DNA of 51,457 nt, taken from Candidatus Methanoperedens sp. Lineage in GTDB: Archaea; Halobacteriota; Methanosarcinia; Methanosarcinales; Methanoperedenaceae. This document shows positions 1 to 51,457 of this stretch, in pieces (the stretch's first letter is position 1; each line of letters opens with the position of its first letter). Made by a program: the position numbers and the translations under genes. The notes under the pieces were generated by a model. That model ran no database searches and had not been told where the DNA came from. It saw only the letters and a list, made by a program, of their open reading frames with translations. The DNA lies in contig JAPMTR010000080.1 of NCBI GenBank assembly GCA_026552975.1, forward strand, positions 1 through 51,457, given 5' to 3'.

Positions 1-89
1 TTCTATGGGAATTAATGATATATATGGGAACAGGTATAATTTTAAATTTCTTCAGTTTAATCCGTTATGAAAATTGAAATGTCCGAAAG

Positions 90-764
90 TCATGTATTAT
101 TAAAAATCTCTTCGTACATACGATAGAACTCATCTTGAGATTGGTATGTGAAAATGTAAGCTGTTCCATTGGCGAAAAATACTCTCTGTCTCAATTTCCA
201 CCCACTATCTTCACCAATGAGTATATCATACACATTGATATTATTTATCGAGGTTGTAGTTTCATTTAATATCGGTGTACCAAGCAGTCTTTGCTTGAAT
301 TCATTTTTGACTTCTTGTAAATCCGTGGCTGATTTTACGATTAATTCAATATTTACTGAAACTTCTGATTCGGACTCACTTCCTTCAAATTTCTTTTTGA
401 AGAGCTTTTCGAATGATACGACTTTTTTAATATTTTTATCTGGAAAATCTGCACAGGCATAAGTTTCATAATTGAGTGTCGGATCACATTGTCCAACATC
501 TTTATCCAAAGTGATAAAGAATTCCCAACCGTCTGGATAATCAAAACCATAGCCAAGGTTATCGTCATAAACATATCCTTTGGTTGATAGAGGTCCTGAT
601 ACTGGTTCTGCTGGTAGTATAGGGATTTGTAGTGGTTCCGGTGCTTGTATTTCTTCTGGCGTTTGTCTTTGTGTATTTAAGAAGATCGCAGAAGCAACTA
701 CTATTATTGTCAAAATCACAATGCTCAAAATTAGTTTTTTTCCAGTACCTTTCATTTTATTCAT
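90..764 (-). CDS. Membrane-anchored PsbP-like protein
   Basis: A 224-residue protein begins with a short basic stretch and one hydrophobic segment (about residues 10-29), so it is probably tethered to the membrane with the rest outside. A proline-rich linker follows (about 32-60), then a globular domain from about residue 63. That domain opens with GYGFDYPDGWEF and ends with RQRVFFANGTAYIFTYQ, the pattern of PsbP-like domains found in many archaeal surface proteins. The family resemblance is from memory, and no catalytic role can be assigned. Its first residues (MNKMKGTG) match the start of the FGE gene just upstream (MNKMVGTG). The leader sequences are also duplicated, so the two genes share a copied 5' region. 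Confidence 0.6.
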   Translation of the reverse strand: MNKMKGTGKKLILSIVILTIIVVASAIFLNTQRQTPEEIQAPEPLQIPILPAEPVSGPLSTKGYVYDDNLGYGFDYPDGWEFFITLDKDVGQCDPTLNYETYACADFPDKNIKKVVSFEKLFKKKFEGSESESEVSVNIELIVKSATDLQEVKNEFKQRLLGTPILNETTTSINNINVYDILIGEDSGWKLRQRVFFANGTAYIFTYQSQDEFYRMYEEIFNNT

Positions 765-840
765 ACCATCAATTAATTTTGTTCTATATCTTCTATACCG
801 CTACATAAGGCTACTGAGCCCTCAGAAGACGGAAACCCAG
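741..840. repeat. Direct repeat copy 1 (gene-junction duplication)
   Basis: About 100 bp resembling 1901-2000 with most bases conserved, including CTACATAAGGCTACTGAGCC. It spans the last codons of the FGE gene, the intergenic gap and the first codons of the PsbP-like gene. The duplicated unit is therefore a gene-to-gene junction, as expected from tandem duplication. Confidence 0.75.
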
Positions 841-1924
841 GGCTGTGTTGCGATGGTCCGGTTCGCGGTAATTGCGATGCGCTGACCTGCAGCAATTAGC
901 GCCATACCAGCTACCGCCCCGAAAGACTCGTTTTGATCCGAAAATGTCCCATAACCAGCCATCTCCACCTTCCCAGGCACTTCCATCGGTGGGAGTGATT
1001 TTGTAATCACTGCGATACGAATCCTGTACCCATTCCCAGACATTTCCGTGCATATCGTACAGACCCCATGGATTTGGCTTCTTTTGACCGACAGGATGTG
1101 TTTCACCATCTGAGTTACCTTTATGCCAGGCATACCCATCTAGCATTAATTCATTAGCCCTTCTTATTTTCTTGAATAGGGTTTCTCCATCAACAAACTC
1201 ACCTTCCTCTGCTAACAAACTACTTTCACTAAATGATTGGGGTGAGCAAGAAATGCACAAGAGTACCACACCTTGTTCCTCCACTGTAAACTTCCATTCA
1301 CCAAAGGAATGGGGAGTAGTGGTTCCGGCACGCGCCGCATATTCCCATTCTGCCTCTGAAGGCAGGCGGTATTTGTCCGTGCCTTCCTTTGCATTTAGTC
1401 TGTTGATAAATTCCTGGACTTGATTCCATGAAACACTCTCAACAGGTCGGTCGTCACCCTTGAGATAAGAAGGTTTATCTCCCATGACTTCATGCCACTG
1501 CTTCTGTGTAATTTCATACTTGCCAAGGTAGAATCCATAGGTTATTCACTTTATGGACTGGACCTTCACGACCATACCTGTCCCATTCATCTGATGGCGA
1601 GCCCATATCAAATTCGCCTGCCGGGATCAGCACGAAGTCCATGCCGATGGAATTGGTGTAGTTATTTTGATTTGTATTTGTACCCGGAAAAGGATAGGGA
1701 ATTGATTTTTCAGGAACATAATTATTAGCTCGTAATGGTTTTACGTCAATGTGATTATCTGAACCATTTATAATTCCAGGGATGAAAATCAATGATTCAG
1801 GTGAAAAAATAATAAGCACACAAAGAAGTATCCCCAGTACGATAGACGCTATAAGGGCGTACTTGTGGAACTTGCCTTCATGTTCCACTATGCTCCTTAG
1901 TCCAGTACCAACCATTTTATTCAT
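811..1924 (-). pseudogene. Frameshifted FGE/SUMF1-type formylglycine-generating-enzyme domain protein
   Basis: Two reading frames together give one FGE-sulfatase-domain protein. The N-terminal part (1924 down to about 1540) has a membrane segment (about residues 21-43) and the domain start GMDFVLIPAGEFDMGSP. The rest continues in another frame as YGFYLGKYEITQKQW, VESVSWNQVQEF, YRLPSEAEWEYAARAGT, WGLYDMHGNVWEWV, RVFRGGSWY and LGFRLLRAQ, all typical of the family. The frame changes at about 1537-1543, just after VHKVNN. Family members oxidise a cysteine to formylglycine or serve as related binding modules. A segment of about 45 residues (VVLLCISCSPQSF onward) between SFGEW and DGYAWHKGN is not usual for the family. 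The break could be a real mutation or a sequencing error. Confidence 0.75.
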
Positions 1925-2000
1925 ACCCTTATTAATTTTGTTCTAAATACCTATATACCACTACATAAGGCTACTGAGCCCTCAGAACATGAAAAACCAG
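1901..2000. repeat. Direct repeat copy 2 (gene-junction duplication)
   Basis: Partner of 741-840. Here the repeat covers the start of the FGE gene and, beyond it, the C-terminal codons of a further FGE copy whose body is absent. Confidence 0.75.
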
Positions 2001-2035
2001 AGATATATTGAGGTGGTCGGGATAGCGGCAAAAGT
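1971..2035 (-). pseudogene. C-terminal remnant of a second FGE gene
   Basis: Read on the minus strand, this stretch ends in LRAQ and a stop at the same place in the repeat as the intact copy. Before that it reads RYPDHLNISLVFHV, comparable with the R-x-PDH-x-N and LGFRLLRAQ end of the neighbouring FGE gene. Only about 20 codons remain, and atpD starts right after. It is the stump of a tandem duplicate, lost when the region next to the ATPase promoter was rearranged. Confidence 0.55.
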
Positions 2036-3829
<1,794 letters not shown>

Positions 3830-3830
3830 A

Positions 3831-4163
3831 ATGACCGCGAATGATGGGGAGAAGGAGAAAGAACTTATAAAAAAAAATGAATTCATCGATAGAGTCGCAG
3901 ACCGGGAAGCCCACAAGATCAAAGCAAGAAATGAAAAGAACAGGAACATCTGGTTTGGCCTTGGTATGATGGGTACGATAGGCTGGTCTGTGGCGATCCC
4001 GACTTTGATAGGGATAGCCCTGGGTATCTGGCTTGATACAAAATGGCCGGGACGTATTTCCTGGACGCTGAGTTTTTTCTTTGCAGGGCTTGTCCTGGGC
4101 TGTTTGAATGCCTGGTACTGGGTCAATATCGAACAAAAAAAGATCGAGGGAAATAATGAATGA
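3831..4163 (+). CDS. atpQ: N-ATPase accessory membrane protein AtpQ (AtpI-like)
   Basis: A 110-residue protein with a charged N-terminal 40 residues and two membrane segments (about residues 45-64 and 73-93). It has the GWSVAIPTLIGIALGIWLD motif of the AtpI/Mg-transport-like family. N-ATPase operons carry two such small membrane genes (atpQ and atpR) in place of atpI. The roles proposed for them, c-ring assembly or cation supply, are inference. The ATG at 3831 is chosen because it follows the atpC stop and precedes the conserved region. Confidence 0.85.
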   Translation: MTANDGEKEKELIKKNEFIDRVADREAHKIKARNEKNRNIWFGLGMMGTIGWSVAIPTLIGIALGIWLDTKWPGRISWTLSFFFAGLVLGCLNAWYWVNIEQKKIEGNNE

Positions 4164-4479
4164 GATGTTTATGCTGATATTGAGCCTGGTCGCAGGAATT
4201 CTTTTGGGGATATTTTATTTTGGAGGCTTGTGGTTGACAGTGAAAAATCTTCCTGTGTCAAGAAATCCATATATATTGACCCTGGGAAGTTTTTTCGGAA
4301 GGACAGTAATATCTCTTATTGGATTCTATATGGTCGCAAGAGGTGGAAACTGGGAAAGGCTCCTGGTTTGCGTTGCTGGTTTTATATTCATGAAGATATT
4401 CCTGGTGTACCGCCTGCGTCCTGAAAAAAGAGAGGCAAAATTACCCGGAAAAATTGCCGCAGTTTCGCAGGTGAAGTAA
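4156..4479 (+). CDS. atpR: N-ATPase accessory membrane protein AtpR
   Basis: About 107 residues with three hydrophobic segments (about residues 4-26, 40-60 and 67-85) and a basic tail. Its place between atpQ and atpB, its size and the FGGLWLTVKNLPVSRNP stretch fit AtpR, a small membrane protein found only in N-ATPase operons. The ATG at 4156 overlaps the atpQ stop. A longer reading frame extends upstream inside atpQ, but this start fits the family length. Function in the complex is unproven; assembly of the c ring is the usual suggestion. Confidence 0.82.
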   Translation: MNEMFMLILSLVAGILLGIFYFGGLWLTVKNLPVSRNPYILTLGSFFGRTVISLIGFYMVARGGNWERLLVCVAGFIFMKIFLVYRLRPEKREAKLPGKIAAVSQVK

Positions 4480-4480
4480 T

Positions 4481-5173
4481 ATGGTAGATATCAGCCCGGA
4501 TACGATCATTTTCTTAAAATGGGGCCCGATCACACTTAATGCCACGATCGTTTTTACATGGTTCGTGATGGCATTCCTGGTTTTCATTGCATGGCTTGTA
4601 ACGCGCCGCATCAGCGTTGAACCTCCAATATCGCGATTCCAGAGCCTTATTGAAACCATAATCGATTATATGAGAGGCCAGATACGCGAGATCACGCAGG
4701 ACGATCCTGATGCCTATCTTCCATTTACAGGCACATTGTTCCTGTTCATTGCAGTTTCAAATCTCCTTAGCATTGTACCTGGATTTAGTCCTCCGACAGG
4801 CTCTCTTTATACAACTGCTGCTCTTGCAATATGCGTATTTTTCGCAGTACATATTTTCGGGATATCAAAAATGGGGCCGGTCGCATACTTTAAACGCTAT
4901 ATGCAGCCCACGGTGTTCATGCTGCCATTTAATATTATTGGTGAACTGTCCCGAACGCTGGCACTTGCGGTCAGGCTGTTCGGGAATATCATGAGCGGGA
5001 CAATGATCGTCGCTATGCTGCTCTCAATTACACCTTTTTTTGTTCCTATCGTTATGCAGGTACTGGGGATATTGATAGGTTTGATTCAGGCATACATTTT
5101 TGCAATTCTTGCTACTGTTTATATTGCATCGGCAACGAGGGTGCATAAGATAGAATCTCAAAATACCAGATAA
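4481..5173 (+). CDS. atpB: N-ATPase Fo subunit a
   Basis: A 230-residue polytopic protein with the conserved subunit-a segment NIIGELSRTLALAVRLFGNIMSG (about residues 150-172), including the arginine (R in LAVRLFGN) that faces the c-ring carboxylate, and the final helix LIGLIQAYIFAILATVYI. It forms the ion channel next to the c ring. The gene appears complete and stops at 5173. The next ATPase gene, atpE, should follow closely but is 15.6 kb away, so this stop marks the left edge of an insertion. Confidence 0.92.
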   Translation: MVDISPDTIIFLKWGPITLNATIVFTWFVMAFLVFIAWLVTRRISVEPPISRFQSLIETIIDYMRGQIREITQDDPDAYLPFTGTLFLFIAVSNLLSIVPGFSPPTGSLYTTAALAICVFFAVHIFGISKMGPVAYFKRYMQPTVFMLPFNIIGELSRTLALAVRLFGNIMSGTMIVAMLLSITPFFVPIVMQVLGILIGLIQAYIFAILATVYIASATRVHKIESQNTR

Positions 5174-5176
5174 AGA

Positions 5177-5485
5177 TTATTCCAACATACTTTTCAATTC
5201 AGCAATGTTCGCTTTTATCTGATCTTCCAATCCATCAATTTTGCCCATTATGACCTCAGGTTTTTCATAAGCTATCTCTTCATACTCAATCTCCTTGTAC
5301 TTAGATATCGAGAGGTCATATCCATTTTCTTTTATCTCGCTAATCGGAACAAAGAAACATTTGCCTTTTTTATCTACCGGGTTAGCCTCATACCGCTTTC
5401 TGAAATTTCGAATGATATCAGGAATATCACCTTTGCCGTCAATGAAATTGCGTTTATCATCCAGGGAATAGCCGTCTGCGTCCAT
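5177..5485 (-). pseudogene. hsdM: HsdM C-terminal fragment (interrupted type I DNA methylase)
   Basis: These 102 codons encode the end of a type I N6-adenine methylase: DADGYSLDDKRN, then CFFVPISEIKENGYDLSISKY, then an acidic helical tail. The front of the same gene is at 11197-12405. Its last native residues VWFYD are exactly what should precede MDADGYSL here, so the halves are one gene cut by the element between 5484 and 11222. An in-frame stop sits just upstream of this fragment, so only an isolated 102-residue tail could be made. Confidence 0.88.
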
Positions 5486-5496
5486 ATCATATAGCC
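5484..5496 (+). other. attL-like junction of the inner element
   Basis: ATATCATATAGCC matches the 13-bp sequence at 11210-11222 (ATGTCATAGAACC) at 10 positions in the same orientation. Both lie at the hsdM Tyr-Asp codons where the two gene halves meet. Just inside the element is TTAAAAAGTAT, matched by TTAAAAAGCAT on the inner side of the other junction. Together these look like an attachment core and arm site. Confidence 0.65.
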
Positions 5497-5556
5497 TTTA
5501 AAAAGTATGGTTCTATTTTATATACCATAAAAACCATATTGGGTAATGGTGAAATT

Positions 5557-6675
5557 ATGTTACTTGAAAAATTCATAGAGACATTAAAAGCGAAAGGGCG
5601 AAGTAAGAGCACATTTGATATATTGCAGAATTCCGTTATTCTTTGTGAGAAATGGTTAAAAAAGCCATTAGAGGACGCTAAGTATGAGGATATAATCAAG
5701 TTTATAGAACACATTAAGGTTAAGGGCATGGTTTTGGAAGGCGATATCCGAAAAGAGCCTTTAACAAAAAATTCCATCCTAACGGTAGAAAATAAGCTTT
5801 TACAGTTTTATAAATTCTGTTTTGATGAGACAGATGATATAAAATATAATAAAATGGTCAAGAAGCTAAAAAGCATCAAGGTAGATAAACCTAAAAACGG
5901 TATTAGACCGCAGGACATCCTTTTTCCAGAGGATATTAAAAAACTTATCAATGTGGCTACATTAGAGCGGGATCGGTGCCTTATTGCAGTTCTTTATGAG
6001 AGTGGTCTAAGACTGGGTGAGCTTCGAGCATTGACCAATGACATGGTTGAAATGAACGAACACACCCAGGAAGTTACTTTCCATATACCGGATCAGGAAG
6101 GATGTAAAACCGGCGCAAGATCAGTATTATGTGTAGAAGTTTATAGTTATGTTCAAGAATGGCAAAAGTGTAATCCTGATAATCATTTCATGCCAATAAG
6201 TGAAAGTGGGATTCAGAAAAAAATAGATAAACTATTCGAACGAGCAGGAATCAAAAAGCCGTCAAATCCTCATATGTTCAGGCATTCAAGTATTACAAAT
6301 GCTGTGATTATGAAGATGCAGCCAAACCAGATTAGCATGCGTTACTGGGGAATTTCTAACAGCAATATGCTTTCGGTCTATCTTCATTTGAGTGAACAGA
6401 TCGTTAATTCAGGATACAGAGACGCCAAGGGCATGGGTGAAAACAGCAACGGTAAAACCGTGATAAATCCTCTTGCGTCCAGGTGCGTTGAATGTGGGCG
6501 ATTAATCCAGGCAGGCAGCTTGTGTAAGACATGCGATGATAATAAGAAGCTAAAAACAAGAATTGATGAACTGGAACAGCAGCGTAAGGATGATAAGGCA
6601 CTCAATGAAGACATGATCAAGGCCATGATTGAAGCGAGGGTAAACGAGATGATGAAAAAGAGCAATCCTCTTTAA
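5557..6675 (+). CDS. int: Tyrosine recombinase (archaeal integrase) with C-terminal zinc ribbon
   Basis: A 372-residue phage-integrase-family protein. Its N-terminal SAM-like core-binding domain (about residues 1-85) is followed by the catalytic domain with Arg in ESGLRLGELR (about 152), His and Arg in NPHMFRHS (about 239 and 242), Trp in MRYWGIS and the nucleophile Tyr in SVYLHLSEQ (about 275). A C-terminal zinc ribbon (CVECG...CKTC) and a coiled tail follow, as in many euryarchaeal integrases. The gene lies 60 bp inside attL, so it very likely catalysed insertion of this element into hsdM. ATG 5557 is preferred over TTG 5539 because GGTGA precedes it. It overlaps the convergent 6672-7325 gene by 4 bp. 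Confidence 0.92.
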   Translation: MLLEKFIETLKAKGRSKSTFDILQNSVILCEKWLKKPLEDAKYEDIIKFIEHIKVKGMVLEGDIRKEPLTKNSILTVENKLLQFYKFCFDETDDIKYNKMVKKLKSIKVDKPKNGIRPQDILFPEDIKKLINVATLERDRCLIAVLYESGLRLGELRALTNDMVEMNEHTQEVTFHIPDQEGCKTGARSVLCVEVYSYVQEWQKCNPDNHFMPISESGIQKKIDKLFERAGIKKPSNPHMFRHSSITNAVIMKMQPNQISMRYWGISNSNMLSVYLHLSEQIVNSGYRDAKGMGENSNGKTVINPLASRCVECGRLIQAGSLCKTCDDNKKLKTRIDELEQQRKDDKALNEDMIKAMIEARVNEMMKKSNPL

Positions 6676-7325
6676 TATTCATCATCTTTAATATTCAAGA
6701 CATTATCCAAATCTTCTTTTTGTATATCTAAATGCATTCTCTTATACAACAGCATAGTAACCACTTTTTTATCAAGACCAATATCATCAATAAGCTTAGT
6801 CAAATCATTGATCAGCGGTAGAAGGATAAATTGGAGTTCGTTCTTAAAATCCCTTTTGCGTTTTTCTTTACCAGGTTCTTTCCCATAATCCTGTAAAGTT
6901 AAAATTAAACGAGTTTCAATGAACTTTAAAGCGATATTTAGAGCAATTGCCTGAGATATTTGCAGATCGTCCGTTTTACCTTCAGTTTTCAGATTCAAAA
7001 GTATATCTTTGTGAGATGTAAGAGTCGTGGTTATTAGTTCAAAGTTGAGCTTATCAAATCCATCCGTACCCGGAGAAGAAACGATATGTTCCCAGTACTC
7101 TTTTTTTTCCTCTTGATTAAATAGCGGTTGTTTGGAATATTCTACTTTTTTAATACCTTCTTTATGTTGTCTTTCTATCAATCCATTTGCTACCATATAA
7201 TCAAGCGCAGCCACAATAGTTGAATTACTCATACCGGGGAGCTTTTTGGCAATTCTATTGTATCGTAATGGTGAACCATCAGCGGGAAGAACATTATACA
7301 CTTGCAGGCATTTTTCAGTTTTCAT
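6672..7325 (-). CDS. Winged-helix transcriptional regulator-like protein
   Basis: The 217-residue protein begins with a winged-helix-like region: YNRIAKKLPGMSNSTIVAALDYMVANGLIER (about residues 22-52) reads as a recognition helix plus wing. A long, mostly helical charged C-terminal domain follows, and I do not recognise it. It is transcribed away from the small-ORF operon starting at 7404. The shared 78-bp gap contains CTACTGTAAGTAG (7358-7370, arms CTACT/AGTAG), a possible operator. The likely role is an element repressor, by position and fold only. Confidence 0.6.
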   Translation of the reverse strand: MKTEKCLQVYNVLPADGSPLRYNRIAKKLPGMSNSTIVAALDYMVANGLIERQHKEGIKKVEYSKQPLFNQEEKKEYWEHIVSSPGTDGFDKLNFELITTTLTSHKDILLNLKTEGKTDDLQISQAIALNIALKFIETRLILTLQDYGKEPGKEKRKRDFKNELQFILLPLINDLTKLIDDIGLDKKVVTMLLYKRMHLDIQKEDLDNVLNIKDDEY

Positions 7326-7403
7326 ATTATCACATTTTAAAATAATTTTACTTTTTACTACTGTAAGTAGAGTATATTTTCTTAAAAGTTGTTAAAGCTA
7401 TCT

Positions 7404-7589
7404 ATGGAATACACAACCAGCCTTATCAGGCTTCCACAGTGGGCAACCACTGAAATAGAGAAATACGCACAGGAAAAGGGTTTAAGATTTGCGACCGCTG
7501 TGCGCTGTATAGTTGTTGAACGATTAAGAGAGATTGCACCGGTCACAGCCTGCAAGCAAGAGACCGGAGCAGCCAGCCCACAACTTTAA
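7404..7589 (+). CDS. Small RHH-like DNA-binding protein
   Basis: A 61-residue protein whose first 40 residues (YTTSLIRLPQWATTEIEKYA, then an alanine-rich helix up to VERLRE) resemble a ribbon-helix-helix unit: a strand followed by two helices. ATG 7404 is chosen because the strand begins right after it. It opens a plus-strand run of small element genes and is divergent from the winged-helix gene. A regulatory role is inferred. Confidence 0.55.
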   Translation: MEYTTSLIRLPQWATTEIEKYAQEKGLRFATAVRCIVVERLREIAPVTACKQETGAASPQL

Positions 7590-7604
7590 GGAAGTGATGC
7601 CAGC

Positions 7605-7724
7605 ATGAGTATAAAGGAATTTCTGGATAGTAAACCTTCGCTTACTCAGATTCTTGAATTTGTGGAATCGGAAGCAGAACGGATAACGAAAGAGCGCAAG
7701 AAGCAGGCAGCAGGGATGAAATGA
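7605..7724 (+). CDS. 39-residue hypothetical element protein
   Basis: A short ORF (MSIKEFLDSKPSLTQILEF...) rich in charged helical residues, starting 15 bp after the previous stop. Its stop overlaps the ATG of the next ORF by 4 bp (ATGA). No family is recognised. The overlap on both sides is the main support that it is translated. Confidence 0.45.
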   Translation: MSIKEFLDSKPSLTQILEFVESEAERITKERKKQAAGMK

Positions 7725-7885
7725 AAGAAAAAGAAAGATCCTCCCTGATTACCAGTCAAGGAGAACAAAACAAACTAAGCACATACAACTATGGCTTTTT
7801 TGATATTAAATGCTTTGTAGATGCGGAGTTCAGCGAATCCCCGTCAGCCGGATGGCAATTCGTGAAATATTGTATGAGAGGTTAG
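7721..7885 (+). CDS. 54-residue hypothetical element protein
   Basis: Begins in the ATGA overlap with the preceding ORF. The N-terminal half is polar and charged; the second half (YGFFDIKCFVDAEF) looks like short strands. Nothing is recognised. Translational coupling is inferred from the overlap. Confidence 0.42.
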   Translation: MKEKERSSLITSQGEQNKLSTYNYGFFDIKCFVDAEFSESPSAGWQFVKYCMRG

Positions 7886-7970
7886 ATTTATGGTAATTGA
7901 TTTTAACGCATTGAAGGTATCATTAGTAATAATAATATAACTAATATGATAAATATAATGTGGGGATAAT

Positions 7971-8312
7971 ATGGCTGAAAATGGTTATTGTTGTTATATT
8001 CCTGATTGTGTGATAAGTGGCCTATCTGATATGACCTCAATAAAATGTATGTATTTCATTTTAAAGAAGTGCAGAATGGCAAAACAAACTGAATCCATCT
8101 CTCTATCAAAAGATGATGTTAAAGGGTTGAGTAAAAAGTCTTTTTATAACGCTATAAAAAAACTGGAGGAAGATAAATGGATCTATGCTGATAAAACAAA
8201 TTGCCATATTTACAAAATAACATTGATTGAGAACTATCATTTCACCAGGTTTGATTTAGATCACTTGAAAGGAAAAAACAAATACGCAGATAATGGAAGT
8301 GTGACACCATGA
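7971..8312 (+). CDS. Winged-helix-like small protein
   Basis: 113 residues. The middle (SLSKDDVKGLSKKSFYNAIKKLEEDKWIYADK, about residues 43-74) has the helix-turn-helix plus wing pattern of replication or transcription factors of archaeal elements. It is preceded by an 85-bp AT-rich gap and its stop overlaps the next ATG by 4 bp. It could be a transcription regulator or a replication-associated protein; I cannot tell which. Confidence 0.5.
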   Translation: MAENGYCCYIPDCVISGLSDMTSIKCMYFILKKCRMAKQTESISLSKDDVKGLSKKSFYNAIKKLEEDKWIYADKTNCHIYKITLIENYHFTRFDLDHLKGKNKYADNGSVTP

Positions 8313-8449
8313 AGGGAATATCTCCAGAACTCCAGGAAGCAATAAAGACAACAGCGCCCATTTATTGCAGATTGCTATATCAAAATATCAGAATGTGTAA
8401 AATTGATACATGCAGGTTTTACCCATGTAAACGAGAGGCGACACCATGA
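8309..8449 (+). CDS. 46-residue Cys-containing element protein
   Basis: Starts in an ATGA overlap with the previous gene and ends in another with the next. Four cysteines (YCRLLYQNIRMCKIDTCRFYPC) sit within about 22 residues, suggesting a small metal-binding or disulfide knot. No family recognised. Confidence 0.45.
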   Translation: MKGISPELQEAIKTTAPIYCRLLYQNIRMCKIDTCRFYPCKREATP

Positions 8450-8601
8450 CAGAGCAGGAGACCATAGAAGAAATGAAAGTCCTTATCCTGCAAGGTGTTT
8501 CAACTAAGGATTTAAAGAAAATGGGATACAACCAGCGCATTATCAGTGAAAATTACATGCACACATTACGAGAGCGAGATCAGGCCAGGGGCAAGCAATG
8601 A
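8446..8601 (+). CDS. 51-residue hypothetical element protein
   Basis: Begins in the ATGA overlap. The sequence IEEMKVLILQGVSTKDLKKM followed by GYNQRIISENYMHTLRER looks like a short helix-turn-helix unit, so DNA binding is possible. Its stop again overlaps the next start by 4 bp. Confidence 0.45.
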   Translation: MTEQETIEEMKVLILQGVSTKDLKKMGYNQRIISENYMHTLRERDQARGKQ

Positions 8602-8846
8602 AACCAAAACCAGCAGCAAATAAAAAAATCATATTAAAATTTATGGATTGCAGCGTATCACTTGAAGGTACAAGGAATATTGAGACCAGGGCAATTAAAC
8701 TATTATCTCATCTTGTCCAGGATCGGATTAGATTATATGAAGTCCTGCAAGAACTGGAACACGAGGATGATGACAGCAGCGCAAGACCAAAGGCAAAGAA
8801 GGTTAAGCCAGACATCCAGCAGGACTTCATGAGAGGATACTCTTAA
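8598..8846 (+). CDS. 82-residue hypothetical element protein
   Basis: Last gene of the coupled run, starting in an ATGA overlap. It has one strand-like stretch (KIILKFMDCSVSLEG), a long helix to about residue 55 and a charged tail. No family recognised. Confidence 0.5.
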   Translation: MKPKPAANKKIILKFMDCSVSLEGTRNIETRAIKLLSHLVQDRIRLYEVLQELEHEDDDSSARPKAKKVKPDIQQDFMRGYS

Positions 8847-9009
8847 CTTATCCTTTCATTATTCTTTATCATCTCATCACGCACGTTCTAATTATTATAT
8901 TTGAATCAGTCGGAAAAATCCTACTGTACCTAATTGACTGGGGTATTAACTACTACAACATTGGCAGAGCATAGCGATGAGAAGTAAGTTTTAAAAGTAT
9001 TGCGCATAG

Positions 9010-9027
9010 TTGTACATCAATGTACAA
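9010..9027. promoter_or_regulatory. Inverted-repeat operator candidate
   Basis: TTGTACAT-CA-ATGTACAA is a perfect 8-bp inverted repeat with a 2-bp centre, in the 250-bp non-coding gap before the 9096 RHH gene. An RHH or AbrB dimer of this element could bind it. Confidence 0.5.
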
Positions 9028-9095
9028 AGTCATTCAAAGTAAGTCCTTAGATAATACATAATTACATTTATGTTATCATGGGATAATTATTATCT

Positions 9096-9245
9096 ATGGC
9101 AATGAAACAAATTAAGTTTAGTATGGAGAATGAGGACGTTAAGCGTTTAATAGATAATGCATCAAATAATAATATATCTTCATCTCAGCTTGTCAGGTGG
9201 GTAATGCAGCAATGGTTAAAGGGGCGCGTTATTGTTAAGACTTAA
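9096..9245 (+). CDS. 49-residue ribbon-helix-helix protein
   Basis: The pattern KQIKFSMENEDVKRLIDNAS, then NNISSSQLVRWVMQQWLKGR, is a short strand, a helix, a turn with serine N-caps and a second helix, as in CopG/Arc-type RHH repressors. It lies 70 bp after the 9010-9027 inverted repeat, a plausible autoregulatory site. It was placed from the sequence directly, as it is too short for usual gene calling. Confidence 0.55.
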   Translation: MAMKQIKFSMENEDVKRLIDNASNNNISSSQLVRWVMQQWLKGRVIVKT

Positions 9246-9378
9246 TAACATAGAGCAAATGTTCATTGGTTAATGCATGGTTTTGTATTGTATTGTCAAT
9301 ACTCATATACAACCGTATTAAATTTGTCGCCTTCTTACCTCACATTACTTTACATTCATGTTTCTCACCAAAAAGAGA

Positions 9379-9591
9379 TTATTTATTTGATCCTGCTATT
9401 TTTGTTTCAAGAACAATAACGCGCTTATCCAGGTCTTTAAGTTCTGTTCTCATTTCTTTGACTTCCTGCTTAAGCTCATCTACCTCATCAATGACATAAT
9501 CCAGCTTTTGAAGGATCCGGCCAGCTTTAAAACTAATGCCTATAATGCCTATTATCGCACTGATAACGGGGACTAAATCCAGCAGTGGCAT
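9379..9591 (-). CDS. Small membrane protein with coiled coil
   Basis: A 70-residue protein with one hydrophobic N-terminal segment (PLLDLVPVISAIIGIIGISF) followed by a heptad-like acidic/basic helix (EVDELKQEVKEMRTELKDLDKR). This is the plan of small membrane-anchored coiled-coil proteins common in archaeal viruses and plasmids. It follows another tiny membrane gene on the same strand, 0 bp apart. Confidence 0.5.
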   Translation of the reverse strand: MPLLDLVPVISAIIGIIGISFKAGRILQKLDYVIDEVDELKQEVKEMRTELKDLDKRVIVLETKIAGSNK

Positions 9592-9702
9592 TTAGTTTAT
9601 TCCTATGATTTTAGCGATAACGTAAAAGACCAGGAGTAAAACGCTAATCCATATCAGGATATCTGAATAATCATATTTCTGGATCTTCTCTATTGTGGTC
9701 AT
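9592..9702 (-). CDS. 36-residue single-span membrane peptide
   Basis: Starting at ATG 9702, the peptide has a charged head (MTTIEKIQKYDYSD) and a single membrane helix (ILIWISVLLLVFYVIAKIIG). It immediately precedes the coiled-coil membrane gene. A longer frame begins at 9801, but the upstream part reads like promoter DNA, so the short form is preferred. Confidence 0.42.
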   Translation of the reverse strand: MTTIEKIQKYDYSDILIWISVLLLVFYVIAKIIGIN

Positions 9703-9948
9703 AATCTTTACTTGATTTACAAGGTATTTAACCTTTAACGTAATAGCCTTTAAACATATAGAAATATTTACTTTTTCAGATCTCAAACCATTTCTTACCA
9801 TAAATCACATTGTATAGCCTGATTTCATGGGTATTAAACCATTGACCACATAGAGATCATACGCTATAATGCATATTTGAAAACAATTCATATAATAAAT
9901 ATAAATAAGCGTAGCCGGATTATCTTAAAATGATTATGAAAAAAGAAG

Positions 9949-10179
9949 TTATGGCGAAGAAGACACTTTTTCAATGATCAGGCGACCATTCTTTGAATCT
10001 ATCTTAACATTCACTTCATCTTCATGCTTGAAAGGGAAAGCACTATCTCTTGCTACTTCACTGGGGATATAAACGAAATACTTATCATAGAGCTTTCCCT
10101 TGCTCTTGCTTGGCCGGTTCATTAACTTACTTTTCCCTTCAATCATCTTTGTATCGCTGAGTTGTATAACTTCATTCAA
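9949..10179 (-). CDS. AbrB/SpoVT-like DNA-binding protein
   Basis: A 76-residue protein whose second half (YFVYIPSEVARDSAFPF...DEVNVKIDSKNGRLIIEKV) has the swapped-hairpin AbrB signature of archaeal regulators and antitoxins. TTG 10179 is the likely start because GGTGAT precedes it at normal spacing. It is divergent from the 10303 gene. The shared region and its own first codons carry three copies of a GTTGTATAAC-type motif, which suggests autoregulation. Confidence 0.62.
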   Translation of the reverse strand: MNEVIQLSDTKMIEGKSKLMNRPSKSKGKLYDKYFVYIPSEVARDSAFPFKHEDEVNVKIDSKNGRLIIEKVSSSP

Positions 10180-10217
10180 ATGGTATCACCTTTTCCTTAT
10201 GCTGACTTGTATTACTG

Positions 10218-10257
10218 AGTTGTATAACAATCTATTTATAGGCATTGTTACACAACT
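10218..10257. promoter_or_regulatory. Divergent operator: inverted repeat around a TATA-like box
   Basis: AGTTGTATAACAAT (10218-10231) and ATTGTTACACAACT (10244-10257) form inverted arms matching at 13 of 14 positions, flanking CTATTTATAGG. A third half-site GAGTTGTATAAC is at 10159-10170. The likely ligand is the AbrB-like protein encoded next to it. Confidence 0.6.
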
Positions 10258-10302
10258 GATATTAACATCACTAAAAATGTGATGATAAAAGGAGGAAATA
10301 AC

Positions 10303-10695
10303 ATGAAACAAGCATTCGACCGGGCAATGGAATCAGAAATAATAAAATCGTGCGCTGAAGAGGTTTTCGGTGTGTGGGAGAAACACGATAAACCAGAGAC
10401 AGACCCAACGACAACAACAGGCGTAGCCGGGTTAAGACAGTACTTATCTGATATTCCAGATGAATGGACAGATTACGATGTATCCGCCTACAACGGGTTA
10501 ATTGATGACCTATACGCTATGATAGATGTGTTCTGTATCGGCTCAGGGATATGGTACACTCACTATTACGCAGATGAAAACTGGGATGAATATTCAGACG
10601 AAGCAGAGCGGATCATCAAAAATTACATAAACGAAAATTTATGGGATCGTTTTTGTAATTTACATGACTGGAAAGAGCCAGGGACAGAGCTATAG
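10303..10695 (+). CDS. Acidic 130-residue hypothetical protein
   Basis: The ATG at 10303 follows a strong AAAGGAGG site. The protein is strongly acidic and rich in Asp, Tyr and Trp (YDVSAYNGLIDDLYAMIDVF, HYYADENWDEYSDEAER). Strongly acidic small proteins can be DNA mimics, but no family is recognised. It is controlled from the operator region at 10218-10257 shared with the AbrB-like gene. Confidence 0.6.
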   Translation: MKQAFDRAMESEIIKSCAEEVFGVWEKHDKPETDPTTTTGVAGLRQYLSDIPDEWTDYDVSAYNGLIDDLYAMIDVFCIGSGIWYTHYYADENWDEYSDEAERIIKNYINENLWDRFCNLHDWKEPGTEL

Positions 10696-10827
10696 ATGAG
10701 GGAGAAACAAGTTAATTATTTTTCTCTTTCTCTTTTTTATCTTAAATATTGCTCAGGATGCGATATGAGAGGCGATCGTAAAAAAGTAATGGTAGAATAC
10801 CCACGAAACCGTTTAATCAAAGTGTAA
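10696..10827 (+). CDS. 43-residue hypothetical protein (weak)
   Basis: An ORF starting immediately after the previous stop, with CSGCDMRGDRKK in its middle. The tight spacing favours translation with the acidic gene. Short length and no recognised family keep this tentative. Confidence 0.3.
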   Translation: MREKQVNYFSLSLFYLKYCSGCDMRGDRKKVMVEYPRNRLIKV

Positions 10828-11195
10828 ATAGTAGGTTATGGCTAATTTTAAGGATAATATCTTTGGTGTGCAGTTGAAAATGCAAGTTGTGCCAGATGTA
10901 GGAGTTCAAGATTATTATCTCTTATAGAGATTGAATAGAGGACATTTCTTTCTATTCTTGCATTTCTGACAATTCATAAATTACTATATTTATCTTAATA
11001 TTTTTATTTGTATCCATGCGAACTATCCAGAAATTGAGAATTAATTGATGATTTTAATAAGATTAACAATTATAATATCATTTTTATATCCCAGACTATT
11101 ATCATTTTTTAATAAAATAAAAATGGAGACTCCTTATTTCTATTGGTTCATTTATAGTCGTTGTGGTTACTCATACCTATAATATAAAACCAGAC
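10828..11195. other. AT-rich non-coding right end of the element
   Basis: About 370 bp with no convincing gene, only tiny frames, and runs of A and T. It ends at the arm sequence ATTAAAAAGCAT (11196-11207) beside the attachment core. It may hold integrase or replication binding sites. Confidence 0.5.
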
Positions 11196-11196
11196 A

Positions 11197-12405
11197 TTAA
11201 AAAGCATATATGTCATAGAACCAGACCTTATCGGTTTTATCCCCTTTTATAAAAACAAGAACGGCGGTTGATACGCCTGCATACGGTTTGAAAACACCGG
11301 AAGGCATGGATATGACAGCTTCAAGCTGGCATTTTTCTAGCTATATCTCTCGCAGCTTTTTGTGCGCATTTGAAGTCCCGAACAACACCCCGTCAGGCAC
11401 AATGACACCGCATTTTCCGCCGATCTGGAGAAGGTTCATCATTCTTTCAACAAAAAGGAGTTCGGTCTTGGTCGTGCCGACCGTCAGGTGGTCATTTATA
11501 TCGCTTTTATCAATACTTCCTTTAAAAGGTGGATTGGCAAGCACCACGGTATATTTGTTCTCTTCTGTGAATTGCTTGGATAAAGTATCTACCAACTCAA
11601 TTTTAGGAGTTGCAATACCGTGAAGCACCATGTTCATGAGGGATATTCTTACCATCGTGGGCTCAAAGTCATAGCCGTAGAAAGAACTCCATAACATTGT
11701 CCAGGCGTTCTTATCTGATATTTTATCGCCATACAGCCCATAATATTTCCCCTCATCGTCCTCCTGGACCATATCAGGGCTGGTATGCTTCCTGATTATG
11801 TATTCATAGGCATTGATAAGGAAACCCGCAGTTCCGCATGCAGGGTCGCAAATCCTGTCCCCGATATCAGGGTCAATAAGCTCCACGATCATTCCGATTA
11901 TGTGCCTGGGCGTCCTGAACTGGCCGTTCTTGCCCGCGCTCTTAAGCTCGGAGAGCAGGTATTCGTAGATATCTCCCTGCGTGTCCCTGTTCTGGGCTGT
12001 AATATTTAATTCATCAAGGATTGCGACCGCTTCCTGCAGGAGCGAAGGCTTGGGAATGATAAAAACCGCATCTTTCATGTGCTGTGAGAAGAGCGTTTTT
12101 TCCCCATCGTGTATGTTCTTGATGAAAGGGAACACAATGTCTCTTACATGAGTGAGCATCTTTTCAGCAGGATAATGCTTCCAGATTGACCACCTGCAAT
12201 CTTCATTTGCCTCAAAAACAGATTTGTATGGCTGTTTTTTCGCGTGCGCCTTCTTCTGTTCAGCCACATCCATATCCTCAAGGCGCTTCATGAAGATCAG
12301 GTATGACATCTGTTCGATGGATGAGAGGGGATTGGATAAGCCGCCGCTCCAGAATTTATCCCAGAGGGCGTCTATTTTGGATTTTAATTCAGGGGCGAGT
12401 CGCAT
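11197..12405 (-). pseudogene. hsdM: HsdM N-terminal part: type I DNA methylase, amber-interrupted and cut by the element
   Basis: The N-terminal HsdM helical domain is followed by the methylase core with DPACGTAGFLINAYEYI (SAM binding) and ANPPF (the N-x-x-F catalytic motif of N6-adenine methylases). After KKLREI a TAG codon (11343-11341) stops the frame. The same frame continues perfectly as [33 protein letters not shown] and DKVWFYD. It then runs into element DNA and ends after IYAF. Joined to 5177-5485 the gene would be about 500 codons, normal for HsdM. In type I systems HsdM with HsdS methylates the target and is also needed for cleavage. Reading TAG as pyrrolysine is possible, but a Leu TTG to TAG mutation explains it more simply. 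Confidence 0.88.
11210..11222 (+). other. attR-like junction of the inner element
   Basis: ATGTCATAGAACC, direct imperfect repeat of 5484-5496. To its right the hsdM coding sequence resumes; to its left is element DNA with TTAAAAAGCAT. The two differing Asp codons (GAT/GAC) around the core are synonymous, which would allow recombination between non-identical sites. Confidence 0.65.
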
Positions 12406-12496
12406 GCTTTTTTGATTTCTCCTTTAGACCATTGCATAATGTTTTTTCTTAACATATAACTAACCGCAGTTGTCCTGCAATAAATCTAGGTGCTTA

Positions 12497-12548
12497 TTAC
12501 CCCCACAAAATATTAAATTTCAGGATATTTAACAAAATGTAGGGGTAA
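12497..12548. promoter_or_regulatory. Inverted repeat upstream of hsdM
   Basis: TTACCCCCACA (12497-12507) and TGTAGGGGTAA (12538-12548) form 11-bp arms with one mismatch in the 310-bp gap between hsdM and the divergent nucleotidyltransferase gene. This is a candidate operator controlling one or both. Confidence 0.5.
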
Positions 12549-12715
12549 GAATGGAGTAAAATATATCACAGAGACTGACTTTTACATTTTTTCGATTAAT
12601 CTCAATTGCTCGACTCAACAAATCGCATCGTCATGAATCTAATTCAATATCCATCAATGCTTATTTTATTACATGGTGTATACACTTTTATACTATTGAC
12701 CCGTAATAATCCTCA

Positions 12716-13627
12716 ATGAGAAAAGGCAACTACAGATTCATGCGCCCTCGCTGTTGCGGCTCCATGATGGTCTCAGCTTATATCAGGCATGGAAGATCGG
12801 CGCCGGGTATAGAAAAGGTGGGATTGTACTGCACCCGATGCAGGCGGTTTGAGATAGAAAGACCGATGCACTCAGCTTTTACTGAATTTGTCAAGAAATT
12901 TCCACTTTTGAAGCATGTAGAAACCGCATTGAAGCCTTACATGGATACAGTCAGGGGACTATATTTTCACGGAAGCAGGGCAAGAGGAGACCACAGGGAG
13001 GACTCCGATTATGACCTTGTGCTCATTACGCGTAAAAAAATAGATGATAAATTAAAGACTGAGCTGAAGGAACTTAATATCCAGGTGGAAGTTTTTACTT
13101 TGAGTCAGTTAAATAAGCAGCTTGATCTGACCCCATCGTATCTGTTGACAGTTCTCAGGGAAAGCGTGCCCTTGATCGGCGCCGAATTGAGGGAAAAACT
13201 AGTAAGAAAGAAGATGAATGATATCGCTCTTCAGGTTGAACTCAAGGACTGCATAAGGCAGCTTGAATACCTCAAAATGATGTTGAAGAATGAGCCTGAT
13301 GATTTTATTAAAGCCCGTGTCATCCATTCCGCTATCCTGCGCCTGAGGCAGGCATATTCGATCAAGCGGCTGTATTACAGCGATGTGCCTGAACTGTCTG
13401 TGGATTTTAAATATTCTGAAGGTAATTTTGATGAGCTTTATGATCTTTACAGGATCGTGAGGGATATGGTACATGGTGACGGGCTGAACGAAGAAGAATT
13501 ACCTGAAAAAGTGAGAACTCTGACAAAAAGCAGGCTTAATAAACTTGTCAATTCAGTAAATTCTTATGTCAAAGATGCATACGAGAAAATTGTCGGGGAT
13601 TATCTGAAAAAGCAGGGAACAACCTGA
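12716..13627 (+). CDS. Fused zinc-ribbon nucleotidyltransferase-HEPN protein
   Basis: A 303-residue protein with three parts. An N-terminal Cys-rich knot (PRCCGSMM...YCTRC, about residues 9-42) comes first. Next is a minimal nucleotidyltransferase with FHGSRARGDHREDSDYDLVL (about 82-101, the GS...DxD signature). Last is a helical HEPN-like domain with the R-x6-H pattern in YRIVRDMVHGD (about 245-255). MNT and HEPN usually occur as separate antitoxin and toxin genes, where the MNT can AMPylate the HEPN RNase; here they are one chain. It is the only plus-strand gene of the RM island, so it has its own promoter. A toxin-antitoxin or defence role is inferred. Confidence 0.75.
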   Translation: MRKGNYRFMRPRCCGSMMVSAYIRHGRSAPGIEKVGLYCTRCRRFEIERPMHSAFTEFVKKFPLLKHVETALKPYMDTVRGLYFHGSRARGDHREDSDYDLVLITRKKIDDKLKTELKELNIQVEVFTLSQLNKQLDLTPSYLLTVLRESVPLIGAELREKLVRKKMNDIALQVELKDCIRQLEYLKMMLKNEPDDFIKARVIHSAILRLRQAYSIKRLYYSDVPELSVDFKYSEGNFDELYDLYRIVRDMVHGDGLNEEELPEKVRTLTKSRLNKLVNSVNSYVKDAYEKIVGDYLKKQGTT

Positions 13628-13813
13628 TCAGTTTCCTTTTTTCCTGTCGATCTGCTTCTTCTTTTTTTCGATTTCCTGTTCAAATTTCTGGATTTCATTT
13701 TTCCAGTATTCTTTCAGGTTTTCATCCTTTGTTTTAGCGAGCTTCTCTTCGTGTATTTTATGCTGTTTTTCAAGGCTCTCGATCCCTTTTTCCAGCTTCT
13801 TTTTCCTTCCCAA
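13628..13813 (-). CDS. Small highly charged coiled-coil protein
   Basis: A 61-residue, Lys/Glu-rich helix from end to end (IESLEKQHKIHEEKLAKTK). It lies directly downstream of hsdS on the same strand, 4 bp from its stop, and meets the MNT-HEPN gene convergently at 13627/13628. Function unknown. It may bind another protein of the RM operon, since its heptads could pair with the HsdS coiled coil, but nothing shows this directly. Confidence 0.55.
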   Translation of the reverse strand: MGRKKKLEKGIESLEKQHKIHEEKLAKTKDENLKEYWKNEIQKFEQEIEKKKKQIDRKKGN

Positions 13814-13817
13814 GGTC

Positions 13818-14357
13818 TTATAATTCCCCTCTGAACGCCTTCTGCATCAGGGTGCTGAACAAGTCCTCTATCTGCTGCTTTGACTGGTTCTGTGATTGGC
13901 GCATGGCTTCGATTTTCTCGACGATGCGGGCGAATTTTTGCTGGAGGGGGAGGGGGATTTGTGACTTTTCTAATAATTGAAAGTGTCTCGCATAACCTTT
14001 ATCTGGCAGTTGAATTGCTCGTACAAAGTAATAAAAAAGCTTCGGATGGAATACTTTTTTAGGCTTCATTACCTGTATACCATCTGCACCCGCTATAAAA
14101 TCAAAATCAACATACTTGATAGCTTTAGTATGATCACCAAAAATTATAACCGGAGACTCACAACAAACTTTTAGAGCTTCCTTATCGGTGTATCCTCCCA
14201 TAAACGATTGACCTTGGTCTATAACTGGAAACTTACCTACTTCTTGATACTCACTTTGTTTCAATTTCTTTCCAGTTAATGGCACTTTTTCAATTACATC
14301 TTCTACTTTCTTCCATTCCCACCCCTCCGGCAGCGCGCGCCGCTCATGAGCCTCCAT
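13818..14357 (-). CDS. hsdS: Type I restriction specificity subunit, single target-recognition domain
   Basis: 179 residues: an HsdS-type start (LPEGWEWKKVEDVIEKVP), one target-recognition domain (about residues 20-125, with IDQGQSFMGGYTD and GDHTKAIKYVDFDFIAGADG), then the conserved dimerising helix IPLPLQQKFARIVEKIEAMR. The tail ends DLFSTLMQKAFRGEL. A normal HsdS has about 400 residues and two such domains, so half is missing. Half-size HsdS can work as dimers, but here the DNA just upstream is a repeat-derived sequence (14369-14513), so truncation is equally likely. It would direct HsdM/HsdR to the DNA sequence. Confidence 0.8.
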   Translation of the reverse strand: MEAHERRALPEGWEWKKVEDVIEKVPLTGKKLKQSEYQEVGKFPVIDQGQSFMGGYTDKEALKVCCESPVIIFGDHTKAIKYVDFDFIAGADGIQVMKPKKVFHPKLFYYFVRAIQLPDKGYARHFQLLEKSQIPLPLQQKFARIVEKIEAMRQSQNQSKQQIEDLFSTLMQKAFRGEL

Positions 14358-14368
14358 TATTGCTCTCC

Positions 14369-14438
14369 CCTTTGCGTTCTTCGCGCTCTTTGCGGTGCAT
14401 ATTTTATTCTCACCGCAGAGGACGCAAAGGGCGCAAAG
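14369..14438. repeat. Long imperfect hairpin of tandem short units (CGCAAAG type)
   Basis: Left arm 14369-14397 and right arm 14411-14438 (starting CACCGCAGAGGACGCAAAG) are near-complementary. Each is built from repeated GCAAAG-like units. A further ATCTGCGTTTATCTGCGG stretch follows at about 14493-14510. It resembles other hairpins in this window at 20382-20449, 20529-20643 and 21897-21964. Confidence 0.7.
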
Positions 14439-14575
14439 ACTGGGTTTAGGGCGCGGATGAATGAGGGTGCCCGATTATTAGAGCGGCGTTCATCTGCGTT
14501 TATCTGCGGTTTGTTTTTCTTAAAGAAACCTGGCAGCAGCATCCCATATAATCCCTTCATCTTATTTTTCCTCTT

Positions 14576-15565
14576 TTATGATTCAAAGAATAATTGTTTT
14601 TGTCCCGACTTTTCAGCTTTGCGTTGTATTTTCTTTTTTGCCGAAATAGTCTCAGCGCTATTTTCCCATTCTACCTTTCTCCATTTTTGATATTGTGGTA
14701 GCTTCTGCAGCTTCATGACATAGTGACCTGCATTATGATCGGTACATAAGAATATGGTATAAACAATAGCTCCATCGTTTGAAGGAACTTCCAAGATGAT
14801 TGGCGGTTTTTTATAGAATTTTGATATTTTTTCAGCATACAGAAGAATTAAAGCTTCTCGCGTGTTTTTCCCCATTCCAATATACTTTTTCATTTTGGAT
14901 TCCCATTCCTCTTTTTTCATACCCAAAGATATACCCACCCAATCATCCTTCAAACAATCGATACCTGTATCCCTTTGCAAGGTGCTGGTCATTAAATTGA
15001 TAAATAATTCCGGTCTTCTAATCTCAGTATACTTTCCTTTTGTATAAGAGCCTTCCAATTTACATATTTTTTCTACAATACTCCAAGGAAGATCTTGGGG
15101 TTTATAAGGATCAAGAATCCAAAGGTTTGGAAAGTTGGGATTTACATTTTTTATTGCTTCATCTACTGCTAAATCAATCGGAAGAGTCTTGATCAAATAG
15201 TTGATTCTTTTGGGCAATTGTAAATTGATTAAACTTGTTTCTAGAGCTAATTTTTGAGCTATTGTTTCTTCCTGATCCTGGCCAAATGTATTCAAAAATA
15301 ATAATCTACCACTTTGATATTTCTTAAGACATTCAGCAGCTAGCAAAGATGACCCCTTCCAGGTATTTTTCTCTTCTGGACAATAGCATAATCCAGATGA
15401 AGCATATAAATCAAATATATCTAAAGTGGGCAGTCTCGATTTTCCATCCTTTCCAACCTGGTTAGACCAGATATCCAAGTACGCTTCCAAAAAAGCATGT
15501 TTTTGTCTTGAATGCCATTTTGTTTGTTCACATACCCTGCCTTCTGTATCAATTATTTGCCCCAT
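14576..15565 (-). CDS. tcmP: Three-Cys-motif partner protein TcmP
   Basis: A 329-residue protein matching the TcmP family by its start (WHSRQKHAFLEAYLDIW) and the methyltransferase-like glycine loop (LDIFDLYASSGLCYC, about residues 47-61) followed by WKGSSLLAAECL. TcmP is almost always paired with a DUF5131/Gp37-Gp68-type three-Cys protein, and that gene ends 1 bp before this ATG (TAA-ATG). The biochemical role of the pair is not established as far as I know. The fold hints at modifying a nucleic acid. Embedding in a restriction island supports a link with mobile elements or defence. Confidence 0.8.
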   Translation of the reverse strand: MGQIIDTEGRVCEQTKWHSRQKHAFLEAYLDIWSNQVGKDGKSRLPTLDIFDLYASSGLCYCPEEKNTWKGSSLLAAECLKKYQSGRLLFLNTFGQDQEETIAQKLALETSLINLQLPKRINYLIKTLPIDLAVDEAIKNVNPNFPNLWILDPYKPQDLPWSIVEKICKLEGSYTKGKYTEIRRPELFINLMTSTLQRDTGIDCLKDDWVGISLGMKKEEWESKMKKYIGMGKNTREALILLYAEKISKFYKKPPIILEVPSNDGAIVYTIFLCTDHNAGHYVMKLQKLPQYQKWRKVEWENSAETISAKKKIQRKAEKSGQKQLFFES

Positions 15566-16294
15566 TTACAAAACCTCAATACTTTTTCTTGCTCTATAAA
15601 ATGACTGAGGGAATTCTTCTCGCAAAACCCATTCTGAACCCGGGTTTTTTGGGATTTGCCCTCGAATGTTGGGCTTGACAAAGAGCGGTATGTCATAAGA
15701 GGATATCAAATCAACAACTCTTTTTACTATTTTTTGGTCTACGCTTTTAGCGCCAACGCCAGATTGTGCGCCAATTATAGCCCAATCAATGCCAGTGAGG
15801 TCATCTGGCAGGAAATTTCCCAATAAAGGTTCAAATGAAATGAATTTCATTATTGCTGATGATTTTTTAAGTGTCTCAAGCGGCTCTTCCCAATATCTCG
15901 ATGTTCCATCAATCGAAACTCCAAGCCACATATTTTTTGGAAATTTCTCTCTAAATTCTGGCTCAATTATTTTTTGCTTTGTTAAAATCTGGTAAGCATG
16001 CCATTTTGCCTTTTCCATAACGCTGTAAATATCTTCACGCCAGCTGCTCTTTACATCAATATCAAAAAAATCTCCCATTGAACATGTGAATATCATTGAC
16101 TGTTTCGTTTTTGTAAGGGGTTGTCCCAATCTTTCCGGATGAAAAGTGGGTTTAAAAGGAGCTTCTTTATCATATCCAGAGCGTCCTTTAAGGCGAGTTG
16201 CCATCTTTTTTGCGTAACAATACAGACATTTATTATTACAGCCTGTTATCGGATTCCAGCTATAGTCAGTCCATTCGATTTTAGTAATATTCAT
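15566..16294 (-). CDS. DUF5131 / phage Gp37-Gp68 family three-Cys-motif protein
   Basis: A 242-residue protein that begins TKIEWTDYSWNPITGCNNKC and carries CNNKCLYCYA (C-x3-C-x2-C, about residues 19-26), a radical-SAM-like iron-sulfur ligand pattern. Family landmarks such as CSMGDFFD and WLGVSID follow. These proteins occur in phages and mobile islands and pair with TcmP, which starts immediately downstream. A radical SAM-type reaction on nucleic acid is a reasonable guess, not proven. A 160-bp AT-rich gap upstream probably holds the promoter of this two-gene unit. Confidence 0.82.
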   Translation of the reverse strand: MNITKIEWTDYSWNPITGCNNKCLYCYAKKMATRLKGRSGYDKEAPFKPTFHPERLGQPLTKTKQSMIFTCSMGDFFDIDVKSSWREDIYSVMEKAKWHAYQILTKQKIIEPEFREKFPKNMWLGVSIDGTSRYWEEPLETLKKSSAIMKFISFEPLLGNFLPDDLTGIDWAIIGAQSGVGAKSVDQKIVKRVVDLISSYDIPLFVKPNIRGQIPKNPGSEWVLREEFPQSFYRARKSIEVL

Positions 16295-16378
16295 TTTTTA
16301 TCCAATGTTTTTTTATATTTTGTATTGACTTTCAAATGTGGTCTCATATCTGATTTAAGATAATAAATAGTATTGCCA

Positions 16379-16397
16379 AGCGGTGTGAAAGTATTGT
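16379..16397 (+). repeat. 19-bp dispersed repeat copy 1
   Basis: AGCGGTGTGAAAGTATTGT occurs here and again, identically, at 30065-30083. Here it lies in the gap between the DUF5131 gene and hepT. A shorter related string GAAAGTATT with CAC appears near 44247. This may be the end of a small dispersed element. Confidence 0.55.
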
Positions 16398-16457
16398 TTT
16401 GTGTGTTAAAGCTGTGCTCATTTGCTTTGATCTGCTGTTTCATTTTTCAAAATCCTA

Positions 16458-16835
16458 TTAAGGCTCAACAACTTTCTTTGTTCCTTCCCTTTTTGTATCT
16501 TCAATCATCTCTGCAATAAAGATTTTCAGCTCTGGCAAGTCTTTTTCAACTGTATTCCAGACAACTTCAAGTTTTACCCCGAAATACTCATGAATTAACT
16601 TATCCCGAATTCCAGCCATTTCCTGCCAGGGGACATCCTGGTAACGGTCTCTCACCTGAACAGGGATTTTCTTCGCTGCTTCTCCTATTATCTCAAGGGC
16701 TCGTACAACTGCGAACACAGTTTTCTCATCTTCAACAAACTCCTCCAGATCCATGCCTTGCGTGAACCTTTCAACCTTCTCTATTGCAGTGAAAATATCA
16801 TTGAGATAATCTATGAACTCCCGCTTCATTGTCAA
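16458..16835 (-). CDS. hepT: HepT-like HEPN toxin (DUF86)
   Basis: A 125-residue all-helical protein with the HEPN catalytic signature R-x4-H-x-Y in [12 protein letters not shown] (about residues 73-84) and the [11 protein letters not shown] stretch of the DUF86 family. HepT is an RNase toxin neutralised by its MntA partner, which AMPylates the tyrosine of this motif. The mntA gene lies just upstream, with a 4-bp overlap. The pair sits directly after hsdR on the same strand, so all three are probably co-transcribed. Confidence 0.87.
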
Positions 16836-17140
16836 ACCTCCACAACTTCCTTGAGAATATGTTTTCCAATGGCAGGCTTTAAAGCATCTTTCATAACCAG
16901 GTCCACTTTCACGCCCAGCAATTTACTAAGGTAGCTCTCAAAGCGGATATACTGAAAAAGGCTTGGTGTCTCATAAAACTCCACGAGTAAGTCAAGATCA
17001 CTTGTGCGCTTTTGCTCATCTCTGATATAAGACCCGAAAACTCCCAGATACTTGACCTTATATCGTTCTGCCAGAACCGGCAAGTGCTGCTTCAATACCC
17101 TTACAAAACGTGAAACCTCACCGGGCAACTTTTTTTCCAT
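16832..17140 (-). CDS. mntA: MntA-like nucleotidyltransferase antitoxin
   Basis: A 102-residue minimal nucleotidyltransferase with [24 protein letters not shown] (about residues 32-55), giving the GS...DLDLL metal-binding signature, and a further [11 protein letters not shown] segment. It has a good GGAGG ribosome site before ATG 17140. It starts 3 bp after the hsdR stop and overlaps hepT by 4 bp. It would AMPylate and silence the HepT toxin. Confidence 0.87.
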
Positions 17141-17143
17141 CCT

Positions 17144-19990
17144 TCAAGCCTCCGCATATATTTCCTTCTCTAATACACTGCAGATGTTAATAAAATCATT
17201 CAATTCACCCTCAGTAAACATAGGCATTGGCGCATTAATCCCAAAATTCGTGAACGGCGCATCGTATAGTTCTGAATACTCTATGTGTTTTTTCTTCGAA
17301 AAGACCGTCTGCACAGTCCTGATAAAATTAAGCTGGTCTGCGTTATAGCGCCTGCTATTCTCGATTATATAAGTATCGAAAGCATCCTTGATCCTCACAG
17401 CCGGTTCAGGGAATTTGTATAAACCCAGGATATTCTTGACGAACTGCACCAGCGTGCCCTTATTTTGAGTATAAACTTTCTGCAAAACGTCCTCAGTAAT
17501 ATACAATTCAGGATTGTTAAGCGTCAATTCAAGGTCGCGAAGGTCAGACTCTGTCAACATCTCATTATTCTTGATCTTCAAAATAGCAGGATGCTCATCA
17601 GCCAGCTTCTTTATCCTGTCTTCAACCTTCTTCTTGTAAACCTTCACATACTCCTGCTTTGCATCAGGTCCAAACTCTATAAGTGTCCTTTGCTGGATCA
17701 TATCATCCATGTCAAGAACAATAGTCTTTCGAGGCTCTGATGCCATATATTTCATCATTTTTGCAAGCTCCGATATCAACATCTGAGAATCCTCAAAAGA
17801 AACATTCTCCCAGAACCTGTTTGAAAGCACTTTGTCCTTGAATGCAAGTTTTGGTTTGATCACATTCAACTCTTCAGGTAGACAGTCCACCATCTCTCCT
17901 ATCTTTGGTTTTAATCGCTCCACCTCCTCCCTATCCCCCTGCAAAATCGCCACACCCAGTTTTTCACATTTAAGCGTGAAAGACGCCTCATTCAGGTTCA
18001 CATCCTGTTTGAATCTCATAAGCGGCGTGATCTTCTTCTTCAGGAATTCAACCGGATCAAGTCCAACATTATCCCAGAGCTTCGGGGATAGTGCTTTCTC
18101 AACATCCCTCAGGCTCTCCCGAACGCTCACGGAATCCTGTGGCAGCGATGCAATATCTTCAATGAGCTTCTTTTTAATAACCTCGGCTTTCTCCACATCG
18201 CCGACATTCATGCAATGCTCAAGCTGCCTGAGCCTGATAAGGAAAATCCTGTTCGTAATCGCTTCCCCCGACTCCTTCTGGTCGCCCTCAGGATGCATAT
18301 CCCAGTACTCGAAATTATCCCAGAAATCGAATACCTTGAAATAAACCTTTTTCCCATCAGGCAGCCATTCCTTATGTTTGCAGGTAGTATCAGACCGCGT
18401 CCCTCTTCCCAGCATCTGCCAGAACTTGATCCTTGAAAAAACAGGCTTGGCAAAAACAAGATTGCAGACTTCGGGGACATCAATGCCCGTGTCCAGCATA
18501 TCAACGGAAATCGCTATCCTTGGCAGCGATTCTTCCTTGAACTCTTTGATCGAAGCCTGAGCTCGTGGGTCTTCTGAGACGATCACACGCGTAAGGCGTC
18601 CTTTATATTCTGGATACAGTTTTTCAAAAGCTTCCCACAGTCTTTTTGCATGCATTTTTGAGATAGCAAATATAATTGTTTTTGCAGGGAGATTTCCCGA
18701 TTGATCAACAAGGCAATTATCCATGAATTCCCTTGCAATAGCCTCGCTTGTCCCTTTTACAGCCACCTTTTTCTCAAGATCGGTTCCTTCAAAATTGATC
18801 TCAAACGGATCGATGCCCTCACCTGATAACCTGTTTATCTCGCCGACCGGCAGATCCGGTGTTTTGATACCTTCGATCTGGAAATGAGTCCGAGCGCCCG
18901 ATATGTTCTTCCTGAAATCACAAAGCACGCCATCCCTTACAGCTTCCTCATAATCATAAAGCGCTGTAGCAACTTTATTTTCACAGCCAAAGAACCTGAA
19001 TGTATCCCTTTCGATAAAATCAGCAGGCGTTGCTGTAAGACCAATTTGTATCCCGTCAAGATACGTGAATACGTCCTTCCATTTGTTGTATATGGAACGA
19101 TGAGCTTCATCAGAGATAATAACATCAAATTCCCCTGGCGAGATCATATATTTCCCTGAACTATCCTTTTGATTATAGATCTCCATGAATGTCTGGATCG
19201 TTGAAACGTATAGCCTTGAATTCCTGTTAAAAACACCCGAGTGGATCATAGATTTTGACTCTTCAGGGAAAAACCGCTTGAATCCATCATCGCACGCCTG
19301 TTTTCGAAGCGCCCTTCTATCAGTCAGGAAAAGGATCTTCTGCGCCCAGCTCGCCTTAAAAAGCACATCTATTATCGCCATAGCGACTCTTGTTTTTCCT
19401 GTCCCTGTTGCCTTCACAATAAGCGCTTTGCGATTTCCCTTCTGGATATGCTCCAGAACTCTTTTTGCGGATTCGATACTTTTTGAGCGGTCAACAATTC
19501 TGCTATCGATCGCAAAATCAGTCAATTTCTTTCTTGCCAGACCCTGGAATCTCATCCTCTCAAGATCGCTCTGTGAAAAAAATCCTTTCACCTGTCTTGG
19601 TCCATAATGTTCTCTGTCCCAGAACCAGATCTCGTATCCATTTGATAAGAATATAAAAACATCCCTTCCCGTCTGCGCTTTAATATCGTTCGCATACTCC
19701 TCTGCCTGTTTTTGTGCTGCAAGGATGGGGTCTCGTGATGTTCGTTTTGCTTCGATAATGGCTATCGGCGCCCCAAAACTGTCAAGTTTCAGATAATCGA
19801 CATACTTACTCTCCAGGTCATTTTTCAGGGTTTCTGAGACTGTTTTATAGTTCTGGGCGCGAAAGTCCGATTGTTTTGTATCGACTTCGACAATTATTTT
19901 GCTTCTATCTCCTACGATCCACCCCTGCTCTTTGAGCATACAATCGATCCTTTGTTTTCGTGTTAAAAATTCATTAAGATCTTTGCTCAA
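17144..19990 (-). CDS. hsdR: Type I restriction endonuclease subunit HsdR
   Basis: A 948-residue motor/nuclease subunit. An N-terminal nuclease domain has FGAPIAIIEAKRTS (E-x-K at about 80-82). Walker A KATGTGKT (about 193-200) and DEAH (about 294-297) follow, then LTATP and helicase motif VI QMLGRGTRSD (about 525-534). The C-terminal region is of the EcoEI-R type. It cleaves unmodified DNA only when assembled with HsdM and HsdS. With hsdM broken, it should be silent although the gene looks intact. The start is TTG 19990, right after GAGGAGAAT. It heads the minus-strand set hsdR-mntA-hepT. Confidence 0.92.
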   Translation of the reverse strand: MSKDLNEFLTRKQRIDCMLKEQGWIVGDRSKIIVEVDTKQSDFRAQNYKTVSETLKNDLESKYVDYLKLDSFGAPIAIIEAKRTSRDPILAAQKQAEEYANDIKAQTGRDVFIFLSNGYEIWFWDREHYGPRQVKGFFSQSDLERMRFQGLARKKLTDFAIDSRIVDRSKSIESAKRVLEHIQKGNRKALIVKATGTGKTRVAMAIIDVLFKASWAQKILFLTDRRALRKQACDDGFKRFFPEESKSMIHSGVFNRNSRLYVSTIQTFMEIYNQKDSSGKYMISPGEFDVIISDEAHRSIYNKWKDVFTYLDGIQIGLTATPADFIERDTFRFFGCENKVATALYDYEEAVRDGVLCDFRKNISGARTHFQIEGIKTPDLPVGEINRLSGEGIDPFEINFEGTDLEKKVAVKGTSEAIAREFMDNCLVDQSGNLPAKTIIFAISKMHAKRLWEAFEKLYPEYKGRLTRVIVSEDPRAQASIKEFKEESLPRIAISVDMLDTGIDVPEVCNLVFAKPVFSRIKFWQMLGRGTRSDTTCKHKEWLPDGKKVYFKVFDFWDNFEYWDMHPEGDQKESGEAITNRIFLIRLRQLEHCMNVGDVEKAEVIKKKLIEDIASLPQDSVSVRESLRDVEKALSPKLWDNVGLDPVEFLKKKITPLMRFKQDVNLNEASFTLKCEKLGVAILQGDREEVERLKPKIGEMVDCLPEELNVIKPKLAFKDKVLSNRFWENVSFEDSQMLISELAKMMKYMASEPRKTIVLDMDDMIQQRTLIEFGPDAKQEYVKVYKKKVEDRIKKLADEHPAILKIKNNEMLTESDLRDLELTLNNPELYITEDVLQKVYTQNKGTLVQFVKNILGLYKFPEPAVRIKDAFDTYIIENSRRYNADQLNFIRTVQTVFSKKKHIEYSELYDAPFTNFGINAPMPMFTEGELNDFINICSVLEKEIYAEA

Positions 19991-20050
19991 ATTCTCCTCA
20001 GCAGTTACTTTTCAATAATCTTATAAGTATTCAGTCATACTTATATTTTT

Positions 20051-20248
20051 TTAAAGTGTCTGGATAATTCTTATTGTGGTATTATCCGATGTAATCATAT
20101 GTCTGCTTCTTGAAACCAGGGCTTTTCCTGTAGAACTTTCACCCTCCCAAAACAAATAAACAGCGGCAGCCGATATGGAGTGAATAAGAGGTATTTCAAC
20201 CTCCGCTTCTTCTAACTGCGCGGACTGATTTCCAGTATACAGCTTTCG
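20051..20248 (-). pseudogene. Orphan C-terminal coding remnant
   Basis: A 65-codon open stretch ending in TAA reads KLYTGNQSAQLEEAEVEIPL, then a hydrophobic VYLFWEGESSTGKALVSRS and an end RIIQTL. There is no start codon at its front, only an in-frame stop, and composition looks coding. I do not recognise the family. It appears to be the tail of a gene whose front was lost, supporting repeated rearrangement at this border. Confidence 0.4.
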
Positions 20249-20381
20249 TTAGACGAACACACCCCTTTCGCGCTCCCCTTGCATAACTGACGAGCGCCTT
20301 CCATCGAAGCCATGAGCACGGGAAACGAACGGGAAGCCCTGCGCGGAGTTACTCGCTTTTTTAGGTTCATATAAGTGTTTT

Positions 20382-20449
20382 GACGGGATTCACAGGATCG
20401 ACAGGATGCGATATTAGTAACTAATCCTGTAAATCCTGTTGATCCTGTC
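20382..20449. repeat. Inverted-repeat hairpin of CAGGAT units
   Basis: Left arm 20382-20407 (GACGGGATTCACAGGATCGA and on) and right arm 20424-20449 are largely complementary. Each holds three ACAGGAT/ATCCTGT units about 9 bp apart. It could fold into a long hairpin in RNA or DNA. Confidence 0.75.
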
Positions 20450-20528
20450 TAAAAAAGATTGCCTAGGATTCAGCAATACCCGATAATTCATGGTCTATGT
20501 TTTCATATCTTTGCATTGGCAAATGACA

Positions 20529-20643
20529 TAGAACACGGATTGTGCGGATGACGCGGATGCACATGGATACGATTTATCGTTTTACTTGTTCGATCAAACC
20601 CTAAAATCCGCGCTTATCCACACAATCAGCGTCATCCGCTTTC
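20529..20643. repeat. Inverted-repeat array of GCGGAT units
   Basis: Left side (ACACGGATTGTGCGGATGAC and on) and right side (ending ATCAGCGTCATCCGC) contain GGAT or ATCC units in opposite orientation around a 35-bp centre. It follows the same plan as the neighbouring CAGGAT hairpin. Confidence 0.65.
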
Positions 20644-20651
20644 CCTTCTAT

Positions 20652-20673
20652 TTGATGAATGCAACTTCATCAA
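20652..20673. other. Short perfect stem-loop upstream of atpE
   Basis: TTGATGAA-TGCAAC-TTCATCAA has an 8-bp stem and a 6-nt loop, about 110 bp before atpE. It could be an operator or an RNA structure. It lacks the U-run of a bacterial terminator. Confidence 0.45.
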
Positions 20674-20699
20674 TCCAAACAAACATCACCCAAAACACG

Positions 20700-20784
20700 A
20701 AATTTATCAAGATTTGAAAAACTATAATATGTATTAAATTAGTATAATATTATTCAATATCAGGAGAAAAAGGAGGGATATGAA
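20700..20784 (+). promoter_or_regulatory. Putative promoter and ribosome site of the separated atpEFAG genes
   Basis: The 85 bp before atpE are very AT-rich with TATA-like TATAATATG and TATAATATTATT stretches, then a strong AAAGGAGGGATATGAA leader before the ATG. With the insertion upstream, these elements could drive atpEFAG independently of atpDCQRB. Confidence 0.5.
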
Positions 20785-21060
20785 ATGAATAGTAGTATGG
20801 AAATGATCGCAGTCGTTTCAATATTTACATCAGGACTTACCATAGCAATAGGCTCGATCGGTCCTGCCATCGGAGAAGCATGGGCTCTTGCTCGTGCATT
20901 GGGCGCTATAGCACAGCAGCCAGATGAGGCAAATACCATTACTCGAACCCTGTTCGTTGGTCTTGCGATGGTTGAATCGACTGCCATTTATTGCTTTGTT
21001 ATATCGATCATATTGATCTTTGCCAATCCATTCTGGAATTATGCGTTGGCAGGAGGATAG
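20785..21060 (+). CDS. atpE: N-ATPase Fo subunit c
   Basis: A 91-residue hairpin of two membrane helices joined by the loop AQQPDEAN. The second helix has V63-E64-S65-T66...Y69 (MVESTAIY), the sodium-ligand set known from Na+ c rings such as Ilyobacter. The first helix has Glu31 (AIGEAWALA) where Na+ c rings often have Gln. Two carboxylates per c subunit are a described N-ATPase feature. The ring would therefore bind Na+, by inference from these residues. It begins the second half of the split operon. Confidence 0.93.
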   Translation: MNSSMEMIAVVSIFTSGLTIAIGSIGPAIGEAWALARALGAIAQQPDEANTITRTLFVGLAMVESTAIYCFVISIILIFANPFWNYALAGG

Positions 21061-21065
21061 TAAAA

Positions 21066-21878
21066 GTGGTAGAGATCGACTACTTCACTTTTATCGCCCA
21101 GGTAGTCAACTTCCTGGTACTTATCCTGTTGTTGAGGTTCTTTCTGTACAAACGGATCATCAAAGCCATGGATGAACGTGAAAAAAAGATTACTATACGA
21201 TTACAGGAAGCAAAAGACTTAAAGATCGAAGCGGAAAAAGAAATAGTAGAATACCAGCAGCATAAACAGGAATTATCACAAAAGCGCGAATCAATATTAA
21301 TAGAGGCCAGGAAAGAGGCACAAACAATCAGTGAAGAACTGATTAAAAAAGCACGAGCCGATGTCAATGAAAGCAAGGAAAAATGGTTAGAGGAAGTCGA
21401 AAGCCAGAAAAAAACATTTCTTTCGGATCTTCGAAGGCGCTCAGGTGAAAAGATATATTCCATTGCCAGCCGCGTTTTAGAGGACCTTGCAAATGATGAA
21501 CTGGAGCATCATATAATAAATACTTTCATCAAGCGCCTTAATAATATGGGGGAACAGGAAAAAGAAGCGATCAGGGGATTTATCCAAAAACCCCATGAAG
21601 AGATTACAATAAAAAGTTCATTTGAGCTTTCGGGAACTTTGCCTGAAAGGATAAAAGAAGCAGTAAAGGATCAGATCGGAAATGAAGCAAAGTTCAGGTT
21701 CGAAATTGATCGTGTGCTATTATGCGGAATTGAACTGCATACACATGACAGGCAAATTTCATGGAGCCTGGGCAGCTACCTGGATAATCTTGAGGAGGAT
21801 ATTTCAAGATCGTTTGACCAAAAAGGTGTAGAAAAACTTGAAGTAAAAAATTTTGAAACTAAGTTGATCAAAGAATGA
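21066..21878 (+). CDS. atpF: N-ATPase subunit b (extended, delta-like C-terminus)
   Basis: About 270 residues, starting at GTG 21066, 5 bp after atpE. One N-terminal membrane helix (FIAQVVNFLVLILLLRFFLY, about residues 8-27) is followed by a long charged coiled coil to about residue 150. A globular end follows, ending near LEVKNFETKLIKE. N-ATPases lack a separate delta gene and have this long b subunit instead, so it should form the whole peripheral stalk. A longer frame runs upstream inside atpE but is not used. Confidence 0.88.
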   Translation: MVEIDYFTFIAQVVNFLVLILLLRFFLYKRIIKAMDEREKKITIRLQEAKDLKIEAEKEIVEYQQHKQELSQKRESILIEARKEAQTISEELIKKARADVNESKEKWLEEVESQKKTFLSDLRRRSGEKIYSIASRVLEDLANDELEHHIINTFIKRLNNMGEQEKEAIRGFIQKPHEEITIKSSFELSGTLPERIKEAVKDQIGNEAKFRFEIDRVLLCGIELHTHDRQISWSLGSYLDNLEEDISRSFDQKGVEKLEVKNFETKLIKE

Positions 21879-21896
21879 GAGTAAATATGGAAAAAA

Positions 21897-21964
21897 AACC
21901 ACAGGGAGCACAGAGTTCACAGAGAATATTGCACCGCTCTGTGTTCTCTGTGTACTCTGTGGTT
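21897..21964. repeat. Inverted-repeat hairpin of CACAGAG units inside the operon
   Basis: Left arm 21897-21924 (AACCACAGGGAGCACAGAG) and right arm 21937-21964 (ending TGTACTCTGTGGTT) match as complements at about 24 of 28 positions. The hairpin fills the gap between atpF and atpA, where it could affect message stability or read-through. Confidence 0.78.
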
Positions 21965-22002
21965 GACTTACTATTGCAGCAATTCCTTATTCCAGGAAAT
22001 AT

Positions 22003-23517
22003 ATGAACGGGACCAAAAATAAAGAGCCAGGGTTGCTTACAGTTATTGATGATACCTTTGGTATCCTCGATCATCTGATGGAAAAGGACAGGACTGCGAT
22101 CCAATCCAGGGAGATCGGAAAAATCACTTTCATGGGGAAAGGTATAGCCCGCATCCAGGGTTTATCCAGTGTAAAATTCGAAGAGCTCATCAGATTCCCG
22201 GGCAATAAACTGGGAATTGCGTTCAACCTTGATGAAGATGAGATCGCATCTGTAATGCTTGATGAAAGTAAAAACTTGAGCGCAGGACAGGAAGTATATC
22301 GCACAGGCAGGGTCATGGAAGTGCCTGTTGGGGATGCACTACTTGGCCGTGTTGTCGATCCTATGGGACGACCGCTTGATGAACAGGGGCCGATCCATAC
22401 AGAGGAAAATCGGCCTATTGAACGTGAAGCACCTGGAATTATGGAACGAGCTCCTGTGAATGTTCCGTTACAGACCGGTATCCAGGTCGTGGATGCACTC
22501 ATTCCGATCGGTAGGGGACAGCGTGAATTGATCATGGGGGACCGCCAGACCGGTAAAACTGCCATAGCAATTGATACCATCATCAACCAGAAGGACAAAG
22601 ATGTGATATGCATCTATTGCGCTATCGGCCAGCAAAGTTCGGCTGTTGCAAGAGTGATAGCAGATCTTCGAAATTATGGGGCTATGGAAAATTGCATCGT
22701 TGTTGTGGTTTCAGGTGATGATCCGCCAGGATTGAATTTTATAGCACCTTATGCCGCCACCACTATGGGGGAGTATTTCATGGAAAAGGGGCGAAATGTC
22801 CTGATAGTATATGATGATCTTACCCGCCATGCCCGTTCTTACCGTGAACTTTCCCTGTTGCTCAGGCGTCCCCCGGCCAGAGAGGCTTATCCGGGAGATA
22901 TTTTTTATATTCATTCCCGATTACTTGAGCGATCCACCCATCTTCGAACGGGTGGCTCTCTTACTGCTTTACCTGTTGTTGAAACCGAAGAACAGAATAT
23001 CGCAGCATACATCCCTACAAACCTTATTTCGATCACCGATGGCCAGATCTACCTCTCTCCGCGCCTTTTCCAGGAAGGCATCCTGCCTGCTGTGGATGTG
23101 GGAAAATCCGTTTCCCGCGTGGGCGGAAAGACCCAATTGCCTGCATATCGAGAGGTTGCTGGAGACCTTCGCCTTTCATATTCCCAGTTCGAAGAACTTG
23201 AAATATTTGCGCGCTTTGGAACCCATCTTGATGAAGAGACACGAAAAACACTTGAGCGTGGCCGCAGGGTTCGGGAAGTGTTAAAACAAGCCCAGTATGG
23301 GATCATGACGGTACCTGAGCAGATCGCAGTTCTCCTGGCTGTGACAGGAGGGGTATTTGATGACATTTCACTTAATGAGATCAATGAAGCAAAGATAAAA
23401 GTCCAGAAAGCTGTGGTTGAAAAATTACCTGAATTATGTCTTCGTATCCTTTCTGGAGAAAAACTGAAGAAAGAAGACCGTGAAGCTCTTCTGGATGTTG
23501 CAAGGGAGAAGAATTAG
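22003..23517 (+). CDS. atpA: N-ATPase F1 alpha subunit
   Basis: 504 residues with Walker [14 protein letters not shown] (about residues 172-184), the IGQQSSAVA stretch and the alpha-specific [20 protein letters not shown]. Alpha subunits bind nucleotide at non-catalytic sites and alternate with beta in the F1 ring. The start ATG 22003 has a weak AGGAAAT site. The hairpin repeat separates it from atpF, while atpG follows directly. Confidence 0.93.
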
Positions 23518-24396
23518 ATGGAACTCCTTGAAGCTTTGAAAAGAAAGATCAATAGCGCAGAAGAACTTCACTCTCTCGTAAAGACGATGAAAGCGCTTGC
23601 TGCAGTAAGCATAAGGGAGCACGAACAGGCTGTTGGGTCATTGAAAGAATATCATAAAACCGTTGAAATGGGATTTCAAATTCTTTTACAGAACCGGCCT
23701 GATGTAGAAGTATTCAGATCCAGGCAACTGGAGAAAAATCGATTGTGTGCGATTATTTTTGGTTCTGAAAGAGGTATGTGCGGCCAGTTTAACGAGAAAA
23801 TTTGCGCATATTCAATAGACAGGATGAACAAACTTGAGATAAAGCCGCAGGACAGGACGGTATTTGCCCTGGGTGACCGGGTGATAACGCGAATTGAAGA
23901 AGCAGGACAACAGATAGAGAAGCGTTTTTCTATATTCGGGTCAAATATCGGGTTCACGCTGCAGGAAGTTTTGATCAATATTGAGGAATTGCGTTTAAAA
24001 AAAGATATAGACCAGATCGTCCTTTTTTACAATAAACCTGCAACAGGAACATCGTTTAACCCGAATATGGTATATCTGCTTCCCTTTGATCCAGAATGGA
24101 TCAAGACCCTTTCAGGAAAGAAGTGGCCTTCGCGGACACTGCCAGCATATACTATGGAGTGGGAAAGCCTTTATACTTCATTGACCCGCCAGTATCTTTT
24201 CTTTTCCCTGTACCGTGCTTTTGTTGAATCCATTGCAAGTGAGAACGCAAGCAGGCTTGCGTCAATGCAAGTCGCTGAGAAAAATATAGAAGATCGGCTA
24301 AGAGAACTGCATACAGGATTCAATCTCCAGCGCCAGACATCGATCACATCGGAATTACTTGATATTATGACGGGATTTGAGGCCCTTATGGGGTAA
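23518..24396 (+). CDS. atpG: N-ATPase F1 gamma subunit
   Basis: 292 residues. The N-terminal helix ALKRKINSAEELHSLVKTMKALAAVSI and the C-terminal helix SENASRLASMQVAEKNIEDR are the two coiled-coil halves of the rotary shaft, flanking a globular middle with GSERGMCGQFNEKI. It starts directly at the atpA stop. Gamma turns inside the alpha-beta ring and couples the c ring to catalysis. It ends the operon, 1 bp before the convergent vapC stop. Confidence 0.88.
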   Translation: MELLEALKRKINSAEELHSLVKTMKALAAVSIREHEQAVGSLKEYHKTVEMGFQILLQNRPDVEVFRSRQLEKNRLCAIIFGSERGMCGQFNEKICAYSIDRMNKLEIKPQDRTVFALGDRVITRIEEAGQQIEKRFSIFGSNIGFTLQEVLINIEELRLKKDIDQIVLFYNKPATGTSFNPNMVYLLPFDPEWIKTLSGKKWPSRTLPAYTMEWESLYTSLTRQYLFFSLYRAFVESIASENASRLASMQVAEKNIEDRLRELHTGFNLQRQTSITSELLDIMTGFEALMG

Positions 24397-24397
24397 T

Positions 24398-24802
24398 TTA
24401 AATCTGAATAACATATCCATGAATCCTGAAATCATTATCAAAAGTCAGGACATTTTTCAATCCCAGTCTCTCCATTATGGCAAAACTTAGACAATCGGTC
24501 ATGTCAATCTGTTGATCATTATATTTTATAAAAAATACAATAGATCTTCCCCAATCTTCCTCTTTAAAAGGTTCAACCACCAGCAGTTTACTGTTCAGGA
24601 TGTTGTCCAGTTCTTCTATTGCTTTTTCCTTGCTGATCCTTTTTGTAACGCCATCAAGATATTCTATTAAAATATTCCTACCGGTAACGAATCTTGCTCC
24701 TGTTTTCAAATGCTCCACAAAAGATGTTTTCGCCTTTGTGTGGTTCTTATCCCTTTCATCGCTTAAAGCTATGAAAAAGCATGTGTCAAGGAATATACGC
24801 AT
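24398..24802 (-). CDS. vapC: VapC-type PIN-domain toxin
   Basis: A 134-residue PIN-domain ribonuclease. The acidic metal ligands appear as IFLDTCFFIAL (Asp about 5), ILIEYLDG (Glu about 47), IDMTDCLSFAIM (Asp about 99) and TFDNDFRIHG (Asp about 120). Such toxins cut tRNA or rRNA. The antitoxin gene lies upstream with its stop abutting this ATG, a typical VapBC pair. It converges on atpG. Confidence 0.85.
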   Translation of the reverse strand: MRIFLDTCFFIALSDERDKNHTKAKTSFVEHLKTGARFVTGRNILIEYLDGVTKRISKEKAIEELDNILNSKLLVVEPFKEEDWGRSIVFFIKYNDQQIDMTDCLSFAIMERLGLKNVLTFDNDFRIHGYVIQI

Positions 24803-25033
24803 CTATTGTCTCCAATCATCACGTTCGCTGAAATCGCCTTCTTTTGTTTTGAAAGAACCTACTATTTTGAAAAGTGAATCATTCATCAGATCTGTCTCAT
24901 GTCTTCCCAGGTATTCCTTGATGGCTTCCTGGATCGTTTCTTTTAAAGATTTGTTCTTTATTCTTGAGAGATGCTTAAGATGGTCATAGGTGACCATATC
25001 AATATTAGTTTGAATGTGCTTTGTTATAGTCAT
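24803..25033 (-). CDS. vapB: VapB-type antitoxin (RHH-like)
   Basis: A 76-residue protein with an N-terminal strand plus two helices (TNIDMVTYDHLKHLSRIKNK and KETIQEAIKEYLGR), fitting a ribbon-helix-helix DNA-binding half. An acidic C-terminus (KEGDFSERDDWRQ) is the sort of tail that blocks a PIN active site. A perfect inverted repeat (25050-25067) lies just upstream, the likely autoregulatory site. Confidence 0.78.
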   Translation of the reverse strand: MTITKHIQTNIDMVTYDHLKHLSRIKNKSLKETIQEAIKEYLGRHETDLMNDSLFKIVGSFKTKEGDFSERDDWRQ

Positions 25034-25049
25034 TTGATTTCAAATTACA

Positions 25050-25067
25050 TGTGATACTTTTATCACA
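25050..25067. promoter_or_regulatory. Palindromic operator upstream of vapBC
   Basis: TGTGATA-CTTT-TATCACA has 7-bp perfect arms, 17-34 bp before the vapB start and in the AT-rich gap shared with the Orc1/Cdc6 gene. This is where a VapBC complex would be expected to repress its own promoter. Confidence 0.6.
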
Positions 25068-25196
25068 TATATGGATTTCCATTCATACATTCATATGATT
25101 CGTATCTTTTTTTCTATGTATCGTGCTTTTATCATTTGTGTCATCATGAACCCCACCAAACATTTATCTCTAAGCTAGGTGAAAGTAATACATAAT

Positions 25197-26306
25197 ATGA
25201 AAGAACTCCTCTCCTGGGACCAGACCCTTTTCAAAGACAGCGAATTATTTGAACTTGACCATATCCCCGAACATTTCCTTCACAGGGAGACACAGATGCG
25301 ATCGCTCATGTACTGCATCCGTCCGGGATTAGGGGGAGGAAGGACACTCAACAGCCTGTGCATCGGAGCGCCGGGGACAGGAAAAACAACAGCTGTGCTT
25401 AAGGTTTTTGAGGACATAGAAAAGCACTCGACAAAACTTATTCCGGTTATTGTGAATTGCCAGATCAATCCAACAAGGTACACTATATTTTCACAGATAT
25501 TCAAGAAACTTATCGGTTATGCTCCGCCCCCATCCGGCGCATCTTTCAAAAAGATATTCAGCGAGGTCGCAAAATACATCGTTGAGCATGAAAAAGTGCT
25601 TCTGGTCGCACTTGACGATATGAATTACCTGTTCTACGAGAATGAGGTGAACGAGATCCTCTATTCACTTCTGCGTGCTCATGAAACACACCCGGGCGCG
25701 CGAATGGGTGTGATAGCGATATTAAGTGATACCGGCGTTCCTCACATGCTTGACCCAAAAGTCGAATCCGTTTTCCTGCCTGAAGAAATAAAATTCCCGG
25801 TATATTCCTTCGATGAGATACGGGATATTTTATCAAACCGAACGAAGCTGGGATTTTATCCCAATGTACTGGATGATAGCGTTCTTGAGACTATCGCAAA
25901 TCATACCTGCGCTCTTGGTGATCTTCGCGTGGGGATAGACCTCCTGAAGCGATCAGCCCTTAATGCTGAAAAACGTGCAAGCAAGAACATAGGCCATGAA
26001 GATGTGGAAGCAGCTTATGAAAGATCAAGGCTTGTGCATCTATCCTATATGATGCGTGCATTAAAAAAAGAAGAAAAAACACTCCTTGCCCTGATAGCAG
26101 ATTCCCCAAATTCAAATTCAGGCGAGCTCTATGAAATGTTCCATAAAAAGACAACTCTTGGATATACGCGATTTTACGAACTACTTAACAAACTTAGCTC
26201 CTTTAAGCTTATTGATGCCGATTTCACAGGCAAGGGAGCACGCGGAAGAAGCAGGATAGTCACTCTAAAGTTTGAGCCCGGGGAAGTGAAAAACCGGTTG
26301 ATATGA
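25197..26306 (+). CDS. cdc6: Orc1/Cdc6-family replication initiator
   Basis: About 369 residues: an AAA+ ATPase with Walker A GAPGTGKTT (about residues 59-67) and Walker B VALDDMNYL (about 136-144). The arrangement of helical lid and C-terminal winged helix (GELYEMFHKKTTLGYTRFYELLNKL) is that of archaeal Orc1/Cdc6, which binds origins and loads MCM. ATG 25197 is preferred because the family start ELLSWDQTLFKDSELFELDHIPEHF follows. A GTG at 25179 is also possible. No clear origin-recognition boxes were seen upstream, so it may be an accessory paralogue. Its end overlaps the next gene by 4 bp. Confidence 0.88.
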   Translation: MKELLSWDQTLFKDSELFELDHIPEHFLHRETQMRSLMYCIRPGLGGGRTLNSLCIGAPGTGKTTAVLKVFEDIEKHSTKLIPVIVNCQINPTRYTIFSQIFKKLIGYAPPPSGASFKKIFSEVAKYIVEHEKVLLVALDDMNYLFYENEVNEILYSLLRAHETHPGARMGVIAILSDTGVPHMLDPKVESVFLPEEIKFPVYSFDEIRDILSNRTKLGFYPNVLDDSVLETIANHTCALGDLRVGIDLLKRSALNAEKRASKNIGHEDVEAAYERSRLVHLSYMMRALKKEEKTLLALIADSPNSNSGELYEMFHKKTTLGYTRFYELLNKLSSFKLIDADFTGKGARGRSRIVTLKFEPGEVKNRLI

Positions 26307-27142
26307 GCTTCCTTATAAAATTCGCACATCAGTGGATCGCAGGTGAGGACATGGAAGATGCGATCGAACGCGCCAGGAAAGCAAATAGCAGCGGATCTGG
26401 AGCAATAATTAATTTCCTTGGTGAGCACATCAGGGATAAAGAAGAAGCACAGGTAAATAAGAATGAGAACTTAAGAATACTTGAGGCGATCAAAGATAAC
26501 AGGATCAATAGCACACTTTCAATAAAACTGACGCAGCTTGGACTTGGGATGGATTACGATCTTTGCCTTTCCAATGTGGAAGAGATCGTTGGTCAGGCCG
26601 CATCAGACGATATTTTCGTATGGATAGATATGGAAAGCTCAACTTACACGCATGATACCATTGAAATTTACCTCTCTATCCTCAAAAAATATAAGAACGC
26701 AGGGATCGCCCTCCAATCAAACCTCCTAAGGAGTGAAAACGATGCCCGAAGGATCGCTTCTTCCGGGGGTATTATCAGGCTTGTAAAAGGTGCTTATAAT
26801 GAAAACAGTGACGTGGCATATTTGAGCCGCTCTGAAGTTACAGTGAATTTCTCAAAGATCATGGGATATCTTTTTTACAGGGTCCCTTTTTTTGCGATAG
26901 CAACACACGATGAACGCCTGATATATGAAGCAATTGAAGCCAACAAGGCTCACCAGAAAAAAATCGAATTCCAGATGCTTCTTGGCGTAAGGGAAGAATT
27001 GAAAAAAGAGCTTGTAAATAAAGGTTTAACTGTTGTGGATTATATTCCTTATGGGAAGAAATGGCTGCCATACTCGTTAAGAAGGATACGCGAAAGAAAA
27101 CAAAATATTTTATTGATCTTTCGGTCAATTCTTGACATATGA
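26303..27142 (+). CDS. Proline dehydrogenase-like protein
   Basis: A 279-residue barrel protein resembling the PRODH family: IFVWIDMESSTYTHDTIEIY, GIALQSNLLRSENDARR, RLVKGAYNE, ATHDERLIYEA, EFQMLLGVREEL and YIPYGKKWLPYSLRRIRER are in the family order and include the conserved FAD- and proline-binding residues. PRODH oxidises proline to pyrroline-5-carboxylate with electrons to FAD and then quinone. No P5C dehydrogenase gene is nearby. The start overlaps the Orc1/Cdc6 stop by 4 bp, so the two are probably translated together. Confidence 0.78.
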   Translation: MSFLIKFAHQWIAGEDMEDAIERARKANSSGSGAIINFLGEHIRDKEEAQVNKNENLRILEAIKDNRINSTLSIKLTQLGLGMDYDLCLSNVEEIVGQAASDDIFVWIDMESSTYTHDTIEIYLSILKKYKNAGIALQSNLLRSENDARRIASSGGIIRLVKGAYNENSDVAYLSRSEVTVNFSKIMGYLFYRVPFFAIATHDERLIYEAIEANKAHQKKIEFQMLLGVREELKKELVNKGLTVVDYIPYGKKWLPYSLRRIRERKQNILLIFRSILDI

Positions 27143-28027
27143 TCATTTATTTTCATCAATAATTTCTAATTTTGTAAAAATGAACGGTACAACATATACC
27201 AGTGAAAAACCAAGGAGCACATATTTAATATAATTAAAAGCGGGATTGATCAGGGATAATATTTCAAAAACTACGAAAATCGAACCCATGACAAAGATCC
27301 CTGTAAATGCCCTCCTTATCAAATGTTTCCTATTTCTGGTATCACGAAACCTGATATTTTCTTCTTCTTGGATAGAACCAGTCCACATGGAAACCATCAC
27401 AAGTCCTAATTCTATCTGTTCTTTGGCAAGATCACCGGTTAAAGATGCAATAAAAACAAGGAGTATCGGAAAAAATAATGCAATAAGATATTTGGTGATG
27501 AGATCCTGTCTACTAATTATACTGGCAATACCTGTTTCCCCTTTAGAGAACACAAATGCTACTATCAGACCAAAAACAATCCCTCCGATCACATCCCCTG
27601 GATAATGGACTCCCAGGTAGATCCGGGATAATGAAACCAGCACAACAGCAATGATGCCGACAATAATTATCCAGTTCTTCTTGAACCTGATTGAAATGTA
27701 TCCCCAGAAACCCGATGATACAAGGGCATGACCGCTTGGGAATCCGAATTCATTCTCTGTTACCTTATGAAGATACTCCGGGGGTCTTGGCATGGCGAAC
27801 AGGGTTTTGGCAAGAAGCGCGATATATGCCGAAAATAAGATCACATACAGCGCCCTTATTCCCATTTTACGGTCATAACACCAGAAAATAAGCGATGCTA
27901 TAAGAATATAGACGGGTTCACTGCCAAGATCAGTCAATATTTTGAAAAATATATCAAGAATAGGATTTTCAATATTATGGAAATATATATTTATATTATC
28001 ATTGAAAAGGAATTGGATGAGTTCCAT
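27143..28027 (-). CDS. PAP2-superfamily membrane phosphatase
   Basis: 294 residues with several membrane helices and the three PAP2 motifs: KTLFAMPRPP (about residues 68-77), GFPSGHALVSSGFWG (about 94-108) and SRIYLGVHYPGDVIGG (about 132-147). The active-site histidines lie outside the membrane, and such enzymes dephosphorylate lipid or polyprenyl phosphates. The C-terminal part adds more membrane helices of unknown role. It converges with the PRODH gene at 27142/27143. Confidence 0.85.
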   Translation of the reverse strand: MELIQFLFNDNINIYFHNIENPILDIFFKILTDLGSEPVYILIASLIFWCYDRKMGIRALYVILFSAYIALLAKTLFAMPRPPEYLHKVTENEFGFPSGHALVSSGFWGYISIRFKKNWIIIVGIIAVVLVSLSRIYLGVHYPGDVIGGIVFGLIVAFVFSKGETGIASIISRQDLITKYLIALFFPILLVFIASLTGDLAKEQIELGLVMVSMWTGSIQEEENIRFRDTRNRKHLIRRAFTGIFVMGSIFVVFEILSLINPAFNYIKYVLLGFSLVYVVPFIFTKLEIIDENK

Positions 28028-28077
28028 GCCGGAAACCTGAAATAAATGGATGCCTGAGGCGATCCATCTAGATTAAG

Positions 28078-28275
28078 TTATGAGCCTTTGACTATGGCTT
28101 TTGGTGAGCGAGCTATCTTCTTGCGCTTTTTGCCGTCAGAAGTATATCGCTGGGCTGGGCCCGGGCGTTTGTGGCTGAGTTCAGATTCAGGGACCATTAT
28201 TATGTTACCTTTACGTCCCTTAACTCTGCCCCATTTTGTTATACCTGTTTTTCCCATGTAATTTTTATCCTCCAA
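28078..28275 (-). CDS. Small basic protein (DUF5350-like)
   Basis: A 65-residue, Lys/Arg-rich protein (MGKTGITKWGRVKGRKGNII then KRPGPAQRYTSDGKKRKK). It resembles small conserved basic proteins of methanogenic archaea that I recall as DUF5350. It is probably a nucleic-acid or ribosome-associated protein, judged by charge only. Confidence 0.6.
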   Translation of the reverse strand: MEDKNYMGKTGITKWGRVKGRKGNIIMVPESELSHKRPGPAQRYTSDGKKRKKIARSPKAIVKGS

Positions 28276-28328
28276 TGATTTAGTTTGGCTTCAGAATACT
28301 TCCGTTTATTCATAAACCTTTCCCCGAT

Positions 28329-29777
28329 TCAATTATGTTTTTTATCATGTACATCTGGATTAAGTCCCATATGACCAAGAACATGGTGATAATGTTCCAG
28401 GGGCATCAAAGAATAAAATGCTCTTTGCACGACCTCGCTTAATGAGGGGTGTATATGCATTCCCTGGATTACAGCTTCTCTGCTTTCTTCCTTCGTGTAC
28501 ATGAGGTTAACGATCTCCTGGATAAGGATGGAAGCATAAGGGCCTATTATATGAGCTCCCAATATTGTTTGTGCATTTTTTTCAAAAATGATCTTGACAA
28601 AATAATCTTTCAAAGCCATAGCATGGCCTTTTCCCGTATCTTCAAATTTTTCAAATCCGATCAAAATATTTTCCGCGCCATATTTTTCAACTGCCTCTTT
28701 TTCCCCCATTCCAACACTTGATATCTCAGGATAAGAGAAAACGGCATACGGGACTGCATGATAATCTACTTTGACCTTCTTTTTAAGGATCGCATTATAA
28801 AAAACGACCCTTGATTCATAATTAGCTACATGCTTGAAAAGAAATTTACCATTGGCATCTCCAAAAGCCCAAATGTTGGATTGTGTTGTTTCAAGATGAT
28901 CATCTACAACGATCCATCCTTTCGGATCGGTTTTTATTCCTCCTTTTTCAGGATGGAGAATTTCATGATCTGGGCCTCTGCCTGAGGCAACAATTATTTC
29001 ATCAACCACAAAATCAACTTTTTTCGCACCGCTTTTTGCGATCACTTTTTTCTTTGCACCTTTCATTTTTTGGACTTCGACCACTTCATGACCGGTGAAA
29101 ATATCCATATCCTTTGACATCTCTCTTTTTGCAAGAAGGGATATCTCAGGTTCCTCTTCAGGGATGAACTGTTTATTGCGCCCTATGATCGTTACTTTTG
29201 AACCCATTGATGAAAAGAAATGACCGTATTCTGCCGCTATGTATCCCCCGCCAATGATCGCAATGTTTGCCGGGAGCTTGTTCATTTTCAATATCGTATC
29301 ACTTGTGAGATAACCCGCTTCGTCCAATCCTTTTACTTTCGGGACAATGGTTTTTGAGCCCGTGCATAAAAAGATCATTTCTGAAGTAATTGTCTTATCG
29401 CCCACTTTCAAAGTATAGGGTGAAATAAATTGCGCAACATCGTTATAATAATCAATATTCGGGTCGCTGGAAAGTCCTTTTCGAATAGAGGCGATATCTT
29501 CTGATATTATTGATCTCATATTATTCATAATAAAATTGAAATCGATGTTTTTTACTTCGACATCGACCCCGAATTTCCCTGCGGTACCGATCGTTCTGAT
29601 GAGTTCTGCAGGATAGAGCAAAAGTTTTGAGGGTATGCATCCTCGAGTAAGGCATATTCCGCCCGGTTCATCTTTATCGATCACTGCAATTTTAAAACCA
29701 GGATATTTTTCAAGTATTGAGCCAACATAGTTCATCCCTGATCCTGTGCCTATTACTATCAAATCATATTTTATCAA
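28329..29777 (-). CDS. Dihydrolipoamide-dehydrogenase-like flavoprotein disulfide reductase
   Basis: 482 residues: FAD-binding GTGSGMNYVG near the N-terminus, the redox disulfide GGICLTRGCIPSKLL (about residues 39-53), NAD(P)-binding IIGGGYIAAEYGHFFSSMG, the second FAD segment IWAFGDANG and the catalytic HPSLSE near the C-terminus. This is the layout of dihydrolipoyl dehydrogenase and related pyridine-nucleotide disulfide reductases. No lipoyl enzyme genes are adjacent, so the true substrate could be another disulfide (for example a mycothione- or CoA-type thiol) or mercuric ion. It would act in the cytoplasm. Confidence 0.85.
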   Translation of the reverse strand: MIKYDLIVIGTGSGMNYVGSILEKYPGFKIAVIDKDEPGGICLTRGCIPSKLLLYPAELIRTIGTAGKFGVDVEVKNIDFNFIMNNMRSIISEDIASIRKGLSSDPNIDYYNDVAQFISPYTLKVGDKTITSEMIFLCTGSKTIVPKVKGLDEAGYLTSDTILKMNKLPANIAIIGGGYIAAEYGHFFSSMGSKVTIIGRNKQFIPEEEPEISLLAKREMSKDMDIFTGHEVVEVQKMKGAKKKVIAKSGAKKVDFVVDEIIVASGRGPDHEILHPEKGGIKTDPKGWIVVDDHLETTQSNIWAFGDANGKFLFKHVANYESRVVFYNAILKKKVKVDYHAVPYAVFSYPEISSVGMGEKEAVEKYGAENILIGFEKFEDTGKGHAMALKDYFVKIIFEKNAQTILGAHIIGPYASILIQEIVNLMYTKEESREAVIQGMHIHPSLSEVVQRAFYSLMPLEHYHHVLGHMGLNPDVHDKKHN

Positions 29778-29882
29778 TAAAATTCTCCTTTTATATTATA
29801 TATTTGCATATTGCATAAATCCTTTTTCCCGTAATTGGGTTTATTAGAAAAAAAAGTGAATTTTAGGGAAAATTTCACCCTA

Positions 29883-30011
29883 TTATTCACTCTGCTTGTG
29901 CATTTTCACTTCCTGGAATGCAATTTCATGCACAGCATTGAACTGGCTTTTTCGTTCAACCCTTGTATATTCAGATGCGCGTCTTGCAAGACCGCTCCAG
30001 AACAAATCCAT
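29883..30011 (-). CDS. 42-residue small protein with a strong ribosome site
   Basis: Starting at ATG 30011, the peptide begins MDLFWSGLARRASEYTRVER and has a second charged helix QFNAVHEIAFQEV. GAGGTGA lies 5 nt before the ATG, stronger than most sites in this window, and supports translation. No family recognised. Confidence 0.5.
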   Translation of the reverse strand: MDLFWSGLARRASEYTRVERKSQFNAVHEIAFQEVKMHKQSE

Positions 30012-30064
30012 ATAATTCACCTCATTTGCTGGATGAATGGATGAATATATAGGCATAAGCCATG

Positions 30065-30101
30065 AGCGGTGTGAAAGTATTGTACTAAAAAATACTTTCA
30101 C
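30065..30101. repeat. 19-bp repeat copy 2 with an 11-bp hairpin
   Basis: 30065-30083 repeats the sequence at 16379-16397 exactly. Here it is followed by its complement, so GTGAAAGTATT (30071-30081) pairs with AATACTTTCAC (30091-30101) around a 9-nt loop. It lies between the two-CW gene and the 42-residue gene. Confidence 0.6.
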
Positions 30102-30129
30102 TTCCCAGGCATAATGTTTTATGACATAA

Positions 30130-30489
30130 TTATGGGTTTTTTGGAGGTGTCAAATGAAAATAAATTCCTTCTTCCCTATTCACAGTTTTAAAAAAACTGC
30201 ATGATCTGCATGATATTATCTTTTTAGCATACATTCCCTTTAATTCTTTTTCACAGAATGTTCCTGCAATGGCCCAGCAGATCCTTCCTCCATTTTTTCC
30301 TCCGTTTGACCCATCAGCAGATATGTCGTTGGATGCAGGACATCTACCATTTTCAGCAGCCTTTTCCTCCATAAAGCCCTTACCACATTGCACAAAATCC
30401 CAACAATTTATTTTTGGAACTTTTAATGAAACGATCTTATCCTTTGAAGTTTCTCCCATACCTAACTCACTTCCTATCTTTCCTGTCAA
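30130..30489 (-). CDS. Two-CW-domain cysteine protein
   Basis: 119 residues with NCWDFVQCGKG and GGKNGGRICWAIAGTFC, then ISCRSCSFFKTVNREEG. These paired CW motifs define a small family found beside sensor kinases and regulators in anaerobes. The cysteines suggest metal or haem-iron binding. A role as redox or gas sensor is inference. A second Cys-rich gene and a large kinase lie just to the right. Confidence 0.65.
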   Translation of the reverse strand: MTGKIGSELGMGETSKDKIVSLKVPKINCWDFVQCGKGFMEEKAAENGRCPASNDISADGSNGGKNGGRICWAIAGTFCEKELKGMYAKKIISCRSCSFFKTVNREEGIYFHLTPPKNP

Positions 30490-30726
30490 TTAAATAGTCA
30501 ACAAGGTATATAAATATATGTTTTTCAGGATCGAGTGCCTGACCTGACAGCCTTAATAGTTATTCATGATGATAGATAGATATATATCCTAAAACCTTTT
30601 ATTTTACTGTGGATAACTGGATTGAAAACGACTCTCAGATAGGAGAAATCTTAGACCAAAAAACGTATGAAAAGTCCAAATTTACATTTATACTGTGTTA
30701 TATAGTTCTGATAGTTTGGGGGAAAA

Positions 30727-30963
30727 ATGACTATAAATATAAATAATGAGGTATTAAAAAGAACTGGAAACTGTAAGAAAGAGTTTGCTTGTTTATCTGG
30801 AAAGAATTGCAGTCTTTGCAAGGTTGAATATACAGTAAATGATTCGATACATTTTGTAAAATGCTTGAGCCAGGAACCCTGTGATTATAGAATGTCATTT
30901 GGTTATTCTTTCATTTGTCTGTGTCCAGTTAGGATTGAGCTATTTAACCGCTACAAAATCTAA
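30727..30963 (+). CDS. Small Cys-rich protein
   Basis: A 78-residue protein with eight cysteines (CKKEFACLSGKNCSLCKV, then KCLSQEPCDYRMSFGYSF, then CLCPVR). A GGGGGA site precedes the ATG. It overlaps the convergent response-regulator gene by 4 bp. It looks like a small metal-binding module; no family recognised. Confidence 0.55.
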   Translation: MTININNEVLKRTGNCKKEFACLSGKNCSLCKVEYTVNDSIHFVKCLSQEPCDYRMSFGYSFICLCPVRIELFNRYKI

Positions 30964-31334
30964 TTTTTTTGCGGAAAATACTGCTCTACCTGCTTCATAA
31001 ATTGAGTCGGATCAATTGGTTTCGGGATATAACCAGAACATCCGGCATCTAATGCCTTTTCACGATCACCTTCCATTGCAAAAGCAGTAACTGCTACTAT
31101 TGGAATGTTGACAGTTACAGGATTTTTTCTCAATTCCCTGGCTACAGTATATCCGTCAATACCAGGAAGCTGGATGTCAAGCAGGATAAGGTCAGGTTTG
31201 ATCCGCAATGCCATTTCTATTCCTTCCTTCCCATCCCGTGCTGTCGTTATCTCATAGCCATGTTTCTTCACTATAAATGTCAGCAGGTAGAGATTCATTT
31301 CGTTATCTTCAATTATGAGAATCTTTTGTTTCAT
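30960..31334 (-). CDS. Stand-alone CheY-like response regulator
   Basis: A 124-residue receiver domain only: acidic pair IIEDNEMN (about 7-14), phosphorylated Asp in LILLDIQLPGIDGY (about 53), Thr/Ala switch in VAVTAFAM and Lys in YIPKPIDP (about 105). There is no output domain, so it must signal through protein contact. Its start overlaps the end of the histidine kinase gene upstream, its likely partner. Confidence 0.9.
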   Translation of the reverse strand: MKQKILIIEDNEMNLYLLTFIVKKHGYEITTARDGKEGIEMALRIKPDLILLDIQLPGIDGYTVARELRKNPVTVNIPIVAVTAFAMEGDREKALDAGCSGYIPKPIDPTQFMKQVEQYFPQKN

Positions 31335-34300
31335 ATTCCCTCCTTTTTAATGGTAATGTAAACGTGAATATGCTACCTTTCCCATATTCACTTTCTACGC
31401 TTATGGTGCCCCCCAGGATTTCTACTAACTTTTTGCTAATTGAAAGTCCAAGTCCTGACCCCCCATAAGTGCGAGTTGATCCTTCATCTATCTGTTTGAA
31501 AGGTTTGAATAATTCATCAAATTGTTCAGATCTTATTCCAATACCTGTATCAATAATTCTTGTTATTACCTGCGTACCGCTTATTTTGCATTCTATTATG
31601 ATATCTCCCTTTTTAGTGAATTTGATCGCATTGCCGATCAGGTTTAAGAGTATTTGTTTCACACGTATACTGTCGCTTTGGATCAATATTTCATCATGTG
31701 GATCTTCCAGATACAAAGTCAAATTCTTTTCATCTGCAAGGGGTTTCATGGTATTGATAACAGATTGAATGATCCTTTGAATATCAAAACTTGAGATAAT
31801 GATCTTAAAATTACCGGATTCGATAGATGAAATATCAAGAATGTCTTTAATAAGTGATAAAAGATGCTCTGCACTGTGATTAACCAATAGTAATTGTTTT
31901 TCTTGGTCGTCAGTTATGGGCCCGGAAAGACCATTTAGCATTAAACCGGTAAAACCAATTATAGAATTGAGGGGTGTTCGCAGTTCATGGGACATAGTTG
32001 CAAGAAAAGCTGATTTTAATCCATCCAGTTTTCTTGCCGCTGATGCTTCGTCAATAGCGGCTTTTTCTCTTTTAAGAAGCTGTATACTTTCTTCCTGGGT
32101 TCGCTTGAGTTCAGTGATATCTGTTGAAATGCCACATACTGCATAAGGTTTACTATCTGCAGTCAAGAGTGGGAACTTCACTGAGATATAGACATGGATA
32201 CCATCATCCTGTGGCACTAATTCCTCTACCTCAATTGGTTCCCCCTTCTCCAGTGCCAGCAGGTCATGCCGTTGGAATCTCTCCGCAAAATCCAACGGGA
32301 AAATGTCCATGTCATATTTACCAATTATGGTTTTGCGGGTTACATGGAATAATTCTTCAAACCTCCTATTGATCATCATATACCGGCCCTCAATGTCCTT
32401 GATGAAAAAAACGGTGGTGGAATTATCCAGAACGCTCTGGAGTCGGATCTGGCTCTCAATTAGTGCTTCCTCTATGCGTTTGCGTTCAACAAGGTCAAAT
32501 CCGAAATCCGCCAGAAGCTTTAATGTTTCAGCATCTTTATCATCATAAAAACTCGATTTGTTCCCAATACCAATTATAGCCTTTATTCTATCAGCCCGGA
32601 TTATCGGAACTACTATTTCCCGAATGACAGGCGCATGACCCGGGGGCAATCCCTTACGGTTTGACAGAGCAGAATAGTCGTTATGAACTACGATATTACG
32701 GTTATAAAAACAATCCACCCAGACCCCTGCTTCTGAGATATCATAGTGACGTCCCTTTCCCCGGGCAGTGCACATTTCTTTAAGTGTCTTTGTTGACCAT
32801 GTTTGTAGTTGAATTGTTTTCTGATCTTCTGAAATAAAGTGAAAGAATCCTATCTTACTTCCTGTGAGCGCTTCAATTTCATCAAGTATCTTCCGGAGCA
32901 GCTCATCAACTGAGTGAGATCTTGAAAATTCAATCAGACGATTGCGGGATTGCAAAATTTTTTCTCTTTGTTTGCGTCTGGTAATATCTCGAAGGAATAC
33001 AAAGAATTTTCCTTCGTTTTTTAAATAGTTGACACTTATCTCACAATCAACTACCTGTCCATCTTTTGTGACATGCTTGCTTTCAAAACGGTCAGATCCA
33101 TTTTCAATGATTTTTTGAGTGTGATTTGTTATATCTGATTCTGATTCCATTAATTCCACATCTCGTATATTCATCCGAAGCAATTCCTCACGACTATACC
33201 CGATAATATTACAATAAGAGTCATTGACGTCAATGAAGCGTCTCTCCATATCTGAGACCCAGAACCCATCTAGAGCGGTCTGAAGGATCTTATGATATCG
33301 CTCCTGTCCATTTCGAATAGCTTCTTCGGCTAATTTTCTGTCGGTTATTTCACTTATATGGACAAGGTAGCCAAATGGGAGATTATCCTCTTTCTTCATC
33401 GGGATAATTATAACATCAATATAACACTGGCCTGATCTTTTTGTATTGTACAAATTATTCTTTTTAACTATATCAAAATCAAAAATAGATTCATAATTCA
33501 CTGATTGGTTATTTAGAAGTCTTTTCCTGAAATCTGCTGGAATATTAGGATCTTCAAATAGATTGAAACCTTTTATTTGTTCAATATCAACAACTCCAAA
33601 AAGGTCCAGGCATTCCTTATTAACTTCTATTAATTTTCCATCCACGTCATATATTTCGATCGCCACTGGAGATCGGTCGAATATTCCCTTGAACTTCTCT
33701 TCATTCTCCTGCAAAAATTCATACATACGCTTTTGATCTGTTATGTCTTTTGCCATCACGCAATATTTTCTCTTACCCCCAAATTCCACGTCACTATGGC
33801 TCATAGAAAGACTTCTTATTGTCCCATCTTTATTTATAATGTCAACTTCGTATGGTTTTCCGTCTGTTTCTTGAGCTTCATCCCACATTTTTAGGATAAA
33901 ATAATGATATTCAGGATGTATTAATTTCATGAAGCTGGATCCCAGAATCTCATCTTCAGGATAACCTGATAGATTGAAAAAAGATTCATTACCAAATTCG
34001 AATCTCCCTTGTTCATTAACAACAAATATGCTATCTTTTGAGGATTTTATAATTGTATCAAGATAATTTTTTGTGTCTTTGAGCTCTGTTTCCGCACTGA
34101 TGCGTATCAAAACTTCGGTGAGTTGTCCAGCGACTGTTTCTAATATCGTCCTGGTATTCTCAGGTATCTCATCCAGGCTATGTGAAGCTACATTGATTGA
34201 ACCGAGTAGGGATCTATTCTGATTTAAAGGAATTACAGCGATTCCACGCACTCCTTCTTCAAGAATAAAAGGGCTGTTTTTTATCCGATCTTCTGAGTGA

Positions 34301-35430
34301 TTAATATAAACTGGTCGTCCTTCCTGAATAAGTTTCCATTGCGCTGTATCAGGTTTATAGGTTGCAACAGCAGAAATAAATTTAGATGAAAAACCATAAT
34401 GAGCTCTCAAGATCAGGTCACCGGTCAAGGGATCTGAAATATATATTCCTCCACTGTCTATCCCATCTATGTTGGAAATGGCATTCAAAATTATATCTAA
34501 TTTTTTATCGACATTGGTGGAAACACCAAGGGAAGAGGCGATCTCTTTTTGAATTTTAAGGATGAGCTCCATCTGCTTTCGCTGTGTGATGTCTCTCAGG
34601 ATCGCCATACTTGCAGGTCTGCCTTCATATTCTATGCGAGAAGCATTTATCTCAACAGGCATCTTTAGACCATTTTTTAATATAATTTCAATATTGTATA
34701 TCTCGGGGATGGGCTCGCCCTTCAATCTTTTTTCGTATCTTTCTATAACTATTTTTTTAAACTCTGGAGTTGTAAAGTTAAAAAATGGTTTTCCGATCAA
34801 TTCCTCTCTATTATAACCTGACACCTCCAAAATTTTTGAATTTACATATTTGAGACGATCATCCTGTAAAATAATAATACTGTCATTACATTTTTCCACA
34901 AGCGAAGAATATTTCTCTTCAGACGCTTTCAGTCTTTCGTCAGTTTTTTTGCGTTCAGTTATATCCCGGATATTTATTAAAAAACCTTCAATTTTTCCAT
35001 CTTTTTTAAGTATCGTTGTGCTTGTCTCTGCTAAGATCAAATTTCCGCTCTTTGATCTCAGGTTCAATTCGAGTATTCTGATGAATTTGTCCGTGTTATC
35101 TTTGATTTTGCCTGAGTTTTCCTTGATAAATCCCTCAGAAACGGCTCTTTTGAATTCTCTTACGATGTTTGGCAGCTCTTTGACCTGCAAAATCCCCAGA
35201 TTAAAAAAATATTTTCCAATAACCTCTTCTGGTATGAAACCTAACATTTCTTTTAATTTATTATTGACAGATAAAATTTTTCCAAACCTGTCAACCTGTA
35301 CAATAATATCATTCGAGTATTCGAAGATCATGCGATATTTTTCTGCATCATTTAAACACAGTTCCAGGTCATCATCTGGATGCTGGGATTCTTTTTTCGC
35401 ATTTTTCCTGTCTTTTTCCTTATCCATCAA
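31309..35430 (-). CDS. Large multi-PAS/GAF sensor histidine kinase
   Basis: 1373 residues without an obvious membrane helix. In order: PAS domains (about 29-150 and 165-285), GAF (about 300-450), PAS (455-575), PAS (580-700), PAS (705-830), GAF (835-985), PAS (990-1110). HisKA follows with FLATMSHELRTPLNS (His about 1150), then HATPase with NAIKFTK and GGSGLGLSISKKLVE. It would integrate several cytoplasmic, probably redox or small-molecule signals and phosphorylate the receiver encoded next to it. Such soluble multi-PAS kinases are common in methanogenic archaea. Ligands cannot be read from sequence. Confidence 0.9.
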   Translation of the reverse strand: MMDKEKDRKNAKKESQHPDDDLELCLNDAEKYRMIFEYSNDIIVQVDRFGKILSVNNKLKEMLGFIPEEVIGKYFFNLGILQVKELPNIVREFKRAVSEGFIKENSGKIKDNTDKFIRILELNLRSKSGNLILAETSTTILKKDGKIEGFLINIRDITERKKTDERLKASEEKYSSLVEKCNDSIIILQDDRLKYVNSKILEVSGYNREELIGKPFFNFTTPEFKKIVIERYEKRLKGEPIPEIYNIEIILKNGLKMPVEINASRIEYEGRPASMAILRDITQRKQMELILKIQKEIASSLGVSTNVDKKLDIILNAISNIDGIDSGGIYISDPLTGDLILRAHYGFSSKFISAVATYKPDTAQWKLIQEGRPVYINHSEDRIKNSPFILEEGVRGIAVIPLNQNRSLLGSINVASHSLDEIPENTRTILETVAGQLTEVLIRISAETELKDTKNYLDTIIKSSKDSIFVVNEQGRFEFGNESFFNLSGYPEDEILGSSFMKLIHPEYHYFILKMWDEAQETDGKPYEVDIINKDGTIRSLSMSHSDVEFGGKRKYCVMAKDITDQKRMYEFLQENEEKFKGIFDRSPVAIEIYDVDGKLIEVNKECLDLFGVVDIEQIKGFNLFEDPNIPADFRKRLLNNQSVNYESIFDFDIVKKNNLYNTKRSGQCYIDVIIIPMKKEDNLPFGYLVHISEITDRKLAEEAIRNGQERYHKILQTALDGFWVSDMERRFIDVNDSYCNIIGYSREELLRMNIRDVELMESESDITNHTQKIIENGSDRFESKHVTKDGQVVDCEISVNYLKNEGKFFVFLRDITRRKQREKILQSRNRLIEFSRSHSVDELLRKILDEIEALTGSKIGFFHFISEDQKTIQLQTWSTKTLKEMCTARGKGRHYDISEAGVWVDCFYNRNIVVHNDYSALSNRKGLPPGHAPVIREIVVPIIRADRIKAIIGIGNKSSFYDDKDAETLKLLADFGFDLVERKRIEEALIESQIRLQSVLDNSTTVFFIKDIEGRYMMINRRFEELFHVTRKTIIGKYDMDIFPLDFAERFQRHDLLALEKGEPIEVEELVPQDDGIHVYISVKFPLLTADSKPYAVCGISTDITELKRTQEESIQLLKREKAAIDEASAARKLDGLKSAFLATMSHELRTPLNSIIGFTGLMLNGLSGPITDDQEKQLLLVNHSAEHLLSLIKDILDISSIESGNFKIIISSFDIQRIIQSVINTMKPLADEKNLTLYLEDPHDEILIQSDSIRVKQILLNLIGNAIKFTKKGDIIIECKISGTQVITRIIDTGIGIRSEQFDELFKPFKQIDEGSTRTYGGSGLGLSISKKLVEILGGTISVESEYGKGSIFTFTLPLKRREYETKDSHN

Positions 35431-35514
35431 TCATCATCTATTCAATAATTAAGACTTTAAACGCCATAAAGTCTGGATAGTATTAATCCTTTTGATTTTA
35501 TTCAGCAATATAAG

Positions 35515-35532
35515 GTTATTTAAATTTAAACA
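35515..35532. promoter_or_regulatory. AT-rich palindromic motif, copy 1
   Basis: GTTATTTAAATTTAAACA lies between the divergent kinase and HTH-receiver genes, 17 bp before the latter's ATG. The 17-bp core TTATTTAAATTTAAACA recurs exactly at 36259-36275. It could be the binding site of the HTH-receiver protein or a shared promoter element. Confidence 0.6.
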
Positions 35533-35548
35533 ACATTAAAGGACTTAT

Positions 35549-36124
35549 ATGCACTGGCGTGAAAAAGAATTATATAATGTATTGAAACAAGGAAAATTAA
35601 CAACCACCGAGATCGTTGGCAGGGTAAATATGAGCAAGGCAACAGCCTTGAAGTACCTTGATCATATGAAAGAGGAAGATCAGGTGGATTGTGAAGAGAT
35701 AGGTACTGCAAAGATCTGGTTTTTAAAATATGATACGGAAAAAGTGCAAGATAAAATAAAAGTACTGGTAGCAGATGATGATAAGAATGTCATTGAGATC
35801 ATCAGACGTTCCATAAACAAAGATCAATTCGAGGTCTTAGACGCTGCAAATGGAAAAGAAGCTCTGGGTATGGTTTTTAGCAGGTCACCTGATATCCTGA
35901 TACTAGACATTATGATGCCAGAGATCGACGGTTACACCGTATGCAAAGAATTGAAGGAACATGATTCCACAAAGAATTTACCAATAATAATATTATCTGC
36001 CAAAACAAATATAGATGATAAGCTAAAAGCAATGGACTTTGGCATAGACGATTATATGGTAAAACCTTTTGACCCAAGGGAATTGGAGGCAAGAATAAAA
36101 ATGAGATTGAAACTGACCGCGTAA
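35549..36124 (+). CDS. HTH-receiver response regulator (archaeal type)
   Basis: 191 residues: an N-terminal winged HTH (LTTTEIVGRVNMSKATALKYLDHM, about 18-41) and a C-terminal receiver with VADDDKNV, phospho-Asp in ILILDIMMPEIDGY (about 117), Ser/Thr in IILSA and Lys in MVKPFDPRE. The order HTH then receiver is the reverse of bacterial regulators. It lies between two histidine kinases, sharing an intergenic region with one and preceding the other by 157 bp. Palindromic motifs sit in front of it and of the next kinase, so it may control both. Confidence 0.88.
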   Translation: MHWREKELYNVLKQGKLTTTEIVGRVNMSKATALKYLDHMKEEDQVDCEEIGTAKIWFLKYDTEKVQDKIKVLVADDDKNVIEIIRRSINKDQFEVLDAANGKEALGMVFSRSPDILILDIMMPEIDGYTVCKELKEHDSTKNLPIIILSAKTNIDDKLKAMDFGIDDYMVKPFDPRELEARIKMRLKLTA

Positions 36125-36256
36125 GTAATAATCATCTTTGTATTGTGCCGGATTCTTTAGTGGATATGATCCTTGATAAGAGAAGCCGGCACGGTAAAAT
36201 CCCACAGCCAACCTGCAAATTAAAGACAACCTCATACTATATAATATTTTCTAATC

Positions 36257-36275
36257 GTTTATTTAAATTTAAACA
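36257..36275. promoter_or_regulatory. AT-rich palindromic motif, copy 2
   Basis: GTTTATTTAAATTTAAACA ends 5 bp before the ATG of the second histidine kinase. Its 17-bp core is identical to 35516-35532. It is too close to the start to be a normal TATA box, which favours an operator reading. Confidence 0.6.
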
Positions 36276-36280
36276 CCAGC

Positions 36281-37861
36281 ATGACTAAAAAAGATATCTC
36301 AATCCTGGATTATCAGGTGCGTCAGAAAGAACTGGAACGACGTATTGAGGAACTTCAGAGGTCTCAAAAAGAGCTCAAAGAGTCACATGACAAGTATCGG
36401 GACATGTATGATCTAGCTCCAGTAAATTATTTTTCTTTTAATAAAAATGGGATCATCATAGATGTTAATCGATCGGGAGAAGAGAAATTGGGCCGTGAGA
36501 GAAATTATTTGATCATGAAACCATTTTCGCTATTTATTTGCCCGGACAGCAAGAAAATTTTTTATTTACATCTTAACCGAGTTTTCAAATCAGGTGTTCT
36601 TGAAACATGCGAACTCAAACTTATTAATAATAAAGGAGTCAAGTTCTATATACAATTGGAAAGTATATCGTCAGGTGGCGGGAATGATATTTTTTGCAGG
36701 ACGGTAAGTCGCGACATTACGGATCGCAAAATGGCTGAAGAAGCAATTCGAAATACTCTCATATATACCACGAGTTTAATAGATTCGATACGAGAACCAC
36801 TTGTTATTCTTGATGAAAATATGAGATTGAAGAAGGCTAATCTTGCATTTTATAATACTTTTAAGATCAATATTAACGAAAATAAGGATAAATTATTTTA
36901 TGAACTTGGAAATGGGGAATGGAATATTCCAGACCTGAGAGAATTACTTGAGACGATAATTCCCATGAATATCAAGTCCAGGGATTTTGAAATCGAAAAA
37001 GAGTTCTTAAATATTGGACAAAAATCGATTTTGATCAATGCTTCAGAACATAAACTGTCAGATACCAAAATGATACTTCTTACAATTAAAGATATTACAG
37101 AACTGAAAAAGATGGAAGGATTAAGACTTGAAAATGAACGCCTCATCAGCGCAAGAAAAGCAAGATCAGAGTTTTTGACTATCATGAGCCATGAGTTGAG
37201 GACACCTCTTACATCTGTCATCGGATATTCAATCCTTTTACAGGAAAAGTCAGCAGGTGAATTGAACGAAGAGCAGAGGTTATTTGTTGATAATGTACTC
37301 AGAAGCAGCAAACACTTGCTTGATCTTATTAACAATTTTCTCGAACTTGCAAGAACGGAAACAGGAAAGCAAAAAATGGTCTTTGAAGAAATTTCCGTTT
37401 CAGCTGCATTAAATGAGATCCTCGAGATGATCAATGAGAATGCAAAAGCAAAAAATATAAACCTGACCAAAGAATTTGATCCTGAAATATATTCTATAAA
37501 GGTTGATGGAAGGGCATTTAAGCAAATCATATTTAATCTTCTTAGCAATGCGATTAAATTCAGTAAGAGAAGTGGGGGAATCGTTACTATATCGACAAAA
37601 AAAGAAAATGACATGATCAAAATATCAGTCGAGGATAATGGTATCGGGATAAAGAAAAATGATTTACCAAAACTTTTTCATATGTTCGAGCAGCTAGATT
37701 CGGGGATATCCAGAAAATATGAAGGAACCGGGCTTGGACTTGCGATCACAAAACAACTTATTGAATTGCATGGAGGTAAAATCTGGGTTGAAAGCAAATA
37801 TGGTAAAGGGAGTAAATTTATGTTATATTTGCCTCTTGAAGCGAAAGTTCCCAAAATATGA
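36281..37861 (+). CDS. PAS-domain sensor histidine kinase
   Basis: 526 residues, soluble by sequence. An N-terminal coiled coil (about 8-45) is followed by a PAS domain (about 45-155, DLAPVNYFSFNKNGIIIDVN), a second PAS (about 165-285), HisKA with FLTIMSHELRTPLTS (His about 304) and HATPase with NLLSNAIKFSKR and GTGLGLAITKQLIELHGG. Probable partner of the HTH-receiver protein encoded upstream. The last 39 bp overlap an antisense zinc-binding small gene. Confidence 0.9.
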   Translation: MTKKDISILDYQVRQKELERRIEELQRSQKELKESHDKYRDMYDLAPVNYFSFNKNGIIIDVNRSGEEKLGRERNYLIMKPFSLFICPDSKKIFYLHLNRVFKSGVLETCELKLINNKGVKFYIQLESISSGGGNDIFCRTVSRDITDRKMAEEAIRNTLIYTTSLIDSIREPLVILDENMRLKKANLAFYNTFKININENKDKLFYELGNGEWNIPDLRELLETIIPMNIKSRDFEIEKEFLNIGQKSILINASEHKLSDTKMILLTIKDITELKKMEGLRLENERLISARKARSEFLTIMSHELRTPLTSVIGYSILLQEKSAGELNEEQRLFVDNVLRSSKHLLDLINNFLELARTETGKQKMVFEEISVSAALNEILEMINENAKAKNINLTKEFDPEIYSIKVDGRAFKQIIFNLLSNAIKFSKRSGGIVTISTKKENDMIKISVEDNGIGIKKNDLPKLFHMFEQLDSGISRKYEGTGLGLAITKQLIELHGGKIWVESKYGKGSKFMLYLPLEAKVPKI

Positions 37862-37963
37862 ATCCATACATCCAATTGTGCAGAACATTTTTTCTTTTTT
37901 ATGATCTTCCTGAACAAAGATATCCTTTCCACAATTATTACATTTTACTTCAGTCAATTCCAT
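37823..37963 (-). CDS. 46-residue zinc-binding small protein
   Basis: MELTEVKCNNCGKDIFVQED then EKMFCTIGCMDSYFGNF: two cysteine pairs (C-x2-C and C-x3-C) form a zinc knuckle. A GGAAGG ribosome site precedes ATG 37963. The last 39 bp are antisense to the end of the histidine kinase gene. It lies just downstream of another short gene on the same strand. Confidence 0.6.
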   Translation of the reverse strand: MELTEVKCNNCGKDIFVQEDHKKEKMFCTIGCMDSYFGNFRFKRQI

Positions 37964-37981
37964 ATGAATCCTTCCCATGAC

Positions 37982-38131
37982 TTATTCACATTCACAGATT
38001 TCTATATTCTTACTAAATACGGGTCTTCTTAATATCTTAATATTATTATAATAAATATATAGATCCTCGATCTTTTTCTCACTTATACCATCTTTCAGTA
38101 ATTTGACCCTTTCTAGAGATGTTTCTAACAT
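37982..38131 (-). CDS. 49-residue hypothetical protein
   Basis: MLETSLERVKLLKDGISEKK continues as IEDLYIYYNNIKILRRPVF and ends CECE. It starts at ATG 38131 with GGGAG 7 nt upstream and is followed 18 bp later by the zinc-binding gene, so the two may form a small operon. The helix-turn-helix-like start (LLKDGISEKKIEDLYIYY) may bind DNA. No family recognised. Confidence 0.5.
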   Translation of the reverse strand: MLETSLERVKLLKDGISEKKIEDLYIYYNNIKILRRPVFSKNIEICECE

Positions 38132-38259
38132 ATCTTGCTCCCGTCTTCAAATAAGATAATTCCACTACCATATTTATTTGAATTCTGTATAATATTTGTC
38201 ATAAACACTACCCGTATTGTATATGTTCTTTATTAGTATTTATTTCTTGCTAATTGTTC

Positions 38260-38273
38260 GTTTAATTTTAAAC
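38260..38273. promoter_or_regulatory. AT-rich palindrome upstream of carB
   Basis: GTTTAA-TT-TTAAAC, with further partial symmetry outward (ATTGTT and AAT), is similar to the motifs before the HTH-receiver and kinase genes. It lies about 110 bp before carB. Confidence 0.4.
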
Positions 38274-38382
38274 AATACACTCTTTCTGACATTCAACATG
38301 TGCAGGGCGGTAGGATACTTCCTATTACTAATAGATATAATTAATAATACGTCAGACATTTAAGGTAAAAATTCGAGGTAGA

Positions 38383-41300
38383 ATGCCAAAAAGACGAGAC
38401 ATCAAAAAGGTACTGCTCATAGGCTCAGGCCCAATAATGATCGGGCAGGGAGCAGAGTTTGACTTTTCAGGAAGCCAGGCGTGTCGTTCCCTGCGGGAAG
38501 AGGGAATTAAAGTCGTTCTTGTGAACAGCAATCCTGCCACCATTATGACAGATTCTGACATGGCGGACGCTATCTATATCGAACCCCTGGAACCCCAGGT
38601 CGTGGCAAAGATCATCGAAAAAGAACGACCTGACGGCATTATTGCAGGTCTGGGCGGACAGACAGGCCTCAACATTACATCTGAGATCGCGGAAATGGGG
38701 GTCCTTGAAAAATTCAATGTCGAACTTCTGGGAACATCCCTCCAGGCCATCAAAGATTCGGAAGACCGTGACCTGTTTAAGCGAAAAATGATAAGCATCG
38801 GGGAAAAAGTCCCGCGGTCAAAAGCCGTAAACACGATCGAGGAAGCTCTTTCATTGATCGATGAACTCGGACTTCCTCTCATAATACGTCCCGCATATAC
38901 ATTAGGCGGCGCGGGGGGTGGCATTGCCTACACAAAGGAAGAACTACTCGAAATAACAGAACGCGGACTTAAACGCTCACGTATCCACCAGGTCCTGATT
39001 GAAGAAAGCATAATCGGCTGGAAGGAATTCGAATATGAGGTCATGCGAGACCGAAACGATACCTGCATCGTAATATGCAATATGGAAAACATCGACCCCA
39101 TGGGCATACACACCGGGGAATCGATCGTCGTAACCCCATCCCAGACACTATCTGATGCAGACCACCAGAAACTGCGGAGCACTTCAATTAAGATCATCAG
39201 GGCGCTTGGAATCGAAGGAGGATGCAACATACAGTTTGCGGTCAGGGATGATGAGGTCAGGATCGTTGAAGTCAATCCAAGGGTTTCCCGCTCATCTGCA
39301 CTTGCATCAAAAGCGACCGGATATCCAATAGCCCGTGTCACTGCAAAGATCGCAATTGGCATGACGCTTGATGAAATAACCAATGATATTACAAAAAAGA
39401 CGCCAGCATCATTTGAACCCACGATCGATTATACAGTCGTAAAGATCCCGCGCTGGCCTTTTGACAAATTCGTAACTGCTGATAAGCACCTTACGACCGC
39501 CATGAAAAGCACAGGTGAAGTAATGGCTTTTGGCCGCACCATCGAGGAGGCCCTCCAGAAAGCTGTGCGCTCACTTGAAGTGGATATGTACTTCGGGTTC
39601 AAAGAGTGGAGCAAAGACGAGATCCAGGATATCCTGAGACGTCCAACCCATGAAAGAATGTTCGTCATATACTATGCATTGCAAAATGGTATGCCTGCGG
39701 ATGAAATTTCAAGAATTACCAATATTGATCCCTTCTTCATACGAAAGATCCAGAATATTATTGATGCTGAAAGCACGCTCAAGACCGACATATCCCCTGT
39801 GAATCTGAAAAAAGCAAAACGCATGGGATTTAGCGATGAGAGAATAGCATTCCTCTCAGGAAAGACACGCGAAGAAATAAATGATCTTCGAAGGTCACAT
39901 GGGATCATTCCCACATACAAGATGGTGGACACATGCGCAGCTGAATTTGCTGCTGCAACTCCTTATTATTACTCTACTTATGAAGAACAGTCAGAATCAG
40001 TCCCATCGAACAGGAAGAAAGTACTGATAATTGGCTCAGGCCCGATCCGAATCGGCCAGGGTATTGAATTTGACTACAGCACAGTCCATGCAGTAACAGC
40101 ACTTCGAGAAGAAGGGATCGAGACCCATATAATGAATAACAATCCTGAAACAGTGTCAACTGACTACGATACTTCAGACAAATTGTTTTTTGAACCGCTG
40201 ACGTTAGAAGATGTCATGAACGTGATAGATAGTGAACATCCCTATGGAGTAATGGTGCAGTTCGGTGGACAGACATCGGTCAATCTTGCTCTCCCCCTTA
40301 AGAAAGAACTCAAGAGAAGAAAAGATCTTAATACCATCATCCTTGGAACCACCCCTGATGACATGGACATTGCTGAGGACAGGGAACGCTTTAACTCCAT
40401 GATGAAAACACTGGGTATTCACCAGCCAGAGGCAGGATGCGCGATGAATTATCTCCAGGCATTCAATGAAGCAAAAAGGATAGGCTATCCTGTGCTTGTT
40501 CGTCCATCATACGTCATTGGAGGCCGTGCTATGGAGATCGTTTATGATGAAAAAGACCTTGATCGCTACCTGAAAGAAGCAGTAAAAGTTTCAAACGAGC
40601 ATCCAGTACTGATCGATGATTTTCTTGATAACGCTATTGAGATCGACGTGGATGCTATCTGCGATGGTAAAGACGTCCTGATAGGTGCGATCATGGAGCA
40701 CATAGAAGAAGCAGGTATCCATTCCGGGGATTCGGCCTGTGTTATACCCCCTCAGTCCCTGAAACCTGAAATAATCGCTATCGTTCGCGATTATGTGAAA
40801 AAGATTGCCATAGCCCTCAATGTGGTTGGTATTATTAACATACAGATGGCAACAAAGAATGGCTTAGTCTTTGTCCTTGAAGCAAATCCCAGGTCAAGCC
40901 GCACCATTCCTTTTGTGAGCAAAGCCACCGGGATCCCGCTTGCCAAGATCGCTGCAAGGGTGATGGTAGGACACACATTAAAAGAACTGGGGATAACAGG
41001 TGATGTAACCCTGAAACATGTATCAGTAAAAGAGGTTCTACTTCCATTCGATAAACTCCCCGGAGCTGATCCGCTGCTTGGTCCTGAGATGAAAAGTACA
41101 GGAGAAGTAATGGGAATAGATTATGATTTCGGAAAAGCGTTCTATAAAGCCGAGTGGGCTGCTGATAATAAACTCCCTATGACAGGTACTGTTTTCATTT
41201 CCATTCGAGATACTGATAAAGAGCATATTGTCAAAATAGCAAAGAAAATGCAGGCCGCAGGGCTTCATATACTGGGAACCCAGGGTACAGTGGATTACCT

Positions 41301-41580
41301 GGAAGAGAATGGAATAAAGATCGAAGTAATAAAAAAGGTCAGTGAAGGCTCACCCAACGTGGTTGACCTTATCCATAGTAAGAAAGTTGACCTGATAATA
41401 AATACTCCCACAAGCAAGCAGGCTGTCAAGGACGGATTCCAGATCAGAAGGGCGGCTGTTGATTTTAGTGTTCCTTACATCACAACCATCCAGGCTGCAC
41501 TTGCTGCAGCTGATGCCATTGAAGCGATGAACAAAGGTGAGATCACTATCAAGTCTTTAGGTGAATATCATAAGAAATGA
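38383..41580 (+). CDS. carB: Carbamoyl-phosphate synthase large subunit
   Basis: 1065 residues, the full length of CarB, with two homologous ATP-grasp halves. The first starts KKVLLIGSGPIMIGQGAEFDFSG, the second starts at about residue 545 with KKVLIIGSGPIRIGQGIEFDYS. The C-terminal allosteric domain (from about 930) includes LHILGTQGTVDYLEENG and INTPTS. The enzyme makes carbamoyl phosphate for pyrimidine and arginine synthesis. The small subunit gene carA is not within this window on either side, although the two are normally adjacent. Confidence 0.96.
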   Translation: MPKRRDIKKVLLIGSGPIMIGQGAEFDFSGSQACRSLREEGIKVVLVNSNPATIMTDSDMADAIYIEPLEPQVVAKIIEKERPDGIIAGLGGQTGLNITSEIAEMGVLEKFNVELLGTSLQAIKDSEDRDLFKRKMISIGEKVPRSKAVNTIEEALSLIDELGLPLIIRPAYTLGGAGGGIAYTKEELLEITERGLKRSRIHQVLIEESIIGWKEFEYEVMRDRNDTCIVICNMENIDPMGIHTGESIVVTPSQTLSDADHQKLRSTSIKIIRALGIEGGCNIQFAVRDDEVRIVEVNPRVSRSSALASKATGYPIARVTAKIAIGMTLDEITNDITKKTPASFEPTIDYTVVKIPRWPFDKFVTADKHLTTAMKSTGEVMAFGRTIEEALQKAVRSLEVDMYFGFKEWSKDEIQDILRRPTHERMFVIYYALQNGMPADEISRITNIDPFFIRKIQNIIDAESTLKTDISPVNLKKAKRMGFSDERIAFLSGKTREEINDLRRSHGIIPTYKMVDTCAAEFAAATPYYYSTYEEQSESVPSNRKKVLIIGSGPIRIGQGIEFDYSTVHAVTALREEGIETHIMNNNPETVSTDYDTSDKLFFEPLTLEDVMNVIDSEHPYGVMVQFGGQTSVNLALPLKKELKRRKDLNTIILGTTPDDMDIAEDRERFNSMMKTLGIHQPEAGCAMNYLQAFNEAKRIGYPVLVRPSYVIGGRAMEIVYDEKDLDRYLKEAVKVSNEHPVLIDDFLDNAIEIDVDAICDGKDVLIGAIMEHIEEAGIHSGDSACVIPPQSLKPEIIAIVRDYVKKIAIALNVVGIINIQMATKNGLVFVLEANPRSSRTIPFVSKATGIPLAKIAARVMVGHTLKELGITGDVTLKHVSVKEVLLPFDKLPGADPLLGPEMKSTGEVMGIDYDFGKAFYKAEWAADNKLPMTGTVFISIRDTDKEHIVKIAKKMQAAGLHILGTQGTVDYLEENGIKIEVIKKVSEGSPNVVDLIHSKKVDLIINTPTSKQAVKDGFQIRRAAVDFSVPYITTIQAALAAADAIEAMNKGEITIKSLGEYHKK

Positions 41581-41680
41581 TAACTTTTTTCAGTCTATAA
41601 ATTTGATCAACTGTTTATCCGGAATCCATGATCTGATCTACTCCTTTCCTATCATGACCTTCATCTTGTTAAAAATTATA

Positions 41681-42409
41681 TTAATATATAATATCACCTT
41701 TTATAAATGCAATCGACCTTGGATCATTTGGATGGGTGAATATCTGATCTTTTGTATTAACTTCGATCAATTCTCCATTCAGTAAAATTCCTACCCTGTC
41801 GGCAAGTCTTCGAACCTGGTGGATATTATGGGACGCCATGATTATCGTAGTGCCAAGCTCACTTCTGATCTTTTGTATGATCTCTTCTATCTTTGCGACA
41901 TTGGCTGGATCAAGATTGGCCGTTGGCTCATCAAGAAGAATAACATCCGGTTTAAAAACGATCGCTCTTGCAAAAGCCATACGCTGGGCCTCACCCCCTG
42001 AAAGGGTAAGAGCTTTTTGATTTTCAAAACCTGCAAGTCCCACAAGAGCCAGTGCATCGATCACCTTTATGTTAATTGTTTTTTTATCCATCTTGCGGAT
42101 CTGGAGTCCATAAGCTACATTTTTAAAAACAGATGTGTTAAATACCGCAGGTATTTGAAAAAGCATTGACATCCTGCCCATTACATTGTTTTTTTGCAGG
42201 ATAGCGGTATCCTTCCCGTTAAAAATAAGTTTTCCGGTTGTTGGCATCTCCAACAGGTTCAGTATTCGCAGCAGTGTGGTTTTCCCAACTCCGCTGGGTC
42301 CCAGGATCGTAAATATTTCCCCTTTGAAAATCCTAAGGCTGATATTATGTAATACTTTTTTATTTCCAAAGGATTTACTCAGGTTTTCTATTATAAATAA
42401 TTCCTCCAA
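41681..42409 (-). CDS. tupC: Tungstate ABC transporter ATP-binding protein
   Basis: 242 residues with Walker A LGPSGVGKTTLLR (about 35-47), signature LSGGEAQRMAFARA (about 136-149), Walker B VILLDEPTANLDP and the H-loop MASHNIHQ. It starts 1 bp after the permease stop. By partnership with the TupA-like binding protein it energises oxyanion import, most likely tungstate. Confidence 0.85.
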   Translation of the reverse strand: MEELFIIENLSKSFGNKKVLHNISLRIFKGEIFTILGPSGVGKTTLLRILNLLEMPTTGKLIFNGKDTAILQKNNVMGRMSMLFQIPAVFNTSVFKNVAYGLQIRKMDKKTINIKVIDALALVGLAGFENQKALTLSGGEAQRMAFARAIVFKPDVILLDEPTANLDPANVAKIEEIIQKIRSELGTTIIMASHNIHQVRRLADRVGILLNGELIEVNTKDQIFTHPNDPRSIAFIKGDIIY

Positions 42410-42410
42410 T

Positions 42411-43145
42411 TCAATCCCTCCTCTGGAAATAGTTGGCCAGGATATTTACACAGAGTACAAGGCAGATCAGAATGATCCCAAGAGCGATGGATGTTGAGAT
42501 ATCACCTTTACTCGTTTCCGATGTGATCGCAGTCGTAAGTGTGCGGGTTTCAGATAGCCCTTCTCCTATTCCACCTACGCTTCCTGTACGGGCAATATTG
42601 CCGCCTACAATGAGAATGGCTCCAACTTCTGCCAGCGCCCTTCCCAGTCCTGCAAGTACTGCCGTGATGATGCCAAATCTGGCTTCTTTTAAAGTGGCAA
42701 TAGCTGCATCTTTTCCAGTGCCTCCCAGAGTATATACAGTCTCTATTATTAATTGAGGGACCGCCTTTATTGCTGCAAGAGAAATGCCAGTAATTATTGG
42801 TGTAATTAGAATATACTGGGCAAGTATCATTGCTTCTTTTGTATATACGATATTCAGGAATCCGAACGGACCTACAGGCACGATCATTAGAAAAACAAAA
42901 AGACCAACGAAAACAGGCGGAAGCCCCATCCCGGTATTGACAAATGTGATGAACGCCTGTTTTCCCCGAAAATTCACGAAGGATATTATTAGTGCCAGGG
43001 GAATTGCTGTAAGGGTAGCAAGGAGGGTTGCAGTCCCTGAAACCCATATGGAAACTGCGGTTATGCTCATGATATAGGGATTTAAACTGAATATCAATTC
43101 AAACGCCTTGATGATACCCTGAAGAAGAAAGCCAGTACTATCCAT
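42411..43145 (-). CDS. tupB: Tungstate ABC transporter permease
   Basis: 244 residues with about five or six membrane helices and the coupling-loop motif GRALAEVGAILIVGGNI (EAA-type, about 168-184). The sequence fits TupB rather than ModB. It lies between tupA and tupC in one minus-strand operon. Confidence 0.85.
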   Translation of the reverse strand: MDSTGFLLQGIIKAFELIFSLNPYIMSITAVSIWVSGTATLLATLTAIPLALIISFVNFRGKQAFITFVNTGMGLPPVFVGLFVFLMIVPVGPFGFLNIVYTKEAMILAQYILITPIITGISLAAIKAVPQLIIETVYTLGGTGKDAAIATLKEARFGIITAVLAGLGRALAEVGAILIVGGNIARTGSVGGIGEGLSETRTLTTAITSETSKGDISTSIALGIILICLVLCVNILANYFQRRD

Positions 43146-43160
43146 ATATCTCCTTATTTT

Positions 43161-44096
43161 TCATATAATGGAAACATTTTCTGGATTTTTTATATTCCCC
43201 GCATCTTCCTCAGGAATGAAAAGCGCCTCCCCATATTTATCTTTTCCATAATTGCGTATAATGTCCTGTCCATTCGCAGATATCGCATAGTTAATATATT
43301 TCATTGCAAGGTCGTATTTCACATTCGGATATTTAGCAGGATTTGCAGCCATGACATGATAAGGATTGAAGAGATATTTCTGGTCAGACTCAAAAAGTAT
43401 ATTCAGTTTTATTTTATCTTTCATTGAAAGATATGTTCCCCTGTCTGAGAGTGTATAACCATTCTTGATGTCGGTAGTTGTGATGGTGTCCCCCATGCCT
43501 TTTCCTACTGATTGATACCATGTTCCTGCCGGGATGATGTTTGCGGCTTTCCATATAGATAATTCCATCATGTGCGTGCCCGAATTGTCCCCTCTGGAAA
43601 TGAAAGGTGACTTCTTTGAAAAGATCCTTGTGAAAGCATTGGTAGCATTACCTGCATTCCTGATACCTGCAGGATCGTTTTGCGGTCCGATGATCACAAA
43701 ATAATTATACATCATATAAGTGCGATTAATGAAACTGCCGTTAGCTACGGCTTTTAATTCAGCCTGGACAGCATGTACCATTAATACATCAGCCGCACCA
43801 AGCTCACCTGTGGCTATTGCTTTGCCTGTTCCCTCACATATCGTTAATATTTTTACATTATTCTCTTGTTCGAATTTTTTGTTAAAGACATCCAGCAGCC
43901 CTGTATCGCATGTAGAAGTTGTTGTAGCTAAACGCATTTCCACAGGGGAGGAAGCATTCGTTGTTGGATTTGTTGCCTGAGTTTTTGGCGCAATGGTCGC
44001 AGTTGTTATATCCCCTGTGGGTTCTTGCTTGAGGCACCCGGCAAACAGTGAGATCAAAACTGAAATCAATAATATCTTTACAAATTGACTTTTCAT
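43161..44096 (-). CDS. tupA: Tungstate-binding lipoprotein
   Basis: 311 residues with a signal peptide and lipobox LFAGC (Cys about 21), a Thr-rich linker, then the TupA signature RLATTTSTCDTGLLD (about 55-69), VLMVHAVQAE and SRGDNSGTHMMEL. TupA binds tungstate tightly at the outer face of the membrane. Archaea need tungsten for formylmethanofuran dehydrogenases and aldehyde oxidoreductases. The gene leads the operon tupABC. Confidence 0.88.
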   Translation of the reverse strand: MKSQFVKILLISVLISLFAGCLKQEPTGDITTATIAPKTQATNPTTNASSPVEMRLATTTSTCDTGLLDVFNKKFEQENNVKILTICEGTGKAIATGELGAADVLMVHAVQAELKAVANGSFINRTYMMYNYFVIIGPQNDPAGIRNAGNATNAFTRIFSKKSPFISRGDNSGTHMMELSIWKAANIIPAGTWYQSVGKGMGDTITTTDIKNGYTLSDRGTYLSMKDKIKLNILFESDQKYLFNPYHVMAANPAKYPNVKYDLAMKYINYAISANGQDIIRNYGKDKYGEALFIPEEDAGNIKNPENVSII

Positions 44097-44315
44097 AGAC
44101 TATCGCCTTATATTCATTTGAACATAACGCTATTATAAAATAAATTCATCGGAATAAATTTTCAAGATTGTCCATCAGCGATATATTTTGACTTTTTTTT
44201 GTTTTCAGCGATATTGTAGATAAAATCTCATGAAGGGCGCAGCGAAAGTATTCACATCGTGTAGTATTTCAGTGCAGGGTGACCTTTCAGGCATCCGGCA
44301 CATTTTTACTGCTCA
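44097..44315. promoter_or_regulatory. Promoter region upstream of tupABC
   Basis: The 219 bp between tupA and the SPFH cluster hold an AT-rich stretch and, near 44104-44136, imperfect inverted arms (CGCCTTATATTC / GAACATAACGC). These loosely recall a ModE-type molybdate/tungstate operator. No gene is seen. GAAAGTATTCAC at 44246-44257 resembles the 19-bp repeat. Confidence 0.3.
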
Positions 44316-44936
44316 TCAATATTGATTCCCCATTATCCCATCTACCAGACCTGAACCGCTCACTTTGTAAAAAGGAATAGCTATCACTTTAGGAGATGAA
44401 AGTCCAAGATCATAGGAAATGCTTCTTAAGGTATCTGATTTTGCTGCTTCGATACTTAAGAAAATAAAATCTGCGAATTTCATGGCATCCTTACTCGAAT
44501 AAGTACATCCTTTGAGCTTACCCTTTTTTATTACCTCAAATTCTGGCTGTGCTTTTGAAAATTCAAGCCCTAGCTTCCTGAGATTCTCAAGCGGTGTCTC
44601 AAAAGCAGGTATATAGAATTTCCCGACATTTTTATCTTCTTTACCGAAAATATTCATGATAAATCCTGTGATACTTCCGGCTGCATCCCTTGAAATTATC
44701 TTAATATTAGCATCAAATACCCAGAACGGATAATAAACAACCTCTGCATTCATCTTCTTAACTGGAATGGCAAAATCGATGTTAACAGGTACGAGTTCAT
44801 CCTTTTCATTTATAAGTTCAAATCCAGAATCACAATTCCCGCAATAGAATACTATATCTTTCGTATCTGCATTCAAAAGCGAGCCGCATTTCTGGCACTT
44901 TAATGCCACAAGCCTTAATCCGGAATGGTCTGTCAT
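44316..44936 (-). CDS. Zinc-ribbon protein of the SPFH cluster
   Basis: 206 residues, with an N-terminal zinc ribbon (LKCQKCGSLLNADTKDIVFYCGNC, about 13-36) and a domain with YYPFWVFDANIKI shared with its two upstream paralogues. No clear membrane helix is present. Its ATG overlaps the previous stop by 1 bp (TAATG). It is the last gene of the five-gene set. Confidence 0.65.
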   Translation of the reverse strand: MTDHSGLRLVALKCQKCGSLLNADTKDIVFYCGNCDSGFELINEKDELVPVNIDFAIPVKKMNAEVVYYPFWVFDANIKIISRDAAGSITGFIMNIFGKEDKNVGKFYIPAFETPLENLRKLGLEFSKAQPEFEVIKKGKLKGCTYSSKDAMKFADFIFLSIEAAKSDTLRSISYDLGLSSPKVIAIPFYKVSGSGLVDGIMGNQY

Positions 44937-45994
44937 TATCTCATCCCCGGGATATTAAGAAGGCCGTTGTCTTTTAATGAATTAAAAGTATCATTAAGGT
45001 TCATGCCCCTGATTCCGGCTTTCCTTCCTTCGATGACCTCGCCGCCATACCTGAATTTCATAAAGCCGAATATGATCAATGCAACACCGGCCAGAGCCAG
45101 AATAAGGATCGTGTCTCCAGAGTCACCCGAATAATTTTTAAGAGACATAGTAAGGATAAGATTCCCTAACATCAGACTTCCAATGAACATGCTAACCCTG
45201 AAAAGTGTGCTTCCGGGAGCGCGCCCATAGAGTAGTTTATTCGAAAGCCCATCAACTACGACCTGATAATTACGATCCTTGAATTTGTACCTGATGATCC
45301 AGAGAGGATAATAAACAACGGACAATTTCTTGCCAATGGAATGAAGTTTCTGGAAAAGGACTTCATCGACACCTGCGCTTCTTTTTGCCTGGTCAAGCAT
45401 CCATTTCTCAGATTCAAGATTTGCATCTGTTCGCGAAAATGTGGGTTCAAATACCATTCCCTGCTTCTCAACAGCAGAAAGGTCAAATGGCGAAAGATTA
45501 CCTGAAATCCCGGAATTATCCACCTCATCGACCCCGAATTCAGAAACATCACATGCCGCCTTATTCCACACATAATCTCTCAATACCATGCGCTCCACGG
45601 GTTCTTTGCGTGTTGTAGTTCGCGTATTGCCTTTGCTATCACGATGGGTTTCATGATGGATCTTATTCCCGAATATCCATCCGCAAACCTTTCCGAGTGA
45701 ACGCCAGAAAGGTATATGGACAAGGAACATCTCGGTGAACTGCGCCTCAGCTTTTAATTTCCTGTCCTTATCGAATTTGCCAAACCAGTTTTTCACGGAT
45801 GCTTTTGCGTCATCCTGGGGCACCTTACTTTTCACATGGTACTGGATAACCCCTTCATCTCCCATGACAAGCAGCGAAGTATCGCAATAAACGCATTTCA
45901 GGACATTATTTCCTTCCTGCAGATCAACTGCTCCGCCGCAACCTGGACACATGAGACCTTTTATGACTTCCACTTTTTCCTCTTCCATGATCAC
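44936..45994 (-). CDS. Zinc-ribbon membrane protein of the SPFH cluster
   Basis: 352 residues: an N-terminal zinc ribbon (LMCPGCGGAVDLQEGNNVLKCVYCDTS), a large soluble domain with HIPFWRSLGKVCGWIFGNKI, the repeated YYPLWIIRYKFKDRNYQVVVDG unit, and two membrane helices near 265-300. The same zinc ribbon plus YYPLWI design occurs in the flanking genes, so they arose by duplication. Overlaps the preceding gene by 4 bp. Confidence 0.7.
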   Translation of the reverse strand: MIMEEEKVEVIKGLMCPGCGGAVDLQEGNNVLKCVYCDTSLLVMGDEGVIQYHVKSKVPQDDAKASVKNWFGKFDKDRKLKAEAQFTEMFLVHIPFWRSLGKVCGWIFGNKIHHETHRDSKGNTRTTTRKEPVERMVLRDYVWNKAACDVSEFGVDEVDNSGISGNLSPFDLSAVEKQGMVFEPTFSRTDANLESEKWMLDQAKRSAGVDEVLFQKLHSIGKKLSVVYYPLWIIRYKFKDRNYQVVVDGLSNKLLYGRAPGSTLFRVSMFIGSLMLGNLILTMSLKNYSGDSGDTILILALAGVALIIFGFMKFRYGGEVIEGRKAGIRGMNLNDTFNSLKDNGLLNIPGMR

Positions 45995-46740
45995 ACCTTT
46001 TCAGCAACATAAACGGCTGCTATTACCACAAAAAATGCTGTTATCAGGTAAGCCACAAGCACCTGCGGAAATTCCATCAACATCCCTTCCAGGAAAAAAA
46101 TGATCGCTGCCCCGATGCCCACAAAGAGATATGGTAATTCCTGCTTGGATGGGAACTCAGCTGCCATGATCTTTCCTGATGAGCCATCTATAATGGCAGT
46201 GTAGGGGCTATCGCCATAATTATAATGGAAAACATACAGCGGTACGTGCACAAGTGAACTCTGGATGACATCTGTTGCATCCACCCCTTCATTCTTCAGC
46301 CATTCCAGAGCTGAATTATAAAGAACTGATGGCTCTTTTATCGAAGGATTTCCCACATCTGCGGGACCATAGAACCTGAAGTCTCCTGCGGGAATGTCAA
46401 GGGATTTTATCCCTGGTATTGGTGACGGGGATGCTGGCTGGATCTTGATAAGCTCTTTGTCAGCCTGTTTGATCTTGAAATACCATATGGGAAAATAAAT
46501 GAATTCCGTTTTTGTCGTCTTAGCTTCATTTTCAAGCCCTTTGACTGTGGAACTTCCAGCCATCCAGCGCCGAAGGGATGCTCCAGCACCTGCTTCATCG
46601 ATGGTGGCTTTTAGCATATAATGGAAAACAACTTTGCTTTTATCGATGTAGATAGCTGATGAACAATATCCACAAGTCAGGAAGGTCTCCCCTTCTATGA
46701 CTTTGACATCGCCTCCGCACTGGGGGCACTTTATATCCAT
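45991..46740 (-). CDS. Zinc-ribbon membrane protein of the SPFH cluster
   Basis: 249 residues: a zinc ribbon (IKCPQCGGDVKVIEGETFLTCGYCSS, about 3-28), a domain with IYFPIWYFKIK and VHVPLYVFHYNYGDSPYTAII, and two C-terminal membrane helices (about 200-245). The gene starts 7 bp after the SPFH gene. These proteins would present the ribbon to the cytoplasm; partner recruitment by it is inferred. Confidence 0.7.
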   Translation of the reverse strand: MDIKCPQCGGDVKVIEGETFLTCGYCSSAIYIDKSKVVFHYMLKATIDEAGAGASLRRWMAGSSTVKGLENEAKTTKTEFIYFPIWYFKIKQADKELIKIQPASPSPIPGIKSLDIPAGDFRFYGPADVGNPSIKEPSVLYNSALEWLKNEGVDATDVIQSSLVHVPLYVFHYNYGDSPYTAIIDGSSGKIMAAEFPSKQELPYLFVGIGAAIIFFLEGMLMEFPQVLVAYLITAFFVVIAAVYVAEKV

Positions 46741-46747
46741 GCCACAC

Positions 46748-47968
46748 CTATTCTATCTTTGCGCCACAGCCAGGACAGAATTTAACGCCTGGTGTAAGTT
46801 CAGCACTACATTTCGGGCAGTTTGAAAGTATCTTACTTCCGCATCCAGGGCAGAATTTTGAACCCGCAGGTATATCTGCTTTGCATTTCGGGCAGGTCAT
46901 TCCTCCTGCGATCTTGCCGCCGCAATTCGTGCAGAATTTTGAACCGGCAGGCAGGTCAGCACCGCATGATGGGCATTTTATACCGGAGGAGCGTGCCTGT
47001 TGTGGTTGAGTTTGTTGCGGCTGTTGTGATTGGGATTGCTGCTGCGGCTGCATGGCCTGTCCCATCTGGGAAGCCATCATCATTCCAATCCCCATGCCCG
47101 CTCCCAATCCCACACCAGCGCCAGCTCCTGCACCTGCTGCTCCTCCTTCCTGTTTAGCAGCATCCCTCATGGCTCCTCCTGCCTGGAAAGCAAGATAGGC
47201 TTCTTTTTGTTTCTGGTCTGTCAGGCCAAGCGCTCCTATGCCTGAGCGGGTATCTACTGCTTTTTGTACTTCTTCCGGGAGGTTGATGTTGAGTTCACCT
47301 ATACGCATTATCTTGATGCCGTATTCAGTAACATTTGTTTCTACCTTTGAAAGAAGCATCTGGCTTATTTCATCAAGATAAGCAGGCATATCAACAACAG
47401 ACATTTGTTTTTTTGATTTGAGTTCACCCAGCGTATCGTTCAACTGGGTTACGATAACGGATTTTAGCCAGGATACGATCTCATCGCTATTCGAATACCC
47501 TTTTGTCCCGATCATCTGGGTTATGAATTGTATGGGATTGATGACTTTATAGGCGAACTGGCCAAATATCCGAAGCCTCACCAATCCAAAATCCTGATCC
47601 CTGAATGCCATTGGTTCAGAACTTCCGAATTTGCCTCGCAATTCCCGGCGCTGGACATAATATACCTCTGCAACAGGCTGGATGCCGGTAACGATCCTCT
47701 GGAGTTCTGTGAGTACCGGAATGTTCAATGTTGAGAGCCCGAACCTTCCTGGTTTGTCAAGAACTGTGAGAACTTTGCCATCCCTGAAGAACACCGCGTA
47801 TTCATCTTCCCTGACCACAACATTGTCGTTCCAGATCAGGTTCCTGGGGATCCTGAACACGACATTCTCACCTTTTGCAGCATCATCCCACATGAATGTG
47901 GTGGATCCAAGAACACTGCCCCCTGAACCTGCTGTGGTCGGGGTTTTTTTGTCAAATAAAAATAACAT
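46748..47968 (-). CDS. SPFH/virion-core-like protein with three C-terminal zinc ribbons
   Basis: 406 residues: an SPFH-type domain (about 40-235, with VVVREDEYAVFFRDGKV, FGQFAYKVINPIQF and ITEL-like helices), a Gly/Ala-rich segment (about 270-295) and a Gln-rich linker. Three zinc ribbons follow (KCPSCGADLPAGSKFCTNCG, CPKCKADIPAGSKFCPGCG, CPKCSAELTPGVKFCPGCG). This matches the YdjI/virion-core-like family, whose Bacillus members sit with YdjG and YdjH and respond to membrane stress through PspA. A scaffold role at the membrane is inferred. It abuts the coiled-coil gene upstream. Confidence 0.8.
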   Translation of the reverse strand: MLFLFDKKTPTTAGSGGSVLGSTTFMWDDAAKGENVVFRIPRNLIWNDNVVVREDEYAVFFRDGKVLTVLDKPGRFGLSTLNIPVLTELQRIVTGIQPVAEVYYVQRRELRGKFGSSEPMAFRDQDFGLVRLRIFGQFAYKVINPIQFITQMIGTKGYSNSDEIVSWLKSVIVTQLNDTLGELKSKKQMSVVDMPAYLDEISQMLLSKVETNVTEYGIKIMRIGELNINLPEEVQKAVDTRSGIGALGLTDQKQKEAYLAFQAGGAMRDAAKQEGGAAGAGAGAGVGLGAGMGIGMMMASQMGQAMQPQQQSQSQQPQQTQPQQARSSGIKCPSCGADLPAGSKFCTNCGGKIAGGMTCPKCKADIPAGSKFCPGCGSKILSNCPKCSAELTPGVKFCPGCGAKIE

Positions 47969-48508
47969 CTAGCTTACCTCCAGTCCTGTAATTTTTAACA
48001 TCCTCTTTTCGAATAATGTGTTAAGATCATTCAATGCTTTTCTCATTTCTTTCATTTTCTGGCCTGTCGTACCTTCAGAACCGATTATGGAAATAATAAG
48101 TTCATCTGCCAATTTTCCAACAAAATCAATTATTTGAAGAAGCGAGAGATCCCATTCATACATCCGGTTCAATTCTTCCTCTTCAAATCTGATATCTGCT
48201 GAGATGTTTGAATAACCCTGCTCTGCATGACGTATCTTATTTTCGACCTGTCTTGATAATTTCGATATATCGCCGATATCTGTCATAAGACTGATCTCCA
48301 TAGCCTTTGTGAGTTCATCCCTGCAAATATCGACCTTTCGGTTTATTTCTCCCATCCGCATGGCAAGCTGCTGCCTCAGGAGGCTGTCAGCTGCCCTTAA
48401 GTCCTCTTTTTTGCGATATCCTTTGAAGCCTGGTAGGAATAACTCTATCTTCTTTAGCAATCCCCTGTCTTCTTCCACTTTTGTGCGTAGATCGGTCATT
48501 GTATTCAC
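47969..48508 (-). CDS. Coiled-coil protein, first gene of the SPFH cluster
   Basis: 179 residues, mostly helical, with IELFLPGFKGYRKKEDLRAA, DSLLRQQLAMRMGEINRKV and a hydrophobic turn ELIISIIGSEG. It is not PspA (length and sequence differ), but occupies the position PspA has in the Bacillus ydjFGHI operon. Its stop abuts the SPFH start, so the five genes form one transcription unit reading left. Function unknown. Confidence 0.65.
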   Translation of the reverse strand: MNTMTDLRTKVEEDRGLLKKIELFLPGFKGYRKKEDLRAADSLLRQQLAMRMGEINRKVDICRDELTKAMEISLMTDIGDISKLSRQVENKIRHAEQGYSNISADIRFEEEELNRMYEWDLSLLQIIDFVGKLADELIISIIGSEGTTGQKMKEMRKALNDLNTLFEKRMLKITGLEVS

Positions 48509-48624
48509 CCTTATATATTCATAATGAATGTCAAATTAGAAAGGAAAATCACTTTAAAGGTATTAAATTCTTTGGCTTCATTCTGGACTACACTCGATGC
48601 TATGGTAAATAATTAACCACCAAT

Positions 48625-48650
48625 TTCCGTAACGGAATATTTATATACCC
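48625..48650 (+). promoter_or_regulatory. Palindromic operator and TATA box
   Basis: TTCCGT-A-ACGGAA (48625-48637, perfect 6-bp arms) directly precedes TATTTATATA (48638-48647). The TATA box is about 25-30 bp before ATG 48671, so the message would be almost leaderless. A bound repressor would block TBP. Confidence 0.65.
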
Positions 48651-48670
48651 CCCTAACCCAATAAACCAAT

Positions 48671-48868
48671 ATGAACGAAAGAAAATACACTCGCTGGAAA
48701 AAATGTCTGATATGTGATGATTTTGTAAAATTGATGTTCCCTGAGGATTCAAAGGAAATGCTCCTAATATACGAACCTGTTGAAGGAATGAGCAATGATT
48801 CCAAGAACTGGAAGAAAAAGCAGCTTGGGTATATACACAGATCTTGCCTGAAAAAAAGAGAAATCTAA
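48671..48868 (+). CDS. Small zinc-binding protein
   Basis: 65 residues with a C-x2-C pair (KKCLICDDF) and a downstream HRSC, making a likely zinc site. It is strongly basic and has a textbook archaeal promoter with a palindromic operator overlapping it. Family unknown. It precedes the ubiD-like gene by 57 bp. Confidence 0.6.
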   Translation: MNERKYTRWKKCLICDDFVKLMFPEDSKEMLLIYEPVEGMSNDSKNWKKKQLGYIHRSCLKKREI

Positions 48869-48925
48869 GACAGGATAACAAAATATAATGGGGACACCGA
48901 CAGTTAAGCAGCAGAGGTCGTAAGA

Positions 48926-50362
48926 TTGGCTTATAAAGATTTACGAGAATTTATTGAACTTCTGGAAAAAAAAGGGCAGCTCAAGCGGATAAAAACACAG
49001 GTAAGCGCTGAGCTTGAGATAAGTGAGATCCTTGACAGGGTCGTGAAAAAGGGAGGCCCTGCTCTTTTGTTTGAAAATGTTACCGGGTCAAAGCTGCCTG
49101 TATTTGCCAATGCTTTCGGGACAATGGAACGCATGTGCCTTGCTCTTGAAGTTGATGATCTTGATACCATAGGGGAAAGAATACAAAAACTCCTGAAATT
49201 CGAAGCGCCCGCAGGATTATGGGAGGGGATCAAAAAGATACCGCAGGTCGTTGAACTCACATCCTTTGCCCCGAAATATGTTAAGTCGGGTCCCTGCAAA
49301 GAAATTATCCTAAAAGACAACTTTTCCCTGGACGATTTCCCGGTATTAAAATGCTGGCAGGGCGACGGTGGACGCTTCATAACGCTTCCGCTTGTATTTA
49401 CAAAAAATCCCGGAACAGGAAAGCAAAATGTTGGTATGTACAGGATGCAGGTCTATGACGGGAAAACTACAGGCATGCACTGGCATATCCACAAACATGG
49501 TGCCAGGGATTTTGCAGACTCATCGGGAAAAATAGACGTTGCAGTCGCTATCGGCGCAGACCCCGCGGTCGTTTATTCTGCGACAGCGCCGCTTCCTGAT
49601 AATATCGATGAGATGATGTTTGCCGGATTCCTTCGCAAAAAGAATGTTGAGCTTGTAAAATGCGAAACTGTTGACCTGTATGTTCCCTCTCATGCTGAAA
49701 TAGTACTGGAAGGTTATGTGGATGAAAAAGAACGGCGCACTGAAGGGCCATTTGGAGACCACACAGGATATTATTCACTTGCCGATGAATTCCCCGTATT
49801 CCATATAACATGCATTACCCACCGTAAAAATCCGATATATCATGCAACTATCGTAGGAATACCCCCAATGGAAGACGCATATCTTGGAAAGGCTACTGAA
49901 AGGATATTCCTGCCCCTTATGAAAACGCAGCTCCCTGAAATAGTTGATGTGAACCTTCCTGTTGAGGCTGTTTTTCATAACCTTTGCGTCGTATCCATCA
50001 AAAAACGCTATCCAGGACACGCGAAGAAGGTCATGTTCGCTCTTTGGGGAATGGGTCAGATGATGTTCGCAAAGACCATCATAGTGCTTGATGATGATGT
50101 CAATGTGCAGGATCTAAAAGAAGTACTCTGGGCAACAACAACACGATATGATCCTGCCACAGATGTCACGATAATAGACAGGGCGCCTACAGACACGCTT
50201 GACCATGCTTCACCACTTCCCAATCTTGGTTCCAAGATGGGAATAGATGCCACGCGAAAAGGGAAAGATGAAGGATTTAACAGAGACTGGCCTGAAGCGC
50301 TGAAGATGGATGCCGGGGTGAAGAAGCGGGTTGATGGGATCTGGAAAGAGATGGGTTTTTGA
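48926..50362 (+). CDS. UbiD-family prenyl-FMN decarboxylase
   Basis: 478 residues of a UbiD-like decarboxylase: DLREFIELLEKKGQLKRI at the start, then NVGMYRMQVYDGKTTGMHWH (about 173-192), EGPFGDHTGYYS (about 273-284) with the metal- and cofactor-binding acidic residues, and NRDWPEALKMD near the end. The family uses prenylated FMN made by UbiX. In this group of archaea such an enzyme could act in menaquinone or other quinone synthesis, but aromatic-acid substrates cannot be excluded. The TTG start at 48926 follows GAGGT and best fits the family start. Confidence 0.88.
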   Translation: MAYKDLREFIELLEKKGQLKRIKTQVSAELEISEILDRVVKKGGPALLFENVTGSKLPVFANAFGTMERMCLALEVDDLDTIGERIQKLLKFEAPAGLWEGIKKIPQVVELTSFAPKYVKSGPCKEIILKDNFSLDDFPVLKCWQGDGGRFITLPLVFTKNPGTGKQNVGMYRMQVYDGKTTGMHWHIHKHGARDFADSSGKIDVAVAIGADPAVVYSATAPLPDNIDEMMFAGFLRKKNVELVKCETVDLYVPSHAEIVLEGYVDEKERRTEGPFGDHTGYYSLADEFPVFHITCITHRKNPIYHATIVGIPPMEDAYLGKATERIFLPLMKTQLPEIVDVNLPVEAVFHNLCVVSIKKRYPGHAKKVMFALWGMGQMMFAKTIIVLDDDVNVQDLKEVLWATTTRYDPATDVTIIDRAPTDTLDHASPLPNLGSKMGIDATRKGKDEGFNRDWPEALKMDAGVKKRVDGIWKEMGF

Positions 50363-50488
50363 AACAAAGATCATTCATTATTGAGAAAGTAATAATAGAT
50401 ATTAGAGGCTAAGTATTAAATATAAAGCTTATCATATCATATTTTAACACGAAATTTTTGAATTGAAAGCAAATAATCGGGAGTTGTC

Positions 50489-51457
50489 ATGAGTAACAAA
50501 GATCAGAAACATAAATTAAGTACCGCCTTTGGAATACCGGTAGCTGATGATCAGAACAGCCTTACTGCGGGAGAACGTGGTCCTATCCTGATGCAGGATG
50601 TTCATCTTCTGGAGAAGTTAGGTCACTTTGACCGCGAACGTATCCCTGAACGTGTAGTACATGCAAAGGGGGCAGGAGCTGGTGGTTATTTTGAAGTAAC
50701 TGCGGATGTTACCAGATATACAAAGGCAAAATTCCTTTCAAAAATTGGCAAGCGAACAGAGGTATTTGTCCGTTTTTCAACCGTAGGTGGAGAAAAAGGC
50801 TCAGCAGATGCCGAACGTGATCCACGTGGATTTGCAGTGAAGTTGTATACCGAAGAAGGGAACTATGACCTCGTAGGGAATAATACCCCGGTTTTTTTCA
50901 TACGCGATCCGCTAAAATTTCCTGACTTCATTCATACACAAAAGCGTAACCCTGCCACCAACTGTAAAGATCCGAATATGTTCTGGGATTTCCTTTCCCT
51001 GACACCTGAATCAATTCATCAGGTAACTATCCTCTTTTCCGATCGAGGCACTCCAGCAACATATCGAAATATGAATGGGTATAGCAGTCACACTTTCAAA
51101 TGGTATAATGAGAAGAATGAATATTTCTGGGTGAAATATCATTTCAAGACAGACCAGGGAATAAAAAATTTCACCAGCCCGGAAGCAGAGATCATGCGCG
51201 CAAAGGATCCTGACCATGCTACAAGGGATCTCTATCAGGCAATTGAACGTCAGGATTTCCCGTCATGGACTGTCCAGATGCAGATAATGACACCGCAGCA
51301 GGCAGAAGATTACCGTTTTGATATATTTGATGTCACCAAAGTCTGGCCGCATTCTGACTTTCCACCGATTGAGATTGGAAAGCTGGTTTTGAACCGTAAT
51401 CCTGAAAATTACTTTGCAGAAGTTGAACAATCTGCATTTAATCCATCAAACCTTGTG
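50489..51457 (+). CDS. katA: Catalase (partial, C-terminus outside the window)
   Basis: 323 codons open to the end of the window. Haem catalase landmarks in order: [15 protein letters not shown] (distal His about 58), [47 protein letters not shown] (catalytic Asn about 131) and [20 protein letters not shown]. It breaks down hydrogen peroxide, useful to an anaerobe exposed to oxygen. The proximal Tyr would lie after the window. An AT-rich gap of 126 bp separates it from the ubiD-like gene, so it has its own promoter. Confidence 0.95.

Follow-up and report, generated by a model that had tools for sequence, protein, structure and literature searches.

A 5,726-bp integrated element (one core copy included) interrupts hsdM, the type I methylase gene, of a Methanoperedens-group archaeon. 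Very probably, it is a small integrative element that entered hsdM by site-specific insertion through a tyrosine recombinase, and the loss of a defence gene was most likely a by-product. Our verdict is that the insertion was recent and disruptive, and the work of a member of an integrase group whose sites differ and lie partly in protein-coding genes.

An integrated element at the Tyr-Asp-Met codons of hsdM

The element lies within a 51,457-nucleotide stretch of DNA (hereafter the window), the features of which are collected in Table 1. We compared the window with seven sister hsdM loci (L037–L043), other-genome matches to hsdM at 88–98% identity. In blastn all seven aligned in two pieces, which in six loci stop at window positions 11210 and 5491 and overlap in the sister by exactly 8 bp; in L043, the exception, the upstream piece is 6 bp longer and reaches 11204. 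Base by base, the crossover between the window halves falls at the core in 7/7 sisters, and in each of these closest sister species hsdM is continuous at the insertion point. The core repeat is thus found at both ends of the element, with one mismatch between them, and as a single copy in the empty sites, where it corresponds to the Tyr-Asp-Met codons. ARAGORN found no tRNA within the window that could have served as target.

These loci bear out the original prediction of a 5.7-kb integrase-bearing element that disrupts hsdM at Tyr-Asp-Met, with an empty site in relatives. The predicted ends, 5484 and 11222, shift to 5492 and 11217, the core copies occupying 5484–5491 and 11210–11217. The predicted 13-bp imperfect direct repeats are this 8-bp core plus 5 bp, identical by eye at 10/13 positions, and the matching arms are likewise present as two copies of TTAAAAAG. 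The two cores, ATATCATA and ATGTCATA, share 7/8 bases; where they differ, all seven sisters carry the left-copy base and none the right-copy base. Two random 8-mers of the window pair at one mismatch or fewer at a rate of 0.00065, and the empty sites are stronger evidence than this match statistic.

Table 1. Features of the element and of the surrounding type I locus (window positions).
Feature	Position	Strand	Basis or remark
hsdM, downstream half	5177..5491	-	ORF reading, blastn, genome scan
att core, left copy ATATCATA	5484..5491	.	blastn pieces, core comparison, base-by-base comparison
Integrated element	5492..11217	.	colinear in two pieces with seven sister loci; length
TTAAAAAG motif beside left core, integrase side	5498..5505	+	by eye
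Tyrosine integrase, 372 aa from ATG (378 aa from TTG 5539)	5557..6675	+	Pfam PF00589, alignments, XerA-like matches
Winged-helix regulator-like protein, 217 aa	6672..7325	-	HxlR match at cut-off, other matches weak
61-aa protein	7404..7589	+	weak DNA-binding-like matches; relative downstream of Int in G024:C16
113-aa protein	7971..8312	+	weak winged-helix match
82-aa protein	8598..8846	+	no match
70-aa protein	9379..9591	-	coiled-coil-type matches
MazE/AbrB-like protein, 76 aa	9949..10179	-	below cut-off
Very acidic protein, 130 aa, pI 4.2, charge -19	10303..10695	+	no match in searches made
TTAAAAAG motif beside right core	11197..11204	+	by eye
att core, right copy ATGTCATA	11210..11217	.	blastn pieces, core comparison, base-by-base comparison
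hsdM, upstream half, in-frame TAG at 11341-11343	11210..12405	-	ORF reading, sister comparison
hsdS, 179 aa	13818..14357	-	about half the length seen in 5/7 sister loci
hsdR, 948 aa, open	17144..19990	-	ORF reading, sister comparison

The integrase and its companion genes

A whole integrase gene adjoins one end of the element, and we infer that its product carried out the insertion. As in tyrosine-recombinase integrative elements, this product is a PF00589 integrase with the R-K-H-R-(H/W)-Y residues, which we take to be the catalytic ones. The R-K-H-R-W-Y columns and four C-terminal cysteines are invariant across the integrase family (9/9 aligned members for the catalytic columns), and the best model and structure matches are archaeal XerA-type. 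The integrase frame is open and whole, which rules out a suicidal (SSV-type) integrase. In IMG/VR, the single protein found no viral relative and an alignment query found one match at 26%. Searches for plasmid relatives returned 115 records; identity stayed below 60% and query coverage short of 80% in every one, and among these the 20 records listed are 24–27% identical. The predicted structure has a mean pLDDT of 74.8 and a pTM of 0.47, and serves as the basis of no claim.

Nine element proteins were scanned for functions that would place the element in another class. None matched a relaxase or conjugation protein, as an integrative conjugative element would require, and none matched a capsid or packaging protein such as a provirus would carry, several of the nine being of no recognisable kind. 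Protein searches turned up nothing to suggest that the acidic 130-aa protein counteracts restriction.

Two mapped relatives lie in other genes

Where do other members of the group insert? The closest relative mapped at both ends (G020, same genus, integrase 65% identical) is a 6,322-bp element that occupies the 3′ end of a tusA-like gene with a 14-bp core free of mismatches; the stop codon is re-supplied and the gene unbroken. The second (G002, integrase 45% identical) is a 39,727-bp element that interrupts a DUF362 gene at a 15-bp core, likewise perfect; both parts of the gene lie on one contig, and sibling genes are uninterrupted. By eye, all three elements carry AAAAAGT on the integrase side, at a distance of 8–9 bp from the core, and a weak copy on the other side, which is a direct repeat in the window and inverted in G002 and G020. 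For a relative in the same genome (C95, 56%), mapped on one side, sister similarity starts just upstream of a start codon. In G027 the integrase directly follows the stop of a gene taken by eye for gltX.

The core in hsdM is only 8 bp long and mismatched, whereas both mapped relatives have perfect cores of 14–15 bp, so hsdM may have served as a secondary site, the primary attB being either missing or already taken. The absence of the odd right-core base from all seven sisters and the single hsdM case point the same way. However, only two elements are available for comparison, the odd base may be a later mutation, and tyrosine recombinases require identity over just 6–8 bp. We regard a secondary site as a possibility to be taken seriously, though not the one we would bet on.

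State of hsdM and the type I locus

By eye, the upstream half of hsdM is terminated shortly after Tyr-Asp by a stop codon borne on the element, and the last ~100 codons are severed. This should abolish the methylase and, in consequence, both modification and restriction by the type I system. dN/dS of the upstream half is 0.025–0.049 against five of the seven sisters (L040 and L043 were left out of the sample) and 0.042–0.056 among those five sister genes; for the downstream half it is 0.036, from one sister only, dS being saturated for four. The low upstream value suggests that the insertion is recent.

The two halves had been predicted to join perfectly. The switch at the Tyr-Asp-Met core stands, but the upstream half contains an in-frame TAG, outside the element, at a position where all seven sisters encode Leu. 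Reading this codon as pyrrolysine is ruled out, since the sole PylS_Cterm match in the genome reaches 34 bits where the cut-off is 178. As assembled, hsdM would thus not be restored by excision alone; barring a sequencing error at the TAG, this genome contradicts the predicted restoration.

The TAG could also mean that hsdM was already dead and that the element landed in a pseudogene, as could the short hsdS (179 aa here versus frames of 383–413 aa in 5/7 sister loci). Half-length HsdS subunits are known to function as dimers in other systems, however, and with upstream dN/dS as low as among the sister genes any earlier loss would also be recent. We consider prior inactivation unlikely.

Is the integrase specialised for hsdM?

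The Tyr-Asp-Met codons, on which the core falls exactly, are present in all seven sisters, and an integrase specialised for hsdM would switch restriction off by insertion and on again by excision. In streptococci, hsdM is recurrently targeted by another type of recombinase, and deletion of hsdM in one streptococcus is described as having increased transformation. A dedicated anti-defence strategy of this kind had been predicted, and the same integrase was expected beside other hsdM halves. We found no hsdM half beside related integrases in 35 loci (31 of them, L005–L035, carry integrase relatives, often distant ones, at 23 distinct places), nor in a second scan of 32 loci, as far as the loci reach: many contigs are too short to include the far end. 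Of the two outcomes that had been named as refuting the prediction, the absence of such integrases beside hsdM thus came out against it within that reach, but the other did not, since relatives do have empty sites. The two relatives mapped at both ends sit in other genes, and G021 has, on separate contigs, an integrase of the group (54%) and an hsdM that is intact. The two closest integrases (G012 and G020) come from genomes with no match to the window hsdM at E<=1e-60, which may never have had this target.

We also searched for other hsdM genes broken near the same codons. The downstream half matched in 42 of 392 genomes, our own included, and the full sister protein was aligned to each of 11 regions with a short matching frame. 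Only two fragments start near the motif, the Phe of which is residue 396 of sister HsdM: (i) in G385:C16, a fragment from residue 394 adjoins a transposase-like frame, the N-half of hsdM not being found in that genome by a search run without a positive control; and (ii) in G106, a degenerate fragment with a 24-residue gap starts at residue 403. The others start at residues 340–352 (G390, G303, G423), 370 (a further G303 fragment) or 452–454 (G332, G361), or else consist of pieces that flank the break, or carry a frameshift (G183, G409, G298, G451). tblastn detected no integrase of this group in the 11 regions.

By our reasoning, moreover, restriction acts before integration, and with the TAG in place excision alone would leave the gene broken. 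Specialisation for hsdM is therefore very unlikely. A bolder reading, that Methanoperedens possesses a reversible type I restriction off-switch through an integrase tuned to the hsdM Tyr-Asp-Met codons, with the TAG put down to faulty sequencing or to subsequent loss in this one lineage, we consider highly improbable. Finally, an assembly artefact joining unrelated DNA can be dismissed even for a genome assembled in 121 contigs, since a chimera would not give both halves of one gene, a shared 8-bp core and the same crossover against seven sisters.

Proposed mechanism and relation to known systems

We favour site-specific insertion with loss of defence as a by-product. The 8-bp core of the element's own attP would have recombined with the Tyr-Asp-Met codons of hsdM, and loss of the methylase would entail loss of type I modification and restriction, judging from the general workings of type I enzymes. 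The blow to a defence gene would most likely follow from the differing, partly protein-coding, sites used by this integrase group. In type I systems loss of M also disarms R, and hsdM may for this reason be a tolerable target. Counting against this reading are the mismatched core, shorter than in both mapped relatives, the many far ends that the hsdM scans miss, the two closest integrases, whose genomes may never have had the target, and the orientation of the right-hand motif, unlike that in G002 and G020.

The event appears to belong to a known type and not to represent a novel means of inactivating host defence. It adds an archaeal, tyrosine-integrase example of hsdM insertion to the streptococcal serine-integrase cases, and points to a Methanoperedens integrase group whose att layouts are alike but whose core sites differ, some of them falling on conserved codons of protein-coding genes. 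Such cases could help to show how integrases switch targets, and how frequently restriction is abolished by inserted elements in archaea not yet cultured.

How does the element compare with known systems? The strategy had been put forward as undescribed, but streptococcal ICEs, such as the GAS element 10750-RD.2 and Tn1549/Tn1806-type ICEs, are reported to insert in hsdM and disrupt it, and excision has been proposed as the route back to an intact gene (PMC4701971, PMC7563491, PMC12942858, PMC1949102, PMC12587576). The window element shares with them insertion inside hsdM and disruption of the gene. Where these reports name the integrase they describe serine-integrase triplets, and where they give a size it is ~50 kb, in bacteria, whereas here one tyrosine integrase serves a 5.7-kb element in an archaeon. 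Archaeal elements integrated in protein-coding genes are also described, namely thaumarchaeal iMGEs, BJ1 and Msmi-Pro1 (PMC6563490, PMC8371274), and these accounts share with ours coding-gene integration, short att sites and an empty-site check. The thaumarchaeal cases lie in 3′-distal regions, some are casposons with another enzyme, and the frame is rebuilt in the example shown; in contrast, the cut in hsdM severs the last ~100 codons, with no reconstruction of the frame.

As with the classical non-suicidal XerA-like archaeal integrases, the integrase gene stays whole; unlike XerA, the protein has an extra C-terminal four-cysteine segment and helix, and it scores 91 bits against the XerA equivalog cut-off of 220. 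The nearest counterpart is the G020 element, of similar size, with an integrase of the same group and a like att layout. That element alone carries a replication-protein-like gene (PF23343, 25.1 bits versus 27.8) and, by eye, a transposase-like frame, and it leaves its tusA-like gene unbroken, whereas the window element breaks hsdM.

An integrated element interrupts hsdM

The type I methylase gene hsdM of this genome (2.57 Mb, 121 contigs) is split into two halves, both on the minus strand, separated by a 5,726-bp element. We found the same gene at 88–98% protein identity in seven other genomes (99 searched, own included); an uncut sister protein carries HsdM_N and N6_Mtase (Pfam). The empty site expected in relatives is present: all seven sister genes are uninterrupted at the insertion site, the copy in G016 carrying a TAA inside the matched stretch. 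Each sister aligned with the window as two pieces (blastn, n = 7) that overlapped by exactly 8 bp in six cases; the 14-bp overlap at the seventh locus (L043) arose because the upstream piece was extended by chance matches. At single-base resolution, all seven follow the upstream half as far as the att core and the downstream half beyond it. This core (left copy ATATCATA, right copy ATGTCATA) spans the Tyr-Asp-Met codons of hsdM; one base differs between its copies, and all sisters carry the left-copy base there. Thus, disruption of hsdM at Tyr-Asp-Met by an integrase-bearing element, as originally predicted, is borne out by sister colinearity and the switch at the core, and the predicted 13-bp imperfect repeat resolves into the core plus five flanking positions. 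This end structure is the signature of site-specific integration, and a chimeric contig is very unlikely because the switch relative to seven sisters occurs at a duplicated core.

Features mapped in the window and in related elements
Feature	Position	Strand	Basis
Tyrosine recombinase (integrase)	5557-6675	+	PF00589
hsdM, upstream half	12405 to about 11210	-	
hsdM, downstream half	5491 to 5177	-	
In-frame TAG, hsdM codon 355	11341-11343		
hsdS	13818-14357		
Small-protein pair	9379-9711		
Acidic 130-aa protein	10303-10695		
G020 element, 6.3 kb	L025:2496-8831 (G020:C98)		mapped at both ends
G002 element, 39.7 kb	G002:C1:28736-68477 (L031, L140, L141)		mapped at both ends

Among the 331 pairs given by a repeat search is an imperfect 23-nt inverted repeat (78%) with one arm at the left end of the element (5502-5524) and the other on the hsdM side of its right end (11207-11229). 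Orphan hsdM C-terminal fragments occur in three genomes of one genus (L116, G390:C40; L117, G303:C51; L119, G423:C14), where a single stretch contains as many as three partial copies; most of the fragments start near residues 340–352. Another, near a transposase-like frame (G385:C16, L122:3501-3998), starts at the Val-Trp-Phe-Tyr-Asp-Met motif, as at the window break.

Proteins of the element

The top-scoring models and structures for the integrase are of the archaeal XerA type, its score lying far under the XerA equivalog cut-off. Putative catalytic columns and four cysteines in the C-terminal segment are invariant in all nine aligned members. An AlphaFold model of intermediate quality was obtained and is given no weight in our conclusions. 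A suicidal SSV-type integrase was ruled out since the gene is whole. Among the nine element proteins scanned (integrase included), no replication, conjugation or capsid genes were recognised, the others giving weak matches, mostly to DNA-binding kinds, or none. The very acidic protein (charge −19), for which our searches found no relatives, might at a guess be a DNA mimic. The small-protein pair consists of a 70-aa protein, whose matches are of the coiled-coil type, and a short, membrane-like one; three further genomes of the genus encode relatives.

State of the type I system

Could excision restore hsdM, as had been proposed? The in-frame TAG in the upstream half is Leu in all seven sisters, and no pyrrolysyl-tRNA synthetase over cut-off was found in the genome. 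Thus, in the genome as assembled, excision alone would not restore hsdM, unless the TAG is a sequencing error, which is possible. Upstream-half dN/dS was 0.025–0.049 against five sisters (all but L040 and L043) and 0.042–0.056 among those five genes; the downstream half gave 0.036 against one sister only, the other four being saturated. Since upstream-half dN/dS is as low as among sister genes, both losses, TAG and insertion, are recent. hsdR is open (948 aa); hsdS encodes 179 aa, with ends resembling those of the sister genes, versus frames of 383–413 aa in five of seven sister loci. Because hsdS is short, the type I system may have changed independently of the element.

The insertion disrupts hsdM and, because the type I R subunit requires M and S, we infer loss of both modification and restriction. 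A streptococcal hsdM deletion that raised transformation illustrates the general effect (PMC8084154, in excerpt). Because incoming DNA meets restriction before it integrates, it is doubtful that the element gains anything on entry.

Sites used by related integrases

Integrases 43–66% identical to that of the window lie at ten further places (one a partial match) in eight genomes of the genus (60 searched, own included). The predicted recurrence beside hsdM was not found by tblastn of the hsdM halves across sets of 35 and 32 loci, in which one end was often unseen and many contigs were short. In the first set (31 loci with integrase matches at 23 distinct places, many of them distant relatives), the sole hsdM matches were the loci of the window itself and another methylase of the same genome; the second included six close relatives, five already in the first. 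G021 carries an integrase of the same group and an intact hsdM on separate contigs. The closest integrases are those of G012 and G020, and these genomes may have lacked the target because neither gave a window-type hsdM match at E ≤ 1e-60. An integrase 55% identical lies on a contig titled Ruminiclostridium (L083, VEPD01000383.1), possibly a mis-binned archaeal contig.

Two related elements were mapped at both ends. In G002 (integrase 45% identical), a DUF362 gene, uninterrupted in siblings, is cut within its VAIKIH motif; its two parts share a contig, are separated by 39.7 kb and are each marked by a 15-bp core, the two copies matching perfectly. Within this element lie the integrase relative and a repeat-rich frame of 1314 aa. 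In G020 (65%), an element of 6,322 bp with a perfect core of 14 bp has inserted at the 3' end of a tusA-like gene, whose new stop codon it provides; it carries a gene resembling those for replication proteins (PF23343, slightly below cut-off) and, by eye, a transposase-like frame. By eye, all three elements have AAAAAGT on the integrase side of the core, at a distance of 8–9 bp, and the opposite-side copies form a direct repeat in the window and inverted ones in G002 and G020. Since this placement is common to the three and the opposite-side copies and cores differ, the att layout is shared in part, with differing cores. With no relatives found beside hsdM in the loci searched, and other targets in G002 and G020, an anti-defence strategy based on an integrase aimed at hsdM is unlikely. 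The insertion is real, recent and well delimited, and is attributed to a member of a Methanoperedens integrase group with differing, partly protein-coding targets.

Comparison with known systems

Insertion into hsdM and archaeal integration into coding genes are both already in print, as far as excerpts of the following papers go. Mobile elements lie inside streptococcal hsdM (PMC1949102 (2007), PMC4701971, PMC7563491, PMC12587576, PMC12942858), one report including transconjugants (PMC12942858), and excision when the gene is useful was already suggested (PMC4701971). In thaumarchaea, 14 of 68 elements, some of them casposons, lie in coding genes, in 3'-distal regions (PMC6563490), and single archaeal cases are described in PMC8371274. 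Within the open-licence literature, likewise seen in part and with most subscription journals outside its scope, we recognised no description of an archaeal hsdM that contains an element with a tyrosine integrase. Where the integrases of the streptococcal hsdM elements are named, they are serine-integrase triplets (PMC4701971, PMC7563491, PMC12942858), whereas the present instance is a tyrosine-integrase element in an archaeon.
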